Origin: Lacibacter sp. H375
GTDB lineage: Bacteria; Bacteroidota; Bacteroidia; Chitinophagales; Chitinophagaceae
Length of the DNA: 64,000 bases
Direction: 5' to 3'
NCBI RefSeq assembly: GCF_037892425.1
Contig: NZ_JBBKTT010000001.1
Location: 4,216,001 to 4,280,000, forward strand
The notes below the pieces were generated by a model. That model was not told the DNA's origin and ran no database searches. It worked only from the letters and a program-made list of their open reading frames with translations. The position numbers and the translations under genes are program-made. Below are positions 1 to 64,000 of the stretch, in pieces; the first letter of the stretch is position 1, and every line of letters begins with the position of its first letter.

Positions 1-1
1 A

Positions 2-442
2 ACCAAAGCCCAACCTGCGGAATTTGCTGATGCCAAGTTTACCGAGATCGGTAAAAGCGGATTAGCCAGCCTGTCATCAGGCGATATTGACGCTTGGTCT
101 TCCAATTGGGCCGATAATATTGTATGGCAATGGAACAATGGTGATAGTGTAGTTGGAAAAGCTGCGGTAGTAAACTATTGGAAAGACAGAAGAACAAACG
201 CCATTGATTCCATCAGCTTCATGGACCAAATATGGCTACCAGTTAAAGTAAATCAACCACAGGCTAACGAAGAAGCAGGCATCTGGCTGTTAGGCTGGTA
301 TGGTGTTAATGCAAAATACAAAACAGGCAAACGCATGATTCAATACATTCATACTGTTCAACACTTTGATGCAAATGACAAGATCGATCGTGTTGTTCAA
401 TACCTCGACCGTGCGCCCATTAATGCAGCGATGGCTAAATAA
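2..442 (+). CDS. SnoaL/NTF2-like protein, 5' truncated
   Basis: The reading frame is open from the left edge of the window to a TAA at 440-442, so the N-terminus and start codon lie outside. The visible 146 residues contain a stretch rich in Trp (DAWSSNWADNIVWQWNNGD) followed by GKAAVVNYWKDRR, the pattern of SnoaL-like members of the NTF2 fold, which form small cone-shaped pockets and often have no known catalytic role. An ATG at 221 lies inside the domain and is not the likely start. The secreted amidohydrolase gene follows on the same strand. Family assignment is by general resemblance only; the substrate is unknown. Confidence 0.6.
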   Translation, partial: TKAQPAEFADAKFTEIGKSGLASLSSGDIDAWSSNWADNIVWQWNNGDSVVGKAAVVNYWKDRRTNAIDSISFMDQIWLPVKVNQPQANEEAGIWLLGWYGVNAKYKTGKRMIQYIHTVQHFDANDKIDRVVQYLDRAPINAAMAK

Positions 443-577
443 GTTTTCTCATGCTTGATAGTTAGAGTCCGGAGGCTTGCTTCCGGGCTTTTTATTTTGC
501 CCCTGTTAAAAAATGACAAGCGGAAACCGTTCTGTTTAATTAGTTGCTTTCTTTGGGCCACAAAAACAATCATCAAC

Positions 578-1660
578 ATGCATAAGGTTTTTCTTATAGG
601 CACTTTATTGTTTACAACCGCTTCAACTGCCCAGCAAAAAATTGATTTCGAAACTTACAATCCACCTTCTACCCTGGTGGTGCCCCAGCACCCAATAACA
701 AAATCGAAATTCCCTTTTATTGATGTTCACAATCACCAGTTTCAGATGACAACAATGGATCTGAACAAACTCACTGTTGAAATGGATAAACTCAACATGC
801 GTGTGATGGTGAACCTGAGTGGTGGTAGTGGCGATAATATTACAAAAGCAGTTGAAAATGCAAAGACCAATAAACCCGGCCGCTTTATTGTATTTGCTAA
901 TGTTGATTTTAAAGGCGTGGGCGAACCCGGCTGGGGAGAAAAAGCTGCAAAGCAATTAGAAGAAGATGTAAAGAATGGTGCAAATGGATTGAAGATCTAT
1001 AAAAGTCTTGGATTTAGTGTAAAAGATATTAATGGCAATCGTGTTACTGTTGATGATGCAAGACTTGATGCTGTTTGGAAAAAGGCAGGCGAATTAAAAA
1101 TTCCGGTAATCATTCATACGGCCGATCCAAAATCGTTTTGGGACCCGCTAGATAATACCAATGAACGCTGGCTTGAGTTGATCATTAACCCAAACAGAAA
1201 ACGTGGAGCAGATAATCCTGTGCCGTTTGAAACTTTGATTTCAGAACAACATAACCTTTTCAAAAAACATAAAAATACCACTTTCATCGCCGCACATTTT
1301 GGCTGGTACCCCAATGATCTCCAAAAGCTGAGTGGCATTCTTGATGCAATGCCGAATGTTGTTGTTGAATTTGGTGCAGTGATTGCTGAAATCGGGCGGC
1401 AACCAAAAATGGCGAAAGCATTCTTCACCAAATACCAGGATCGAATTCTGTTTGGCAAAGACAGTTGGGTTCCTTCTGAATATGCAACTTATTTCCGTGT
1501 GCTAGAAACGGAAGATGAATATTTCCCTTACCATAAAAAATATCATGCTTTTTGGCCAATGTATGGCATGGGTTTACCGGATGCTATTTTAAAGAAAGTG
1601 TATTATAAAAATGCACTCCGCATAATTCCGAATATTGATAAAAGTGGGTGGCCGGAGTAA
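578..1660 (+). CDS. Secreted amidohydrolase (amidohydrolase_2-like TIM barrel)
   Basis: This is a 360-residue protein starting at the ATG at 578, because the residues MHKVFLIGTLLFTTASTAQQ form a clean signal peptide; an upstream in-frame ATG at 455 would add a non-signal extension. Metal-ligand motifs of the amidohydrolase superfamily are visible in order: HxH in DVHNHQF near residue 50, a His in PVIIHTADP, a His in FIAAHFGW, and a late Asp in ILFGKDSW. It probably hydrolyses or decarboxylates a small molecule in the periplasm. It lies 350 bp upstream of the SusC/SusD pair, but a shared pathway is only a guess. Confidence 0.8.
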   Translation: MHKVFLIGTLLFTTASTAQQKIDFETYNPPSTLVVPQHPITKSKFPFIDVHNHQFQMTTMDLNKLTVEMDKLNMRVMVNLSGGSGDNITKAVENAKTNKPGRFIVFANVDFKGVGEPGWGEKAAKQLEEDVKNGANGLKIYKSLGFSVKDINGNRVTVDDARLDAVWKKAGELKIPVIIHTADPKSFWDPLDNTNERWLELIINPNRKRGADNPVPFETLISEQHNLFKKHKNTTFIAAHFGWYPNDLQKLSGILDAMPNVVVEFGAVIAEIGRQPKMAKAFFTKYQDRILFGKDSWVPSEYATYFRVLETEDEYFPYHKKYHAFWPMYGMGLPDAILKKVYYKNALRIIPNIDKSGWPE

Positions 1661-2010
1661 GCGTTGAAGAGTTGCAAGATAAATTCAATAAGCAACCATC
1701 AATTTAATGAAAACAACTAAGAAAAATTTCGTTTTAGAAATTGATTATTGCCTTATGGTTAAAAAGACCTCTATTAGATTATTAAAGAATTATTGTTTAA
1801 TATTTCAATCACGCCAATGTCATTTGTTTGACGACATTGGTGTTCTATGCAGCATTAGTTAAACACTAAGTGTCTAAACTTTTACCGTTCATCCAATCTT
1901 GTTTTCTAAATAAAGCAAAGCGAATATATTGCAACAACTGCTTTCCATTTACTTAAGGACCTTATTGAATTCCACCTACTAATTATTAATTTTTTTAAAC
2001 CAAAACAAGC
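1661..2010. other. 350 bp intergenic region upstream of susC-like gene
   Basis: No gene is visible. The stretch is AT-rich and holds an inverted repeat, CCAATGTC at 1814-1821 and GACATTGG at 1833-1840, separated by 11 nt. It probably includes the promoter and regulatory region of the SusC/SusD operon, but I do not see a convincing TTTG-N19-TANNTTTG promoter. Confidence 0.5.
1814..1840. promoter_or_regulatory. Inverted repeat, possible operator upstream of susC-like gene
   Basis: CCAATGTC and GACATTGG are perfect 8 bp complements with an 11 nt spacer (9 of 10 matching if one base is added on each side). The dyad lies about 170 bp upstream of the SusC start. It could be a regulator site or an RNA hairpin in the leader; no T-run follows, so it is not a terminator. 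Confidence 0.35.
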
Positions 2011-5000
2011 ATGAGAAAATTTGTACTGCTTATTTCTTTGCTATTATGTTCATTACACATGATGGCACAGGAAAAAACTGTTACCGGAAAAGTAACGGAT
2101 GAGAAAGATGGAAGCACTCTTTCAGGTGTTTCAGTTATTGTAAAAGGCACATCCGTTGGTACAACAACAGGTGCCGACGGTACCTTTAAATTAAATGTGC
2201 CGACAAGCGCAAAAACATTGGTGATAACGCTTCTCGATTATGAGAATCTTGAAGTCGCCATTGGCAACCGCTCCACATTTAATCTAGCACTTACTTCAAC
2301 TTCAAAATCTTTGTCTGAAGTAGTGGTAGTTGCGTATGGTACCACAAAGAAGGAAGCTTTTACTGGTTCAGTTGGTTCAATTAAAGCGGCAGATATTGAA
2401 AAGAGGCCTTTAGGCAACGTTGTCAAATCAATTGAAGGTGCAATTCCTGGAGTAGTAACAACGTCAGGATCAGGACAACCGGGTAACTCAAATGCTATTC
2501 GCATAAGAGGTTTCGGGTCAATCTCTGCAACACAGGATCCACTTTTTGTGATTGACGGTGTGCCATATGTTGGTGGTAGTTCAAACATCAATCCTGATGA
2601 TGTAGAAAACATTACCGTTTTAAAGGATGCATCTGCAACCGCATTATATGGTTCCAGAGCAGGTAACGGAGTTGTTATGATAACAACAAAAAAAGGTAAA
2701 AAAGGCAAAAACAGTATTTCTGTGAAGATCGCACAAGGATTTTCACAACGTGGTTTGCAGGAATATGACAGGGTTGGGCCAAATGAATATTATCCTGTAA
2801 TGTGGGAAGCATACCGTAATTCGCTTGTTTACCGTGCCAGTGGCGCAATTTCTTTAGACTCAGCAAACAGAGTTGCATCTGGCCTTACAAGCAGAAACGG
2901 GATATCAGATTTATTGGCTTACAATCCATTTAATGTTGCACGAAATCAGATAGTAGGTGTTGATGGTAAATTAAATGCTAATGCCCAGCTATTATATGCT
3001 GATGATTTGGATTGGACAAAAGAATTAATGCGTAACGGTGTGCGAAAAGATTACGGTATCAATTTTAGCGGTGGTACAGATAAAGCGGATTATTTTCTTT
3101 CTATGGGGTATTTAAAGGAAGATGGTTATACAATTCAAACAGATTTTGAAAGATATTCTATAAGATTAAACACAAACGTAAGACCATTAGAATGGTTAAA
3201 AACAGGTTTAAATGTTACGAGCAACTACTCAAAATTTAATACTTCTTCTGATGGTGGCGGTATAGTTAACCCGTTTACGTTTACAAGAAATCTTGGCCCT
3301 ATTTATCCTTATTATGCTCACAACATGACCACTGGTCAGTATGTTTTAGATGCTGGTGGGAACAGAATATGGGACTTGGGGAATTTTCAGAATGAAGCCA
3401 TTGGTATTCAAAATGGAATCCGAAACAGACCAGGTACAACATCCGGACGCCACGCACCTGCTGAATTAATCCTGAACGATTATTTATCTACACGGTGGGT
3501 TATTGGAGCAAGATCAAACACAGAAATTACTTTGTTTCGTGACTTCAAATTCACAAATAATGTAGCTGTGGATTTTCAAACAGACAACGATGGCACGTTT
3601 GAAAATACACTTGTTGGTGATGGTGCACCGGCTGGAAGACTTCAAAAAAGTTCAGGATCAACAGTTGGATTAACAGCAAATCAATTGCTTGGTTATGGCA
3701 GAAAGTTTGGTAACCACCGAGTAGATGCACTTGTTGGGCATGAAACTTTCAATCAATTCAGCACAGGCCTAAACGGTTTCAGACAAGGTCAATCACTTAC
3801 CGGCATAAATGAATTTGGAAACTTTACAACGATCAATTCTTTAGGTTCTTCAACAGACAGGTACAGAATTGAAAGTTACTTTTCAAGAATTAATTATGAT
3901 TTCGATGGCAGATATCTGTTAACGGCTAGTTTGCGCAGAGATGGGAACTCCCGTTTTGCAAGTGAATCACGTTGGGGTACTTTCTGGGCACTTGGCGGTG
4001 GCTGGAATGTAAGCAGGGAAAGTTTCATGTCAGGTATAAAATGGATTGATAATCTTAAGTTACGGGGTTCATACGGTCTTGTTGGCGTAGCAGATGGTAT
4101 TGGTTTGTATGCATGGCAGGGTTTGTACGGTTTTGCAAATAATGCGAATGAATCAGGCATCGTTCAAAGTCAAACGCAAGTTGAAAACAGGGATCTTACC
4201 TGGGAGATCAATACGCAGGCAGACATTGGAGTAGAATTTTCACTCTTCAAGTCTAGGCTGAGCGGTACAATTGAATATTATGATCGCAGATCAAGTGATT
4301 TATTATTTGCGGTACCTACTCCATTGTCAAGCGGATTGTTATCTGCAACAAAAAATACAGCCACTATGTATAATAAAGGGCTTGAATTACAATTGAATGG
4401 TGATATTATCAGAACAAAAGATTTTACGTGGAGTCTTGGCGTTAATTTAACTACTGTAAAAAACAGGATTACAAAAATGCCGGAAAGTGTTAAGGAATTT
4501 GTTAGTGGCACAAAAAAATATCAAGTTGGAGCTTCACTGTTTGACTATTGGTTACGTTCGTACTATGGCGTTGACCCCTCTGATGGGTCAGTACTTTATT
4601 GGGCAGGCAATACAACAGCATCGAGCGGCATTCGCTTGATTGATAATAAAGACGGGGGAAAAGATACTGTTACAACTTTAGTTGCAAACGGAAAATTCGC
4701 TTATCATGAAGGTGTGATACCTGATCTATATGGAAGTTTTGCACCTGCATTCAGATATAAGGGCTTTACTTTACAAGCATTATTTACATTCCAGGTCGGT
4801 GGTAAAACTTACGATGCCAATTACCAAACACTTATGTCATCAGGTACATACGGAAGTGCCGTACATGTTGATATTTTAAAAAGATGGCAAAAACCCGGCG
4901 ATATTACAAATGTACCTCGCATGGACAATGGCCAAACAGCAGATTTTAACGCAACTTCATCACGCTGGTTGATTGACGCTTCTTATTTAAATATCAGGAC

Positions 5001-5205
5001 CTTGAACCTGTCTTACCAGTTCCCAAATGAACTTTTAAGCAGGGCGAAAATTTCAGGTGCACAGTGTTATATAAGCCTTGAAAATGTAGCGTTCTTTTCT
5101 AAACGTGTAGGTATGAATAATCAAAATGCGTTTTCTGGTATAACTGGTGGTGAATACCCTCCTGCAAGAATAATTACCGCAGGCATAACCTTTACACTTA
5201 ACTAA
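2011..5205 (+). CDS. SusC/RagA-family TonB-linked outer membrane transporter
   Basis: This 1064-residue protein begins with a signal peptide ending near HMMAQ. A carboxypeptidase-regulatory-like domain follows at about residues 23-95 (VTGKVTDEKDGSTLSGVSV), then a TonB-box-like stretch (SEVVVVAYGTTKK), a plug domain with the SusC-type signatures PLFVIDGVPY and DASATALYGSRAGNGV, and a long beta-barrel ending in TAGITFTLN. Such proteins import oligosaccharides or peptides across the outer membrane using TonB energy and form a pair with a SusD lipoprotein. The SusD partner starts 14 bp downstream. The substrate cannot be told from sequence; no glycosidase or protease is in the immediate operon. 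Confidence 0.96.
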   Translation: MRKFVLLISLLLCSLHMMAQEKTVTGKVTDEKDGSTLSGVSVIVKGTSVGTTTGADGTFKLNVPTSAKTLVITLLDYENLEVAIGNRSTFNLALTSTSKSLSEVVVVAYGTTKKEAFTGSVGSIKAADIEKRPLGNVVKSIEGAIPGVVTTSGSGQPGNSNAIRIRGFGSISATQDPLFVIDGVPYVGGSSNINPDDVENITVLKDASATALYGSRAGNGVVMITTKKGKKGKNSISVKIAQGFSQRGLQEYDRVGPNEYYPVMWEAYRNSLVYRASGAISLDSANRVASGLTSRNGISDLLAYNPFNVARNQIVGVDGKLNANAQLLYADDLDWTKELMRNGVRKDYGINFSGGTDKADYFLSMGYLKEDGYTIQTDFERYSIRLNTNVRPLEWLKTGLNVTSNYSKFNTSSDGGGIVNPFTFTRNLGPIYPYYAHNMTTGQYVLDAGGNRIWDLGNFQNEAIGIQNGIRNRPGTTSGRHAPAELILNDYLSTRWVIGARSNTEITLFRDFKFTNNVAVDFQTDNDGTFENTLVGDGAPAGRLQKSSGSTVGLTANQLLGYGRKFGNHRVDALVGHETFNQFSTGLNGFRQGQSLTGINEFGNFTTINSLGSSTDRYRIESYFSRINYDFDGRYLLTASLRRDGNSRFASESRWGTFWALGGGWNVSRESFMSGIKWIDNLKLRGSYGLVGVADGIGLYAWQGLYGFANNANESGIVQSQTQVENRDLTWEINTQADIGVEFSLFKSRLSGTIEYYDRRSSDLLFAVPTPLSSGLLSATKNTATMYNKGLELQLNGDIIRTKDFTWSLGVNLTTVKNRITKMPESVKEFVSGTKKYQVGASLFDYWLRSYYGVDPSDGSVLYWAGNTTASSGIRLIDNKDGGKDTVTTLVANGKFAYHEGVIPDLYGSFAPAFRYKGFTLQALFTFQVGGKTYDANYQTLMSSGTYGSAVHVDILKRWQKPGDITNVPRMDNGQTADFNATSSRWLIDASYLNIRTLNLSYQFPNELLSRAKISGAQCYISLENVAFFSKRVGMNNQNAFSGITGGEYPPARIITAGITFTLN

Positions 5206-5219
5206 TAAATTCAGTAGCA

Positions 5220-6701
5220 ATGAAATTAAAAATATTATCCCTCCTACTACTATCTTCAATAATCTTTTCTTCTTGTAAGAAGAGTTTTTTAGATACTTTC
5301 TCAACCACTGCTGTTGCCGCTGCTGACGCATTATCCAGTACAAAAAACGCATGGGCTGCTCTTAATGGCATTCATCGTATTATGTACACGCAATATGATG
5401 CACAACCACAAGGGGGAACATCTGCGATAATGGTTATAAGAGATTTAATGGGCGAAGATGTACTTTACACTTTGGCAAATGGCAGGCAAGATTTTGGCAA
5501 CCATCTAAAATGGCTCAATCATCGAAATGTAAATTCCGGAGATACTCGATTTGTTTATCGCCTTTACTATCGAATTATTTCAAATGCTAATGTTCTAATT
5601 AACGGAATAGATGGAGTACCAGGTCCTCAAGCAGACAAGAATTATATAAAAGGCCAAGCGCTTGTTTATCGAGCTTGGGCACACTTTGAACTGGTTCAGT
5701 TTTGGGGTGAGCGCTTTGTTGCAGGAAATCCTAACAACGGATTAGGGGTGCCGCTTTTAACTACAAATACACTTGAAGGACAAAAGCGGGCAACTGTAGC
5801 CGAAGTTTATACACAAATTAATAAAGATCTAGATGAAGCTATTTCACTGCTTGATGGTTACGTTAGAACAGGCTCCGCTGCAAAATCGAATTTTAATAAA
5901 AATGTAGCTCAAGGAATTAAAGCACGTGTAGCGCTCACTCAGCAAAACTGGGATGTTGCGGCTACCATGGCAATTGCTGCAAGAAGTGGTTTTGCTTTAA
6001 TGAGCAACGCAGACTATACGGCGGGGTTTAATAATACTGGTATTTCTGAATGGATGTGGGGTAGTGATCAAATAGCTGATCATAATACATTCTTTTGGTC
6101 ATTTTTTGCTAACATGGGTTGCAACTTTAACGGCACAAATACAAGAACTCAACCCAAAGCAATCAATTCAGCCTTGTGGAATACATTACCTGCAACAGAT
6201 ATAAGAAAAAGTGTTTTTGACTTAACCGGTGCAGGCGTTCCTATTCCTCCGGGTGGTGCCAGAATACCTTACCAAAGCAAAAAATTTCTTGCATTTGATA
6301 ATGCAACAAGTATTGGCGATGTGCCATACATGCGTGCTGCAGAAATGTATCTTATTGAAGCAGAAGCAAGAGCTCGTCAAGGTGGACGTGATGCTGATGC
6401 ACAACAAGCGTTATTCACGTTAATTAAAAACAGAAATCCCAATTACGTGTTATCAACAAACACAGGAGTTGCACTTTTAGACGAAATTCTATTTCACAGG
6501 AGAGTTGAGCTTTGGGGTGAAGGATTTAGATGGTTTGATCTTAAGCGAATGAACGTTCCTCTTGACAGAACTGTTGTCCCGAACACTAATGCCACTATCT
6601 CTTTAACATTAAATGTTCCTGCCAACGACAAATTATGGCAATGGCTTTTCCCACAAGATGAGATGAATGCCAATCCTAATTTGGAACAAAACCCGTTATA
6701 A
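5220..6701 (+). CDS. SusD/RagB-family nutrient-binding lipoprotein
   Basis: This 493-residue lipoprotein has the N-terminus MKLKILSLLLLSSIIFSSCKK, with a lipobox Cys at position 19. It shows the helical TPR-like body of SusD proteins, with the usual motif of family members near residue 145 (YIKGQALVYRAWAHFELVQ) and the C-terminal RRVELWGEGFRWFDLKRM signature. SusD proteins cap the SusC barrel on the cell surface and bind substrate. It starts 14 bp after the SusC stop and ends at a strong terminator, so the two form a two-gene operon. Confidence 0.95.
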   Translation: MKLKILSLLLLSSIIFSSCKKSFLDTFSTTAVAAADALSSTKNAWAALNGIHRIMYTQYDAQPQGGTSAIMVIRDLMGEDVLYTLANGRQDFGNHLKWLNHRNVNSGDTRFVYRLYYRIISNANVLINGIDGVPGPQADKNYIKGQALVYRAWAHFELVQFWGERFVAGNPNNGLGVPLLTTNTLEGQKRATVAEVYTQINKDLDEAISLLDGYVRTGSAAKSNFNKNVAQGIKARVALTQQNWDVAATMAIAARSGFALMSNADYTAGFNNTGISEWMWGSDQIADHNTFFWSFFANMGCNFNGTNTRTQPKAINSALWNTLPATDIRKSVFDLTGAGVPIPPGGARIPYQSKKFLAFDNATSIGDVPYMRAAEMYLIEAEARARQGGRDADAQQALFTLIKNRNPNYVLSTNTGVALLDEILFHRRVELWGEGFRWFDLKRMNVPLDRTVVPNTNATISLTLNVPANDKLWQWLFPQDEMNANPNLEQNPL

Positions 6702-6714
6702 ATAAATTATAACA

Positions 6715-6754
6715 GACAAAAAAGGTTGACTGAAATTCAGTCAACCTTTTTTTG
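6715..6754 (+). terminator. Rho-independent terminator of the susC/susD operon
   Basis: A perfect stem GGTTGACTGAA / TTCAGTCAACC with a minimal loop is preceded by A6 and followed by T7, starting about 14 nt after the SusD stop. The A/T flanks make it usable in both directions. Confidence 0.93.
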
Positions 6755-7003
6755 GTCCATGTATTTTCTTGAATTTACCCATAGAACAATAATATATGAA
6801 GCTTTGACTGAGACACAACACAAGAAGCATTAACCATCCTTACAAAAAAAACCAGACTTGCCGTAAGGTATTAATTCCTTTAAACAAAATCATCTAACCG
6901 TGCCACATCTGATGGCATTAGGAAAAATTTTCTCATTAGGATAACCATACAACTTAGAGGAATAAAAGTTCGTTTACAGACTGGTCTGACGGGCCATTCT
7001 ATT
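6755..7003. other. Intergenic stretch between susD terminator and small-peptide unit
   Basis: I see no gene or clear signal in these 249 bases. The sequence just to the right is the first copy of a duplicated small-peptide unit; on the minus strand its transcript would run leftward into this stretch. Confidence 0.4.
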
Positions 7004-7150
7004 GATGGCTTTGGCTCTCCTCGAGCCCAGATTATTCTTATGGTTAAGCCCGGTTACCCGATGACAACCGATGGCGTCCATGATTGATCTGTAGATTTCA
7101 TGAATACCTCCTTTTCTTTGATGAACATTAAATTTATGAAATTACATTGA
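7004..7150 (-). repeat. Duplicated small-peptide unit, copy 1
   Basis: This roughly 147 bp segment matches 7964-8110 at a constant offset of exactly 960 bp without any visible indel. Read on the minus strand it holds a conserved TAAATTTA -7-like box, a perfect AAAGGAGG Shine-Dalgarno, a 15-codon ORF and a GGCTC/GAGCC hairpin. Unlike copy 2, the terminator at its downstream end is decayed: only a short GCCAT/ATGGC pairing and no T-run remain. Confidence 0.9.
7054..7101 (-). CDS. 15-residue peptide, copy 1
   Basis: On the minus strand an ATG at 7101-7099 is followed by MKSTDQSWTPSVVIG and a TAA. GGAGG lies 5 nt upstream of the start, within a perfect GAAAAGGAGG anti-16S match, which is rare in Bacteroidota. 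The reading frame is also open further upstream, but homology to copy 2 begins only shortly before the Shine-Dalgarno, so the short start is preferred. The peptide differs from copy 2 at one residue (Val-Val versus Ile-Ile region, V13I). Function is unknown. Confidence 0.6.
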   Translation of the reverse strand: MKSTDQSWTPSVVIG

Positions 7151-7322
7151 CGACAAAACAATTGTTTAAGGCTTTTATTTGAGCCTTCTTTTATCAAAAT
7201 AAGAACAGACACATATTCATTGGATGTTCGACCGGCAACAACGTTCTTACAGAGGCAACAGCTTCTGAGCATATTGATAGGAAAAATCAAATATCCTTTA
7301 CTGAGATTCTTATTTTTACAAC

Positions 7323-7658
7323 ATGCAACAACAACCCGGATTTATTGAAGACAAACAGTTTGAATGGCAAACGGCAGGCGAAGGTATCCGTCGCAAGATC
7401 ATGGCATATGATCCATCAATCATGCTGGTAAAAGTAGATTTTGAGCAGGCTGCTGTTGGTATTTTACACAAACATGTGCATGTGCAAATAACACATATTG
7501 AAAGCGGGGTGTTTGAAGTAGAGATTGCCGGTGAAAAAAAAGTGCTTGATCCTGGCGATGCCTTTCATATACCATCTAATGTTGAGCATGGAGTTGTTTG
7601 TTTAGAAAAAGGTGTGCTCATTGATGTGTTTAGTCCTATGCGGGAAGACTTTGTGTAA
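7323..7658 (+). CDS. Small cupin-domain protein
   Basis: This 111-residue single-domain cupin has the metal-binding motif 1 pattern in HKHVHVQITHIESGVFEVEI and motif 2 in LDPGDAFHIPSNVEHGV. It resembles small stand-alone cupins that bind sugar or other ligands without an assigned reaction. There is no signal peptide, so it should be cytoplasmic. A YwbE-family gene follows 40 bp downstream on the same strand and the two may be cotranscribed. Both are framed by the duplicated small-peptide units on the opposite strand. Confidence 0.85.
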   Translation: MQQQPGFIEDKQFEWQTAGEGIRRKIMAYDPSIMLVKVDFEQAAVGILHKHVHVQITHIESGVFEVEIAGEKKVLDPGDAFHIPSNVEHGVVCLEKGVLIDVFSPMREDFV

Positions 7659-7698
7659 TAACGAATCAGTTGGGAAGAGTAAAATAAAAAAAGCAGAA

Positions 7699-7905
7699 AT
7701 GGAAGGAACCATCCGCTCAAATATTAAACCCGGCATGCAGGTACTGATCATCTTAAAAAAAGATCAACGAACCGGTGTACTTACCGAAGGCATTGTAAAA
7801 GACCTGCTCACAAGCGCTCCCAAACATCATCGTGGTATTAAAGTTCGTTTGCAGGATGGACAAATTGGGCGAGTGCAGAAAATCATTGATGAAGAAGATG
7901 ATTGA
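7699..7905 (+). CDS. YwbE-family protein (DUF2196)
   Basis: This 68-residue protein starts at the ATG at 7699. It carries the family pattern GTIRSNIKPGMQVLIILKKD, then RTGVLTEGIVKDLLT and HHRGIKVRLQDGQIGRV. YwbE-like proteins are small conserved basic proteins of unknown function. A frame extending upstream from 7612 overlaps the cupin gene and is not the likely start. The gene converges with the minus-strand small-peptide copy 2, whose terminator begins about 40 bp away. Confidence 0.88.
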   Translation: MEGTIRSNIKPGMQVLIILKKDQRTGVLTEGIVKDLLTSAPKHHRGIKVRLQDGQIGRVQKIIDEEDD

Positions 7906-7941
7906 AAACAAGCATAAGCAATCATTTTTTTGGAGAACAAC

Positions 7942-7972
7942 AAAAAAGCCACCAAATAAATTTGATGGCTTT
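7942..7972 (-). terminator. Terminator of small-peptide unit copy 2
   Basis: On the minus strand AAGCCATCAAAT pairs with ATTTGGTGGCTT (one G-U pair) around a short loop, followed by a run of Ts. It closes an autonomous transcript of about 140 nt starting near 8084. Confidence 0.85.
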
Positions 7973-8110
7973 GGCTCTCCTCGAGCCCAGATTATCTTTA
8001 TGGAGAAGCCCGGTTACCCGATAATAACCGATGGCGTCCATGATTGATCTGTAGATTTCATGAATACCTCCTTTTCTTTGGTGAAGATTAAATTTAAGAA
8101 ATTGTATTGA
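7964..8110 (-). repeat. Duplicated small-peptide unit, copy 2
   Basis: This is the second copy of the 147 bp unit at 7004-7150, 960 bp away. On the minus strand it has a TAAATTTA -7-like box at 8096-8089, a TTTG-rich -33 region beyond 8110, a perfect Shine-Dalgarno (8075-8067), the 15-codon ORF, a hairpin GGCTC-N5-GAGCC at 7987-7973, and an intact terminator. The ORF, its ribosome site and the hairpin are the best conserved parts. Confidence 0.9.
8014..8061 (-). CDS. 15-residue peptide, copy 2
   Basis: ATG at 8061-8059, peptide MKSTDQSWTPSVIIG, stop TAA at 8016-8014. GGAGG sits 5 nt upstream. The only coding difference from copy 1 is codon 13 (GTC versus ATT). The peptide has no signal sequence, one Trp and no Cys, so it resembles neither a typical leader with a run of one amino acid nor a classical toxin. 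It is either a translated small protein or a translation-coupled regulatory element. Confidence 0.62.
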   Translation of the reverse strand: MKSTDQSWTPSVIIG

Positions 8111-8156
8111 ACAAAAACAAACTGTTCATATAATAATCACCAAAGATTCAGCAATA

Positions 8157-8199
8157 AAAAGAACACAGGCTTTACAAAATACAATACCTGTGTTCTTCT
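8157..8199 (-). terminator. Terminator of the CHRD lipoprotein gene
   Basis: On the minus strand AAGAACACAGG pairs perfectly with CCTGTGTTCTT around a loop of about 17 nt and is followed by TTTTTA. It lies about 24 nt past the stop of the CHRD gene. Confidence 0.85.
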
Positions 8200-8222
8200 A
8201 AGTTTGTGATTTACTTTGTTTG

Positions 8223-8663
8223 TTATTGCAACACCAATTTCCCCCTAATCTCTCCTGATGGATATGCGGCCGATTGTACATTAATATAATAGGCTCCTGC
8301 TTTTAATTCAGCTGCTGCTGATGCATTCATTTGAATGCTGAATGAAAATGGAGAACCTACCACCGCACCAAGCGATGCAACAATTTCACCATTGGCAGAT
8401 GCTGTTCCTTTTTGAACATACCATCCTGTTGGTGTAATACCGGTGTAAGTAAGCGTACCGGAAAATGTTCCTGTACTTGAATTATACTTACCAACAAAAG
8501 TTGCAGTAGCAGTAGATGAATTTGGAGGAGCTTGATTTGCACCTGTACAATTAGCCTTGTACTGTTCTTCGGTTGTGTTTGTTGATTCCTTTTTACAACT
8601 TATAAAACCCGCCGTTAATAAAAATACGGCAGCAACTGCTGCGAGCTTACTTACAATTTTCAT
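8223..8663 (-). CDS. CHRD-domain lipoprotein
   Basis: This is a 146-residue protein whose start at 8663 gives the lipoprotein signal MKIVSKLAAVAAVFLLTAGF followed by ISCKK. After a short linker the CHRD domain is seen: TATATFVGKYNSSTGTFSGTLTYTGI in pattern, ending in YYINVQSAAYPSGEIRGKL. CHRD domains occur in secreted bacterial proteins and in animal chordin; the biochemical role in bacteria is not established. It should be anchored in the periplasm or on the surface. The gene stands alone with its own terminator. Confidence 0.88.
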   Translation of the reverse strand: MKIVSKLAAVAAVFLLTAGFISCKKESTNTTEEQYKANCTGANQAPPNSSTATATFVGKYNSSTGTFSGTLTYTGITPTGWYVQKGTASANGEIVASLGAVVGSPFSFSIQMNASAAAELKAGAYYINVQSAAYPSGEIRGKLVLQ

Positions 8664-8889
8664 AATGTAATGATTTAGATGAATAATACCCTGCATTTCC
8701 AATTACTGTGCCATTGTGCCGTGTATTATTTTCACCAAGCCGCTATTAGGTGAATATCAGGAGAAGAGGAATATTAACCTGGAATGTTAAAATTTAATTA
8801 CCATAATACGTTTAGTATTTGATAGAGAAAAACAGACGCCTGCATTACCTAAGCTACTGGATCAGCGTAAAGTAATAAACAGATAACCT

Positions 8890-9906
8890 TTAACCGATTG
8901 TTTGAAACTGAATATACATACCGGATTGCTCTGCGTTACGAATTTCAACGATGCTTCCTCCATTGTACTCTACCCTGCACTCTATTGCTTTATATTCTTT
9001 TGTATCCGTTGAAAACTTTACAAGGTTTGTTGAAAGCAAACGGATCCCCACTTCGTGCTGCTGAAAAGTAAGGTCAATATAAACAGATACTTCCTGCTTA
9101 TTGTTAATACTCATTTTAATAAAATTCTGTACGATCCTGAATATGGCGAGTTTTTGATCCGGCCCAATTTGTTCAATTGTTTTATCATAACAGATAAATT
9201 CAATTGTAAGCGGATAATGCAACGAAAAATTTTCACAAGTAAGTTCAATTGTTTTTTCAATACCAAATATATCCAGTTCAGAAGGCGTTAGTTCTTCACA
9301 CAGAGAATTGATCTCATCAATAATATCGGTCATCAGTTTATTCACTGTTCTTTCAGATTCACTCAGGTTCTCTTTCTTTTCATCTAATAATATTTTGCAG
9401 GCGGCCAGCCGTTGATTAATATTCTCCCGAAGAATACTTGCAAGGCTGCGGCTTTCGTTTTCTTCTGTATCAATAATGTTTCGCAGAATTTCACGTTTCG
9501 ATTGCATTAACTGCTGCTCGAGTTTCTTCACATATGTTATATCGGCCACGTGTACAAAAAAACCAATCACTTCTCCTGCTTTAATATCAGGTATATAAGT
9601 TGCAAGGGAATGACGGGTGCCTGTACCATTGGGAATGGGTATTTCCCTTTCGAACACTTGCTTTTCGCCAGTTAATACGGCTTTAATATAGGGCAAATTT
9701 TTTTCGTATAAAGGGCCCAACAATTCGCTGATGTGCATTTTATTGATCATTTCCTCCCTCGTTCGGCCAAACCATTCACGATAGGCATTATTGGCAAACC
9801 TACTGATGAGGTCTTTATCCCAATATGCAAGCATTGCAGTTACCTGATCTGAAACCAAAAGGCCAAGCTCATCTAATTTCCGCAGAGAAAAATCTTCTGA
9901 GTTCAT
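8890..9906 (-). CDS. PAS-domain protein with degenerate histidine-kinase core
   Basis: This 338-residue cytoplasmic protein has a PAS domain at about residues 15-130 (AYWDKDLISRFANNAYREWFG) and a coiled segment. A HisKA_3-like helix pair follows at about 135-215. The position expected for the phosphorylated His (usual pattern ER.RIA.ELHD) reads TEENESRSLASILREN, with no His. The C-terminal part (AIFRIVQNFIKMSINN) looks like a HATPase fold, but the G-box motifs are absent. It is probably a catalytically inactive sensor or scaffold. No response regulator is adjacent. Confidence 0.75.
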   Translation of the reverse strand: MNSEDFSLRKLDELGLLVSDQVTAMLAYWDKDLISRFANNAYREWFGRTREEMINKMHISELLGPLYEKNLPYIKAVLTGEKQVFEREIPIPNGTGTRHSLATYIPDIKAGEVIGFFVHVADITYVKKLEQQLMQSKREILRNIIDTEENESRSLASILRENINQRLAACKILLDEKKENLSESERTVNKLMTDIIDEINSLCEELTPSELDIFGIEKTIELTCENFSLHYPLTIEFICYDKTIEQIGPDQKLAIFRIVQNFIKMSINNKQEVSVYIDLTFQQHEVGIRLLSTNLVKFSTDTKEYKAIECRVEYNGGSIVEIRNAEQSGMYIQFQTIG

Positions 9907-10132
9907 GTTTAAATTTTGTAGACTTTGGATAACGAGTGTATTTATTTGGCGCTACCTCTTAAAATACGATACCCGTCAGGGCAAAATAACTGAAAATTAA
10001 AACGCTAAAAAAGATAATTGTTATTGTCATTTATCAAGGTAAATACTTGCAAAATTTGCGGTCTGAGTTATCGAGAATTCGAAAGAAGTATCATATTAAT
10101 ATCCTTGAGTGTTAGCAGACTTGCGAGATATA
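9907..10132. other. Intergenic region, no gene seen
   Basis: I see no coding sequence or recognisable RNA here. It should contain the promoter of the minus-strand PAS gene on its left side. Confidence 0.35.
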
Positions 10133-10175
10133 CTGTAAAAAAAGATCTGGCGTAAACATGGTTCACGCCAGATCT
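10133..10175 (-). terminator. Terminator of the GH97 gene
   Basis: AGATCTGGCGT and ACGCCAGATCT form a perfect 11 bp stem around an 11 nt loop. On the minus strand it is followed by T7. It begins about 25 nt after the GH97 stop. Confidence 0.92.
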
Positions 10176-10199
10176 CAAGAATCAACTGTAAAGCTTAGA

Positions 10200-12446
<2,247 letters not shown>

Positions 12447-12547
12447 TCATCATAGAAAACGTTTGCGGTGTTTAGAAAAAAATGTAGGTATTATTATTGA
12501 TTGCTTTTTCATCAGAACTGTGCAAGATATATTTCAGTTTCCATGAT

Positions 12548-12632
12548 GGCGGCAAATCGGTTTTGCCAGACATCGCCTTTGAAGTAAGAAAGGTCGAGCC
12601 CAACTTGTATAAAACCCAATGTTGGCAGTAGT
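12548..12632 (-). repeat. attC-like cassette end, truncated
   Basis: Directly after the stop of the gene at 12635-12982, the minus strand reads ACTGCCAACATTGGGTTT and then a segment (ACAAGTTGGGCTCGACCTT) that matches the sequence after the neighbouring gene at 13236-13919 over about 60 bp. The 3' half with a GTTRRRY-like box, seen in the other cassette junctions, is not found, so this junction may mark the broken end of the cluster. Confidence 0.4.
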
Positions 12633-12634
12633 TG

Positions 12635-12982
12635 TTATTCCACAATATGCTTAAAGTCCACCAAATGTTTACTCAAAAAAGCTAGGTCGGGAAACCTTTC
12701 TGCATTTTTACTTTTTTCAATTCTAATTGACAATTCCTCCAAATCTTCCCACGAACCAAAACGTGTCCCAAAAAATTTTCCACTAAAGAAGTCTGTCAAA
12801 ACTGGCTTGTGTGGCTCGTAAAAATCAATTACTGTGAGGTCGTAATACTTGTTGAATTTGTTTGAAGTTAAAACTCCCAAATATTTCCCATTGTTACATT
12901 CAATACTTAAACAGTCGCCTTGTCTATACTTAACAAGCTTGCCTTTTATTTTGTCTGATGAAGTCTGTTTGATTTTATTCAT
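12635..12982 (-). CDS. Small unknown protein, possibly Imm26-like
   Basis: This 115-residue protein is predicted cytoplasmic. Its first half (KYRQGDCLSIECNNGKYLGV) resembles the opening of Imm26-type immunity proteins, in which a GD..I.L..GKY..G pattern starts a small beta-rich fold, but the match is by eye and incomplete. It lies between two attC-like junctions with homologous sequences after it and after its upstream neighbour. It could be an immunity protein or an unrelated cassette gene. Confidence 0.55.
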   Translation of the reverse strand: MNKIKQTSSDKIKGKLVKYRQGDCLSIECNNGKYLGVLTSNKFNKYYDLTVIDFYEPHKPVLTDFFSGKFFGTRFGSWEDLEELSIRIEKSKNAERFPDLAFLSKHLVDFKHIVE

Positions 12983-13037
12983 AAGGAGTCACACATTTAT
13001 TTACTTAGAACCGCAAAGCTCGTTTACAATTCCTGCC

Positions 13038-13229
13038 AACGGACGAGGCTTTGTGCAGTTGGGGACTTGACCAACTGTCCGCTGGAACTTAACCTAAACT
13101 TATAAATAAAATCCAAGGTTAGAACTACTGCCCTGCAGAATTACGTTCTCCGAAACCAAAGCTTGGAAATGCACAACCGATCATTGATTCAACGTCCAGC
13201 CCAAATTGCACAAAGCCTGATGTTGTAGG
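13038..13229 (-). repeat. attC-like cassette junction
   Basis: Between the two cassette-like genes the minus strand holds AGGCTTTGTGCAATTTGGG, complementary with few mismatches to CCCCAACTGCACAAAGCCT about 100 nt later. The 3' arm ends CCGTTGGCAGG, directly upstream of the next gene. The 3' arm is nearly the same as that of the junctions at 43380 and 48463 (CCCAAC-TGCACAAAGCCCTGCCCGTTA), tying the two clusters together. Confidence 0.5.
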
Positions 13230-13235
13230 TAGTTT

Positions 13236-13919
13236 TTATTTTTCGTATGTTATTAGAAAATATTTATTCCCACTTTTAAATGGGTTTGGTCTAAATAAAG
13301 AAATTTTATTTTTATCCGCTTTAAATTTGAAGCCTCCTTTTTTTGTCTGTAGAATACTTTCGTAAACTTCTTTATTCTTACCTTTTATCAGTTCAATTTG
13401 ATAATTAAAATTATTATCAATTTTCAATCCAATTGTAATGTAACCATTCCTCGCAATCGTTATAGAGTCAATTTTGTCAGCTTCAAATTGCTTTATCAAC
13501 GTTTTTTGGTTTAGTAGAATTTGTCGTCCAAATATTACATTTTTATTCTTGTCGTATAAAATTAATGATGCCAAATCTTTTGATGTATCGAAGGCATTTA
13601 CTAGAAAGAATATTGCGTCCTCTTTTTTTCTTTCACTTGTAGAAAACCTGATGCTATGTATTTCAATATCCGGTTCAATAATGATTTTATTCCGTTTTAT
13701 TTTATAAGTCCCACTTGCTTCGTATTCATCATAAAGACCTCCACAACAGAGTAGTCGAAAATAAACACTATCATTTTCAAAGCGTAAATACTCGTCTTTG
13801 TTTTTATATGTCCCAATAAAGGATTGTCCTATTGAGTGCAAAGAGATAATAATAAATACTAAGAAAAGGGAAATTGAGAGAAAAGCAAATTGGTGTATTT
13901 GGAATTTCTTGAGGCTCAT
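13236..13919 (-). CDS. Unknown exported or membrane-anchored protein
   Basis: This 227-residue protein has one hydrophobic N-terminal segment (FAFLSISLFLVFIIISLHSIG), either a signal peptide or an anchor, followed by GTYKNKDEYLRFENDSVYFRL and a Lys-rich, beta-looking body. I do not recognise a family. The gene is visibly more AT-rich than the flanking S9 peptidase and GH97 genes and is followed by an attC-like palindrome, so it looks like an acquired cassette. Confidence 0.6.
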   Translation of the reverse strand: MSLKKFQIHQFAFLSISLFLVFIIISLHSIGQSFIGTYKNKDEYLRFENDSVYFRLLCCGGLYDEYEASGTYKIKRNKIIIEPDIEIHSIRFSTSERKKEDAIFFLVNAFDTSKDLASLILYDKNKNVIFGRQILLNQKTLIKQFEADKIDSITIARNGYITIGLKIDNNFNYQIELIKGKNKEVYESILQTKKGGFKFKADKNKISLFRPNPFKSGNKYFLITYEK

Positions 13920-14055
13920 TATTTTTAAGAATAGTGTCAGAAAGAAGTAATGTCAATTTGAACGGTCAGCAAATTACGCACAACACCTAAATATACGCAC
14001 CTTCTTGTTTAAATAATCATCACCTTTGAATCAAATTTTCACCAAACGTATCAAT

Positions 14056-14092
14056 CAAAAAATCGGGCATAAACTTTCGTTCATGCCCGACT
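14056..14092 (-). terminator. Terminator of the S9 peptidase gene
   Basis: TCGGGCAT and ATGCCCGA pair around an 11 nt loop and on the minus strand are followed by T6. It starts about 25 nt after the peptidase stop. Confidence 0.9.
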
Positions 14093-14115
14093 CATTATTC
14101 ATTTCTAATCATTCA

Positions 14116-16524
14116 TCACTTCTTCCCCTTCACGTATTTCTCCAGCCACATATGTTCTTCCCACAACAGGTGAAGAATGTTTTCTTTACCACGGTAACCA
14201 TGTGCTTCGTAAGGTAAGCTTACATAACGCACATTACCACCATTACCTTTCAATGCCTGGAACATACGCTCACTTTGAATGGGATAAGTTCCTGTATTAT
14301 CATCTGTATCACCATGCACCAATAAGATCGGTGTTTTGATCTTTTGTGCATAGCTGAACGGACTCATATCAAAATATAATTGCGGAGCCTGCCAATACGT
14401 ACGGTCTTCATTCTGGAAACTGAACGGCGTAAGTGTACGGTTATATGCACCGCTGCGTGCAATACCGCCTTTGAACCAATTGGTATGCGACAATAAATGC
14501 GCTGTCATAAACGCACCATAACTATGACCACCAACGCCCACACGTGTGCTATCGCCCACACCCATTGCCGCTAATTTATCAATAGCTGCTCTTGCATTTA
14601 ATTTCAACTGATCAATAAAATCATCGTTTGGTTTTTTCTCCGGGTTTGTACTCACGATCGGCATCTCTGCAGCATCTAATACAGCATAACCTTGCGTTAC
14701 CCAAAAGATTGGGCTTCCCCAACTGATTCTTGTAAATGTATTTTTTGAACCACGCACCTGCGCTGCATCACGTGCATTGGTGAACTCACGTGGATAAGCC
14801 CACATCAACACTGGCAAAGGACCATCTTTCTTTACATCATATCCTTTCGGTAAATAAAGATTACCGGTAAGATCAACACCATCGGCACGCTTGTAAGAGA
14901 TCTTTTGCACACTCACACCTTCAAGTTGCGGATATGGATTTTTAAAATCGGTGATCTGCTTTCCACCTCCAGGTACAATTCCCTTTAATGTTTTCATGTG
15001 ATAGTTAGGAACAACAGTTTGTGTTTCCTTACGTGTAAGAACAGTGAGACTGTTACGATCAAGCACTTCCATCACCATTTCATATTCATCTTCTTTGCAA
15101 CGCCAGATGATCTCATTCTTTTTTGTTGCCAGATCGAAATAAGCAAGGAATGGAAGATCACCTTTTGGTGATGCACCTGTTGTATTATTCATCAAGAGCT
15201 TACCGTCCTTCGGGATCACCACATCACGACCATAACTGTTTTTTTCTGTTACAGGTGAACCGGGATTATTGTAGAGGTCAGTCATACTGCGTTCCATCAG
15301 CAATTCCATTTCACCTGTTGAAGGATTCCAACGACTCATACGACCGATCACTTTGCTGCGAAGCATTTCCTGTACAATAGCAAATGTGCTGTTGCCCCAT
15401 GTAACACCACCGTAACGCATTTTTGTTTTAAACAATTCTTTTGGCTGTGCAGTAAATGGAGCTGCTAATGCATACACAGCATCACGAAACTCTGCTGTGT
15501 TTTTTATTAAACCACCATCCAGTGCTTTACACCAAACAATTGTTGCTGCTTCATCATCACGCCACTCAATACTGCGGGGAACATCAGCCACATTATCATT
15601 ACCACCGGGTGCTGTTTCCGAGGAAGGAATCTTCGCCAGTTCTTTAATTAACTTACCGGCTGCATCATGAATAGTTACTGTTGTATTAAATCCATTTGCA
15701 GGAACTACATAAGAGAATGGTTTGTTGATGGTGCGAACCAATAAATATTTTTTATCGGGAGAAGCACTGATAAAACTATAGATCGCAGGTTGATTGATCT
15801 TTGTTTCAACGCCGTTTACATTCTTCACCAATTGTGAGGTAGCAAAGAATTCAAACAGCTGTTCATCATAAGGCGATTTGATCATATCCTGAAAAGTAGG
15901 TCGTGGTGATGCGCTGCCATAACTTTCTTGTACTGTAGGACCTTTTGGTGTAATGGGACGTTTCGGCATTGCAGCCGGAGATTTTGTTGCTGTTTTGTAC
16001 AACAGTGTGTTATCATCTAACCAACTGAATGCAGCACCTAACACCACATTCAAAGCTGTCTTGTTTACTTTGGTTGCCTTTTGCGTTGCAATATCTACAA
16101 CATACAAATCAACAATTGATCCAGTACTGTTGGTAAATGCAAACTTCTTTTCATTTGGACTCCACGATACCGAATTTGCCAACAGGTTGGCAGGTAAGCC
16201 CGCAATTTTGTATTCTTTACCCGAAGCAATATTCTTCAGTGTAAAGTTGTTGATGTAATTCTGGCGGCTTTGTGAAAAATTAGCCGGGTTAATACGTAAA
16301 CCGGCAACTCTTACTTCAGGCTGGCCAAGTTCATCAACCAGTGGATACATATTTCGTTCGATCAACAACATCCATTGGCCTTTGCTATCAACACTCACCG
16401 TGGGTGTTGGTTTTGCCAACGCAAGGTCCATAATGTCTTTTGGAGGAAGTTGATAATTGACCGCATCCTGCGCAAACAGGTTAAACGAAATGAAAAATGC
16501 GAACAAAAGGGATAATTTTCTCAT
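14116..16524 (-). CDS. Secreted S9-family serine peptidase
   Basis: This 802-residue protein has a signal peptide (MRKLSLLFAFFISFNLFAQ). A beta-propeller-like N-terminal part spans about 40-530 and an alpha/beta-hydrolase peptidase domain ends the protein. The nucleophile Ser is in VGGHSYGAFM, the Asp in LVHGDTDDNTG and the His in PYEAHGYRGKEN, the order of prolyl-oligopeptidase family members. The GGHSYGAFM form is that of glutamyl/dipeptidyl aminopeptidase-like S9 proteins. It probably degrades peptides in the periplasm. The gene is monocistronic with its own terminator. Confidence 0.93.
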   Translation of the reverse strand: MRKLSLLFAFFISFNLFAQDAVNYQLPPKDIMDLALAKPTPTVSVDSKGQWMLLIERNMYPLVDELGQPEVRVAGLRINPANFSQSRQNYINNFTLKNIASGKEYKIAGLPANLLANSVSWSPNEKKFAFTNSTGSIVDLYVVDIATQKATKVNKTALNVVLGAAFSWLDDNTLLYKTATKSPAAMPKRPITPKGPTVQESYGSASPRPTFQDMIKSPYDEQLFEFFATSQLVKNVNGVETKINQPAIYSFISASPDKKYLLVRTINKPFSYVVPANGFNTTVTIHDAAGKLIKELAKIPSSETAPGGNDNVADVPRSIEWRDDEAATIVWCKALDGGLIKNTAEFRDAVYALAAPFTAQPKELFKTKMRYGGVTWGNSTFAIVQEMLRSKVIGRMSRWNPSTGEMELLMERSMTDLYNNPGSPVTEKNSYGRDVVIPKDGKLLMNNTTGASPKGDLPFLAYFDLATKKNEIIWRCKEDEYEMVMEVLDRNSLTVLTRKETQTVVPNYHMKTLKGIVPGGGKQITDFKNPYPQLEGVSVQKISYKRADGVDLTGNLYLPKGYDVKKDGPLPVLMWAYPREFTNARDAAQVRGSKNTFTRISWGSPIFWVTQGYAVLDAAEMPIVSTNPEKKPNDDFIDQLKLNARAAIDKLAAMGVGDSTRVGVGGHSYGAFMTAHLLSHTNWFKGGIARSGAYNRTLTPFSFQNEDRTYWQAPQLYFDMSPFSYAQKIKTPILLVHGDTDDNTGTYPIQSERMFQALKGNGGNVRYVSLPYEAHGYRGKENILHLLWEEHMWLEKYVKGKK

Positions 16525-16735
16525 GCGTACAAGTATTTAGTGATTTACGTATTACAGTCACCTGTTTGGGTAGAAACATGATACAAATGACTGTTTGTTC
16601 AGGAGTGTCGAATGTACTGATAGCACATCATTCTGAGCAACCGTTCAACAAATTGTTTGTACTGTCAAGTGTTCTGTTGAACTACATGGAGGCACAATGC
16701 TAACACTCGTGAACAATAAGCATTTCAATAAAATA

Positions 16736-16766
16736 TTTGTGCTTTCAGTTTCAGCCCTTATTTTTG
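16736..16766 (+). promoter_or_regulatory. Promoter of the his operon
   Basis: TTTG at 16736-16739 and TATTTTTG at 16759-16766 are separated by exactly 19 nt, a full match to the Bacteroidota consensus TTTG-N19-TANNTTTG. Transcription should begin about 16770-16773, essentially at the ATG of the leader peptide. Confidence 0.85.
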
Positions 16767-16770
16767 CGCC

Positions 16771-16821
16771 ATGATTTTAAACGCACATACACATCATCAC
16801 CATACTTGCCCAAACAGGTAA
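16771..16821 (+). CDS. hisL: his operon leader peptide
   Basis: This is a 16-residue ORF, MILNAHTHHHHTCPNR, with five His codons within seven codons (CAT ACA CAT CAT CAC CAT), followed by TAA. It lies between the promoter and a terminator hairpin upstream of hisG, as in classical histidine attenuation. The symbol hisL is used by analogy with enterobacteria. The predicted transcription start is so close to the ATG that the leader may be translated from a leaderless message. Confidence 0.88.
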   Translation: MILNAHTHHHHTCPNR

Positions 16822-16880
16822 GCCAGATGATGCGTTGTGTATAACGATAGTAGAGGGCTTACGGAAGTAGGCCTTTTTTT
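16804..16880 (+). promoter_or_regulatory. Histidine transcription attenuator
   Basis: Three alternative pairings are readable. Segments 1:2 are CTTGCC (16805-16810) with GGTAAG (16817-16822). Segments 2:3, the antiterminator, are GTAAGCC (16818-16824) with GGCTTAC (16856-16862), perfect over 7 bp. Segments 3:4, the terminator, are GGCTTAC with GTAGGCC (16867-16873) closed by a GGAA tetraloop and followed by T7 (16874-16880). Ribosome stalling at the His codons would block segment 1 and favour the antiterminator, so hisG is expressed when charged tRNA-His is scarce. Confidence 0.87.
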
Positions 16881-16915
16881 ATTGCCTGAACTGAAACAAA
16901 CGAACTAAAGTAAAT

Positions 16916-17833
16916 ATGATGCAGGAAAAAAAATACACCCCGCTCAGCGAAATAAGCGGAGGTAATGCAGAAAAACCATCGAAGCTCAAAATTGCGATTC
17001 AGAAGAGTGGACGATTGTATGATGATTCCGTAAAACTGTTGAACGAATGCGGTATTGAACTACGCAATGTAAAAGACCGTTTGAAAACAGAAAGCGATAC
17101 ATTCCCGATGGAAGTATTCTTTTTACGTGATGATGATATACCGCAATATGTAGAAGATGGTGTTGCTGATATTGGCATTGTGGGTGAAAATGTATTGTTT
17201 GAAAAAAACAAAAAAGCTGAGATCGTTGAGAAGCTTGGCTTTGGTAAATGCCGTTTGAGTCTGGCTATACCACGCAGCGAAACTTATCAAGGTGTGCAAA
17301 GTCTCGATGGCAAACGTATTGCCACCAGTTATCCTTTTTTGGTGAATGAGTTTTTAAAGAAGAACAATATCAGTGGTGAAGTACATGAGATCAGTGGCAG
17401 TGTGGAAATTGCACCGGGTATTGGCTTGGCTGATGTGGTGGTTGATCTGGTAAGCAGTGGTTCTACCCTTTTCATGAATGGGTTGAAAGAAGTAGAAACA
17501 ATTTTACAATCGCAATCAGTGTTGATCAAAAACAACAAACTGAATAAAGAACAGGAAATCTTACTGGATAAATTATTGTTCCGCATTAAAGCTGTTAAGA
17601 AAGCGAAGCGTAACAAATATGTGTTGATGAATGCACCAAACGAAAAGTTGAATGAGATCATTGCGCTGCTTCCGGGTATGCGTAGCCCGACAGTATTGCC
17701 ATTGGCAGAAGGCGGCTGGAGCAGCGTACACAGTGTATTGAGCGAAGATGAGTTCTGGGAAAAAATCGAACAATTGAAAGCGGCAGGTGCTGAAGGTATA
17801 TTGGTGGTGCCGATTGAGAAGATGGTGATGTAA
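16916..17833 (+). CDS. hisG: ATP phosphoribosyltransferase (long form)
   Basis: This 305-residue enzyme catalyses the first step of histidine synthesis, joining ATP and PRPP. It shows LKIAIQKSGRLYDDSVKLL at the start of the catalytic fold, ADIGIVGENVLFE, and the PRPP-binding region ADVVVDLVSSGSTL. The C-terminal 90 residues (NAPNEKLNEIIALLPG to EGILVVPIEKM) form the regulatory domain of long-form HisG, so it should be inhibited directly by histidine. Two adjacent ATGs at 16916 and 16919 are possible starts. It is the first gene of the operon, 36 bp after the attenuator. Confidence 0.95.
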   Translation: MMQEKKYTPLSEISGGNAEKPSKLKIAIQKSGRLYDDSVKLLNECGIELRNVKDRLKTESDTFPMEVFFLRDDDIPQYVEDGVADIGIVGENVLFEKNKKAEIVEKLGFGKCRLSLAIPRSETYQGVQSLDGKRIATSYPFLVNEFLKKNNISGEVHEISGSVEIAPGIGLADVVVDLVSSGSTLFMNGLKEVETILQSQSVLIKNNKLNKEQEILLDKLLFRIKAVKKAKRNKYVLMNAPNEKLNEIIALLPGMRSPTVLPLAEGGWSSVHSVLSEDEFWEKIEQLKAAGAEGILVVPIEKMVM

Positions 17834-17882
17834 GGCAATTTGAAAATTTGATGATTGTGAAATTTGAAAATGAAAAAAGAGA

Positions 17883-19157
17883 ATGCAGATCATAAAACAT
17901 CCAAAGAAAAGTGAGTGGAGCAGGTTGCTCAAACGTCCGGCAATTGAATCGTTGTCGCTGGAAGCAAGCGTAACAAATATCCTTCACCAGGTAAAAGCAA
18001 GTGGTGATGAAGCATTGAAACGTTTCGCCACTATTTATGATAAAGTCTCAGTGACTGAATTATTGGTTTCAAAAGAAGAGATCGATGCAGCTGCTGCAAC
18101 TATCAGTAATGAGTTGAAAGATGCTATTGCTCTTGCAAAAAAGAATATTGAAACGTTTCATGCGAAACAGGTAAGTGCTGTTGAGAAAGTGGAAACCATG
18201 CTCGGTGTTGTTTGCTGGCGTAAATCAGTAGCTATTGAAAAAGTGGGCTTGTATATTCCCGGTGGTACCGCTCCCCTGTTCTCTACAATTTTAATGTTAA
18301 GCATCCCTGCAAAAATTGCAGGATGCAAAGAAATTATTTTGTGTACACCTCCAGGTAAAGATGGAAAGATCAATGCTGCCATTTTATATACAGCGAAACT
18401 GGTTGGTATCACAAAAATATTCAAGACAGGTGGTGCACAGGCAATTGCTGCCATGGCTTATGGTACAGAATCCGTTCCACAGGTATATAAAATTTTCGGC
18501 CCGGGTAATCAATATGTAACCTGTGCCAAACAGTTAGTACAAAAAGATGGTGTTGCCATTGATATGCCTGCCGGACCAAGCGAAGTATGTGTGATGGCTG
18601 ATGATACAGCCAATGCATCTTTTGTTGCTGCTGATCTGTTGTCGCAGGCAGAACATGGTGTTGATTCGCAGGTGTTGCTGGTGAGCACTTCAGAAGCAAT
18701 GATCAACGAAGTATTGATCGAGACTGCAAAACAACTGGAACAATTACCACGTAAAGAATTTGCTGCAAAAGCATTGGAGAACAGTAAAGCAATCCTTCTA
18801 CACAGCACAACAGAAATGATCGAATTAGTGAATGAATATGCTGCGGAACATCTCATCATCAGTTGTAAAGACGACGAAGCAATAGCAGAACAGATCATCA
18901 ATGCAGGTTCTATCTTCCTTGGCAATTATTCACCTGAAAGTGTAGGTGATTATGCCAGCGGCACCAATCATACGTTGCCTACCAACGGATATGCAAAAGC
19001 ATACAGCGGTGTAAGCGTTGACAGCTTTGTGAAGAAGATCACTTACCAAAAATTAAGCAAAGAAGGTTTACAGAATATTGGCAAGGCAGTTGAACTGATG
19101 GCGGAAGCGGAAGGATTAGAGGCGCATGCGAATGCAGTGAGAAAGAGAAGCCAATAG
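17883..19157 (+). CDS. hisD: Histidinol dehydrogenase
   Basis: This 424-residue cytosolic enzyme oxidises L-histidinol to L-histidine in two NAD-dependent steps. Family motifs are clear: VGLYIPGGTAPLFST, IFGPGNQYVTCAK, DMPAGPSEVCVMAD, the zinc-ligand region LLSQAEHGVDSQV (Gln and His), and VGDYASGTNHTLPT (Asp). The length is normal for HisD. It follows hisG after 49 bp on the same strand. Confidence 0.96.
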   Translation: MQIIKHPKKSEWSRLLKRPAIESLSLEASVTNILHQVKASGDEALKRFATIYDKVSVTELLVSKEEIDAAAATISNELKDAIALAKKNIETFHAKQVSAVEKVETMLGVVCWRKSVAIEKVGLYIPGGTAPLFSTILMLSIPAKIAGCKEIILCTPPGKDGKINAAILYTAKLVGITKIFKTGGAQAIAAMAYGTESVPQVYKIFGPGNQYVTCAKQLVQKDGVAIDMPAGPSEVCVMADDTANASFVAADLLSQAEHGVDSQVLLVSTSEAMINEVLIETAKQLEQLPRKEFAAKALENSKAILLHSTTEMIELVNEYAAEHLIISCKDDEAIAEQIINAGSIFLGNYSPESVGDYASGTNHTLPTNGYAKAYSGVSVDSFVKKITYQKLSKEGLQNIGKAVELMAEAEGLEAHANAVRKRSQ

Positions 19158-19230
19158 TTGATAGCCGATAGTTCATAGTGAATACAAAACACGCAACATT
19201 CACCATTGACCATTCACAATCCACCATAAC
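19158..19230 (+). other. hisD-hisC spacer with short imperfect repeats
   Basis: The 73 bp spacer contains repeated ATTCACCATT / ACCATTCACAATCC-like words and ATAGTTGATAGCCGATAGTT. No gene is present. The simple direct repeats may come from slippage. Confidence 0.4.
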
Positions 19231-20283
19231 ATGTCATTCGATTTAAACAATTTACTCCGCTCCAACATCAAAGCCCTTGTTCCCTACTCTTCTGCACGTG
19301 ATGAATTTCACGGCGAAGCGAAAGTGTATTTGGATGCAAATGAAAACAGTATTGGTTCACCATTAGTGAAATGGTACAACCGTTACCCCGATCCTCAGCA
19401 GCAAAAGATCAAACAAAAATTATCTGCGATAAAAGGCGTTTCACCCAAACAGATTTTTATTGGTAATGGCAGCGATGAATGTATTGATCTGCTATACCGT
19501 GCTTTCTGTAATCCAGGTGTTGATAATGTGATCATTTGTCCGCCAACCTATGGTATGTATGAAGTAAGTGCCAACATCAACGATGTGGAATTACGTAAAG
19601 CTCCATTGCTGGATGATTTCCAACTGAACCTTGCACACATGGAAACATTGGTGGATGAGCGCACCAAACTCATCTGGATCTGTTCACCCAACAATCCAAC
19701 GGGTAACAGCATCAACCTTGCTGATATTGAAATGGTGCTGAATAATTTTGACGGTATTGTGGTGGTTGATGAAGCATACATCAACTTCTCCCGTCAGCGT
19801 TCATTGGTAACATTGCTGGCCGATTACCCGAACCTTGTGGTAATGCAAACACTCAGCAAAGCATGGGGATTGGCTGGTTTACGTTTAGGTATGGCATTTG
19901 CAAGTGAAGAGATCATCAACGTTTATAATAAGATCAAACCTCCTTATAACATCAGCGAAGCCGTGCAGGAACTGGTAGTGAAGGCACTCGACAATGTAGA
20001 AGATGTGAACGAAATGATAAAAGAACTTGTGAAAGAGCGCAAACGACTGGAAGCAGAATTACCAAAGCTCGCAGTAGTAGAAAAGGTTTATCCAAGTGAT
20101 GCCAATTTCCTGTTGGTGAAAGTTGTAGATGCAAGAGGCATCTATGAATATTTGCTCGCCAACCAGATCGTTGTACGTGACCGAAGTAAAGTTCTTTTAT
20201 GCGAAGGATCGCTACGTATTACCGTAGGAACTGCAAAGGAGAATGATGAATTACTGAATGCTTTGCAGAAGTTTATTGTTTAA
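19231..20283 (+). CDS. hisC: Histidinol-phosphate aminotransferase
   Basis: This 350-residue PLP enzyme of fold type I converts imidazole-acetol phosphate and glutamate to histidinol phosphate. Visible motifs are LDANENSIGSP near the N-terminus, IFIGNGSDECIDLL, CSPNNPTGN, VVDEAYINFS, and the PLP-lysine site TLSKAWGLAGLRLG. The RDRSK motif near residue 310 and LRITVGT complete the signature. It follows hisD on the same strand. Confidence 0.95.
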   Translation: MSFDLNNLLRSNIKALVPYSSARDEFHGEAKVYLDANENSIGSPLVKWYNRYPDPQQQKIKQKLSAIKGVSPKQIFIGNGSDECIDLLYRAFCNPGVDNVIICPPTYGMYEVSANINDVELRKAPLLDDFQLNLAHMETLVDERTKLIWICSPNNPTGNSINLADIEMVLNNFDGIVVVDEAYINFSRQRSLVTLLADYPNLVVMQTLSKAWGLAGLRLGMAFASEEIINVYNKIKPPYNISEAVQELVVKALDNVEDVNEMIKELVKERKRLEAELPKLAVVEKVYPSDANFLLVKVVDARGIYEYLLANQIVVRDRSKVLLCEGSLRITVGTAKENDELLNALQKFIV

Positions 20284-20313
20284 CGTTAACTTTAAAGCCG
20301 AAATAAATTATTC

Positions 20314-20721
20314 ATGAAGAAGATTTCAATTGCATTGCTCATCGCCGTTTCTGCATTTGCGTTCACTACGCAGCAACCTGATCTGAAAGCATCAGTGCTG
20401 CGTGGGAAAAAAGTATATGAAAATAATTGCCTGTCCTGTCATCAACCCGATGGTAAAGGAATGCAGGGGATGAATCCTCCACTTACAAAAACAAAGCAGG
20501 TGCTGGGTAATAAAACACAACTCATCAATATTATATTGGTCGGGCTTGACGAAGAAATGGTGATCAACGGCGTAACCTATTTGAACCCCATGCCTTCGCA
20601 ACCACACCTGAAAGACCAGGAAATTGCAGATGTGTTAACGTATGTGCGCAATAGTTTTGGCAACAAAGCAAGTTTGGTTACAACAGCAGAAGTAAAAGCA
20701 GCAAGAGCTAAAATGAAATAA
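20314..20721 (+). CDS. Periplasmic c-type cytochrome
   Basis: This 135-residue protein has a signal peptide ([20 protein letters not shown]) and one haem-binding CXXCH ([13 protein letters not shown]). Likely axial Met residues occur in MNPPL or NPMPSQPH. It is a class I cytochrome c domain like those fused to or partnered with periplasmic dehydrogenases. Oddly it sits inside the histidine operon, 30 bp after hisC and 4 bp before hisB, so it should be cotranscribed with them. No functional link to histidine synthesis is known to me. Confidence 0.9.
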
Positions 20722-20725
20722 TAAA

Positions 20726-21868
20726 ATGAAGCGAGTTCTATTTATCGACAGAGACGGCACACTTATTAATGAAGCCCCTCCTACTTATCAACTCGATTCG
20801 TTCGATAAGCTTACATTTTATCCTGATGTATTCTTTTATCTGCGCAAGATCGCTGCTGAACTTGATTATGAATTGGTGATGCCAACAAATCAAGATGGAA
20901 TGGGCACTGATGCGTTTCCTGAAGACACGTTCTGGCCTGTACACAATTTTGTGGTAAAGAGTTTAGCGAATGAAGGTATTGTATTCAGTGAGGTACTGAT
21001 CGACCGCACATTCCCGCATGAAAATGCTCCTACACGTAAGCCGGGCACTGGTATGTTTACCAAATACCTCAACAACCCCGATTATGATCTTGCCAATTCA
21101 TTCGTCATTGGTGATCGTATTACCGATGTACAATTAGCAAAGAACCTTGGTTGCAAAGCCATCTGGATGAATATCGATGCCAATCTTGGTGCTGCTGAAA
21201 TCCAGGATAAAGTAACGGAGCTGCGTCAATCAACCATTGTATTAGAAACACCAAACTGGAAAGATATCTATGAATTTCTCAAACTCGGTTTGCGTACGGT
21301 TACGCATGAACGTAATACCAACGAAACAAAGATCAGCGTTGAACTGAATGTTGATGGCAGCGGCAAAGCAAACATCCACACCGGTCTTGGATTCTTTGAT
21401 CATATGCTTGACCAGATTGCACGACACGGCAAAATGGATCTCAACATCACCACGAATGGTGATCTGCATATTGATGAACATCATACCATTGAAGACACAG
21501 GTATTGCGTTAGGTGAAGCATTTGGTAAAGCCCTTGCTGATAAGCGTGGCATGGAGCGTTATGGTTTTGCCTTACCAATGGATGAAGCCGATGCAAAAGT
21601 GCTGATTGATTTCGGCGGTCGTAACTGGATCGTTTGGAATGCAACATTCAAGCGTGAGAAGATCGGCGAAATGCCAACGGAAATGTTCTTCCATTTCTTC
21701 AAATCGTTCAGCGATGCAGCAAAATGTAATCTCAACATCGAATGTCATGGCGACAATGAACATCATAAAATTGAAGCCATCTTCAAAGCATTTGCCAAAG
21801 CCATCCGCATGGCGGTAAAACGTGATCCATTGAGCAATTATTTACCTTCTACCAAAGGAGTATTGTAG
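20726..21868 (+). CDS. hisB: Bifunctional histidinol-phosphatase / imidazoleglycerol-phosphate dehydratase
   Basis: This 380-residue two-domain enzyme has an N-terminal HAD phosphatase (residues 1-165) with the nucleophile motif [11 protein letters not shown] and [17 protein letters not shown]. The C-terminal IGP dehydratase (about 190-380) shows [32 protein letters not shown] and the second metal site [16 protein letters not shown]. It catalyses the sixth and eighth steps of the pathway. hisH, hisA, hisF and hisIE do not follow in this window, so the pathway genes are split here. Confidence 0.96.
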
Positions 21869-22183
21869 AAAGAAGTCTAAACCATGATTTGGGGAGATTT
21901 ATCTGATTAGGCAGGTGTTAATACATCTTTTCCCTTTTCACCGCAGAAAACATGAGATAAGGAGTTGAGCGCAGAGATAACTCTGCGAAAAACTCTGTGG
22001 CCTCCTTTCTCTGAGGCTAAACAGGCTGCATACATTTTTTTTCAGCCAGCTGAAATTCATCTCAAATTAAACATCCAACAATATGTATCAGTTGTTGTGA
22101 TGACCTGCAGTTCAAGAGCGCCTGATACAGGTCATAGCAGGATCAAAAAAATCAAAATACATTTATGGTATAAAACACGGTTT
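21869..22183 (+). other. Intergenic region between hisB and the UspA gene
   Basis: No gene is supported; an open frame extending upstream from the UspA start has no family resemblance. It contains an inverted repeat, ATGACCTG at 22100-22107 and CAGGTCAT at 22128-22135, with a 20 nt spacer, about 50-85 bp upstream of the UspA start, a plausible regulator site. Confidence 0.4.
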
Positions 22184-23005
22184 ATGAAAACGATCCTTGT
22201 TCCCATAGATTTCTCCTCTACCTCACTTAACGCTGCTTCATATGCTTTACAATATGCGAAACAGGTAGGCGGAAAGCTCATACTTATTCATGCATATCAA
22301 CAGCCCTTACTTTATCCTTTATACCAAGGCGTTGAGGTTTCGCCTGAAGGAATGCGGGAGATCAAGAAAAAAGAACTGCAGTTAGTGGCTAATCAGCTTG
22401 CAGAATTACAACCGTTGATCAAAGTGGAACATATGATGTTTGATGGCGAAGTGGTTGATGTACTTACATCACTCACCGATGCAATGCAGGTGTCATTTAT
22501 TGTGATGGGTATTACCGGCGCAGGTAAGCTGAAAGAAAAATACATTGGCAGTAATACACTGGCCGTAGCAAAAAGTTGCAAAGTTCCCGTGTTGATCGTT
22601 CCTGAAAATGCAGTGTTTAGCCGAATCAATGATATTGGTTTAACCACCGATTTCAGGGATGTGATTAATACAATACCTGATCACATTGTCAGTGAACTCA
22701 TCAAATCAACCGGTGCAAGATTACATGTGCTGAATGTAGATTTTAAAAACAGGCAATGGACCAACGATACTCCTTTCCAAAGTGGATTAGTGGAAACTAT
22801 GTTCCAGCAATATCATCCGCAATACCACTTTATTGACAAGCAAGATATGGTGGAAGGCTTGAATGAATATGCGAACAAATTCAGTATTGAAATATTATTG
22901 GTGATACCGCAAAAACATAATCTAATCGAAAAAATATTCTCAGGCAGCCATACAAAAGAATTGATCTTTCACAGCGATGTGCCTGTGATGGTGATGCATG
23001 AGTAA
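22184..23005 (+). CDS. Universal stress protein with two UspA domains
   Basis: This is a 273-residue cytoplasmic protein. The start at 22184 is chosen because MKTILVPIDFSSTSLNAASYA is the standard UspA opening; the upstream frame is unrelated. The first domain ends with the ATP-binding-type pattern FIVMGITGAGKLKEKYIGS and VPVLIVPENA. The second, weaker domain ends KNHNLIEK-like then FSGSHTKELIFHSDVPVMVM in pattern. Tandem Usp proteins act in stress and redox adaptation. It has its own upstream dyad and downstream terminator. Confidence 0.9.
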   Translation: MKTILVPIDFSSTSLNAASYALQYAKQVGGKLILIHAYQQPLLYPLYQGVEVSPEGMREIKKKELQLVANQLAELQPLIKVEHMMFDGEVVDVLTSLTDAMQVSFIVMGITGAGKLKEKYIGSNTLAVAKSCKVPVLIVPENAVFSRINDIGLTTDFRDVINTIPDHIVSELIKSTGARLHVLNVDFKNRQWTNDTPFQSGLVETMFQQYHPQYHFIDKQDMVEGLNEYANKFSIEILLVIPQKHNLIEKIFSGSHTKELIFHSDVPVMVMHE

Positions 23006-23055
23006 ATTCTTAAACAGCGACATATGGAATGAGCAAAGGAAAAGGTAAATCTGGC

Positions 23056-23087
23056 GGGTCGGGCTAAATTAGCCGGATCCGTTTTTT
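23056..23087 (+). terminator. Terminator after the UspA gene
   Basis: GGGTC-G-GGCTAA pairs with TTAGCC-G-GATCC with one internal mismatch and a one-base loop region, followed by GTTTTTTATT. It lies between the convergent UspA and patatin genes. Confidence 0.6.
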
Positions 23088-23099
23088 ATTATCGTAAAA

Positions 23100-24878
23100 C
23101 TATTTCCAGAACTGCAGTTCCGGCTTTGTTTCCTTCAGCTTTTGTTTGGTTTGGGTGTATCCTCTTTCGATAAGTTGTTTCCAGTTGTTCCAATCTAAAA
23201 ACTTAAACTCTTTCAGATCAAGATCGAGAAACACAGATACATTGGTTTTGCTGCTCTCCTGCCTGTGCCTGCTGTTAATGGTTATGCTGTTAACAAGTAT
23301 AGATGAGATGCCCGGCAGTTGATGTGTTGTTGAGTTGGTGATCTTACTCCAGAACAATTCCCATGAGGTAGGTATTTCGTGCAAATCAAACATCGCTGTT
23401 TCTTCAGCCGATAATGAAACAGCAACAATATGGCGCACAGGTTTTTTATACATGGCTTCAACCGGAAGGTTATCAATTACTCCTCCGTCAATATGCAGAT
23501 GTTTATTAATGATCACCGGAGGAAATACACCTGGTATGGCCATGCTTGCTGCTACCTGCAATTGTGTTAATCCTCTGTCATGCACTTTTAATGACGCACT
23601 TGAAAAATTGGTGGATACACAATAGGTGTACACCCAAAGATCTTCCAGGTGCGAATCACCAAACATGGTATCTAAAAACTTCCGGATCTTTTTGCCGGAC
23701 ATCAGTGATACAATTGGCAACGTCAGATCATTCGAGGTTAATTTACTATCAGCCGCAAGCTTACACATAACATCTGCCTTGTCAAAATCAAAATCAAGAA
23801 ATGATAATCCGGCACCGTACACTGCCCCTGCACTGGTTCCACCAATAAAATCAAATTCAACACCAGCTTCAAGTAATGCTTTTGCTGCACCTACGTGCGC
23901 AAATCCTCTTGCACCTCCGCCACCCAATACCAAGCCCGTTGCCTGGTGTGTAACAATGCGGCAAAACCTGCGTGTATCAGCTGCCTTATTTTTTCGCATG
24001 TGTAAATGCATATCCACTTTTCGTTCGTGAAACCATCGTCTTGTGTTAGAAGGCAACGCAGCATTCTCTTCATGCAACAAGAGCAGGTAGATCTTTTTAT
24101 TCATCACATTGTCTGAATACAGATGCAATACTTTTTCAATCTCGTATATATGACAGTCGGCATGAAAATCTGTTGCAATGATCACCAGATCACAATAGGC
24201 AATACATTGCCTGGCCCATTCTGGATTTTCCATATCGCACACAAGGAAATTAAGACCAGGTTGCTTCTCCATATCATCAAATGTGCTATGATCATCTTCG
24301 CCTTTATGCGAAGCATAATCATAAATACTGATACCAAAACCCATCTTGCCTAATTCTTCCTGAATAGCACCAGTATAAGCACTCACATCATTAGCCGCCT
24401 GAAGATTTACAACCGCAATATTTTTTGGCGCTGCATCCATTTTTGTTTGATGGTTGTTGCGACGCATGCGCTCAATGATAAATTTTGTAATGGCATTGGC
24501 GAAGGAAGGAAATTGCTGTACCAGTGTTTTATAATCATCATCTTCCAATTGGAGAATGAGCGATCTGCGTAAAGCAACTACTGATGCACTATGTGGCTCC
24601 TTTGTAAAAAGAGAAAATTCGCCAATGGGTTCACCGGTTGAAATATCACCTAGAATAAAGATATCGCTGTCGGTATGTTGTATGGCTCTGAAACGGCCTG
24701 ATAAAACGATGTAGAACGAATGTCCTTTCTCACCTTGCTGGAAAAGGTATTCACCCGCTTCAAACGCAAGTATGTTGGTAAGGTTTAAAATATTCTCTAC
24801 CTGCTCATCATTCATTTCTCCAAATAAACGCACCAATGACTGGTGTAATAGCAACTTGTGGTCGGCTGTTTGATTCAT
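23100..24878 (-). CDS. Cyclic-nucleotide-binding patatin-like phospholipase
   Basis: This 592-residue protein of the neuropathy-target-esterase type has a cNMP-binding domain at about residues 10-130 (FQQGEKGHSFYIVLSGRFR, PIGEFSLF). A middle region follows at about 145-300, and a patatin domain at about 310-480. The patatin motifs are complete: oxyanion hole LGGGGARGFAHVGA, nucleophile GGTSAG and the catalytic Asp in HIDGGVIDNLP. It likely cleaves acyl chains from phospholipids under control of a bound nucleotide. It is on the minus strand opposite UspA and stands alone. Confidence 0.92.
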   Translation of the reverse strand: MNQTADHKLLLHQSLVRLFGEMNDEQVENILNLTNILAFEAGEYLFQQGEKGHSFYIVLSGRFRAIQHTDSDIFILGDISTGEPIGEFSLFTKEPHSASVVALRRSLILQLEDDDYKTLVQQFPSFANAITKFIIERMRRNNHQTKMDAAPKNIAVVNLQAANDVSAYTGAIQEELGKMGFGISIYDYASHKGEDDHSTFDDMEKQPGLNFLVCDMENPEWARQCIAYCDLVIIATDFHADCHIYEIEKVLHLYSDNVMNKKIYLLLLHEENAALPSNTRRWFHERKVDMHLHMRKNKAADTRRFCRIVTHQATGLVLGGGGARGFAHVGAAKALLEAGVEFDFIGGTSAGAVYGAGLSFLDFDFDKADVMCKLAADSKLTSNDLTLPIVSLMSGKKIRKFLDTMFGDSHLEDLWVYTYCVSTNFSSASLKVHDRGLTQLQVAASMAIPGVFPPVIINKHLHIDGGVIDNLPVEAMYKKPVRHIVAVSLSAEETAMFDLHEIPTSWELFWSKITNSTTHQLPGISSILVNSITINSRHRQESSKTNVSVFLDLDLKEFKFLDWNNWKQLIERGYTQTKQKLKETKPELQFWK

Positions 24879-24978
24879 TGACTGGATCTGATACTCGTTA
24901 ACAATATGGCTGGGTTATTTCAACGGGACGGAGATAGAACGTTCTTAATACAGAAAGATAGTTAAAAATTACAGTACC

Positions 24979-25941
24979 TCAATTTACTGTAATAATCACA
25001 TTCCCCGTTTTCTGCCCGGTTTCAACATACCTGTATGCTTCAACAATTTCATCGAGTTTATAATGCCTGTCGATGACTGGTTTGAATTTACCTGTTTCAA
25101 CCAATTCTTTTAGAAATAGAACATCAGCTTTACTGATGGTTGGTAAAGGGAATAAAACTTTTTTACCGCCAGTTAATGATGTGGTAAGTGCAAGAAAAAC
25201 ATTGGCGCTGTTCTTTCCTAATTCGGTAGAAATATAAATTCCTTTTTCATGCAGCAGCGGTTTGCATTTTGCAAAAGAACTTTTACCAACAGCATCAAAT
25301 ACAAAATGAAAACGATCATCAATCTTGGTAAAATCCTGTTGCGTATAATCAATGACCACATCAGCACCCAACGACTTTACCAGTTCTACATTTTTGGTAT
25401 TGCAAACAGCAGTAACCTTTGCGCCGAAATATTTGAGCAGCTGCACCGCAGCAGAACCAATAGCACCTGTAGCACCATTCACCAATATGTTTTGTCCGGC
25501 CTGCACTTTTGCTGCACGTATGTCGCACAACGCATAATGACCGCCTTCTGTAATTGCCGCCGCTTCATTAAAGTCAACATTTTGCGGCATAGTTGCAATT
25601 GCTGCATCTTCTGCAATACAGATGTATTGTGCATGTGCGCCAAATGATGTGTCATTATAACCAAACACTTTGTCGCCAGTTGAAAATGATCGCACGTTTT
25701 TACCAACTGCTTCCACAACACCTGCAAACTCATTACCCAGTATTTTGAATTTTGGTTTGAACAAGCCACTGAAAAAACGGGAGATAAAATATTGTGCACT
25801 GCGAAAACCACAATCGGTTCTGTTTACTGTTGTTGCATTAACTTTAATCAGCACTTCGTTATCTTTTTGTACAGGTTTTTCTACCTCTATTACGTGTACA
25901 ACTTCAGGTGGGCCGTAGATTGTGTGGATAGCTGCTTTCAT
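24979..25941 (-). CDS. NAD(P)-dependent quinone oxidoreductase / alcohol dehydrogenase-like (MDR family)
   Basis: This 320-residue protein starts at 25941 with MKAAIHTIYGPPEVVHVIE, typical of zinc-independent medium-chain reductases. GNEFAGVVEAVGKNVRSFSTGDKVFG marks the substrate domain. ILVNGATGAIGSAAVQLLKY is the dinucleotide-binding loop. The catalytic zinc Cys of true alcohol dehydrogenases is not seen, so it is probably a quinone or enone reductase. It is the last gene of a minus-strand run (28566 to 24979) with gaps of about 20-60 bp. Confidence 0.87.
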   Translation of the reverse strand: MKAAIHTIYGPPEVVHVIEVEKPVQKDNEVLIKVNATTVNRTDCGFRSAQYFISRFFSGLFKPKFKILGNEFAGVVEAVGKNVRSFSTGDKVFGYNDTSFGAHAQYICIAEDAAIATMPQNVDFNEAAAITEGGHYALCDIRAAKVQAGQNILVNGATGAIGSAAVQLLKYFGAKVTAVCNTKNVELVKSLGADVVIDYTQQDFTKIDDRFHFVFDAVGKSSFAKCKPLLHEKGIYISTELGKNSANVFLALTTSLTGGKKVLFPLPTISKADVLFLKELVETGKFKPVIDRHYKLDEIVEAYRYVETGQKTGNVIITVN

Positions 25942-25998
25942 TATTTGATAAGGTTTTGTATTTACCAGAGTTACCAACCCTGCGTACTAATTAAATCA

Positions 25999-26754
25999 TC
26001 ATTTCCCCACCTTCAATAACAATGCTACCAATGCTTCCACTGCAGACCATTGCGGATTATGATCTGCTTCCATTTGCATCACAGGCCAACCTTTCTTTTT
26101 TGCTCGATCTGCCTGCAATGCAAAATCATCGGTTGAAGCATCAACGCCTTTTGCAACGGTAAGAATATAAGTAACGGGTAAGCTTAACCGTTTTGTATTT
26201 GTAAGCGATATTGTATCAGTAAATGTTTTCAAAGGATGAGGCACATCTTTTGGCGGCTCTTGCCCCGGTTTTACCCAGGCAGGTATCAAGTAGCCATTGC
26301 TTGCCATTTTCATCACCCAATCGGCACGAGCACCTTGCATGCTTACCACACTCTCACCATGATCAGGTACAAATGCATCGAGGTAAATTAATTTGCCGAT
26401 ACGTTCGGGTACACGATCGGCAACACCGGTTATGACCATACCACCATAACTATGACCAACGAGAATTACATTATGCAAGTCTTCATACAAGATCATGTTC
26501 ACCACATCGTTGATATGTGTATTCAATCCAACTTCAAGAGATGCAAGATGAACCCGTTCCCCTTGACCTGTTAATGAAGGACGATATACAATTGCACCTG
26601 TTGCCGTCATCAACGAATCAGCTTTCTTAAATGCCCAGCTACCACCCCATGCGCCATGCACAATTACATACACTGGTTTTGCTGGTGCTTGAGCAAGGAT
26701 CAACTGCTGCACACTAAGTGCGATGAACATAAATAATAATATGACAGACCTCAT
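25999..26754 (-). CDS. Secreted alpha/beta hydrolase
   Basis: This 251-residue protein has a signal peptide (MRSVILLFMFIALSVQQLILAQ). The oxyanion and nucleophile motifs are VIVHGAWGGSWAF and LVGHSYGGMVITG. The expected late acid and His are near PVMQMEADHNPQWSAVEAL. It resembles the plant-type salicylate/hydroxynitrile esterase group of alpha/beta hydrolases. The substrate is unknown. It lies within the minus-strand run between the reductase and a beta-propeller lipoprotein. Confidence 0.88.
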   Translation of the reverse strand: MRSVILLFMFIALSVQQLILAQAPAKPVYVIVHGAWGGSWAFKKADSLMTATGAIVYRPSLTGQGERVHLASLEVGLNTHINDVVNMILYEDLHNVILVGHSYGGMVITGVADRVPERIGKLIYLDAFVPDHGESVVSMQGARADWVMKMASNGYLIPAWVKPGQEPPKDVPHPLKTFTDTISLTNTKRLSLPVTYILTVAKGVDASTDDFALQADRAKKKGWPVMQMEADHNPQWSAVEALVALLLKVGK

Positions 26755-26804
26755 CTGAATGTATTTTTAATCAAAGTAAGTTAATGTGATATTTGTCTTA
26801 ATGA

Positions 26805-27812
26805 TTATTTTTTCTTTTTTTCGAACTTCAACAGCTTAGCTCCCCTGATATCACCTACGTAAATATTTCCGTTCTTGTCTACTGCAATATCATGATACCA
26901 GGAAGCAGTTCGTTTGTTTTCTCCTGTGCTGCCAAATTGAAAAACAACATTTCCTGCTGTGTCGTATTGAAAAACCTTCGAACCCTTGTTACCAATATCA
27001 GTCGTAATGGTATAATCAAAATCGATGGCGTAAAGATGTTGTGCGCTGTCGATTGTTACAGATGGCAATTGAGGTACGGAATCTTTGTTCTTTAACACAC
27101 GTAGAAATTTGCCATTTTTATCAAACACCTGGATGCGGTTATTTTGCCTGTCAGCCACATAAACATGTTCGTTTTTATCAAGCGTTATACCATGCGGTAT
27201 ATCAAATTCACCTTCATCGCTTCCTTTTGTACCCCATTGCAATAAATACTTTCCATCAGCGGAAAACTTCACCACCCTGCTGTTACCATAGCCATCACTC
27301 ACATAAAATGAACCGTCATTTGCAACAATAACATCGGTGGGTAAATTAAAATGCGAAGAATCGTTGCCGGGAGTTTTTGCAATACCCAGCTTCATCAATA
27401 ACTGTCCATTGTGACTGAACTTTAGTATTTGATGAAGCCCCACATCTGTTACCCAAACATTATCATTCTTATCAACCGTTAAACCATGCGGCATGATGAA
27501 TTGATTGGCGCCCCATTCATTGATGATGGTTCCTGTTTCAGCATCAAGCTCAAGTATGGTGTTTTTATCAATAAATGATTCCGGAAAAGGATCGGTCCAT
27601 TTTCTACCCGCCCTGTGAAAAACAAAGATGTGCTGCTTGCTGTCGATGCCGATACCGGTTGGCTGACCAAATGAATAACCTGCAGGCAACTGAGGCCATG
27701 CCTCATCCAACGCATAGTTTATTGGTTGATCATTCTTATTATTGTTTGGATTATCAGCACACCCAAACAAAACAACTATTGCAAGTAAAAGGAAGTTCTT
27801 TATTGTATACAT
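26805..27812 (-). CDS. NHL-repeat beta-propeller lipoprotein
   Basis: This 335-residue lipoprotein (MYTIKNFLLLAIVVLFGCAD) has repeated NHL motifs: IGIDSKQHIFVFHRAG, LTVDKNDNVWVTDVGLHQI, DVIVANDGSFYVSDGYGN, GITLDKNEHVYVADRQNNRI and IAVDKNGNIYVGDIRGAK. This gives a six-bladed propeller. The arrangement is like peptidyl-alpha-hydroxyglycine lyase family proteins, but enzymatic activity is not certain. It is 22 bp downstream of a multi-pass membrane protein in the same operon-like run. Confidence 0.88.
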   Translation of the reverse strand: MYTIKNFLLLAIVVLFGCADNPNNNKNDQPINYALDEAWPQLPAGYSFGQPTGIGIDSKQHIFVFHRAGRKWTDPFPESFIDKNTILELDAETGTIINEWGANQFIMPHGLTVDKNDNVWVTDVGLHQILKFSHNGQLLMKLGIAKTPGNDSSHFNLPTDVIVANDGSFYVSDGYGNSRVVKFSADGKYLLQWGTKGSDEGEFDIPHGITLDKNEHVYVADRQNNRIQVFDKNGKFLRVLKNKDSVPQLPSVTIDSAQHLYAIDFDYTITTDIGNKGSKVFQYDTAGNVVFQFGSTGENKRTASWYHDIAVDKNGNIYVGDIRGAKLLKFEKKKK

Positions 27813-27834
27813 GTTGTTTATGAAAATTAATATT

Positions 27835-28566
27835 TCATCCTTTGATCATGGTTTTCAAAAACGTTTGCACCGCTTCTGATTTTCCGATTGGTTCAAGCAA
27901 AAGAATGAACAGGTTTACCCCGAGCGCCAGGTAAGTAGCAGCATGTTTAAGCTTATCATATTTCCATGCAGCAAGCAACAACATGGTAATAATGATGGCC
28001 TGTGTAGGATACATCGGCGCCATAATATCAATATTTGGCCAATGCTTACTATTCATGCCTATGTAAACATTCTGTACACCCCTTCCAAGCGCAGGCATCA
28101 TGATCAAAAATACGGTGGTAATAAGCCACCATGCATGTTGCTCAATTTGCTTACGATGAATAATACTTTTAATAACAGCAAAACCAAAAGCCGTCATCAT
28201 TACAATTTCAACAGCTGCAACACCAAAAAAGAACCAGGGTTTAAACGGACCAAACCTTGTGGGATCCTTTGCGATGAGTTCTGTTGTTGCAATATCCCTG
28301 TGCATCATACCCAAAGCCGTTAAACAAACGCCCCCGGCCAAAAACATTCCTATGATACCGTTGGTGCGATGTAAGCTCAATTTGCCATGTGTTGCCCAAT
28401 ATGGTTGCAGAATAAGATAGAGATACCAGACAGTACCCGTCCAGTAATGAATATGAACCGACCACGCATTGTCAGTAAAATCACCCCAATAATCTCTGAA
28501 AATTCCAATTTGCATAAAGAACATGGGAATAAACATCCACTTGTACAAACTCTTGTAACGTTGCAT
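27835..28566 (-). CDS. Multi-pass membrane protein (DUF2306-like)
   Basis: This 243-residue protein has about six or seven hydrophobic segments. Conserved-looking His residues occur in VHIHYWTGTVWYLYLILQPYW and KLSLHRTNGIIGM, a pattern also present in the membrane protein at 43522-44328, so the two appear to be distant relatives. The His pairs at membrane borders would suit haem or metal binding, which is an inference. It is the first gene of the minus-strand run ending at 24979. Confidence 0.72.
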   Translation of the reverse strand: MQRYKSLYKWMFIPMFFMQIGIFRDYWGDFTDNAWSVHIHYWTGTVWYLYLILQPYWATHGKLSLHRTNGIIGMFLAGGVCLTALGMMHRDIATTELIAKDPTRFGPFKPWFFFGVAAVEIVMMTAFGFAVIKSIIHRKQIEQHAWWLITTVFLIMMPALGRGVQNVYIGMNSKHWPNIDIMAPMYPTQAIIITMLLLAAWKYDKLKHAATYLALGVNLFILLLEPIGKSEAVQTFLKTMIKG

Positions 28567-28725
28567 GGGTAAACAGTTTTACAGTTTTGGTGATTGATAG
28601 AAAACTCATCGTACGATGAAAGATGAATCGTACGTTGGTATGGAAGAAAGATAAACTGTTCTTTTGAGTAATACAAGAAAGCATATCGGTCAACTATCCA
28701 CACTGATGTTCTGCTGATGAACAGT

Positions 28726-29661
28726 TTAGTAATTTATCTCAACTATTTTTTTATTCTGCAGTTTCTGCATTTGCACGGGTACAATATTCAATATTTCTTC
28801 CTTGATTGTATTAATGAGCTTAGTTTTAATATGATCACGGTGTGTAACAAGACTCACTTCACGTGCAGGGCTTGGCCGCTTTAATTGCTTCACCAATTTC
28901 AGTTGCGATTTACTAAACTCCATGACAGCAAGCTCAGGTAAAATGGTAATGCCATCACTTTTATCAACCATGCGTTTGAGCGTTTCAATATTTCCTGTCT
29001 CGTATTTGAAATTAAAGTCGCTGCTTTTGCGGAGTTCGCATAAGTTTAATATCTGCGAACGAAAACAATGTCCTTCTTCCAATAACCAAAGTTGATTAGG
29101 ATCCAGTTCACTGGCCAACACATATTTTTTATCACTCAAGACATTTTTGGCTGATACATACACAAACAGTTCTTCATAGAACAATACATATTCTTTTATC
29201 GATGGGTCTTTTAATGGAGTAACCACAATGCAACAATCGAGACGGTTGTTCTTCAATTCATGAATCACATCTTCTGTAATCGATTCCTTAATCACCAAAT
29301 TCAACTGCGGATACTTCTCTCTTACAGCTTTGTAAAGCGAAGGCAACAGGTAAGGAGCAAGCGTTGGAATAATACCAATCCGCAGTTCACCGGAGAGTGT
29401 GTCTTTCTGATCGTTAATGATTTGTTTGATCATATTCGATTCACGCAGGGTAACACGTGCCTGCGTAATAATTTCAGTGCCCACTTCAGTAGGTATAACC
29501 GGTTGCTTTGTACGGTCGAATATCTTAACCCCGAGTTCTTCTTCCAGCTTTTGTATCTGCATACTAAGCGTTGGTTGCGTAACAAAACATTTCTCTGCCG
29601 CCACTGCAAAATGCCGGTGTGTATCTAATGCAACAATGTATTCGAGCTGAGTTAAGGTCAT
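28726..29661 (-). CDS. oxyR: OxyR-type LysR-family hydrogen-peroxide regulator
   Basis: This 311-residue regulator starts at the ATG at 29661. An N-terminal winged helix-turn-helix is seen (MTLTQLEYIVALDTHRHFAVAAEKCF..TQPTLSMQIQKLE in pattern). In the effector domain, GHCFRSQILNLCEL holds two Cys nine residues apart, matching the redox-sensing C199/C208 pair of E. coli OxyR. It is divergent from katG, with 127 bp between the start codons, which supports peroxide-response control of the catalase-peroxidase. Confidence 0.93.
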   Translation of the reverse strand: MTLTQLEYIVALDTHRHFAVAAEKCFVTQPTLSMQIQKLEEELGVKIFDRTKQPVIPTEVGTEIITQARVTLRESNMIKQIINDQKDTLSGELRIGIIPTLAPYLLPSLYKAVREKYPQLNLVIKESITEDVIHELKNNRLDCCIVVTPLKDPSIKEYVLFYEELFVYVSAKNVLSDKKYVLASELDPNQLWLLEEGHCFRSQILNLCELRKSSDFNFKYETGNIETLKRMVDKSDGITILPELAVMEFSKSQLKLVKQLKRPSPAREVSLVTHRDHIKTKLINTIKEEILNIVPVQMQKLQNKKIVEINY

Positions 29662-29674
29662 AGACAAATACTAT
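29660..29674. promoter_or_regulatory. OxyR-like half site overlapping the oxyR start
   Basis: ATAG-N7-CTAT (ATAGACAAATACTAT) matches one half of the E. coli OxyR operator pattern. A second half is not well preserved. It overlaps the oxyR start codon and lies upstream of the katG promoter, allowing autoregulation plus katG activation. Confidence 0.5.
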
Positions 29675-29694
29675 ATGATCATAAAAATAATCAA

Positions 29695-29726
29695 TTTGTG
29701 TTATTACCTGCCCTGCCTTAGTTTTG
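29695..29726 (+). promoter_or_regulatory. katG promoter
   Basis: TTTG at 29695-29698 and TAGTTTTG at 29719-29726 are separated by 20 nt, close to the Bacteroidota consensus. The predicted transcript has a 5' leader of about 55 nt. Confidence 0.75.
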
Positions 29727-29785
29727 GAGCCCAAAGAAAAACTTACTGTTCATCATCATTTATAACAAGTTCGCTTAATCATTAA

Positions 29786-32068
<2,283 letters not shown>

Positions 32069-32097
32069 TCGTAACTAAGCATAAGAATCAACGTGTA

Positions 32098-32127
32098 AAG
32101 CTGGCCTGGTAACAGGCCGGCTTTTTT
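32098..32127 (+). terminator. katG terminator
   Basis: GCTGGCCTG and CAGGCCGGC pair (one T-G) around GTAA, followed by T6, about 32 nt after the katG stop. Confidence 0.9.
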
Positions 32128-32218
32128 ATGCTTTTGTAATTACAGTAACTATTCTCCAGATAAAAAAATCGCAGACCTATAAAGCAGTTGTTCAAATTAA
32201 GTAACAGTTAACTTCATC

Positions 32219-34654
32219 TTATTTAACCCGGGCCTCAGGCAAATAAATATGAAACGTTGACCCGCTTTTGCCATCGCTTTCAGCCTTAATAAAACCCCGG
32301 TGATTTTGTACAATCTTTTTACAGATAGCAAGACCTATGCCTGTACCCGAATACTTTGTATTATCCTGCAACCTGGTGAACAAATCAAATATCCTTTCTG
32401 CAAATTGAGGATCAAAACCGATACCATTATCAGCGACACTTATTTTTAAATAATTCCCCGCAAGTACAGTATTGTCATTTCCCATCTCGTTGTGTTTAAC
32501 TATAGAATAGCCAATCCAGATATCAGGTACAACTCCCTCTCGTCTGTATTTGATTGCATTGCCAATAAGATTTGTAAATACCTGCATGAATTGAAATGGC
32601 ACAACCTGTATCACCGGCAATTTGGTATGCGTTATTCTTGCTCCCGTTTCCTCAATCAGGTGCATCAATGAATGTTTCACTTCCACAATTAAATTCACCA
32701 GGTCAACATCCTCCGCTAATTCATCGGTTGTTGTTGTTTGTGTGAACATCAGCAAATCTTTTATTAAAGTTTGCATGCGTTCAGATGACGAAATAATTTT
32801 TTCTACATATCCCTGAGACTTTGGAGACAATTTCAACTCATCAGTGTATAAACGTTTTGCAAAAATCTGGATCTTGCGTAATGGTTCCTGTAAATCGTGG
32901 CTTGCAGCATAATTAAAAGATTCCAATTCTTCATTCGTATGCTTTAGCTGTTGATTCTTTTGTTCCAGCAACATGGTTTTATTTTGCAGTTCGATCCACG
33001 TTTGCTTTTGTTCAGTAATGTCCCGTAAAAAAGCAATAAAAGACCGTTTGCCATCCTGGATAGTTTCGGAAATAGTTAAGGATATAAATAATTCTTCATT
33101 TCTTTTATTCATTGCAATTACTTCGGTGGAACGGTTGATGACACTACCCTCGCCCGTAGCAATATAATGTGTCAAACCACGGTTGTGCGCATCCCTGTAA
33201 CGGACCGGAATAATAATATCAGTGAGATTTCTACCGATAACCTCTTCCGCTTTCCAACCAAAAATGCTTTCTGTTTTGGGGTTCCAGATATGAATGATAT
33301 TTTGTTCATCAATAACAATGATTGCATCCGGCGCATTGTTAATAAGCAAAGCCAGGTATCGTTCCTTGTCAGTAAGGTTTTGGTTGAGCCGGTATTCTTT
33401 TGTAATATCCTCGCAGGTGCCATCCAGTCTTAAAGGCTTTCTATTCTTATCTAACAATAACTCGCCTCTGCCTTTTAAGATTTTTTCCTCGCCCGCAGGC
33501 GTAACAATTTTTAAAATATAGTCTTCTGCTTTGCCTGTTTCAAGTGAAAGTTGTATCTCCTGCATTCTTGCCTCACGGTGGTCGGGATGTACCAAAGACA
33601 TAAAGCGTTCAAATGTTATTTGCTCCGACTGTGGCTCCAGTCCATAGATCCTGTACATTTCATCAGACCAGATAATTTCATTGGTTATAATATTCCACGA
33701 CCAGTTACCAATATGTGTAAGCGCCTGCGCCTGCTTATGAAGCGTTTCACTTTCCTGTAATTTTTGTAACAGCTCACTTTGTGCCGTAATATCCATGATG
33801 GTACCCTTCATTCCAACGGGCTTACCATTTTCATATTGTACAATACCTTTTGATGAAATCCATTTATTCTTATTATTCCGCAAATACCGGTATTCACAAT
33901 CATAAATGCCATTGTTGTGCACTGCATTGGCTATAGCATCTTTTAGTTTTTCCCTGTCATCAGGATGCACATCCTGCATAAAATCATCGAGGTTACTGGT
34001 TTTCTCCATTTCAAATATCTTGAAAACCATAGGCGTATAAACCGACCTTCCCTTGCCTTCAAGGTCCCAGTAAAAACTGCCCATTTGTGCAAGCTGTTGA
34101 GCTTCCAGCAATTCATTATGCTGCGCATTCAATTGCTGATTCATCGCATGTATCTTTTGCTGATGAATTTGAATGTAAGCGTTAAAAGCGGCAATATCAG
34201 TGGCCATTGTAAACCGATCGGCTTCTTCCATAACGTTCCGGAATACAACAGTATCGCTTGTATAATGATCAAGCATCAAACGAAACACCTGTCGTCTTAC
34301 GAAAGATATCTGTGAAATGTCTTCAGCCACCACGTCATCCCGGTCAATTGTTGCCATCCTGTTGGCAACCCATTCCCCAATCGTAATTTCAATATGCTTT
34401 CTTGCTTTGTTCTGTGCCAGCCTGTTTAACAATTCAGCTCCGGAAACTTTACCCATCTCAATTAATTGTTCATCGCTGAAATGTCTCACCACTTTTAAAA
34501 GAGGAACATTTTCTGATTTAGATAGCTTCAGCATCAGCCGGGAAAACTCTTCCAGCATATTCTCCACTATCCATCCGGCAAAGGCGGGCAGATGGTTGAA
34601 TTCCAGATCATCGGAAATAGCAGTAATTCTATTTTCCTTTTTTATATCTTTCAT
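32219..34654 (-). CDS. Multi-PAS sensor histidine kinase
   Basis: This 811-residue cytoplasmic kinase has an N-terminal helical region (1-170), then three PAS domains: about 190-300 with FYWDLEGKGRSVYTP, 320-430 with GNWSWNIITNEIIWSDEMYR, and 445-555 with APDAIIVIDEQNIIHIWNP. A HisKA domain with phosphoacceptor His in ASHDLQEPLRKIQIF and a HATPase (NLIGNAIKYRREG, DNGIGFDPQFAERIF, GTGIGLAICKKIV) follow. There are no membrane segments. The ATG overlaps the stop of the upstream response regulator gene in an ATGA arrangement, so the two are translationally coupled. Confidence 0.93.
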   Translation of the reverse strand: MKDIKKENRITAISDDLEFNHLPAFAGWIVENMLEEFSRLMLKLSKSENVPLLKVVRHFSDEQLIEMGKVSGAELLNRLAQNKARKHIEITIGEWVANRMATIDRDDVVAEDISQISFVRRQVFRLMLDHYTSDTVVFRNVMEEADRFTMATDIAAFNAYIQIHQQKIHAMNQQLNAQHNELLEAQQLAQMGSFYWDLEGKGRSVYTPMVFKIFEMEKTSNLDDFMQDVHPDDREKLKDAIANAVHNNGIYDCEYRYLRNNKNKWISSKGIVQYENGKPVGMKGTIMDITAQSELLQKLQESETLHKQAQALTHIGNWSWNIITNEIIWSDEMYRIYGLEPQSEQITFERFMSLVHPDHREARMQEIQLSLETGKAEDYILKIVTPAGEEKILKGRGELLLDKNRKPLRLDGTCEDITKEYRLNQNLTDKERYLALLINNAPDAIIVIDEQNIIHIWNPKTESIFGWKAEEVIGRNLTDIIIPVRYRDAHNRGLTHYIATGEGSVINRSTEVIAMNKRNEELFISLTISETIQDGKRSFIAFLRDITEQKQTWIELQNKTMLLEQKNQQLKHTNEELESFNYAASHDLQEPLRKIQIFAKRLYTDELKLSPKSQGYVEKIISSSERMQTLIKDLLMFTQTTTTDELAEDVDLVNLIVEVKHSLMHLIEETGARITHTKLPVIQVVPFQFMQVFTNLIGNAIKYRREGVVPDIWIGYSIVKHNEMGNDNTVLAGNYLKISVADNGIGFDPQFAERIFDLFTRLQDNTKYSGTGIGLAICKKIVQNHRGFIKAESDGKSGSTFHIYLPEARVK

Positions 34655-35145
34655 ACGGCAGAGGTAAGGGTTAACACAAAATCCTTTTGCGATAAAGGCT
34701 GCATATGTTCCCAATCATAAGTGAACGTTTTCCTGATCATCCTGATCAATTCAGAAAAAGATGATGGCTTAAGCATGTATAGATTAGCACCTCCCTTATA
34801 TGTATCATTAATATCGTTCCTGTTTGCTGATGTGGAATAGATCACCACAGGTATTTTTTTCCAGCGCTCATGTTCACGTATATCGGCAAGACATTCCTTA
34901 CCGGTTTTACCCGGCATATTCAGGTCCAGAAAAATAATCTCAGGCAGGCTGCCATCTTTCATCTTTTCAACTAACTCCATGCCGTTTCTTGCCTGGTCAA
35001 CTTGAATAAGCGGTTCGATTTTGAAGATAGCTTCTTCAAATAACATCCGGTCGTCTTCGTCATCATCCACAATCAATACGTTGAGCGTTCCGGACGCTGT
35101 TTCCTTGGCTGATGCATCAGTAAACTGTTTTATTTTTTCCAACAT
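34651..35145 (-). CDS. Stand-alone receiver-domain response regulator
   Basis: This 164-residue single REC protein starts at 35145 (MLEKIKQFTDASAKE). It contains the acidic pocket LIVDDDEDDR, the phospho-acceptor Asp in IIFLDLNMPGKTG, the switch Ser/Thr in IYSTSANR and the Lys in YMLKPSSFSEL. No output domain is present. Its stop codon overlaps the start of the multi-PAS kinase. Open sequence extends upstream of the chosen start but has no family resemblance. Confidence 0.9.
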   Translation of the reverse strand: MLEKIKQFTDASAKETASGTLNVLIVDDDEDDRMLFEEAIFKIEPLIQVDQARNGMELVEKMKDGSLPEIIFLDLNMPGKTGKECLADIREHERWKKIPVVIYSTSANRNDINDTYKGGANLYMLKPSSFSELIRMIRKTFTYDWEHMQPLSQKDFVLTLTSAV

Positions 35146-35468
35146 ATCAGCAAAAAAAAGGATAAACTTTTTTTTACAACAATTCGATTTGTTGGTTCCG
35201 GGTATGAATTGATCTGTCGGTAATAAGGGAAAAGCTGTATTAACGTTCATCATGTTTAATTTTGCAATCCTCTCATCAATTTTACGTACAAATCTTTGAA
35301 GATACAATAAGTTATTTTTCTTCAACAGCACTCACTAAAATAATGATTGGCGCCACCAGTCGGGAAATTTTTTCTCATAAATGTCTTCCGAAAGCCACAT
35401 TGCGTTTTGATCAATTCCTGTCTATTTTCTATTCCAAGCCGCATCATACTATCAACGAAGAAAACAAT
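35146..35468. other. Intergenic region, no gene seen
   Basis: I see no convincing gene or hairpin. Its left end should hold the promoter of the response regulator/kinase pair. Confidence 0.35.
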
Positions 35469-35732
35469 CTAAATAAATTCAACAGTAATATTAATCTCCT
35501 CTTCTCTTAATGCCTGAAAAGAGATAAATGGATTGATATACGGCTTAATGGTTTCAGCAGGTATAACAAGCACATTCCCTGTTGTATCATCCGGAACCTC
35601 TGATTGAAAAGTTCCGTGAAACCGGGTGCTTATTCTTATTGTGAAATAAGGTTTGTCATAAATAATCTTAATTGACTTTCCATATGGGAAAGAAATTTCA
35701 TCAGACCACTTATTAGTAATTGTAAGTTTCAT
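35469..35732 (-). CDS. Unknown 87-residue protein
   Basis: The protein (MKLTITNKWSDEISFPYGK to NITVEFI) has a beta-rich look, no signal peptide and no recognised motif. The strand continuity and plausible codon use suggest a real gene. Nothing in its surroundings indicates a role. Confidence 0.45.
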   Translation of the reverse strand: MKLTITNKWSDEISFPYGKSIKIIYDKPYFTIRISTRFHGTFQSEVPDDTTGNVLVIPAETIKPYINPFISFQALREEEINITVEFI

Positions 35733-35922
35733 TTCAACAGGTTTATTTTCTCCATTAAGTTATTCAATGCTTTGCTAAAAGACACCTTAATCTGGCGGTT
35801 CTGAAAACCTGCTGTGATTTCTTTAACTGACAGCACGTCATTCATCTGCAAACCTCCTGTTAAGATATTTCAGTAAGAGCATCAGAAGAATCAAAAGGCA
35901 CGGATTCTGATTATATAACATC

Positions 35923-36618
35923 ATGAAAAACCTTTTACTATACCTCTTATTAATCATCGCTCCTGTTCTTGCAAAAGCACAGTACCGCAGCGAAATAACA
36001 AACGACTTCGCCACAGTTGAAGAAGCAGCAAAAATTGCGCAGCAAATCGTTAAAGCATCTGGCATGAAAATTAATTTTATGATTGCAGAAGGTCGTGTGC
36101 CCAATGCAGCAGCTGTGTTGGTGCGTGGTCAGCGTTTTATCCTTTACAATCCGGCATTTATGGATGCACTTAACAGGAAAGCGGGCACCGATTGGGCTGC
36201 AGTAAGTGTATTGGCACATGAAATTGGTCATCATTTATACGGAACAGGAACAGCAATGGCTTCAGAAACAAAAGCCGATGAATTTTCCGGTTTTGTATTG
36301 GAGAAAATGGGTGCATCGCTGGCAGAAGCACAGGCGGCATTGAGAGTATTGCCTGCCGGTGCAAGCAGTGTTTCACATCCCGAACCTTCCGATCGACTTG
36401 CTTTTGTAGCAGATGGATGGAACAAATCAGCAGGCAATGAACTGATGGCTAAAGACGAGCCAACGCACATGACAAAAGGTGAACTGATCCGTTCAGACAG
36501 CCGCAGTTTTCCCTACATCTGGAAAGGCAGCGATGGTAATTTATTATACGTTCATCTGTCGGGTACACTGGTAGATGAAAACGGCAAGGTTGTCGGGAAG
36601 CTCAAACGGAATCAATGA
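35923..36618 (+). CDS. Secreted M48-like zinc metalloprotease
   Basis: This 231-residue protein has a signal peptide (MKNLLLYLLLIIAPVLAKAQ). The zinc motif HEXXH is in VLAHEIGHHLYGT, and the third ligand Glu probably lies in SETKADEFSGFVLEKMG, the order of M48 peptidases. The C-terminal 60 residues (YIWKGSDGNLLYVHLSG) form a separate small domain. It lacks the membrane segments of HtpX, so it is a periplasmic member. It has no operon partner. Confidence 0.83.
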   Translation: MKNLLLYLLLIIAPVLAKAQYRSEITNDFATVEEAAKIAQQIVKASGMKINFMIAEGRVPNAAAVLVRGQRFILYNPAFMDALNRKAGTDWAAVSVLAHEIGHHLYGTGTAMASETKADEFSGFVLEKMGASLAEAQAALRVLPAGASSVSHPEPSDRLAFVADGWNKSAGNELMAKDEPTHMTKGELIRSDSRSFPYIWKGSDGNLLYVHLSGTLVDENGKVVGKLKRNQ

Positions 36619-36887
36619 TAAATTAAACCTCTTAGTGACGATTGCATTAGTGTTGCTTTCCTAAACATATTACTGCGTGCCCGGGGATTTGCAAACAAAC
36701 CTTCACCTCAATCTTTCCCCGGCTTTATTATTCTTTAAGTTCGTTCGTACTTGCACGATACGGTGTTTTCTACCATTTTATAGGTATTGCTGTTCTGAAA
36801 ACTTGCTATTAGTTTTATAGTCAACCTCTGATTTCCTCACGCTCGTGCCCAAGGCATTTTTATTCTTTAACCATTAATTTATTTTTT
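36619..36887. other. Intergenic region, mostly empty
   Basis: A weak stem (GCCCGGGGA near 36677 and TCCCCGGC near 36713, loop of about 30 nt) is followed by a T-rich stretch and may terminate the metalloprotease transcript. No gene is seen. Confidence 0.3.
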
Positions 36888-37949
36888 ATGAAAAGAAAAG
36901 CCAATGCTTTAGCAGTCGTTGTATTAGTTCTTCTCATGATCGCTTCGTCCTGCAAAAAAGAAGTTCTTCCTTTGACTTCGGAAGATACTCTTTTGGATAA
37001 ATCGATAGCAAAAGCAAAGTCAATGCAACCGGGAGCGCCAGCGTTGCTGGTTAGTGGCCTGATGGAGTTGCAGGGAAGTACCGTTGGACCAGACGGAGCG
37101 TTATATGTTACCGCACCGCTTGCCGGTTCTGTCTGGCGAATTAACCCGAAGACCGGCGCAAAGACGCTCTTCACTACCGGATTGCCTGAGCGCAACCCTG
37201 ATCCGTTCTTCCAGGGTGCCGGCGTGATTGATGTGGCCTTCCACAACGGTATTGCATATGCATTGGTTACCGGCGTTGGGTCGGATCTTGGGGGTGAAGA
37301 TATTGTAGGCATCTATCGGGTAGATGGCCCGGATAGCCATAGCATCATCGCCGATCTCGGTGCTTGGTCCATTGCCCATCCGCCTGTGCCCGATTTCTTT
37401 GTGCCTACGGGTTTCCAATACTCGTTCGAACCTTATCGTGACGGTTTCATTGTGAATGATGGACACCATAACCGCATACTTTATATTACCCTCGATGGCA
37501 ATATCACAGAAATGATCGCCTTCGGAAATGTTGTGCCCACAGGGCTGGCACAGCGAGGCAATACCATCTATTTCACGTTGGCTGGTCCTATTCCTCACCT
37601 GCCTGAGGAATCCAAACTAATGGCCCTTTCCCAAAAGCCACTCACCGCAACCGAAATTGCTTCAGCAGCCGGGTTGAATGTTGGGTTGTTTGTTGATGTG
37701 GAATTTGGCAGCGGAAACACACTCTATACTTTAGCACAAGGAATTTGGGATGGACCTTATGAAGGAGCACCCGCCCTGCCAAACACCGGCGCACTACTGA
37801 AGCTCAAATCAGATGGCAGCTTCAGCGTTATTGCAAACGGACTGAACCAGCCAACCTCGTTGGAGTTTATCGGCAACAATGCCTACGTGGTTAGTCTTAC
37901 CGGTGAGGTTTGGAAGATCGAAAATATTACGCCTGCTAATGTTCATTAA
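36888..37949 (+). CDS. ScyD/ScyE-like beta-propeller lipoprotein
   Basis: This 353-residue lipoprotein has a lipobox in LLMIASSCKKE. The mature part shows propeller-like repeats (STVGPDGALYVTAPLAGSVWRI, QYSFEPYRDGFIVNDGHHNRI, LEFIGNNAYVVSLTGEVWKI) in the style of the ScyD/ScyE family, first named in cyanobacterial scytonemin clusters. Its role outside cyanobacteria is not known. The coding sequence looks more GC-rich than its neighbours, hinting at acquisition. It shares a bidirectional terminator with the convergent gene downstream. Confidence 0.8.
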   Translation: MKRKANALAVVVLVLLMIASSCKKEVLPLTSEDTLLDKSIAKAKSMQPGAPALLVSGLMELQGSTVGPDGALYVTAPLAGSVWRINPKTGAKTLFTTGLPERNPDPFFQGAGVIDVAFHNGIAYALVTGVGSDLGGEDIVGIYRVDGPDSHSIIADLGAWSIAHPPVPDFFVPTGFQYSFEPYRDGFIVNDGHHNRILYITLDGNITEMIAFGNVVPTGLAQRGNTIYFTLAGPIPHLPEESKLMALSQKPLTATEIASAAGLNVGLFVDVEFGSGNTLYTLAQGIWDGPYEGAPALPNTGALLKLKSDGSFSVIANGLNQPTSLEFIGNNAYVVSLTGEVWKIENITPANVH

Positions 37950-38089
37950 CTGTGCATGATCAGAGTTTATTTCTCTCACTGTTTCATAACTATGTGCATT
38001 GCCGATATATTTGATCTGTGCATGGCTGTTACTTTTTCAGTAACAGTTTCCAGTGTGAATAAAGTGACAGTGGCAAATAACCCATAAAC

Positions 38090-38128
38090 AAAACGGCGAG
38101 TCTCCAGAGAGAGACCCGCCGTTTTTTT
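38090..38128. terminator. Bidirectional terminator between convergent genes
   Basis: AAACGGCG-A-GTCTC pairs with GAGAC-C-CGCCGTTT around CAGAGA. T7 follows on the plus strand and the A-run preceding it serves the minus strand. Confidence 0.88.
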
Positions 38129-38145
38129 ACTTATTCAATGCAGTA

Positions 38146-38517
38146 TTAATTTCCTTCTTTCTTTTGCCTGTTCTTTCCCATTTCTTCATAGTAAGTTTTT
38201 ACCGCTTTTATTTGCTCCGGTGTTAACACCTCACTATACTTTTTTTCTTTCGCAGCTTTTATTTCTGCAAGCTTCTTTGTGCGGTCAGCTTCGTTAAGAT
38301 CTTTTAGATCACGGGCAGCCTGCATGCGGGTTTCATAATTAATTTCAATGATCTTCTCCGCCTGCGCTTCGGTAAGGCCTGCCTTCTCCATCAACCCCGG
38401 TTTTTGTTGCTCTTTCATTTGCTGCAACACAGATGGTGGATCACCTGCCGGTTGCGCATTTGTTGTTGCAGAGAATAGTGCAGCTAAGATTAACGTCATA
38501 AATAAATACTTCTTCAT
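38146..38517 (-). CDS. Small periplasmic helical protein (Spy/CpxP-like)
   Basis: This 123-residue protein has a signal peptide (MKKYLFMTLILAALFSATTNAQ). The mature part is charged and helical, with two LTxxQxxK-type motifs (KAGLTEAQAEKIIEI and SEVLTPEQIKAVKTYYEEM) like those in Spy/CpxP and DUF4890 proteins. Such proteins are envelope-stress chaperones or metal-responsive factors in other bacteria; that role here is an inference. The gene stands alone. Confidence 0.68.
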   Translation of the reverse strand: MKKYLFMTLILAALFSATTNAQPAGDPPSVLQQMKEQQKPGLMEKAGLTEAQAEKIIEINYETRMQAARDLKDLNEADRTKKLAEIKAAKEKKYSEVLTPEQIKAVKTYYEEMGKNRQKKEGN

Positions 38518-38741
38518 AATAGAAAATTTAATTGTTGAAGTAAAAGTTAGATCATTTATTTATTTCGTTCAAGCAGCAATCGATAAGCGGCATTTACAGA
38601 ATAAAAAACATGGCAGAAAATTACCTCTCACCCGCCTGCGAATAAAGCACGAAAAATATTGTGTGAAAATCCCACGGCTTCAAGCAATGGCTGCAACAGA
38701 TTGTTCTTTGTCAGCAATTGATGGTTACTAGCTGCAACAGC

Positions 38742-38779
38742 AAAAAAAAGCTGCTATCATTATGCGATAGCAGCTTTTT
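38742..38779 (-). terminator. Terminator of the YceI gene
   Basis: AAAGCTGCTATC and GATAGCAGCTTT pair perfectly around a 7 nt loop, with T-runs on both strands. It lies just past the stop of the YceI gene. Confidence 0.9.
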
Positions 38780-38797
38780 GAATAATATTAAAACATT

Positions 38798-39484
38798 CTA
38801 ATTGGTAGCTTTTAATGCTATGCCCAAATGTACTTCGTTACGTATAAGATCATCTGGTTTACCTGGATATACAATATTCCAGTCCTGGCGGTTGATGTTG
38901 AATTTTGCCACGGCATTTGCTGAATTGCCTGATATGGTTAGCTGCGCCGGAAACGTAATGTTTTTTGTAACTCCTTTTAATGTGAGGTTGCCACTAACCG
39001 TGTGTGTGGGATTAGTTACTTTGTATTTGCTGATGCTTTCCTGCCGTGGATCGGCGCTGTCTTTTGCAGTGCCTGAAAAAGGCGTTACCAATGTAATGGT
39101 AAACGTGGCATCAGGATTTGCTGATACATCAAAAAAATCAGCCGATTTTAAATGACCCAATAATTTTTCATTGGCTTTGGCATCGGAACCCGGAGGACCC
39201 GAAACAACAATGCTTGTCATATCAAGTACAAAGTTGCCACCTGTAACATTGCCATCCTGTACAATTAATTCCCCACTCTTTACATTTAGCGTGCCTGTAT
39301 GGTAGGCAGTTACTTTTGTAGCTACCCATTCAACTTTGCTTGCTGCGGCATCTACCTTAAAACTTGTACCCGCAGTTGTAGTTACTTCCTGCGCCTCCGT
39401 TGTCTCCGCTTTATCCGATTTCGGTGCATCGGCGCAGGCTGTAAACAAAAACAGGACTGCTGCCGGTAAATAGGAAATTTTCAT
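38798..39484 (-). CDS. YceI-family lipoprotein
   Basis: This 228-residue lipoprotein (lipobox FTACAD) has a YceI domain from about residue 40: FKVDAAASKVEWVATKV, YHTGTLNVKSGELIVQDG, MTSIVVSGPPGSD, and NLTLKGVTKNITFPAQLT in pattern. YceI proteins are lipocalin-like and bind isoprenoid or similar lipids in the periplasm. It is monocistronic. Confidence 0.93.
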   Translation of the reverse strand: MKISYLPAAVLFLFTACADAPKSDKAETTEAQEVTTTAGTSFKVDAAASKVEWVATKVTAYHTGTLNVKSGELIVQDGNVTGGNFVLDMTSIVVSGPPGSDAKANEKLLGHLKSADFFDVSANPDATFTITLVTPFSGTAKDSADPRQESISKYKVTNPTHTVSGNLTLKGVTKNITFPAQLTISGNSANAVAKFNINRQDWNIVYPGKPDDLIRNEVHLGIALKATN

Positions 39485-39568
39485 ATGTTTTTATATATAC
39501 AATATCAAACAACATACCCTTTTCCACTTTCATAGAAATTTCATGTAAATAATCAGCCGTTTGGTGGT

Positions 39569-40843
39569 CTATTGCGGATTGTGATTGTTTTTAATCTCTA
39601 TTTCCACTTTATCATTTGGACAACAGGTTTTTAAAACAATGATTGTTGTACGTCCGTTGCTGTGATGCTGGTACTGCGTTGTTTCACCTCGTTGCAGGTT
39701 CGGGAAGTTTTCTTCCGATTGCTTCCAGCCCGGAAACAGGTTTTTCAAAATGGTGGCCCACTGCATGTAAACTCTGTATGAATTTGCTTGTGCGGAGGAA
39801 TGAATGATCTCGGCATGGTAGGTATAATTGTCTACATTCTTCACCGAGTTATTTTTTTGTACCTGGTTGAAATTATTCTTTTGAATGTAAGCGTTCTTAA
39901 ATCCAAGCTGCAGCAATGGGGCATAATATTCACTTTTGCTGCTTCCTAAATTATCATACATTGGTTTATTGTATGGTGTTATCAGCTTCCCTTTTATATC
40001 ATAAAAACTTTCGTTGGCTCTAGCTACAAGTTTTAATAACAGCGGATTGATTTTTTGCGGATCGGTTGAAGGTTCCTGTGTTCCAAATGATCTTATGCGC
40101 ATCATTGCGGCATTGTAGTAATCACGGGTATCCTGCCTGCTGTTGATTTTGCCATACCATCGTGTGGCTTCATCCAGATCTTGCTGAACACCGTTTGTCC
40201 CTTTTTCATACATATCGCCCAGTTCAAATTGTGCTGCTGCAAAACCTCCATTTGCAGATTTTTCAAGGTAATGCAATGAGCTGGTAAAATTTCCTTTTCC
40301 CCGTTCAAGCATGGCCAGGTAATAACTGGCTTCCCTGTTGCCCTTATCAATTGCCTTCAGGTATAATTCTTTTGCCTTTTGTTCATCTTTGGGCACTACC
40401 TTACCGTATTGGTGATAGTATCCCATGGCGAGCATGGCCGCAGCATCACCAAAGTCTGATGCTTTTTTTGTCCATGCAATTTGCTGAATGGAATCTTTTT
40501 TTACACCCAACCCTGTTTCAAAACAATAAGCAATGGTGCGCATGGCTTCTGTATTACCACGCTCTGCTGCTTTGTTCAGCCACTCTATTCCTTTCGCATA
40601 ACTTTCAGCACTTCGTGCGGGATCAGAAAGATAACAGATTGCCAGGTTCAACTGTTGTTGCGGAGTAAGCTGATTACTATACTTCAAATAAATGCTTTTC
40701 GCTTCTTCATATTTTTTGCCATACTGGTATTTTGTATCTGCATCACGCAATTCTTTTAGTACAGATTCAGATTGGGAAAAACCACATTGAAAAGAAATAA
40801 AGAACAATAAACACAAGGTTAAGTGTTGCAAACCTTTTTTCAT
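39569..40843 (-). CDS. Sel1-repeat secreted protein
   Basis: This 424-residue protein is read from 40843, where MKKGLQHLTLCLLFFISFQC gives a signal peptide. Several Sel1-type repeats cover about residues 60-230 (IEWLNKAAERGNTEAMRTIAY, AWTKKASDFGDAAAMLAMGYY, LYLKAIDKGNREASYYLAM, HYLEKSANGGFAAAQFELGDMY). The C-terminal 200 residues match nothing I know. Sel1 repeats mediate protein contacts. It lies 19 bp downstream of an STM3941-like gene and is probably cotranscribed with it. Confidence 0.83.
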   Translation of the reverse strand: MKKGLQHLTLCLLFFISFQCGFSQSESVLKELRDADTKYQYGKKYEEAKSIYLKYSNQLTPQQQLNLAICYLSDPARSAESYAKGIEWLNKAAERGNTEAMRTIAYCFETGLGVKKDSIQQIAWTKKASDFGDAAAMLAMGYYHQYGKVVPKDEQKAKELYLKAIDKGNREASYYLAMLERGKGNFTSSLHYLEKSANGGFAAAQFELGDMYEKGTNGVQQDLDEATRWYGKINSRQDTRDYYNAAMMRIRSFGTQEPSTDPQKINPLLLKLVARANESFYDIKGKLITPYNKPMYDNLGSSKSEYYAPLLQLGFKNAYIQKNNFNQVQKNNSVKNVDNYTYHAEIIHSSAQANSYRVYMQWATILKNLFPGWKQSEENFPNLQRGETTQYQHHSNGRTTIIVLKTCCPNDKVEIEIKNNHNPQ

Positions 40844-40862
40844 GAAACGAATAATTGAAACG

Positions 40863-41414
40863 TTATACAATTGGTTGATTGTTGTTGCCGAACTTTTGCA
40901 GCAGCTCCAGAGCTTTTGGCTTATGCTCACCTAAATCTGAAATGCGTATGAACAGATCAACATCATACATTTTTTTGTTCAAACGCAGCAGCGGACGTAA
41001 CCAGCTGTTTGAATAAAACCTGTATTGCTCAGGGTTTTTCAGTTTTATGCCAATGGCTGTTTCTAACACAGGCCCGGGCAAATTACCCTGCGTTGTTTTT
41101 ACTTCAACCGCCTTTATTTGTTCCACATTATCCCAACTGATAAAACCACTCGGCACACCGCCGGGATTGTAGGCAAACCCTTTTTCATTCATATCAAGAA
41201 CATAGGGCTGCGTAATTAAAATACGTGCAATAAAAAACAGGACAATGGAGCCGATTCCCATTATAAAGGCTGTAATAATATAAGCCGGAAGATCAGGTTC
41301 CGGAGCCTCATCACGCAGATACAAAGCCCAGCAGCAAACGTACATGAGCAGCAATACCACAGCAGCAATAATTACATGTACAATTAATTTATGTTTTATA
41401 CGAAGCTCATTCAT
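40863..41414 (-). CDS. STM3941-like two-TM membrane protein
   Basis: This 183-residue protein has two hydrophobic N-terminal helices (about 10-28 and 42-66). A PH-like domain with DMNEKGFAYNPGG and GFISWDNVEQIKAVEVKT follows, a layout typical of the uncharacterised STM3941 family. The loop faces the cytoplasm by charge. It is upstream of the Sel1 gene on the same strand. Confidence 0.65.
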   Translation of the reverse strand: MNELRIKHKLIVHVIIAAVVLLLMYVCCWALYLRDEAPEPDLPAYIITAFIMGIGSIVLFFIARILITQPYVLDMNEKGFAYNPGGVPSGFISWDNVEQIKAVEVKTTQGNLPGPVLETAIGIKLKNPEQYRFYSNSWLRPLLRLNKKMYDVDLFIRISDLGEHKPKALELLQKFGNNNQPIV

Positions 41415-41465
41415 GTCGGGTAATTTAAGTTGAGTAAAGTGCGGTTCACTTACCTGCTGTGATCG

Positions 41466-41600
41466 TTATTTAATTTCATATTGAAAACTGAACGGAACAC
41501 GTATCTCTTTTCCAATAGAAGAATAAAATATAAATTCTCCCAGGGCGTTAACCACACCTTTTTTCCCGGCATCACGGAAGCTGAAGGAAATGGGTTTCAT
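41466..41600 (-). CDS. Possible 44-residue peptide or gene remnant
   Basis: A short frame on the minus strand runs from MKPISFSFRDAGKKGVVNA to RVPFSFQYEIK. The ending resembles the last strand of a TonB C-terminal-like or similar beta domain, suggesting the tail of a decayed gene. There is no clear ribosome site. It could equally be noise. Confidence 0.25.
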   Translation of the reverse strand: MKPISFSFRDAGKKGVVNALGEFIFYSSIGKEIRVPFSFQYEIK

Positions 41601-41819
41601 AAAAACAAAACTGATTGCCTGAAAAAATAAAAATATGCGGGCAATTTAAAATCCATAACATAAACAGCCAATACCCACAAAGGAGTATTTTTTCAGGTAC
41701 AGGAATCTGCATGTATGCTTTTTTCAACCGGCAGAAAGTTTGCTAAGTTTAGCGCCTTTTGCTTTCAGCAACCGAAGCTTTTTCTGATTGCTTTTGTGCA
41801 TGTGCCGTTGGTGAAAACA

Positions 41820-41926
41820 CACAACGACGGCGGACTGTGATGATGCACTCAACTTTGTGCAACTGTCAACGATTTGCAACAGCAACAAGGGCAAGAGCCC
41901 CCACTATTCCCACTACGATGTTAGCG
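41820..41926 (-). repeat. Possible attC-like cassette end
   Basis: After the GNAT gene the minus strand reads CCGCTAACATCGTAG and, about 80 nt later, TTGCACAAAGTTGAGTGC and CCGCCGTCGTTG. The TAAC box and the GCACAAAG word resemble the other cassette junctions, but the palindrome is poorly preserved. This may be the outer end of the cluster. Confidence 0.35.
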
Positions 41927-41953
41927 GTTCGGGTATTTGCTTTATTGGTCTGC

Positions 41954-42436
41954 TCATTCATCATTTAGTTGTCTTGTCAGCACTAACATATGTTTTGCCT
42001 GAATACTATTTTCATAAATCGGTTCAGCATAGTTGTTTGTAAAAAAGTGTCTTTTTATACCAGTTATTTCAAAGCCAAGTTTCTGATATAAATAAAGTTG
42101 TCCAACACTTGAATTTGCTGTCCCTATACAAATACTTCTTTGTTTGTTAAGCAAAGCAACCTGAACAGCATTTTCTATTAATAAACTACCAATTCCTTGT
42201 CCTTGAAATTCCGGTTTTACAGCAACGTTTTTGATTTCAACTGTTTCGGTTGTCAATGGGAGCAATACAATAACACCAATAGTCTCATCATTTTTTCTTG
42301 CGGTATAAATTTCTGACCGTTTCAGGTATTCATTAATTAAGTCCTTTGATGGGTCTGCAAGCAACAAAAGCTCGTAAGGTACTTGGTCGTCCTTGCCAAG
42401 TTTTTCAAAAGTTATCCGCTGGTCTTTATATTTCAT
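41954..42436 (-). CDS. GNAT-family N-acetyltransferase
   Basis: This is a 160-residue single-domain acetyltransferase. The acetyl-CoA-binding motif A is VAVKPEFQGQGIGSLLIENA (Q-x-x-G-x-G/A), with IKNVAVKPEF before it and LYLYQKLGFEITGI as motif B. The acceptor is unknown. It is the leftmost gene of the cassette-like cluster and is preceded on its own strand by an attC-like junction ending CCGTTAGCGG. Confidence 0.9.
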   Translation of the reverse strand: MKYKDQRITFEKLGKDDQVPYELLLLADPSKDLINEYLKRSEIYTARKNDETIGVIVLLPLTTETVEIKNVAVKPEFQGQGIGSLLIENAVQVALLNKQRSICIGTANSSVGQLYLYQKLGFEITGIKRHFFTNNYAEPIYENSIQAKHMLVLTRQLNDE

Positions 42437-42475
42437 TCTTTTTTTTGCGTTGATGTCGTTCGTTGCCTTACCGCT

Positions 42476-42613
42476 AACGGTTTGGGCTTGGCGAAGCAGG
42501 TATTAGAAATACAAATGTTTATATCAGAAAAAATGTACAATAGAATTGCAGATGCTCAATTTATTCCGTCAGCCATGCTTTTGCCAAATCCTTATTATGT
42601 CTTCGTTGTTCTT
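42476..42613 (-). repeat. attC-like cassette junction
   Basis: Between the acetolactate decarboxylase homologue and GNAT, TTTGGCAAAAGCATGGC pairs imperfectly with GCTTCGCCAAGCCCAAA about 80 nt later, followed by CCGTTAGCGG. The middle (GACGGAATA...CTATTGTACAT) resembles that of the junction at 49445-49639, so the two junctions are homologous. Confidence 0.5.
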
Positions 42614-43339
42614 TCATTCTGTCGGCAAATAAAGTTTCATTGTTCCTTTTTTAAACAACACTTCGTCCAAATGTCCCATTTTTTGCAGGTCAGTTGTCAT
42701 TAAGTGCATATGTAAAAAAGTGTCGTGATGCGTAAAAATTGCTTTATGTTCGGTTGAGAAGAAACCAATTATTTCTGTTTGCTCGTTTTTGAGTTTGTAA
42801 TTTTTTTGTACTTGATGTACTTCGTCTGGCGAACTTACTTTTGAACCTTTCGGTAAATTCAAAATGTGTATTGTTGCTTGTTCAACTGCCCCAATGAGTT
42901 TGAACATAAAAGGTCGGGGTGAATTTTTAGTCGCTTTGTCGAGGTAGGTTTCAAGTTGTTGAATAGTCTGAATACTGTCAGGTAAAATTTGCTCAGTCCA
43001 ATTTGAAATGTTTGCGTAACCGAAAAATGGAGCTTTAATGTTATAGGTTTCTTCAACTTTCATTGTCGAGTCAGACGTAACAGTTGATTTATAAGATTTG
43101 CCATCTATAATTAAAATTTCTCCCGCTAAATATTCAACGGGGCCAAGTCCGTACAGATTTGCCTTGTTGGAAATTGTGTCAAGGTTTATGTTCCCATAAA
43201 GTTTTCCTTTCCACATTACGTTTTTCATCTCTCCAACAATTTTCACTTCGTTAGTTGGCTGTTGTGCTTTGGTGGTGCAATTCATGAAGATCAAAATTGT
43301 CAGTCCTAGAAGTGTTGTTTTGAAATTCGCTTTTATCAT
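42614..43339 (-). CDS. Exported acetolactate decarboxylase homologue
   Basis: This 241-residue protein has a lipoprotein-like signal (LILIFMNCTTKAQ). The family features of alpha-acetolactate decarboxylase are seen: GLGPVEYLAGEILIIDGKSY, PFMFKLIGAVEQATIHILNL and the zinc region FLHMHLMTTDLQKMGHLDEV, with HxH and a later His. In the classical enzyme the last motif contains an Arg before GGH; here it reads KMGH, so activity is uncertain. Known homologues make acetoin in the cytoplasm or are secreted. It is placed in an AT-rich cassette-like unit. Confidence 0.72.
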   Translation of the reverse strand: MIKANFKTTLLGLTILIFMNCTTKAQQPTNEVKIVGEMKNVMWKGKLYGNINLDTISNKANLYGLGPVEYLAGEILIIDGKSYKSTVTSDSTMKVEETYNIKAPFFGYANISNWTEQILPDSIQTIQQLETYLDKATKNSPRPFMFKLIGAVEQATIHILNLPKGSKVSSPDEVHQVQKNYKLKNEQTEIIGFFSTEHKAIFTHHDTFLHMHLMTTDLQKMGHLDEVLFKKGTMKLYLPTE

Positions 43340-43379
43340 TTATTTTCTGTTGTTTCGGTGTTGCTCTACAATGAGGCAT

Positions 43380-43490
43380 AACGGGCAGGGCTTTGTGCAG
43401 GTTGGGAATTCGTATTTCGTCTGCCGATAACCGCTGTCATTGAAAACATGAAATTGAATGTAAGAACTAGTATTGAGATTAATCCTTTAC
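43380..43490 (-). repeat. attC-like cassette junction, homologous to 48463-48600
   Basis: On the minus strand GGATTAATCTCAATACTAG, AGCGGTTATCGGCAGACG and CCCAACCTGCACAAAGCC lead to CTGCCCGTTATGCC just upstream of the acetolactate decarboxylase gene. About 110 bp match the junction at 48463-48600. Its left neighbour is a GC-rich hairpin element. Confidence 0.5.
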
Positions 43491-43573
43491 GCCCGGGGTC
43501 TCACGCAGGGAACATTGGGACTTATATATTTTGAATTCCGGGGTCGGTTGCACCAGGCCCCGCCGGGCCAACG
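43490..43573. repeat. GC-rich double-hairpin element, copy 1
   Basis: The plus strand reads GCCCGGGGTCTCACGCAGGG, an AT-rich arm, then CCGGGGTCGGTTGCACCAGG and CCCCGCCGGGCC. This copy is a diverged form of those at 44441 and 47000. It overlaps the last codons of the membrane protein gene at 43522-44328. Confidence 0.75.
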
Positions 43574-44328
43574 AAAGCCGTCGCAGGCCTTTTAGGTATT
43601 ATTCCTGTAGATATCAATAAAAGCAACAGAACAATGAAACTCACAAAAAAAGTAACAGGTTGGTTAAGTGACCCTATAAATTCAGTTAGAGGTTGAATCA
43701 GGCCGTTCTTAATCAGGATCGAGTTAATAAAGTCGTTGATAATAAAAAACGAACTACATAACAATGTCGGCCATCCATATTTTCTGTCTTTCAGGAAAAA
43801 AAGAACGCCAACAAAGAATGTGATATACATTCCATACCCAAGTAGATGGGGAGCTACTGCCAGCAGCAAAAAGAAAATACTAATACCCAGCATTAATACA
43901 ACGGTACTTATAAGAAACGCAGCATGTATTTTTCTTCTTTTTTTAAGGATAAATGCCATTAAAATGATTAGCGCTAATTCTATTGGTGCTAACACATTTT
44001 GTACAATCATAAAGTCACCTTCACCCGAAACCAGACCTCTGTGAGCCGAATGAATGGCTAATATTGCTACCTGGGCAACTAATAAAGGACCAAAAAATAA
44101 AATGGAGAGTCCAACACGTTTGTGTATTGCAGGTTGTTTATTCCCGATAAGGCTGAGCTGGTAAAGCATCAAAAACAACCAACTGAAATTAACTATTACG
44201 TGAAATGTTTGGTGGCCATTAGGTTTTGCTTCAGCCCCAAAAAAGATATTCCAAAAACCTGAAACCGTTAATAAGATGGTTGTTATTATAAGCAGATATT
44301 CGAAAACATATTTTTTAAAATTTTTCAT
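43522..44328 (-). CDS. Multi-pass membrane protein with repeat-derived C-terminus
   Basis: This 268-residue protein has about seven hydrophobic segments. HVIVNFSWLFLMLYQLSLIG and AIHKRVGLSILFFG resemble the His-bearing segments of the protein at 27835-28566. The last 17 residues (FVGPAGPGATDPGIQNI) are encoded by a GC-rich dispersed hairpin element (43490-43573), so the natural end has probably been replaced by insertion of the element. Function is unknown. Confidence 0.7.
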   Translation of the reverse strand: MKNFKKYVFEYLLIITTILLTVSGFWNIFFGAEAKPNGHQTFHVIVNFSWLFLMLYQLSLIGNKQPAIHKRVGLSILFFGPLLVAQVAILAIHSAHRGLVSGEGDFMIVQNVLAPIELALIILMAFILKKRRKIHAAFLISTVVLMLGISIFFLLLAVAPHLLGYGMYITFFVGVLFFLKDRKYGWPTLLCSSFFIINDFINSILIKNGLIQPLTEFIGSLNQPVTFFVSFIVLLLLLISTGIIPKRPATAFVGPAGPGATDPGIQNI

Positions 44329-44440
44329 TTCAGGCGATAAATCATTGGTTGGAAATGTGAGGTGAACTCTAAATTATACGCCACTTTTCATAAAACCAAA
44401 TTTCCGTTGCCTTTGTTCGTGCCTTCACACACCATTCGTT

Positions 44441-44526
44441 TGCCCGGGAATTTCACACAATGGACCTCGGGATCTATATAGTTTCACTTCCGGGGTCGGT
44501 TACACCAGACCCCGGGCCGACAAAAT
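44441..44526. repeat. GC-rich double-hairpin element, copy 2
   Basis: Plus strand: TGCCCGGGAATTTCACACAA, TGGACCTCGGGATC, then CCGGGGTCGGTTACACCAGA and CCCCGGGCCGAC. GGGGTC and GACCCC form the GC-rich hairpin. It lies downstream of the stop of the response regulator at 44558-44965. Confidence 0.8.
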
Positions 44527-44557
44527 TCTAACTGGGGGTCGATTTTTGCAAGTGCCG

Positions 44558-44965
44558 TTACAGGTAATCGCTAAAATGTTTGTTGAGCAGATCGTGAAGC
44601 ATTTGTTTCGTAAGTGGTTTTGTTTCAAAGCCGGTTACTTCTTCAATTTCTTTTGCCTTTTTTATATGATCGGGATTGGCAGAGGTGGTTAATATCACCA
44701 GCACCACTCTGGCTTTCTGCTCTTTGTTGAGCTGTTTGTAATGTTCCAGGAACTCCCAGCCGTTCATCTTTGGCATGTTCAGATCAAGAAAAATAATTTC
44801 CGGCACCTCCAGGTTTTCATTCTTCAGGTAGGCCAATGCTTCCAAACCATTTAAGGCAATATCAATACGGTGGGCGATGTTCATTTCATCTAATATCACC
44901 TGGTGATACAAGTTATCATCATGGTCGTCATCAACCAGTAATATACAATTGAGTTTTTTCTTCAT
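44558..44965 (-). CDS. Stand-alone receiver-domain response regulator
   Basis: This 135-residue REC protein starts at 44965 (MKKKLNCILLVDDDHDDN). The phospho-acceptor Asp is in IIFLDLNMPKMNGWEF, with switch Thr in LTTSANPDHIKKA and Lys in FETKPLTKQML. It is 22 bp downstream of a CHASE3 sensor kinase and is probably its partner. An upstream extension of the frame lacks the domain and overlaps the kinase end. Confidence 0.92.
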   Translation of the reverse strand: MKKKLNCILLVDDDHDDNLYHQVILDEMNIAHRIDIALNGLEALAYLKNENLEVPEIIFLDLNMPKMNGWEFLEHYKQLNKEQKARVVLVILTTSANPDHIKKAKEIEEVTGFETKPLTKQMLHDLLNKHFSDYL

Positions 44966-44987
44966 AAGAGGTCCGTTATGTGGTGGG

Positions 44988-46796
44988 TTATGTGGTTGGT
45001 AAACTAAAGTAAAACGTACTTCCTTTGCCCGGCTCCGATTCAATCCAGATTTTACCGCCGTGAAGTTCAACAATTTTTCTGCATTGAGCAAGCCCTATGC
45101 CGGTGCCGGGAAATTCTCTCCTGCTGTGTAAACGTTGAAAAATAATAAAGATGCGTTCTTGGTATTCCTGTTCTATACCAATACCATTATCGCTTATTGA
45201 AAAAAGCCAGTGGCTCCCTTTCTGCACTGCTGAAATGTTTACCACTGGAGTGGTGCCGGGCTTCTGAAATTTGATTGCATTGCTGATGAGATTTTGAAAA
45301 AGCGATTGTAAATAACCAAAGCCATTTACAACGGGCAATGCAGCAACATGTATTTGTGCCCCGCTCTCTTTTATTCTTGCCTGCAGTGATATGAGTACTT
45401 CATTCACCAATTGATTGCAATCGATCCTCTTTTTTTCAAGATCGTTCCCAAGGCGTGAATATTCAAGCAGATCAAAAATAAGTTGCGACATGCGCTGCAC
45501 TCCGCCCATTACCAAACCCATATAATCGTGCACCTTTTGATCTGGATGCGTTTCAAGTTTGCGTTGAAGCAATGAGGTAAAATTGCTGATACTCCTCAGC
45601 GGCTCCTGCAAATCGTGCGAAGAAACATAGGCAAACTGTTCAATCTCTTTGTTCTTGCGCTCGAGTTCAATGGTATAGTCAAGTATCTTTTTCTCTGCCT
45701 TTTTTTGTTTGCTCACATCAAGGTAAGAAGTGATGGTATAGGGTTTGCCATCGATTTCTATGAGATCGTAATACAGTACGGCGTCAAATGTATTCCCGTC
45801 CTTTTTTGTGTATAGCACTTCAAGGCCGTTATTGCCCATGGCCGTTTTTAATTTGATCAGCAGTTTCACATTCTCCTCGGGCGGTAATGTCTGCAACTCC
45901 TCCACCGAACGGGTTTCGTTAAGATAAGATAGTAAAATAGGATATACTCTTGCCTGCTCCTGCGGCGAGAGTAATTTTAATTCATCTGATGTATGGCCAA
46001 TTACTTCTTCTTTACTGTAGCCGAATAATTTCTGGAAAAGATCGTTTACAAATACAATTTTATTTGTGCCGATCTCCGAGAGGGTTGTGGCAATGGGATT
46101 CTCGTTAAAGATCTTAAAAAAGCGTTCGCTTGATACTTTCAGTTCCTGTTCAATCTTTTTGCGACGTTGAAATTCTTTTGCAATAATAATGGCCAAGATC
46201 AATGTAATGAGCAACGATAAAATTCCTTCAAATAGAAAAACAGTTCTTGCCCGTTCAATACTTTCGGCTGTACTTACCGTTCTGCCTTGAAAGCGGTTTA
46301 ACTCTTCCTCCTGCATTCGCCTGTTCACCGTCCGTATATCATCCATGATATGTTTGCCTTCGTTCGAGCGCATTACGTTGGCAATTTCTTTTTCATTACC
46401 CCGGTTCTTTAAGGAGATGAGTTTTTCAATGTAAGCAAGTTTCAGAGTAATGAACTTTTCAAGCGCAGTAAGATTGGTTTGCTGCACCAGGTGGGCGCTT
46501 AACAGTGTGCGCAGCTGGTTGGTATTTGAATCAATTCGTTTAACCGTTTCATAATAAGGTTCCAGGTAACTTGAGTCGGCCGTAATGATGTAGCCACGTT
46601 CAGCCGTTTCTGCATCGAGCAGTAGCGAAAAATTATCTTTTAATGCAATTACAGCCGTGCGGGTTTGCACCTGTACTTCAAGATTGCTTTTTACTTTTTT
46701 AATGGTGGAGATTGACAGCAGCATGGTGCCAGCCAGCAGCAGCACAATTAAGACAATAATCAGCGTTATTCTTGTTTTAATGGAGGGTTCTCTCAT
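44988..46796 (-). CDS. CHASE3/PAS sensor histidine kinase
   Basis: This is a 602-residue membrane kinase. TM1 (about 10-30) and TM2 (about 185-205) flank a periplasmic CHASE3-like domain (LLDAETAERGYIITADSSYL). A PAS domain follows (FKIFNENPIATTLSEIGTNK), then HisKA with the phospho-His in VSSHDLQEPLRSISNF, and a HATPase with NLISNAIKFQKPG, DNGIGIEQEYQERIF and GTGIGLAQCRKIV. It senses an unknown periplasmic signal and precedes a REC protein in the same operon. Confidence 0.94.
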   Translation of the reverse strand: MREPSIKTRITLIIVLIVLLLAGTMLLSISTIKKVKSNLEVQVQTRTAVIALKDNFSLLLDAETAERGYIITADSSYLEPYYETVKRIDSNTNQLRTLLSAHLVQQTNLTALEKFITLKLAYIEKLISLKNRGNEKEIANVMRSNEGKHIMDDIRTVNRRMQEEELNRFQGRTVSTAESIERARTVFLFEGILSLLITLILAIIIAKEFQRRKKIEQELKVSSERFFKIFNENPIATTLSEIGTNKIVFVNDLFQKLFGYSKEEVIGHTSDELKLLSPQEQARVYPILLSYLNETRSVEELQTLPPEENVKLLIKLKTAMGNNGLEVLYTKKDGNTFDAVLYYDLIEIDGKPYTITSYLDVSKQKKAEKKILDYTIELERKNKEIEQFAYVSSHDLQEPLRSISNFTSLLQRKLETHPDQKVHDYMGLVMGGVQRMSQLIFDLLEYSRLGNDLEKKRIDCNQLVNEVLISLQARIKESGAQIHVAALPVVNGFGYLQSLFQNLISNAIKFQKPGTTPVVNISAVQKGSHWLFSISDNGIGIEQEYQERIFIIFQRLHSRREFPGTGIGLAQCRKIVELHGGKIWIESEPGKGSTFYFSLPTT

Positions 46797-46999
46797 GACC
46801 TGCCGGTTTTACAAAATGATCATCGTTGCTGGCTACTTGCTTACTGTTGCACCTGTGGCTGCATACAGGGAATGCAACAACACAAATGCGCTGCGATTAT
46901 ACGTAACAAGTTTCATACCGCAAAGCCTGTGTACCAGGATGGGAATGCGGAAGGTATTATTTTGCCGGTTCGTGTAGGTGTACAAGTTACCATTATGTA

Positions 47000-47083
47000 C
47001 GTCCGGGTCTCACGCAGTGGACCTCGGGAGTTAAATATTCTAACTCCCGGGGTCTGTTACACCAGACCCCGGGCCGACGGAAT
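47000..47083. repeat. GC-rich double-hairpin element, copy 3
   Basis: This is the best preserved copy. GTCCGGGTCTCACGCAGTGG is followed by GGGAGTTA / TAACTCCC (hairpin 1) and GGGGTCT / AGACCCC (hairpin 2), ending GGGCCGACGG. It ends at the stop codon of the response regulator at 47084-47506, so it forms the 3' end of that transcript. Confidence 0.85.
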
Positions 47084-47506
47084 TTAAAAGTTGTTAGGTG
47101 CAGCACATCTTTTCCAATATTCCATAATAACCGAAATTGTTTTTTCTAACTCTGCTATTGATGTTTGTTTTACAAAAAAGCCTTGAACAGACAAACTGTA
47201 AGCATCTATTACAGCTTTCTGGTTTAAAGCAGTTGAAAAAAACAAATAAGGAATACACTTGAGTGCCAATGCAGCATCAGTTTTTAATTTATCTCTTAAG
47301 GCAAAACCGTCCAGTTTAGGCATATTAATGTCAGACAGTATTAAAAATGGTAATCTGTCAGATTTGTTTAAAAAATCAAGAGCCGAAACACCATCGCTAA
47401 AGAAAATAAGTTCGTTTGTATAATTCAGGTTTTGAAAAACTTCCATAAATAACTCCTGATCATCGGCATCATCTTCAATTATTATAACAGGGCCATTCTT
47501 ATTCAT
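47084..47506 (-). CDS. Stand-alone receiver-domain response regulator
   Basis: This is a 140-residue REC protein with IIIEDDADDQELF, the Asp in LILSDINMPKLDGF, and a Thr/Lys pair in LFFSTALNQKA and GFFVKQTSIAEL. There is no output domain. It has no adjacent kinase; the CHASE3 kinase is about 290 bp downstream on the same strand. A GC-rich hairpin element abuts its stop. Confidence 0.88.
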   Translation of the reverse strand: MNKNGPVIIIEDDADDQELFMEVFQNLNYTNELIFFSDGVSALDFLNKSDRLPFLILSDINMPKLDGFALRDKLKTDAALALKCIPYLFFSTALNQKAVIDAYSLSVQGFFVKQTSIAELEKTISVIMEYWKRCAAPNNF

Positions 47507-47859
47507 AATGTTGTTTTTTTAAGATTAATTATATTTTATTGCTCAGGTGGGTCTCCTCAAAGGAGCTCGCCCTGTATTATTCATTTGTTCCATTACGGAG
47601 ATCTAACTATCCAATTTCTTCACGACTTCTTTCAATGCATGTAGTCACTCATTTGTATGCCCGGGGCTCACGCAGTGACACCGGGCCGTGTTTTATCTGA
47701 GAGTAATCTATTAAAGTTAGCTTCTTAACCGCATTCCTGTTGCCTTGGTTCCAGTCTTCACGAACTATTGAACAACTTTATTCCTGTGCGTGAAGACACG
47801 AACCGGGGCGTTAGAAATTGCAGCAAACCACGGGCCAACGGAGTGGCATCCTTTCGCAC
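47507..47859. other. Intergenic region holding an attC-like palindrome
   Basis: No gene is seen. The stretch carries a shortened GC-rich element (47659-47690, CCCGGGGCTCACGCAGTGAC) and the palindrome at 47722-47816 described separately. Confidence 0.5.
47722..47816 (-). repeat. attC-like palindrome after the gene at 47860
   Basis: On the plus strand TTCTTAAC (47722-47729) pairs with GTTAGAA (47810-47816). Inside, GGTTC-ca-GTCTTCACG (47747-47762) pairs with CGTGAAGAC-ac-GAACC (47789-47804), leaving a 26 nt loop. This is the layout of attC sites: outer R boxes, inner L boxes, unpaired central loop. The outer bulge of about 17 nt on one side is longer than usual. Confidence 0.55.
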
Positions 47860-48450
47860 TTAATGAACTCGGAATTCATTCCACGTTAATCGCTGTTTCT
47901 TTATCAATTGTAGGTTTTTATCTAAAACGATGGTCTTTCTATTGAGTTGATAATTGATTTTCAGTTTAACTGTCACTTCTTTTTCATTGTCTAAGTTGTA
48001 AACTGTGCGAAGAAATACATACTTGTCTTCACTTGATGTGTCTGATTTCAATATAGTATAGTTTTCAATCGTCAGGTTATTTTCTTTACTTCCATCGTCC
48101 CAAAATAAATAACTATTTTCTCTTGTTAGTGGTTTGCCTTCATCGGATTGCATTTCAAATGAAAAGTTGTTAATGGTCAAATTATTACTGCTGTCTGATG
48201 ACGTGAACCATGTGTCAATACATTGGTCGTTTTGAGGAAAGTAATCCGGGATTTCTACTTTTATAATTGCATTATTTATTTGTTGCAGAGTTATCCCATT
48301 TGAAAGTCTTTCATTAGTTCCTTTAACGTAATAGTTTGTCTCAATCCAGGGAATAATTGGCAGTCCTGCAAATAGTCCTACGATATAGATTACGATAAAA
48401 ATAAATAGTGATAGAATTATCCACCTAAAATAGTTACGAGATTTTATCAT
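47860..48450 (-). CDS. Unknown membrane-anchored protein
   Basis: This 196-residue protein has one N-terminal transmembrane segment (YFRWIILSLFIFIVIYIVGLFAG in pattern) and an extracytoplasmic beta-looking domain rich in Asn, Ser and Thr (NNLTINNFSFEM, ENNLTIENYTIL). No family is recognised. It is AT-rich compared with neighbours and lies between attC-like junctions at 47722-47816 and 48463-48744, so it is a cassette candidate. Confidence 0.6.
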   Translation of the reverse strand: MIKSRNYFRWIILSLFIFIVIYIVGLFAGLPIIPWIETNYYVKGTNERLSNGITLQQINNAIIKVEIPDYFPQNDQCIDTWFTSSDSSNNLTINNFSFEMQSDEGKPLTRENSYLFWDDGSKENNLTIENYTILKSDTSSEDKYVFLRTVYNLDNEKEVTVKLKINYQLNRKTIVLDKNLQLIKKQRLTWNEFRVH

Positions 48451-48462
48451 GCCATTGCTGCT

Positions 48463-48744
48463 AACGGGCAGGGCTTTATGCAGTTTGGGAATTCGTATTC
48501 CGTCTGCCGATAACCGCTGCTGATTGAAAATATACTATTGAATGTAAGAACTAAAGTTGAGATTAATCCTGTACGTCAGGCGTCTCACGGAGTGGACCTC
48601 GGGCTTTATATTTCTTGAAATGGTTTCTGGCTTTGCGTTCGGGTGGGTCTCGGAGCACAAGTTTCAATTTATTCTTAAAATTCATTAGTAGCACTCAGCT
48701 CCACGTTTGCACGTCAGTCCGCCTGACATAAACCCGTGTTAAAT
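48463..48744 (-). repeat. attC-like cassette junction
   Basis: On the minus strand ATTTAAC (48744-48738) fits RYYYAAC and CCCGTTAGCA ends the element at 48463. ATGTCAGGCG (48729-48720) pairs with CGCCTGACGT (48582-48573). The right end is homologous to the junction at 43380. A remnant of the GC-rich element (48571-48606) is embedded, making it unusually long. Confidence 0.5.
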
Positions 48745-48751
48745 ACAGGCC

Positions 48752-49429
48752 TTAAGTCATTTGAATGCTTTCCTCGAAATTAGTTTTTAATCCATCCAAT
48801 TCAAATTCCCCAACCATTTGAAATAACTGCTCAATATATTTGAATGTCATAGTTGTAAAATGATCGATTGTTGCATCACTTAGTATATTTATTGTATTAA
48901 TATTCGGTGCGAAGGATGTATTTAGTAGATTTTTTTCTAATAAATATTTTAAAACACTATCATACTTATCTTGTCCTTCTACTACAATATTCCCATTTGC
49001 TTCAAAATAATTAATGTCAATTTCTACCCCATGAGTTAGCAAATTTCTAAAAGTAAATAAATACGAAATCGCCTTTAATATATCGCCATTAATCAAATCA
49101 CTTGATTTTTTATTCGTAATCATTTCAAGTAATGAAACAGTTTCTCTCCATGAAGACTTAAGTACTTTTTCATCTAGATATCTTGTAATATTGTCGAGAT
49201 ACTGTTTATTCTTTTCGTCTTTAAAATCTCTTACCCAAATTATTTCGAGAATCATTTCAGAAACAATACCCTCGACGTAACTTGTCAAATCCGTCAATAT
49301 TGAAGCGTTAATTGTATTGGTTAAATATGCTTTATCCTCAATTTTATTTCGCTCGGTCTTTTTCCAATTAATCATACAAGGTGTGTAATACCAAGTAGGA
49401 AAGGGATCATTTATTATATATTTCTTCAT
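48752..49429 (-). CDS. HEPN-motif protein
   Basis: This is a 225-residue all-helical protein of unknown function. The C-terminal half has FRNLLTHG, fitting the RX4-6H motif of HEPN-type RNase domains (Arg then four residues then His), with acidic residues upstream. HEPN proteins act as toxins in toxin-antitoxin, abortive-infection and CRISPR-linked systems. No nucleotidyltransferase (MNT) antitoxin is adjacent. The gene is AT-rich and bounded by attC-like junctions on both sides. Confidence 0.62.
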   Translation of the reverse strand: MKKYIINDPFPTWYYTPCMINWKKTERNKIEDKAYLTNTINASILTDLTSYVEGIVSEMILEIIWVRDFKDEKNKQYLDNITRYLDEKVLKSSWRETVSLLEMITNKKSSDLINGDILKAISYLFTFRNLLTHGVEIDINYFEANGNIVVEGQDKYDSVLKYLLEKNLLNTSFAPNINTINILSDATIDHFTTMTFKYIEQLFQMVGEFELDGLKTNFEESIQMT

Positions 49430-49444
49430 TCTAGGCTTGCATAT

Positions 49445-49639
49445 AACGACCGAGTATTGCCGAAGGCGGGATATTTGTTGCTGTGTCCGCCTGGAACTAC
49501 GGCCGAATAATGATTTAAAAAGTTGAAGTTAACAACTAATTGGTGATCAGAATTCCGTCACGCCTGGATGATGTACAATAGCGATTTGCTGATGATTGAT
49601 ATTCCGTCTGCCCCGCTTTTGGCAATACTTTTGTTAGGC
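49445..49639 (-). repeat. attC-like cassette junction
   Basis: On the minus strand GCCTAAC (49639-49633) is an exact RYYYAAC box and GTTATAT (49447-49441) an approximate GTTRRRY box. Inside, AGTATTGCCAAAAGCGGG pairs with CCCGCCTTCGGCAATACT with two mismatches. The element separates two genes with HEPN motifs. It is longer (about 195 bp) than most attC sites. Confidence 0.58.
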
Positions 49640-49650
49640 GCAGTTTTGAT

Positions 49651-50256
49651 TTATTGGGGAGTATATTTTCTGATAAACAAATTCACACCTTCAAGCATCA
49701 ATTTAATTTTCTGTCTATCATTTACCTCGTCAAAATGTCCGTGTGCCGCATCATTTCGAGTTCCTCCCCATGCTGTGATGTCTTTGTAGTCCTGTTTGTT
49801 AATTAAATCTTTCTTTTTAAGTTCCTGTGCATATGAGTCTAAAGAATTTTTAATAGTAGTTAAGTCAACGCCTTCCTGCTCTAGCCAAGTTCTTAAGAAT
49901 TCTTCTAACGAAGCTCCAATAAGTACAGCTGGTGCAGATGCATGTATTTTTGAATCTGATAAGAGTGAATTTGCTTGATCAAGAAAGTCGGAAACAGTTT
50001 CTATTTGTATTTCTCTTTCATAAGACAAATTACTCATTAGCCCATTTTCAGTGAACCTAACAAATGAAGCCATTACATTTTTTGCTCTTCTTTCAAACTC
50101 ATTCCAATCTGTAATTGGATTGTTTAAAATTTTGTAGAAATCACTAGATTCTCCCACGAATCTTCGTATAAATTCTCTTGATTCAATTCTGAGACTAGAT
50201 CTATCACCTAATGCTCCAATTCTTTTAGCTTCCTTTATCAGTTGTTCTTTTTCCAT
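49651..50256 (-). CDS. HEPN-motif protein (second, unrelated family)
   Basis: This 201-residue helical protein shows APAVLIGASLEEFLRTWLEQ followed by ITAWGGTRNDAAHGHFDEV, in which RNDAAH fits RX4H. The pattern is close to DUF4145-like or abortive-infection HEPN proteins. It is not a copy of the protein at 48752-49429. The gene is flanked by GTTAGGC (minus strand, 50277-50271) before its start and GCCTAAC after its stop, the exact box pair expected of an integron cassette. Confidence 0.65.
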   Translation of the reverse strand: MEKEQLIKEAKRIGALGDRSSLRIESREFIRRFVGESSDFYKILNNPITDWNEFERRAKNVMASFVRFTENGLMSNLSYEREIQIETVSDFLDQANSLLSDSKIHASAPAVLIGASLEEFLRTWLEQEGVDLTTIKNSLDSYAQELKKKDLINKQDYKDITAWGGTRNDAAHGHFDEVNDRQKIKLMLEGVNLFIRKYTPQ

Positions 50257-50270
50257 TTGAATTAGATTGC

Positions 50271-50350
50271 GCCTAACACTAATATTTATGCCATTATATG
50301 CAACAGCTTAAACATAAATGCAATTGATGATTAATATTTTAGTGTTATAC
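50271..50350 (-). repeat. attC-like site at the right end of the cassette cluster
   Basis: On the minus strand GTATAACACTAA (from 50350) pairs with TTAGTGTTAGGC (ending at 50271), extended by ATATT words, and CATTTATG pairs with CATAAATA-like sequence inside. It is about 80 bp long with a central loop. GTTAGGC is an exact GTTRRRY box. Confidence 0.55.
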
Positions 50351-50693
50351 TTTTTGTATTGTTGTTAGTACAATCCGTTTTTCCCTTATCCGTGTCCAAA
50401 CGTTTATACACAACTGTTATATAAAAAAGACTTAAAAAAATCGTTGGAGTATCCCGGTGCATCGTTCTGTCTCTTCTCCAGTGCAGCAATCAAGATTTGT
50501 CCCGGGGGGAGCGTAGCGTATGCAGTTGTTCGCTCTGGCTGTGCCGGTGTTTTTCGGTTACACGTGCTGCATTGCTAAAATAAGGCAAATAAAATGAAAG
50601 GCTATCAACAGTAATCCACAAACGATATCAGGCAGGGCCATGCCTTGCATTATCTTATTCTCACCAGGCTGTATATGACCATACACTGCCCTT
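50351..50693. other. Intergenic region, no gene seen
   Basis: AT-rich on the left and then mixed composition (GTCCCGGGGGGAGCGTAGCG near 50500). I see no gene, hairpin or promoter worth naming. It links the cassette cluster to the tandem repeat array. Confidence 0.35.
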
Positions 50694-50935
50694 TTCCCCG
50701 GAGGAACTTTGCTTTTGCATATAATACGATCATCATTTCCTCAGAGGAAATTGCCTTTTGAATACAATACTGTCATCATTTCCCCCGAGGAAATTGCCTT
50801 TTGTATACAATACTATCTTCATTTCTTCCGGGGAATTTGCTTTTGCGTATAATACTGTGGTCATTTCCCCGGAGGAAATTGCCTTTTGCATACCATGAGG
50901 TGATAATTTCCCCTTGGGAAATGGGCGTTGGTTGA
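50694..50935. repeat. Tandem array of about 43 bp units
   Basis: At least five consecutive units share the pattern TTTCCCCGGAGGAAATTGCC, then TTTTGCATACAATACTGTCA, with period 42-43 bp. Each unit contains a near-palindrome ATTTCC-N5-GGAAAT. The last unit is partial. Units differ at several positions and no unique spacers are present, so it is not a CRISPR array. Confidence 0.85.
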
Positions 50936-51219
50936 TCATGAAACGGGCATTATTCCTGAAAAAAACTTTGTTTTCCCGTAAAAACAGGTAAACAAGCACA
51001 AGGGAGTTTTTCTCTTTTTCATTGTAGAAAACCACATTTTGTAAAAAAAGCGTGGTTTAAAAACCTGTTGTCTTCATTGTACTATAATTTTTCCTGAGAT
51101 TTTCTATACCCGCTATGTAGTATAGCAAGGCAGGCGATTGATTTTTTGTTTTGTGGGGTTAAACCGTGAAAGACAGCTATACCGCTTTCCCGGAATTCAT
51201 CTATTTAAATTCAATTTTT
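50936..51219. other. Intergenic region upstream of the fibronectin-III gene
   Basis: No gene is supported. It should contain the promoter of the gene starting at 51220. The frame 50733-51035 on the minus strand mostly translates the repeat array and is not accepted as a gene. Confidence 0.35.
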
Positions 51220-51831
51220 ATGACCAGAACAATTCTGAGTTTCTCAAAGTTTACCGATGGTACACTGGAGAGCAAAACACACAGCATTATCAGCAGCATG
51301 ACTGCCAATGCAAACTTCCCCACTCCTGTTCCTGCCATTGTTGATGTGCAGGCTGCTGCCACTGCTTTTTCGGCCGCTCTTGTAAAAGCGGGTACGGGTA
51401 ACCGTGTGGATGTGGCCGACAAAAATGCAAAACGTGAAACGCTTACCGGTTTGCTGCGCACACTTGGTACGTATGTAAACCTTGTGGCCAATGGCGACCG
51501 TACACAATTGCTCAGTTCAGGGTTCGACATCAGTAAAGATCCTCAACCATTGGTGATCAGCAAACCTGAAAACCTGAAGGTTGAAAATGGTTTAAGCAGC
51601 GGCCAGTTGTTTGTTACTGTAAAAGCTGTGAAAGGTGCTTATGCTTATTTGCATGAATACACTACTGATGCATCACTTGCGCCGGGCAGCTGGGTAACTA
51701 CCAACTCTACTGCCAGCCGTTATACATTTAATAATCTGCAACCGGGTACTGTTTATTACTGCCGTGTGGGTGCAATAGGCAGCAACAATCAATTGCTGTA
51801 CAGCGATGCGGTGAGCCGCATGGTAATTTAA
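51220..51831 (+). CDS. Fibronectin type III-like protein
   Basis: This 203-residue protein starts at the ATG at 51220 (MTRTILSFSKF); a GTG at 51166 would add 18 residues. The N-terminal half is helical (VDVQAAATAFSAALVKAGTG), and the C-terminal half has the Fn3 pattern VISKPENLKVENG, SWVTTNSTASRYTFNNLQPG and YYCRVGAIGSN. There is no signal peptide. Similar proteins in Bacteroidota are used in surface or phage-tail-like contexts but no such genes are near. A terminator follows. Confidence 0.75.
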   Translation: MTRTILSFSKFTDGTLESKTHSIISSMTANANFPTPVPAIVDVQAAATAFSAALVKAGTGNRVDVADKNAKRETLTGLLRTLGTYVNLVANGDRTQLLSSGFDISKDPQPLVISKPENLKVENGLSSGQLFVTVKAVKGAYAYLHEYTTDASLAPGSWVTTNSTASRYTFNNLQPGTVYYCRVGAIGSNNQLLYSDAVSRMVI

Positions 51832-51869
51832 GTTGTTGAAGCATTCGATATAAATTTTAGTTGAAAAGA

Positions 51870-51895
51870 AACCATCTGAAAGGATGGTTTTTTTT
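51870..51895 (+). terminator. Terminator after the fibronectin-III gene
   Basis: AACCATC and GATGGTT pair around TGAAAG and are followed by T8. Confidence 0.9.
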
Positions 51896-52030
51896 ACACC
51901 TGGAATTTTTCCCACAACCATCCTCTCCTGGCTTCGGCCACTTAATTAAATACTGACATGAATTAATTGCACCAATGCCCGGCATCATTGCCTGGCAGTT
52001 GTTCAGTTACCACATTTGTTGTCCTGATAA

Positions 52031-52666
52031 TTGAACAACATCTTGAACAACTCAATTAATAAACTCGGTTATTGGTGCGGGTTGCTGGCCTTTGCTTCCA
52101 CAGCAACTTATGTTATTGTGCAGCTACTGCAGCTGGCGGGTGTTTTTCATTTTCCTGTCGATGAAATTTTGATCTATGCAAGCTCTCTTTGCATTGTACT
52201 CCCTTTTATTCTTGAAATGCTTGCATTGCATTATGTAACGCCCGAACCAAAAAAAATCTGGACGCATGCGGCACTTCTCTTTACCGTTCTGTACGCCGTG
52301 TTTGTTACGGCAAACTATGTTGTTCAGTTGGCAACAGTTATCCCTGAGAAGTTAAAAGGTGCTGCCAACAAAATCAGCATACTTGAACAAACACCCCATT
52401 CTATGTTTTGGGATTTTGATGCGCTGGGCTATATTTTTATGGGCCTTGCTATGTTTACAGCGCTTCCTGCATTTGAAAAACATGGATTTCAAAAATGGGT
52501 GAGGTTATCTTTTTTAGCCAACGCCATAGTTACACCGCTCATTACATTCGTGTATTTCTATCCAACCTATTCAGAGAAGTTATTAGTTCTTGGTTTTCCC
52601 TGGGGCATTACAGCGCCAACAGCAATGCTGATGCTCGCACTCCTCTTCAAAAAAAATAAACAATAA
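52031..52666 (+). CDS. Unknown multi-pass membrane protein with TTG start
   Basis: This is a protein of up to 211 residues with about six hydrophobic segments. No ATG precedes the first two membrane helices, so the start must be a TTG at 52031 or 52043; the first ATG-coded Met is already inside helix 2. No family name is known to me. The gene has its own terminator and lies between the fibronectin-III gene and a lipoprotein. Confidence 0.65.
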   Translation: MNNILNNSINKLGYWCGLLAFASTATYVIVQLLQLAGVFHFPVDEILIYASSLCIVLPFILEMLALHYVTPEPKKIWTHAALLFTVLYAVFVTANYVVQLATVIPEKLKGAANKISILEQTPHSMFWDFDALGYIFMGLAMFTALPAFEKHGFQKWVRLSFLANAIVTPLITFVYFYPTYSEKLLVLGFPWGITAPTAMLMLALLFKKNKQ

Positions 52667-52682
52667 AACAGATCATGCCTGC

Positions 52683-52708
52683 ACATCTGAAAAGATGTTT
52701 TTTTATTT
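52683..52708 (+). terminator. Terminator after the membrane protein gene
   Basis: ACATCT and AGATGT pair around a GAAA tetraloop and are followed by T7. Confidence 0.82.
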
Positions 52709-52882
52709 GCAGCACCCTCCCCGGCCTGCATGGCAAATAATGCAATCGTATAACGATGAATGAACGGGCAGAATGATTTTCTGCAAATAAAAGGCGGCTG
52801 TATAGAAGAAATCGATTTCCATAACCCTATACCCACAGTGTAGCTTTGTAGTATCAATTGCTGATCAATAAAACCTTAACAC

Positions 52883-53593
52883 ATGAAAAAGAGTACAACT
52901 GCTTTGCTGCTGCTGCTTTTGTTCACTGCCTGTAAAATAAAAAAAGAAGAGATGCAGCCTGTGCAAAAACCAGTGATCAATGGTCAGCTGTTTTCGTATG
53001 GCACAAATACGCCGGTTGCAGGTGCGGCCATACATTCAAAAAAATGCACGAAAGCCGACTTTGTAGCTTGTACTGATTGGGATCAGAAAACGACTACCTC
53101 TGCCGCCGACGGGAGTTTTACTGTGCAAAGGGATTATCTTGATAATATACGGATTCATGCACCCGGGTATTGGAGTTATGTTGATGAAGTTGATAATGGC
53201 TATGTATGGTTTGATGGTTCCGCTACACCCAGGGGCAGCATGCAATACATCGTTAACAACGGATCGCTTGAAAAAGTAATTATTAACCTGGTGCAGGAAG
53301 CAAAAGTGAATGTGCATATTAAGAACACCTCTTTTATCAACGATTCTATACCCCCTATACCTTTTTACCTTGTTGCCGAAGGGAACATTGGCTCACACAA
53401 CATAATGAGCAACTACTTTCCTTTGCGCAAAGGAATTGATACAACGTTTGAATACACAGCTTTTGCAAACATGAACAACCGCCTTTCAATAAAAAGGGGC
53501 TATGGCTTTATTGTTTCATCAGATTCAACGTTTACTTCAAAAGAGGTTTTTCTGACAGCAGGAAATAACGCTTCGCTTGCGATTAACTTTTAA
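52883..53593 (+). CDS. Lipoprotein with carboxypeptidase-regulatory-like domain
   Basis: This 236-residue lipoprotein (MKKSTTALLLLLLFTACKIKK) has a CarboxypepD_reg-like beta-sandwich at about residues 33-125 (PVINGQLFSYGTNTPVAGAAI, SAADGSFTVQRDYLDNIRI). The C-terminal half is unrecognised. Such domains decorate outer-membrane and surface proteins in Bacteroidota. It is monocistronic as far as can be seen. Confidence 0.75.
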   Translation: MKKSTTALLLLLLFTACKIKKEEMQPVQKPVINGQLFSYGTNTPVAGAAIHSKKCTKADFVACTDWDQKTTTSAADGSFTVQRDYLDNIRIHAPGYWSYVDEVDNGYVWFDGSATPRGSMQYIVNNGSLEKVIINLVQEAKVNVHIKNTSFINDSIPPIPFYLVAEGNIGSHNIMSNYFPLRKGIDTTFEYTAFANMNNRLSIKRGYGFIVSSDSTFTSKEVFLTAGNNASLAINF

Positions 53594-53696
53594 ACACATT
53601 GCCTTGTATCGATTACTCATGCGATTTAATGCAGTATTTCCTGGGGTTGTTTACAACTCACCCGGGGAACACGGTGCTGCGGAGAGCTGTTATCAC

Positions 53697-54632
53697 TCAA
53701 CACTCCCCTTTCTTAATATGCAAAAACAGGTTGATGCCTTCGGGTTCTTTACCCACAGTTATTTGTTGTGGATGTGCACCGGCGGCAATGGCCAGTTCAG
53801 TAAGATGTTGGGCACTGCGATGGTTTAATATCCAATCGCCCACCATTTCCATATAAATTTGGCTGGGGTTTTCATCGCTGAAATTGCCGATGATGATTTC
53901 ACCATTGTCTGTTGCACATTCAATGAGCTTTTTTAATACTGCTGTAAAACTGCGGTCGCAGAAATAATCGAACAAACCTGCCGACCATACAATATCGAAC
54001 CGTTCTTCTGTTCGAAACTTAAAAATGTTTTGGTTGATGAATTTTATTTCACCACCATGCGAAGCATTGATGCTTGTTGCATGTTCAATGGCACGGCTGT
54101 CCATTTCAACACAGGTAACGTTCATACGCTGCGGCTGAATGATTTCGAACAGTTCTTTGAGATCTCTTGCCGGGCCGCTTGCCACATCAAGCAAACGTAA
54201 TGGAGCTTGTGACTGTTCAATACGATTGGTCATTGTGTTTTTAAAATAATCTTTACGGTTACGCACTGCTTTAGCCGCCACATGTTCTAAAGAATACTGA
54301 TCCCAATAGTAATGATTGGTTGAGGGTTGTGCCTCGTTCAAATAAATCCGCTCGATGATCATAAAATCACCTGCATAACCATAAGGTTTGTTACGGATAT
54401 GCCCCATAATTGAATCACTTGTTTGTAAGAACTTACATTGCTTCAATAAGTTGCTGCCAACTTCTGCAGGCAGTTCACCTGTTTTTAATTTTTTACCGAT
54501 TTCTTCAAACAGGTAATCGGCATAAGCATATTGATGTTGCCGTGGGCCGCCCTGTTCAATAAGCGTTTCAATTTCTGCTACAATAAAATCCTGTTGTGCA
54601 ATTTGGGTTGAGATAGGTGTTGTGTTCTGCAT
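53697..54632 (-). CDS. SAM-dependent methyltransferase, PhcB-like
   Basis: This is a 311-residue class I methyltransferase. The SAM motif I is LRLLDVASGPARDLKELF and the motif II acid is in VTCVEMDSRAIEHA. Motif IV lies in FDIVWSAGLFDYF. It resembles proteins annotated as extracellular-factor (3-hydroxy palmitic acid methyl ester) biosynthesis enzymes (PhcB type), which methylate fatty acids to make a diffusible signal. A fatty-acid desaturase gene lies upstream on the same strand, 212 bp away. Confidence 0.78.
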   Translation of the reverse strand: MQNTTPISTQIAQQDFIVAEIETLIEQGGPRQHQYAYADYLFEEIGKKLKTGELPAEVGSNLLKQCKFLQTSDSIMGHIRNKPYGYAGDFMIIERIYLNEAQPSTNHYYWDQYSLEHVAAKAVRNRKDYFKNTMTNRIEQSQAPLRLLDVASGPARDLKELFEIIQPQRMNVTCVEMDSRAIEHATSINASHGGEIKFINQNIFKFRTEERFDIVWSAGLFDYFCDRSFTAVLKKLIECATDNGEIIIGNFSDENPSQIYMEMVGDWILNHRSAQHLTELAIAAGAHPQQITVGKEPEGINLFLHIKKGEC

Positions 54633-54762
54633 TTTCTGTTTTGTTTGATCAATGAAAGGTTAATATACATGCGCATGAAGCATCAACTTCAATTACATAT
54701 TGACCACACAAAATTGTATGCAGAAATATAATGCAACAATTAATAACAACTGAACTGTAGAA

Positions 54763-54795
54763 TAATTGATTTGAACAGTTGATTAATTGATTTGA
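54763..54795. promoter_or_regulatory. Direct repeat upstream of the methyltransferase gene
   Basis: TAATTGATTTGA occurs twice, at 54763-54774 and 54784-54795, with a 21 bp period, about 130-165 bp upstream of the methyltransferase start. Two direct repeats on one helix face are the pattern bound by LytTR-type regulators in other bacteria. Confidence 0.45.
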
Positions 54796-54844
54796 GCAAG
54801 TGGGAACCGGTTACTGAAACCTTATTTCTTTGTACGGAATTATT

Positions 54845-55942
54845 TTACTTTCCTGCAATCGAAAACCTGCCGAGTTCTTTCAACCTTTGAATATGCGAAG
54901 AAAAAGCTTGCCACAAACTTGGTTTTAAATTGTAAACAAAGCCAAACTCTTTGGCAGTGCGCTCTACTATGGGCGCTATTTTCCTGTAATGTATATGGCA
55001 GATATTAGGAAACAAATGATGTTCAATCTGGAAATTCAAACCACCAATATAATACTCAAGGAAAAGATTGTTTCTTGCAAAGTCTGAAGTTGTACGCAAT
55101 TGATGAACCGCCCATTCTTCGCTTATTTCTCCTTTCTCATCGGGTAGCAATTGCTCGGCACCATCAACCACATGCGCCAACTGAAATACAGTGCTCATAA
55201 TAAACCCTGCCATCCAATGCATAACAAAAAAACCAAGTAATACCTGCCACCAGGTAAATGAAGTAAACAAAAGAGGAAGACCAATAAAAACAAAAAGATA
55301 AACAAGTTTTACAATGGTCATTTTTGTATACTCAAATGCAGGGCTTATGTGGTACTTACCGGTAATTCCCGCTTTATTGAAATGGTTCAGTTGACTGTAA
55401 TCTTTAATAAGCTTAGCAATAGTCATTAAACCATAAAAGAAGAACGCATGAATGTATTGATAGCGGTGAATTTTTTTCAACGGGCCATACTGCGAAAAAC
55501 GAATGGGGCCTTTAGAGTTGATGTCATGGTCGTAACTGTCAATATTAGTGTAAGAATGATGGAGGTAATTGTGTTGTATTTTCCAGTTAAACACATTGCT
55601 GCCTAGCAAATACATGGTGCTGCCGAGCATTTTGTTGATCCATTCTCTGTTGGAGTAAGAGCCATGAACAGCATCATGCATTACACACATGCCAACGCCC
55701 GCCATTCCTGCACCCGACAGAGCCGCCAAAAGCAATGCAACCCAGCCGTTCATTGGAATGATAAACAGGAGTACAAATGGGAAAATATAAGCGGCCAGCA
55801 TAACCATGGTTTGAATGGCCATTCGCAGATTACCTTTTATCGAGATATTATTGTCTCTGAAATAATCGTTTACGTTTTTTCGAACTGCCAATCCAAATTG
55901 TTTTTGGTTGGCATCATTACTAACAAATTTTATTGTTTTCAT
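54845..55942 (-). CDS. Membrane fatty-acid desaturase
   Basis: This 365-residue integral-membrane di-iron enzyme starts at 55942 (MKTIKFVSNDANQKQ). The three His boxes are HDAVHGS, HNYLHHSYTN and QIEHHLFPN. Together with four hydrophobic helices they mark it as an acyl-lipid or linoleoyl-CoA-type (front-end) desaturase. It introduces double bonds into fatty acids. The adjacent PhcB-like methyltransferase suggests that the two may act on the same fatty-acyl product. Confidence 0.9.
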   Translation of the reverse strand: MKTIKFVSNDANQKQFGLAVRKNVNDYFRDNNISIKGNLRMAIQTMVMLAAYIFPFVLLFIIPMNGWVALLLAALSGAGMAGVGMCVMHDAVHGSYSNREWINKMLGSTMYLLGSNVFNWKIQHNYLHHSYTNIDSYDHDINSKGPIRFSQYGPLKKIHRYQYIHAFFFYGLMTIAKLIKDYSQLNHFNKAGITGKYHISPAFEYTKMTIVKLVYLFVFIGLPLLFTSFTWWQVLLGFFVMHWMAGFIMSTVFQLAHVVDGAEQLLPDEKGEISEEWAVHQLRTTSDFARNNLFLEYYIGGLNFQIEHHLFPNICHIHYRKIAPIVERTAKEFGFVYNLKPSLWQAFSSHIQRLKELGRFSIAGK

Positions 55943-56136
55943 AATTCCAACATTGATCAATTAAAAATTAGCAAGAAACCGGAAATCATGAAATGATATA
56001 AGGCGGGATAAGTATGATAGTTATCAGTACTATAACCTTAAGCAACAACTGTATACACTACCGGAATTTGTAAACTTTATGGGATATATTCTGAGTACCT
56101 GTAATTATTACAGCAAACGCCGAGCCGAATAAATAG

Positions 56137-56364
56137 TTAAACCGTTTTCTTTGGAGGCAGATCAAATGCTATTGCATCATGTTCAAAATGACCCTTATGT
56201 GAACTATCGCAGAATGGTTTATTTTTCGACAACCCGCAACGGCATAGTGAAACAATTTCCCTACCCTGTAGATTATACACCCCTCCGTTCTTATCCACTA
56301 TTTCAAAATCGCCTTCTATTTTCAATGATCCGTTGTTGTTAACCGTAATTTTTGTTTTTGACAT
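56137..56364 (-). CDS. CDGSH iron-sulfur domain protein
   Basis: This 75-residue protein has the 2Fe-2S motif CRCGLSKNKPFCDSSH, with three Cys and one His in the CDGSH spacing (C-x-C-x2-S-x3-P-x-C-D-x2-H). The N-terminal part is a short beta domain. It is cytoplasmic and likely electron-carrying or redox-sensing. Confidence 0.93.
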   Translation of the reverse strand: MSKTKITVNNNGSLKIEGDFEIVDKNGGVYNLQGREIVSLCRCGLSKNKPFCDSSHKGHFEHDAIAFDLPPKKTV

Positions 56365-56479
56365 TCTATGTTTATTTATTTAAAAGTACATACTAAATGA
56401 AAACGATCGTAAAATGAAATGCATCTTCATCTGTGTTCCTTTGTCTTTATCCCCTCCGGAATGAAATTAGTTCAGACTA

Positions 56480-57121
56480 TCATCCTTTTAACCAACCCGT
56501 TATACTCATCCTTGGTTTATTGCTGAGTAATACTTCGTGTTCCAGTTCACTGCTTTTAAAGAAAACAGTTTTGCCGCTTGTGGGTGTTATGTTTTCAATA
56601 TGATCGTGATGATGAATACACAATTCTCCCCCATCACCTTCTGTCCATTCACTGTTGAGATACATGATCATGGAATATTTGCGGCTGTCATCGTTCTTAA
56701 ATTGATCGAGATGCTTTTTGTAGAAACTTCCCTGTTCGTACAAGGCATAATGAAATTCGTAACCTGTAATTCCGGTGTAGCAGGTTTCATTCAAAAAAAG
56801 AATGAACGAATCCATGAGATCGAAGAAGGTATTTTCATGCGCATTGTTATGCGTTCGGTCGAGCCAATAGATGATATCGCTCCGGAATAACTGATCGTAG
56901 TGAACGTTGCTGTTTCCACCCGTACCGGCCGATTGCATTTGCTGAGAAGTATAAAGCGTTTGCAAATTTGCTTTCAACTGTAATGAAAGCGTTTTACTTA
57001 AAAAGTTTTCTGCAATTCCTACTTTGTTATTGATGAAGCTGTTGACGAGTGTATTAAAAATCTTTTCCAATAAATGGTTTGAAGCGGTGAACTGCGGTGA
57101 AGGTAGCCTAATTAACCCCAA
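56480..57121 (-). CDS. 2OG-Fe(II) oxygenase, prolyl-4-hydroxylase type
   Basis: This 213-residue enzyme has an iron/2-oxoglutarate core from about residue 105. The HxD of the facial triad is in KKHLDQFKND, the distal His in LEHEVLLS, and the 2OG-binding Arg in KPRMSITGW. The closing signature MIMYLNSEWTEGDGGEL is typical of P4Hc-domain proteins. It may hydroxylate prolines or other residues in a target protein. Confidence 0.85.
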   Translation of the reverse strand: MGLIRLPSPQFTASNHLLEKIFNTLVNSFINNKVGIAENFLSKTLSLQLKANLQTLYTSQQMQSAGTGGNSNVHYDQLFRSDIIYWLDRTHNNAHENTFFDLMDSFILFLNETCYTGITGYEFHYALYEQGSFYKKHLDQFKNDDSRKYSMIMYLNSEWTEGDGGELCIHHHDHIENITPTSGKTVFFKSSELEHEVLLSNKPRMSITGWLKG

Positions 57122-57197
57122 CCAGCTATAAAGAACAACAGCCGCACGGTTGCTTCATAAAAAAGTGTGTTCTTTGCAGTAAGATCAAACACTGCAC

Positions 57198-57413
57198 ATG
57201 CAACAATCGAACGATCCCCTGCACGGTAAAACATTAGAAATGATTGTAACGGCTCTTGTTGACCATTTTGGCTGGAAAGAGTTGGGACAGATCATCCGCA
57301 TCAATTGCTTTAACAGCAACCCCAGTATTAAATCGAGCCTTACGTTTTTACGCAAAACACCGTGGGCACGGAAGAAGGTGGAAGATTTGTATTTGAGTAT
57401 TCTGAAAAACTAA
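57198..57413 (+). CDS. VF530-family small protein (DUF2132)
   Basis: This 71-residue protein reads [54 protein letters not shown]. This is the near-universal VF530/DUF2132 sequence, whose fold is known to bind DNA in structure-based predictions. It is cytoplasmic. The next gene is convergent and starts 5 bp past its stop. Confidence 0.9.
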
Positions 57414-57418
57414 ACTCA

Positions 57419-57985
57419 TTACACTCTAAGCGAACCACGGAAGCCCCTTGCTGCATAATAAGATTCCGCACCGTTGTGATACACAAATACTGTGTTGTAG
57501 CGACGATCACAAAACAATGCACCATTAAGTTTACGGATGGCGGCAGGTGTTACGATCCAGCTCGATGTTTTTAAATCGAACTCGCCCAGTTGCTGCAGCT
57601 CACGGTATTGTTCTTCTGTTAACAATTCAATGTCCATATCTTTTGCCATTTCAACAGCACTGTTTTCCGGTTTATGTTCCTTGCGTTTCTCCAGCGCTTC
57701 ATGATCATAACAAACACTGCGTCGGCCTTTGGGGCTTTCAGCTGAGCAATCATAAAAAATATATTCACCACTCTTTTTATCAAATCCAACTACATCGGGT
57801 TCGCCATCCGTTATTTCCATTTCATTGAGTGACCAAAGTTTTGCAGGGCTTGCTTCCAGCTTCTTCTGCACATCAGTCCACTCAATACCTTTATGGCGTT
57901 TCACGTTTTTTTCGAAACGTGTTTTTAATATGCTGATCAGTTCATCACTCTGTGAAGCTGATAGTTTCTTCTTTGTGTTACTCAT
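57419..57985 (-). CDS. DUF4256 protein
   Basis: This 188-residue protein starts at 57985 (MSNTKKKLSASQSDELI). The family pattern includes EWTDVQKKLEASPAKLWSL, EPDVVGFDKKSGEYIFYDCS and GALFCDRRYNTVFVYHNGAE. The biochemical function is unknown. It is downstream of the YdeI-like gene at 58027 on the same strand, with a 41 bp gap, and is probably cotranscribed with it. Confidence 0.85.
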   Translation of the reverse strand: MSNTKKKLSASQSDELISILKTRFEKNVKRHKGIEWTDVQKKLEASPAKLWSLNEMEITDGEPDVVGFDKKSGEYIFYDCSAESPKGRRSVCYDHEALEKRKEHKPENSAVEMAKDMDIELLTEEQYRELQQLGEFDLKTSSWIVTPAAIRKLNGALFCDRRYNTVFVYHNGAESYYAARGFRGSLRV

Positions 57986-58026
57986 TGATGTTATTATTAA
58001 TAATGTTACCTGTCTATTAACCAACA

Positions 58027-58605
58027 TTAATCATCCAATCCTTTTCCATCGAGAATCTTCTGCAAATACTTTTCAACTCTTGCTTCTCTTGTTTTGGATT
58101 GTTTGGCCGAAGAAAAATGCAGCAAGTATCCTCTTTGTCGTCCCGGTGTTAATTTTTCAAACGCAGCTTTCAGTGTTTTACTTTTAGCTAGTTTCTTTTG
58201 AAACTCTTCCGGCATAGTGTATTCGGCAACTTTTTTTAATTTCACTTTCAACCCTGCTTTCTCCACTTCAATGGCTTCATAAATATAAGCCTTCAGTATT
58301 TTTTCCAACTTCACGATTTCCTTACTGTTGGTGAAGCGTACCTGTCTTGCAGACTGTACATTCTCTGACTGCTGAATAAGAATACCATGATCGTCTTTTA
58401 GCAAGGCGCCTTTGAAAAACAAAACAGCACAGTATTCTTTAAACACATGTATCAGCACAATGTTACGACCTTCGTGCAGGTAACAGGGACTGCCCCATTT
58501 CAATTCCTCTGTTAATCCACAATCGAGAATGATCTTTCTTAATTTGGTGATCTCTTTCTCCCATTGTTCGTTTTTACTGAAATACCAATCAACTTCAGGA
58601 TTCAT
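58027..58605 (-). CDS. YdeI/OmdA-like protein (DUF1801 type)
   Basis: This 192-residue protein has an N-terminal DUF1801 domain (WGSPCYLHEGRNIVLIHVFK, CAVLFFKGALL) and a C-terminal OmdA tail (EFQKKLAKSKTLKAAFEKLT, GRQRGYLLHFSSAKQSKTRE). The YdeI family is known from stress-linked operons but no biochemical role is settled. It precedes the DUF4256 gene and follows another DUF1801 gene at 58669 on the same strand. Confidence 0.88.
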   Translation of the reverse strand: MNPEVDWYFSKNEQWEKEITKLRKIILDCGLTEELKWGSPCYLHEGRNIVLIHVFKEYCAVLFFKGALLKDDHGILIQQSENVQSARQVRFTNSKEIVKLEKILKAYIYEAIEVEKAGLKVKLKKVAEYTMPEEFQKKLAKSKTLKAAFEKLTPGRQRGYLLHFSSAKQSKTREARVEKYLQKILDGKGLDD

Positions 58606-58668
58606 CTTGCTAAGCTTTATATTATTTGAATGATTAATTACTGATCAAAGATTTCAAAAGGAGCACAA

Positions 58669-59091
58669 CTACTCCTGGTAAGCTTTATGTTTTGCTGCAG
58701 CAGCAATCATTTTATCCAACACTTTTACATCAACATCTTCCAGTTTGTTGATATAAAGACAACCCAGGCCGGTTTTGTGTTTGCCTAATTTTGCTAATGC
58801 ATCTGCATGTAGTTTGAGATCGATCAGGTGTAAAGAGAAATTAGCTTTACGTGGAGAGAAGCCGATTTTAAACCAATCTACTTCTCTTCCCGTAGCTGCA
58901 CTTTTGTAGCGCACTTTTCCAAACCCGATCATAGAACTGCCCCACATTTTAGGTTCTTCTTTTGTTGCTTTTTCCATCATCTTCAGTATAACCCGGCAAT
59001 CGTTACGCTTTTGCTCATCGGCTATAGCATTAATAAAATCATCTACGCTGGAAGAATTTTGCTTCGTTTTAATTTCAGCTAACTTACCCAT
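58669..59091 (-). CDS. DUF1801 protein
   Basis: This 140-residue protein has the DUF1801 fold pattern SSMIGFGKVRYKSAATGREV, FKIGFSPRKANFSLHLIDL and KTGLGCLYINKLEDVDV. It is upstream of the YdeI-like gene by 63 bp and belongs to the same minus-strand group (59091 to 57419). Function is unknown. Confidence 0.87.
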   Translation of the reverse strand: MGKLAEIKTKQNSSSVDDFINAIADEQKRNDCRVILKMMEKATKEEPKMWGSSMIGFGKVRYKSAATGREVDWFKIGFSPRKANFSLHLIDLKLHADALAKLGKHKTGLGCLYINKLEDVDVKVLDKMIAAAAKHKAYQE

Positions 59092-59234
59092 GGGAGATCT
59101 TTTGGAGTTGACAATAAGTATTCCAAATGTAGAAAACCTCCTGCAGATAAGTAACGATTTTTAATAGGAGAATTGCTCCGGTATGCTGTTGCCGGTATTT
59201 GAACCTATGAAGATAAAAGCACTGCTGCCTCTTT

Positions 59235-60065
59235 CTATTTCAGGAATAACCGGAAAACATCGCAATCAGTATCGGAGATATCGTTGCCGCCGGGAGTAAA
59301 TTCAAAATTCCAGGTGTAGGAAGTGACGCTTGTTTTGGCCGTGGCATAAAACTTTCGTTTAGCATTTGATGGAAAACATACAGTGAACGTACCATCTTCA
59401 TAACATTTGGGCGTATAGGTTGACGACACAATATATTTTTCCAGTTTACCAACGTAGTGATTGTCGACGTATATATCAATAACCACCTGGTCGTGCGTGT
59501 AAAAACTTTTTGCATAAAATTCTGTGGCCAGTAGCTCATCAAACATATCTTCGTCTGCAGCCGTCATTTGATAGGCCCCGCTTACATTTACATTCTTAAA
59601 GGTGAAGTTGTAGGTTTCGGTGCCTGTGCCACTTCCTTCCAGTATATCAATTACTTTAACGGAACGTGGCAGACGTGGAAAATCTATACGCAGAAACGTT
59701 GGTCCTCCCAAATTGTAAACAAAAAACTTACCATCGGCTTTTGTCGGTAGTCCCCATGTATTGCTGGCAGTATATGTCTTGCCGGTTGCCTTATCAACAA
59801 TGCGGAGGTTATTAAGATACAAACCCGAAAAAGCAGTTGCTTTATTAGCACAGGTATAAGCAACGTACAAGGTTGTATTACTGTACGATTGCCTGATGTA
59901 CGCAAGCTTTAATGTTCTATCGTAATTTAATTGATTGGGGGCAACATTATAATATTCAAGATCATCAGGGCTTGCCTGCTGTGATGCAGCACAGAACGAA
60001 TGAATAACTAAAGTAAATACGAAAACAGTTTTCAGAAGAATTGAAGGATTGGGTACTGCTGGCAT
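59235..60065 (-). CDS. Unknown secreted protein
   Basis: This 276-residue protein has a signal peptide (LKTVFVFTLVIHSFCAAS). The mature part is beta-rich with repeated Tyr and Thr (YNVAPNQLNYDRTLKLAYIRQ) and ends SDTDCDVFRLFLK. No domain is recognised. It is followed by the DUF1801 group about 140 bp away on the same strand. Confidence 0.6.
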   Translation of the reverse strand: MPAVPNPSILLKTVFVFTLVIHSFCAASQQASPDDLEYYNVAPNQLNYDRTLKLAYIRQSYSNTTLYVAYTCANKATAFSGLYLNNLRIVDKATGKTYTASNTWGLPTKADGKFFVYNLGGPTFLRIDFPRLPRSVKVIDILEGSGTGTETYNFTFKNVNVSGAYQMTAADEDMFDELLATEFYAKSFYTHDQVVIDIYVDNHYVGKLEKYIVSSTYTPKCYEDGTFTVCFPSNAKRKFYATAKTSVTSYTWNFEFTPGGNDISDTDCDVFRLFLK

Positions 60066-60165
60066 CAGGGTATCATTTTATCGGTCAAATTTAGCAAATC
60101 TGAATTAGCCACCAATACCCCCAAAGGAGTAGTCTTCAGCCCTTTTTCCTTATCCAAAACAAACG

Positions 60166-62451
60166 CTACTCTTCTGCCCTTGCTGACACAATAAGTGTTG
60201 ACGGAATGCTTTGCAGCCAACGGCTTTTGTTCTCCACCATTTTCTTCCAGCTTTCAAAACTGATGAGTATGAGATCCTGCTGCTTCAGGAATTCTTTTTC
60301 AACGCCTGTTTGCGTAATGAGTAAGATATGATTCGGCGACACCTGTTGTGCTTCTCTTATTTTTTCCCGGATGTGGGGATTGTTTTTGATATGCCCTTCC
60401 GTATCGAGAATAACCACCTGTGTACCGTTGTTCTGAATAAACTTCTGTGCATAGCTGATGAGGAAAACATCTTTCTCATCATAAAACGGAATACAGATGT
60501 GATCTGTCTTTTCAAAATTCTTATCAATAAAAACACCCACAGGAATGGTAGATTTCGATAAGATCAATTTTGTGCCCTCGTCGAAAGTAGAATTGCCGAA
60601 TAAATTTTCTTTACCTGTTACTGTATTCAATAATTTTTCAGGATTGATGATGCGTGTGGTAAAGCCAAGGAGCTTACCCAAAAAACTTCCTTCATAGATG
60701 GACTCTTCCAGTTCAATCAACAGCAGATCATAATCACCTTTGTTTGCCAGACTGGTTATTTCACTGTCAACATCAGCCGATGCTTTAAACAAAGTGCTGA
60801 TTGGTTGATCGATCTTTACCGACTCTGCAACAACCGGTTCAAATATCTCTTTCTCGTATTCATCGATATCAAACTGGTGCAGTTCGCTTGTGGGCGAAAT
60901 ATGCATGGCCGTTAGTGCGGCGTTTTGCTTTCCCCTTTTTGTTAAGCTGTTGGCCAGCTTCAACAATGCTTTGCCCGATTCAGGTTTACCGAATGAAAAA
61001 AGTATTTTGAATTGCCGCATCACTTTTGTTTCAGTTACCGCTTCCTCTTCCGGTTTTGATTTAAACAACCAGTTAATGAGATTCAGTGCAGGCCCGGTCA
61101 TAAATGTTGTTACCAATGCCATGATCACCATCATGGCAAATATTTCAGGTGTAAGCACACCAAGATCATAACCGATGTTCAATACAACTAACTCCATCAA
61201 TCCCCTGGTGTTCATTAATGCACCAATGGTTAAACTGTCTTTCCAGCTTTGCCCTGTGTATTTTGCCGCCAATGCACTGCCTGCAAATTTTCCTACCACC
61301 GCAACAAGAATAATAAGCCCGGTTACTTTCCATAAATAAGGATCGTTCAACAACCCTATCTGCGTACGCAAACCTGTGAATACAAAAAACAACGGCAGCA
61401 ACAACACCACAGCGATGTCTTCAATCTTTTCGATAAAGAGATTTCTGAATTTGATATTCTCCGGCATAATAGCACCTGCCATGAATGCACCAAACAATGC
61501 ATGTATGCCGATCACCTCTGTTGCATACGATGAGACAATAAGGGTAAGAAAAAAGATAGCAACAATTGATTTACTTAAACTTTCTTTTGATGTATGGAGA
61601 TCACCTACACGTTTTAAAAACGGTCGCACCACCTTTATCATCAGCAGTACATAAGTAACAGCAAGCAGTATTGTATAGAATGAGCTCACAATAGAACCTG
61701 CTTTTACAATGGCAATTACAGCAGCCAGGATGCACCATGCTGTTATATCATCAGCCGCAGCGCAGGTGATCACGATAGTACCGAGCCTGGTTTTATGAAT
61801 GCCACGCTCCTGCACAATTCTTGCAAGTACAGGAAAAGCTGTAATGCTCATGGCAATGCCCATGAACAATCCGAATGAAATGAATTGGATACCCTCAGGC
61901 GCAAATGATTGGTAAATAAAATACGCTAACCAAAGCCCCAACGCAAATGGAAAAACAATACTTGCATGACTGATGACCACTGCATCTTTTGCTTTTGTTT
62001 GCAGCACTTTAAGATCAAGTTCCATCCCAATCACAAACATGAAAAGGATAAGACCTATCTGGCTAAGGAATTGCAGATTGCCTAGTGATTGAGGAGGAAA
62101 CAATGTAGCGGAGAATTCGGGAAACACAGTACCAATCAATGACGGCCCTAAAACAATACCGGCAATAATTTCTCCGATGACAGTTGGTTGTCCGATCTTT
62201 TTGAATACCCAGCCAAAGAAACGTGCGGCAAAAATGATGGTCACAATTTGTGCCAGCAGAATGGCCAATGGATGCTGCAGATTATGAAGAAGAGAATCTG
62301 TAAAATCGTCCCACTTGGTTTTTTCAGAAACAGCTGCTTTGATTGCTCTGCCCTTCTCCAGTTTAATGCCCATGAGAATGATCCAGTACATTAAAACAGA
62401 AAAAGCTCCTATTGTTATAATATAAAAAAAGCCGTTCTTGAATTTTTTCAT
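60166..62451 (-). CDS. CPA2-family cation:proton antiporter with C-terminal Usp-like region
   Basis: This 761-residue membrane protein has a Na+/H+ exchanger core at about residues 50-460 with some 12 helices (VIGEIIAGIVLGPSLIG, FMFVIGMELDLKVLQ). The AADDITAWCILA motif carries the Asp pair of the CPA2 ion site. The cytoplasmic tail (about 480-761) resembles tandem UspA domains (LLIELEESIYEGSFLGKLLG, SKSTIPVGVFIDKNFE), which may sense nucleotide. It would extrude Na+ or K+ in exchange for protons. Confidence 0.9.
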   Translation of the reverse strand: MKKFKNGFFYIITIGAFSVLMYWIILMGIKLEKGRAIKAAVSEKTKWDDFTDSLLHNLQHPLAILLAQIVTIIFAARFFGWVFKKIGQPTVIGEIIAGIVLGPSLIGTVFPEFSATLFPPQSLGNLQFLSQIGLILFMFVIGMELDLKVLQTKAKDAVVISHASIVFPFALGLWLAYFIYQSFAPEGIQFISFGLFMGIAMSITAFPVLARIVQERGIHKTRLGTIVITCAAADDITAWCILAAVIAIVKAGSIVSSFYTILLAVTYVLLMIKVVRPFLKRVGDLHTSKESLSKSIVAIFFLTLIVSSYATEVIGIHALFGAFMAGAIMPENIKFRNLFIEKIEDIAVVLLLPLFFVFTGLRTQIGLLNDPYLWKVTGLIILVAVVGKFAGSALAAKYTGQSWKDSLTIGALMNTRGLMELVVLNIGYDLGVLTPEIFAMMVIMALVTTFMTGPALNLINWLFKSKPEEEAVTETKVMRQFKILFSFGKPESGKALLKLANSLTKRGKQNAALTAMHISPTSELHQFDIDEYEKEIFEPVVAESVKIDQPISTLFKASADVDSEITSLANKGDYDLLLIELEESIYEGSFLGKLLGFTTRIINPEKLLNTVTGKENLFGNSTFDEGTKLILSKSTIPVGVFIDKNFEKTDHICIPFYDEKDVFLISYAQKFIQNNGTQVVILDTEGHIKNNPHIREKIREAQQVSPNHILLITQTGVEKEFLKQQDLILISFESWKKMVENKSRWLQSIPSTLIVSARAEE

Positions 62452-62613
62452 TATGCCGTTTTAATTAAAATGTTAGCTACAATGCAAAAACGGGACTACT
62501 TAATGGAGAAAAGCGAATTTACGGTTTCCTGCAATTAATTTCCCTGTGTGAAGGAGATTTTGCAGGAATGAAGGATGAAGAAATTGTTAGGAAAGACTGG
62601 AATGTTTTGACTG

Positions 62614-62697
62614 ACAGATCTCTCCTTCGTCGGGATGACAGAGGGCGGAGCATCTGCATAACTGTTCATAATCACTTGTCATTTCGAAGAACGAGAA
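62614..62697. repeat. Inverted repeat of a dispersed type
   Basis: AGATCTCTCCTTCGTCGGGA, then TGACAG, is mirrored by TTGTCATTTCGAAGAACGAG-AAA about 40 nt later. The arm TGTCATTTCGA/TCG.GATGACA is a word I associate with dispersed palindromes in this family of bacteria. Only one copy lies in the window, in the gap between the antiporter and the lipoprotein. Confidence 0.45.
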
Positions 62698-62723
62698 AAC
62701 TGATGGGAATATTTATCATCATC

Positions 62724-63122
62724 TCATTTTCGTTTTCGAAACTGCTCATAAATATAATCATGAACATACAGCTGTTTGTAATGTCTCATTTTATATCTAA
62801 TAACAATTCCATGGTCGAAGGTTTCAACAGTATTAAAATTATATTCTTTTCCATTATCCATGACAACTGTTACATCAAAAAATCCTTTATTAATTTTTAG
62901 TTCAAAGGTTCCGGCAAATGTTCTGTCATTTATCAATGCACAAAATTTATTCGTAGACTCTTTGTCGACTAAAATGATTGAACGGGGAATTGTGCGATCT
63001 CCTAATCGATTAACAATTTCGATTCGATCAATATGAGAGCAAGCAATCTGCTCAACATCATATGAAATGCATGCATAGGAAAAATAAGAAGAAAAGAGGA
63101 TGAGCAGTATATTTTTTAACAT
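62724..63122 (-). CDS. Small unknown lipoprotein
   Basis: This 132-residue protein starts at 63122, where MLKNILLILFSSYFSYAC ends in a lipobox-like Cys. The mature part has IEIVNRLGDRTIPRSIILVD and VVMDNGKEYNFNTVETFD. No family is recognised. A longer frame from 63245 overlaps the next gene and lacks a signal, so it is not chosen. Confidence 0.55.
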   Translation of the reverse strand: MLKNILLILFSSYFSYACISYDVEQIACSHIDRIEIVNRLGDRTIPRSIILVDKESTNKFCALINDRTFAGTFELKINKGFFDVTVVMDNGKEYNFNTVETFDHGIVIRYKMRHYKQLYVHDYIYEQFRKRK

Positions 63123-63237
63123 CTCAAGCAAGGTGATTTTTTTTAATACGGTTCTGAAGTGGTAATAACATAACACTGTATATTCGGATACGAAGCCGGG
63201 CTTTGGTACATCGTACATCTTTACTTCGTACTTCACA

Positions 63238-64000
63238 TCACTCAAACCTCAACGCCTTCACCGGGCTCATCTTTCTCACCAGCAACGAAGGAATAAACAG
63301 AATTAAAAAGCTCACCACAAAGGTTACCACATTGATCAACAGCACCTGCCACCACAACACACGAATAGGCGCAGTGGCAACATAGTAAGCGCTTTCATCC
63401 AATTTAATAAAACCGGTTGTTTGTTGCAGCCAGCAAATACCAAGACCAAGCAATGTGCCCAGTGTGAGCCCAACTACTGCAATAATTAAAGCCTGGTTCC
63501 AGAAGATCACCTGCACCTGGTTGTTAGTGGCGCCGGTAGCTTTGAGTAAGCCGATCATACGGGAGCGTTCAAGTACTAGAATGATCAAACAGGAAATTAA
63601 ATTGATGACTGCCACAATGCACATGATAATCAAGATCACCGTTTTGTTGGTGCTTTGCAATGCCAGCCAATCGAAGATGTTGGGATAAATTTCACGCAAC
63701 GGCGTACTGAACCAAACAACAGGCAACTGGTCGAGCAACTGGTTATTGGTTTTATAATCAGTACGATAATCTTTTAAGGTTACTTCATAGCCACCGATCT
63801 GTGTATGGGTCCATCCATTTAACCGGCGGATAAGATTCATGTCGATAATGGCAAATGTTTTATCGTATTCTTCAATCCCTGTTTTATAAATACCACACAC
63901 CGTAACAGGCCGCACACGTGGAGCCGTGCTGTTGTTGTCAATAAAATAAATGAGAATACGGTCGCCCACTTTTGCATTGATCTGTTTAGCAGTATAAGTT
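63238..64000 (-). CDS. ABC transporter permease, LolC/E type (N-terminus beyond window)
   Basis: The frame is open to the right edge; its start is not in the window. The visible C-terminal 253 residues contain QINAKVGDRILIYFID, a periplasmic domain with WLALQSTNKTVILIIMCIVA, and the FtsX-type permease core with RSRMIGLLKATGATNNQVQ and PSLLVRKMSPVKALRFE. This matches the lipoprotein-releasing FtsX/LolE family. It should pair with a LolD-like ATPase encoded outside. Confidence 0.88.
   Translation of the reverse strand, partial: TYTAKQINAKVGDRILIYFIDNNSTAPRVRPVTVCGIYKTGIEEYDKTFAIIDMNLIRRLNGWTHTQIGGYEVTLKDYRTDYKTNNQLLDQLPVVWFSTPLREIYPNIFDWLALQSTNKTVILIIMCIVAVINLISCLIILVLERSRMIGLLKATGATNNQVQVIFWNQALIIAVVGLTLGTLLGLGICWLQQTTGFIKLDESAYYVATAPIRVLWWQVLLINVVTFVVSFLILFIPSLLVRKMSPVKALRFE

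Follow-up and report, generated by a model that had tools for sequence, protein, structure and literature searches.

What do two near-identical units, repeated on one strand of the Lacibacter sp. H375 genome, encode behind a perfect Shine-Dalgarno (SD) sequence? We analysed the window, a stretch of 64,000 nt, and found the minus-strand units at 7002-7166 and 7962-8126, each 165 nt long and 90% identical to the other, with a start-to-start distance of 960 nt, so that the duplication claimed in the original prediction stands. The SD, the ORF, the GGCTC/GAGCC hairpin and the -7-like box also lie at the positions given there, and the perfect SD, AAAGGAGGT, is present in both copies, in a phylum where such sites are hardly used. 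The repeat limits of 7004 and 7150 needed correction at the upper edge, which lies at 7166, with the promoter box inside the repeat. No third copy was found in the 5.08-Mb genome by BLASTN or by a covariance model.

The view that one copy is a complete short transcription unit of about 140 nt agrees with what can be recognised in its sequence, namely a -7 box, a leader, an SD, an ORF, stems and a terminator. As judged from the position of the -7 box, the intrinsic terminator and the covariance-model match, the transcript of this intact copy would run along the minus strand (7945-8086) from a start at about 8080-8086 to a terminator end at 7945. The -7 promoter box TAAATTTA (8089-8096) is of the type TAnnTTTG, which we take to be the Bacteroidota consensus. 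Transcription probably starts near UUCACC, which would give a leader near 24 nt; the leader is short and carries an almost invariant AAAGGAGGUAUUCAUG. The SD AAAGGAGGT (8066-8074) lies within a block, AAAGGAGGTATTCATG, that is conserved among full copies, and is followed by the ORF MKSTDQSWTPSVIIG (8014-8061, by translation), which ends in a TAA at 8014-8016. A predicted folded domain, P1-P4 (7988-8051, base numbering by hand), is consistent with a fold z of -5.24 and with covariation, and consists of P1 (8047-8051/7988-7992), P2 (8037-8040/8001-8004), P3 (8033-8035/8008-8010) and P4 (8024-8030/8011-8017), with the stop codon inside P4. Downstream lie the hairpin P5, GGCTC-GAGGA-GAGCC (7973-7987), the sequence of which is free in relatives while its shape is mostly kept, and P6, the intrinsic terminator (7945-7972), a terminator-like hairpin with a T-run and a covarying stem. 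As originally described, this hairpin and T-run occur 3′ of the 7962-8126 copy only, and no terminator was found behind the 7002-7166 copy.

The second copy, also on the minus strand, carries its promoter box at 7129-7136, its SD AAAGGAGGT at 7106-7114, its ORF (MKSTDQSWTPSVVIG) at 7054-7101, P4 at 7051-7070 and P5 at 7013-7027. Compared with its shuffles, the fold of the intact copy is much more stable (z -5.24, none of 200 as good), and that of the second copy only weakly so (z -1.72, with 13 of 200 shuffles at least as good). In two congeners (L162 and L170), a single copy adjoins the same two genes as the 7004-7150 copy of the window, genes which we take to be cupin-like and ywbE-like. This site therefore looks ancestral, now without a terminator, and the 7962-8126 copy looks like a duplicate, which thus appears to have kept the terminator. 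Nearby, at 6718-6752, a perfect 17-bp inverted repeat stands behind a SusD-like gene and is probably a bidirectional terminator.

The RNA recurs in other genomes of the Chitinophagaceae. BLASTN over 195 family genomes gave a match with E below 1e-5 in 46, and in 181 at E <= 1, the latter mostly by chance. A free MAFFT alignment (A1) of 29 of 31 extracted copies, with the near-duplicates L006 and L028 left out, was used to build a covariance model, R1, which at E <= 1e-5 recovered the RNA in 97 of 394 family genomes and 34 of 101 genera, with one copy per genome in 95 of the 97. The search of related Chitinophagaceae with a covariance model, which had been suggested as a check, thus revealed conservation far beyond chance. 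A second alignment (A2) has 98 rows, including 95 loci taken for diversity, and was aligned to R1 and so leans to it; a second model, R2, was built on 98 sequences. When 396 genomes of the order were searched at E <= 1e-4, R2 matched 34, of which two belong to another family, and over a phylum sample it matched 2 of 392 genomes, both known family members, with none outside the order; model searches over more than 40 genomes used stricter filters, which lose weak matches. In a class-wide search with R1, 53 of 346 genomes passed E <= 0.1, and of the 30 loci inspected, all from rows stronger than that of the family's G014 (E 0.04), those in G000 and G004, both of the family, were real by eye. The other 28 lacked the SD-ORF block by eye and mostly resembled gene ends with a terminator. 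An exact pattern matched at least 120 stretches in named genomes; among the 80 matches listed, titles of Chitinophagaceae or Chitinophagales included Chitinophaga, Niastella, Segetibacter, Pinibacter, Puia and Ferruginibacter, and the list also held Bacteroidota, Sphingobacteriales or unclassified MAGs and one match titled Beijerinckiaceae, which we took for a mislabelled bin. The family is patchy, as 3 of 10 listed genomes of the window's own genus carry the RNA. One locus, L059, shares a TTCACCAAAAAAAAGGAGG stretch and looks accidental. In another, L091 (G721), a full copy is followed in tandem by two decayed partial copies without SD and start codon, about 170-185 nt apart.

A relation to a named Rfam family was considered and dropped, as no model reached its gathering cut-off: with Rfam 15 (4227 models), positions 6700-8300 of the window gave 18 matches up to E 5, the best at 21.3 bits, and the loci L010, L097, L110, L354 and L355 gave only two tRNAs, elsewhere in L355. 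The RNA is not described in the open-licence PMC literature searched. It is a new, uncatalogued family of the translated-small-RNA kind, found in soil bacteria of the Chitinophaga type.

The alignments bear on the predicted structure. In A1, 94.0% of the pair cells were standard and two-sided changes numbered 74, compared with 22.4 after shuffling; P2 was the weakest stem (70% paired), with its 3′ side misaligned by MAFFT, and P1 was without any two-sided change. In A2, 93.2% of the pair cells were standard, and 24 of 27 pairs had two-sided changes, in 367 cells compared with 94.2 after shuffling. The P6 terminator stem covaries in both alignments, and the loop-closing pair of P4 was seen in A2 as G-C, U-G, A-U and C-G. 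The sequence of hairpin P5 is free, with a mean of -9.1 kcal/mol over the first 32 nt and a z below -1 in 82% of 139 sequences. In L354 and L355, which belong to another family of the order, the leader and the ORF are kept and a stop-bearing hairpin can be seen by eye, which is plain in the minimum-energy fold of L354 and does not appear in that of L355. P1 is absent from both by eye, so it seems dispensable at this distance. We also considered a likeness of P4 to 16S helix 45 and dropped the idea, since L097, L095 and L110 have a replacement for P4.

The RNA also has the marks of a gene of its own. We collected 140 distinct cores with the SD motif, on which the counts for promoter box, peptide, codons, SD energy and positions -3 and -6 rest. 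A TAnnTT box lies between -45 and -15 from GGAGG in all 140 cores, compared with 37% of mononucleotide shuffles, and in 103 of these cores it lies at -25 or -26. In 137 of the 139 cores tested, four consecutive T occur within the next 75 nt downstream. No conserved neighbour gene was found among 80 loci, and since the neighbours are not conserved, the RNA probably acts in trans. A stand-alone gene with a promoter box, a terminator and no conserved neighbour is also what is expected of an ordinary trans-acting, base-pairing small RNA of the dual-function type, the main rival to the reading that we prefer. Translation would then only open or protect the RNA, and target mRNAs would be bound by one of its unpaired parts, for instance the leader or AAAAUAAUCUG; A1 does offer conserved unpaired stretches for this. 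However, conservation is highest in the SD and its spacer, which fits pairing with 16S rRNA, and the P2-P1 stretch is variable (AATAATCTG, AATATCTG) and not seen in L354 and L355. We regard base pairing with target mRNAs as an unlikely function, though one to be taken seriously.

The reading frame was kept across the family, while the peptide was not. The ORF closes after 13-15 codons in 139 of the 140 cores, and the stops are TAA in 117, TAG in 14 and TGA in 9; of the other two frames, one has its first stop at codons 13-16 in 7 of the 140 cores and the other in a single core. The covariance model, which requires no motif, gave the same picture: of the 80 full copies that it found, 79 close after 13-15 codons and 77 have the exact block AAAGGAGGTATTCATG. 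Two exceptions were L093, in which the SD is changed and the frame has 11 codons, and L255, from a MAG, with a TAA at codon 6 and stems present by eye; this TAA reflects a true nonsense mutation or else an error in the sequence. In the genus g5, the RNA occurs in 8 genomes, and in 5 of these a base is lost near the start and a base is gained after UCAUGG, which makes the middle of the peptide wholly different (MSLQIIHGEPSVGIA, MNLQSIHGKPSVGIA) and leaves the nucleotides and the stems of that part unchanged. The repair after UCAUGG reads GGGAAACC or GGGGAACC in L109, L113, L033 and L121, and GGAAAACC in L123; in L120 the compensating base lies earlier, between CTA and CAG (MSLAAYSWKPSVSIA), and L139 and L141 have the ordinary frame. 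We infer that the lost base was one shared event; if unrepaired, the frame would run for 19-46 codons from UCAUGG on. A frame broken while the pairing is kept had been named as the sign of a non-coding RNA. The g5 genomes show just that in part, with a frameshift and intact stems in five of them, but these five regain the frame ahead of the stop.

The place of the stop is kept as well. All 96 alignment rows that have an SD place it within P4, also where P4 has other letters (L097, L110 and L244), and the pair that holds the first base of the stop is G.U in 21 cases and G-C in 1. Among the 21 other pairs, G.U outnumbers G-C solely at 57-116 (6 to 1) and 70-100 (1 to 0), with few cases. Given the closure counts, the g5 repairs, the stop in P4 and the G.U at the stop pair, the open frame and the P4 stop look selected, and the peptide does not. 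An overlapping ORF from an inner ATG, seen by eye in two sequences, was also considered and dropped, since the linker after P3 varies in length.

Could the product nevertheless be the peptide of 13-15 residues, as a signal precursor, a small protein or an arrest peptide? The original prediction took it for a conserved 15-residue peptide, and indeed almost all copies have an open ORF behind a strong ribosome site, and an SW[TK]PSV-like peptide occurs in most genomes. However, the 140 cores encode 117 different peptides with diverse C-terminal ends, such as GSKF, SLLALG, LPAFAA and SVTNG, several kept residues coincide with paired nucleotides, and g5 reads peptides of the MSLQIIHGEPSVGIA type. 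We compared codon positions in the 118 of 140 cores with the ordinary frame and 15 codons; positions 1, 2 and 3 vary equally (mean entropy 0.59, 0.65 and 0.61 bits), without an excess at the third position. Amino acids conserved beyond the nucleotides, the mark of a small peptide gene, were not seen. The peptide is thus an improbable product, and of the three options offered at the outset, small protein and peptide signal are weakened and a translated regulatory RNA fits best.

The combination of a short ORF, hairpins and a terminator also brings to mind a leader or attenuator of the downstream gene, working by peptide-coupled attenuation. However, in flanks of up to 5 kb around 80 loci, where ORFs were called mechanically from 80 aa upwards, the downstream ORF lies on the same strand at 48 loci and on the opposite strand at 32 (upstream, 35 and 45), the commonest protein cluster within 5 kb, SusC-like by sequence, is present at 13 of the 80 loci, and the gene that comes next after the unit in the window is convergent; cis-attenuation is contradicted by this gene order, which holds no conserved downstream gene, and is very improbable. 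A selfish or mobile repeat without a cellular role, which the two copies in G000, the decayed tandem copies in G721 and the differing neighbours among genera might suggest, is hardly credible, being largely contradicted by the single copy in nearly all RNA-bearing genomes, by the absence of matches to the exact pattern in viral contigs and of BLASTN matches to the window copy in plasmids and phages, and by strong covariation and frame conservation.

Which ribosomes would read such a leader? Three ribosomal proteins of Bacteroidia, bS21, bS18 and bS6, hold the 16S tail, and ribosomes without bS21 prefer mRNAs with an extended SD, according to the available text of PMC9976891, which names rpsU, with a leader of 25 nt, as the one gene with an obvious SD in F. 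johnsoniae. The available part of PMC6847099 gives A at -3, -6, -12 and -13 as favouring SD-less initiation. The RNA has U at -3 in 139 and G at -6 in all 140 cores; it also keeps A at -11 to -14 (139-140 of 140), which favours ordinary SD-less initiation and counts against reading by ribosomes with a free anti-SD. The pairing of its SD with the 16S tail amounts to -13.6 to -15.0 kcal/mol in all 140 cores, with assumed tails in place of the host's own, namely a generic printed tail and one which we take to be that of Bacteroidota; the published threshold of -13 belongs to another program and is no direct yardstick for these energies. With the same assumed tails, the rpsU leaders of 29 family genomes ranged from -2.5 to -15.8 kcal/mol (28 of 30 rpsU loci, L205 and L206 being left out as their start was not located, and L171). 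The rpsU SD is weak (-8.8 kcal/mol or weaker) in 5 of 21 RNA-bearing genomes (G065, G006, G172, G106 and G178) and strong (-12.5 or stronger) in 6 of 8 RNA-less genomes, and the presence of the RNA does not track the strength of the rpsU SD. The rpsU of the window genome has AAAGGAGGTAT, as in the RNA, and most of the family rpsU leaders inspected have a similar GGAGGTAT or GGGGGTAT. At five rpsU loci (L191, L192, L194, L197 and L201), each in a different family genome, the SD is weak and that of the RNA is intact; autoregulation of bS21 by the SD may have been lost there while reading by free-anti-SD ribosomes persists. In the window genome, AAAGGAGGT-N2-8-ATG is no rarer than a reversed control (11 compared with 10), so what is special is not the SD by itself but the fact that it is conserved. 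One of these 11 sites, L180 (C1:4389528), belongs to a presumably Hsp20-like gene with an equally strong SD, AAAAAGGAGGTACGTATG.

Taken together, the sequence evidence indicates that the locus probably encodes a translated, structured RNA of which the peptide is not the product. Whether the RNA is dedicated to free-anti-SD ribosomes is an evenly balanced question. Our preferred reading, held tentatively, is a structured small RNA with a gene of its own that acts through its translation, a riboregulator sensing or titrating such ribosomes. We infer that the normal ribosomes of the phylum hide their anti-SD in the bS21/bS18/bS6 pocket, so the leader would be read mainly by subunits with a free 16S tail, that is, by bS21-deficient or immature 30S. 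A loaded ribosome would unwind P1-P4 and terminate in P4, and with the stop kept in place the 3′ domain P5-P6 would not be entered; without a ribosome, P1-P4 would stay folded. An unread RNA being folded and a read one occupied, the RNA could therefore gauge or tie up the pool of free-anti-SD ribosomes that would also translate rpsU. That the RNA is in fact a sensor or decoy of these ribosomes is a more doubtful proposal.

The nearest likeness is the rpsU (bS21) mRNA of Bacteroidia, which, by the available text of PMC9976891, is autoregulated through an extended SD and, like the RNA, pairs a strong SD, AAAGGAGGUAU, in a phylum that hides its anti-SD, with a short leader (25 nt in F. johnsoniae, probably about 24 here). 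Unlike that mRNA, the RNA is structured and encodes no protein of note, and its SD and spacer are kept even where the rpsU SD of the genome is weak. Leader-peptide attenuators and regulatory uORFs resemble it in that translation rather than the product seems conserved, hairpins overlap the ORF and a terminator follows, but the RNA stands alone, with no conserved downstream gene. SgrS/SgrT and RNAIII/hld are dual-function small RNAs, and like them the RNA is small, contains an ORF and appears to be transcribed from a promoter, and to end at a terminator, of its own; the sequence itself shows the structure, the promoter box, the terminator and the conserved frame. Unlike in these RNAs, the peptide is not conserved, the ORF and the stems overlap and the stop codon is built into a hairpin. 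The last feature recalls tmRNA, a structured RNA with a short reading frame and its stop codon in a helix, but the RNA has an SD and AUG and no tRNA-like domain, and an ARAGORN scan of the window returned neither a tmRNA nor a tRNA.

Specialised bacterial ribosomes are a subject of debate. In F. johnsoniae, rpsU itself is the expected client of ribosomes lacking bS21, according to the available text of PMC9976891. If our reading is true, the Chitinophagaceae would hold a second, independent and conserved RNA with such a leader, and with it a compact natural reporter of the free-anti-SD ribosome pool, and the frame-restoring indels would make it directly visible that an open frame is conserved while its peptide is not. 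Such an RNA might represent a new class of regulator, a suggestion that we make with reserve: a trans-acting RNA whose conserved function is translation by one ribosome subtype, with the peptide as a by-product. It could perhaps serve as a built-in gauge of 30S subunits whose anti-SD is exposed, or as a decoy for them, in which the switch would be the reading of 13-15 codons into a stop-codon hairpin. If this ribosome-gauge reading holds, it would be a categorically new kind of regulator.
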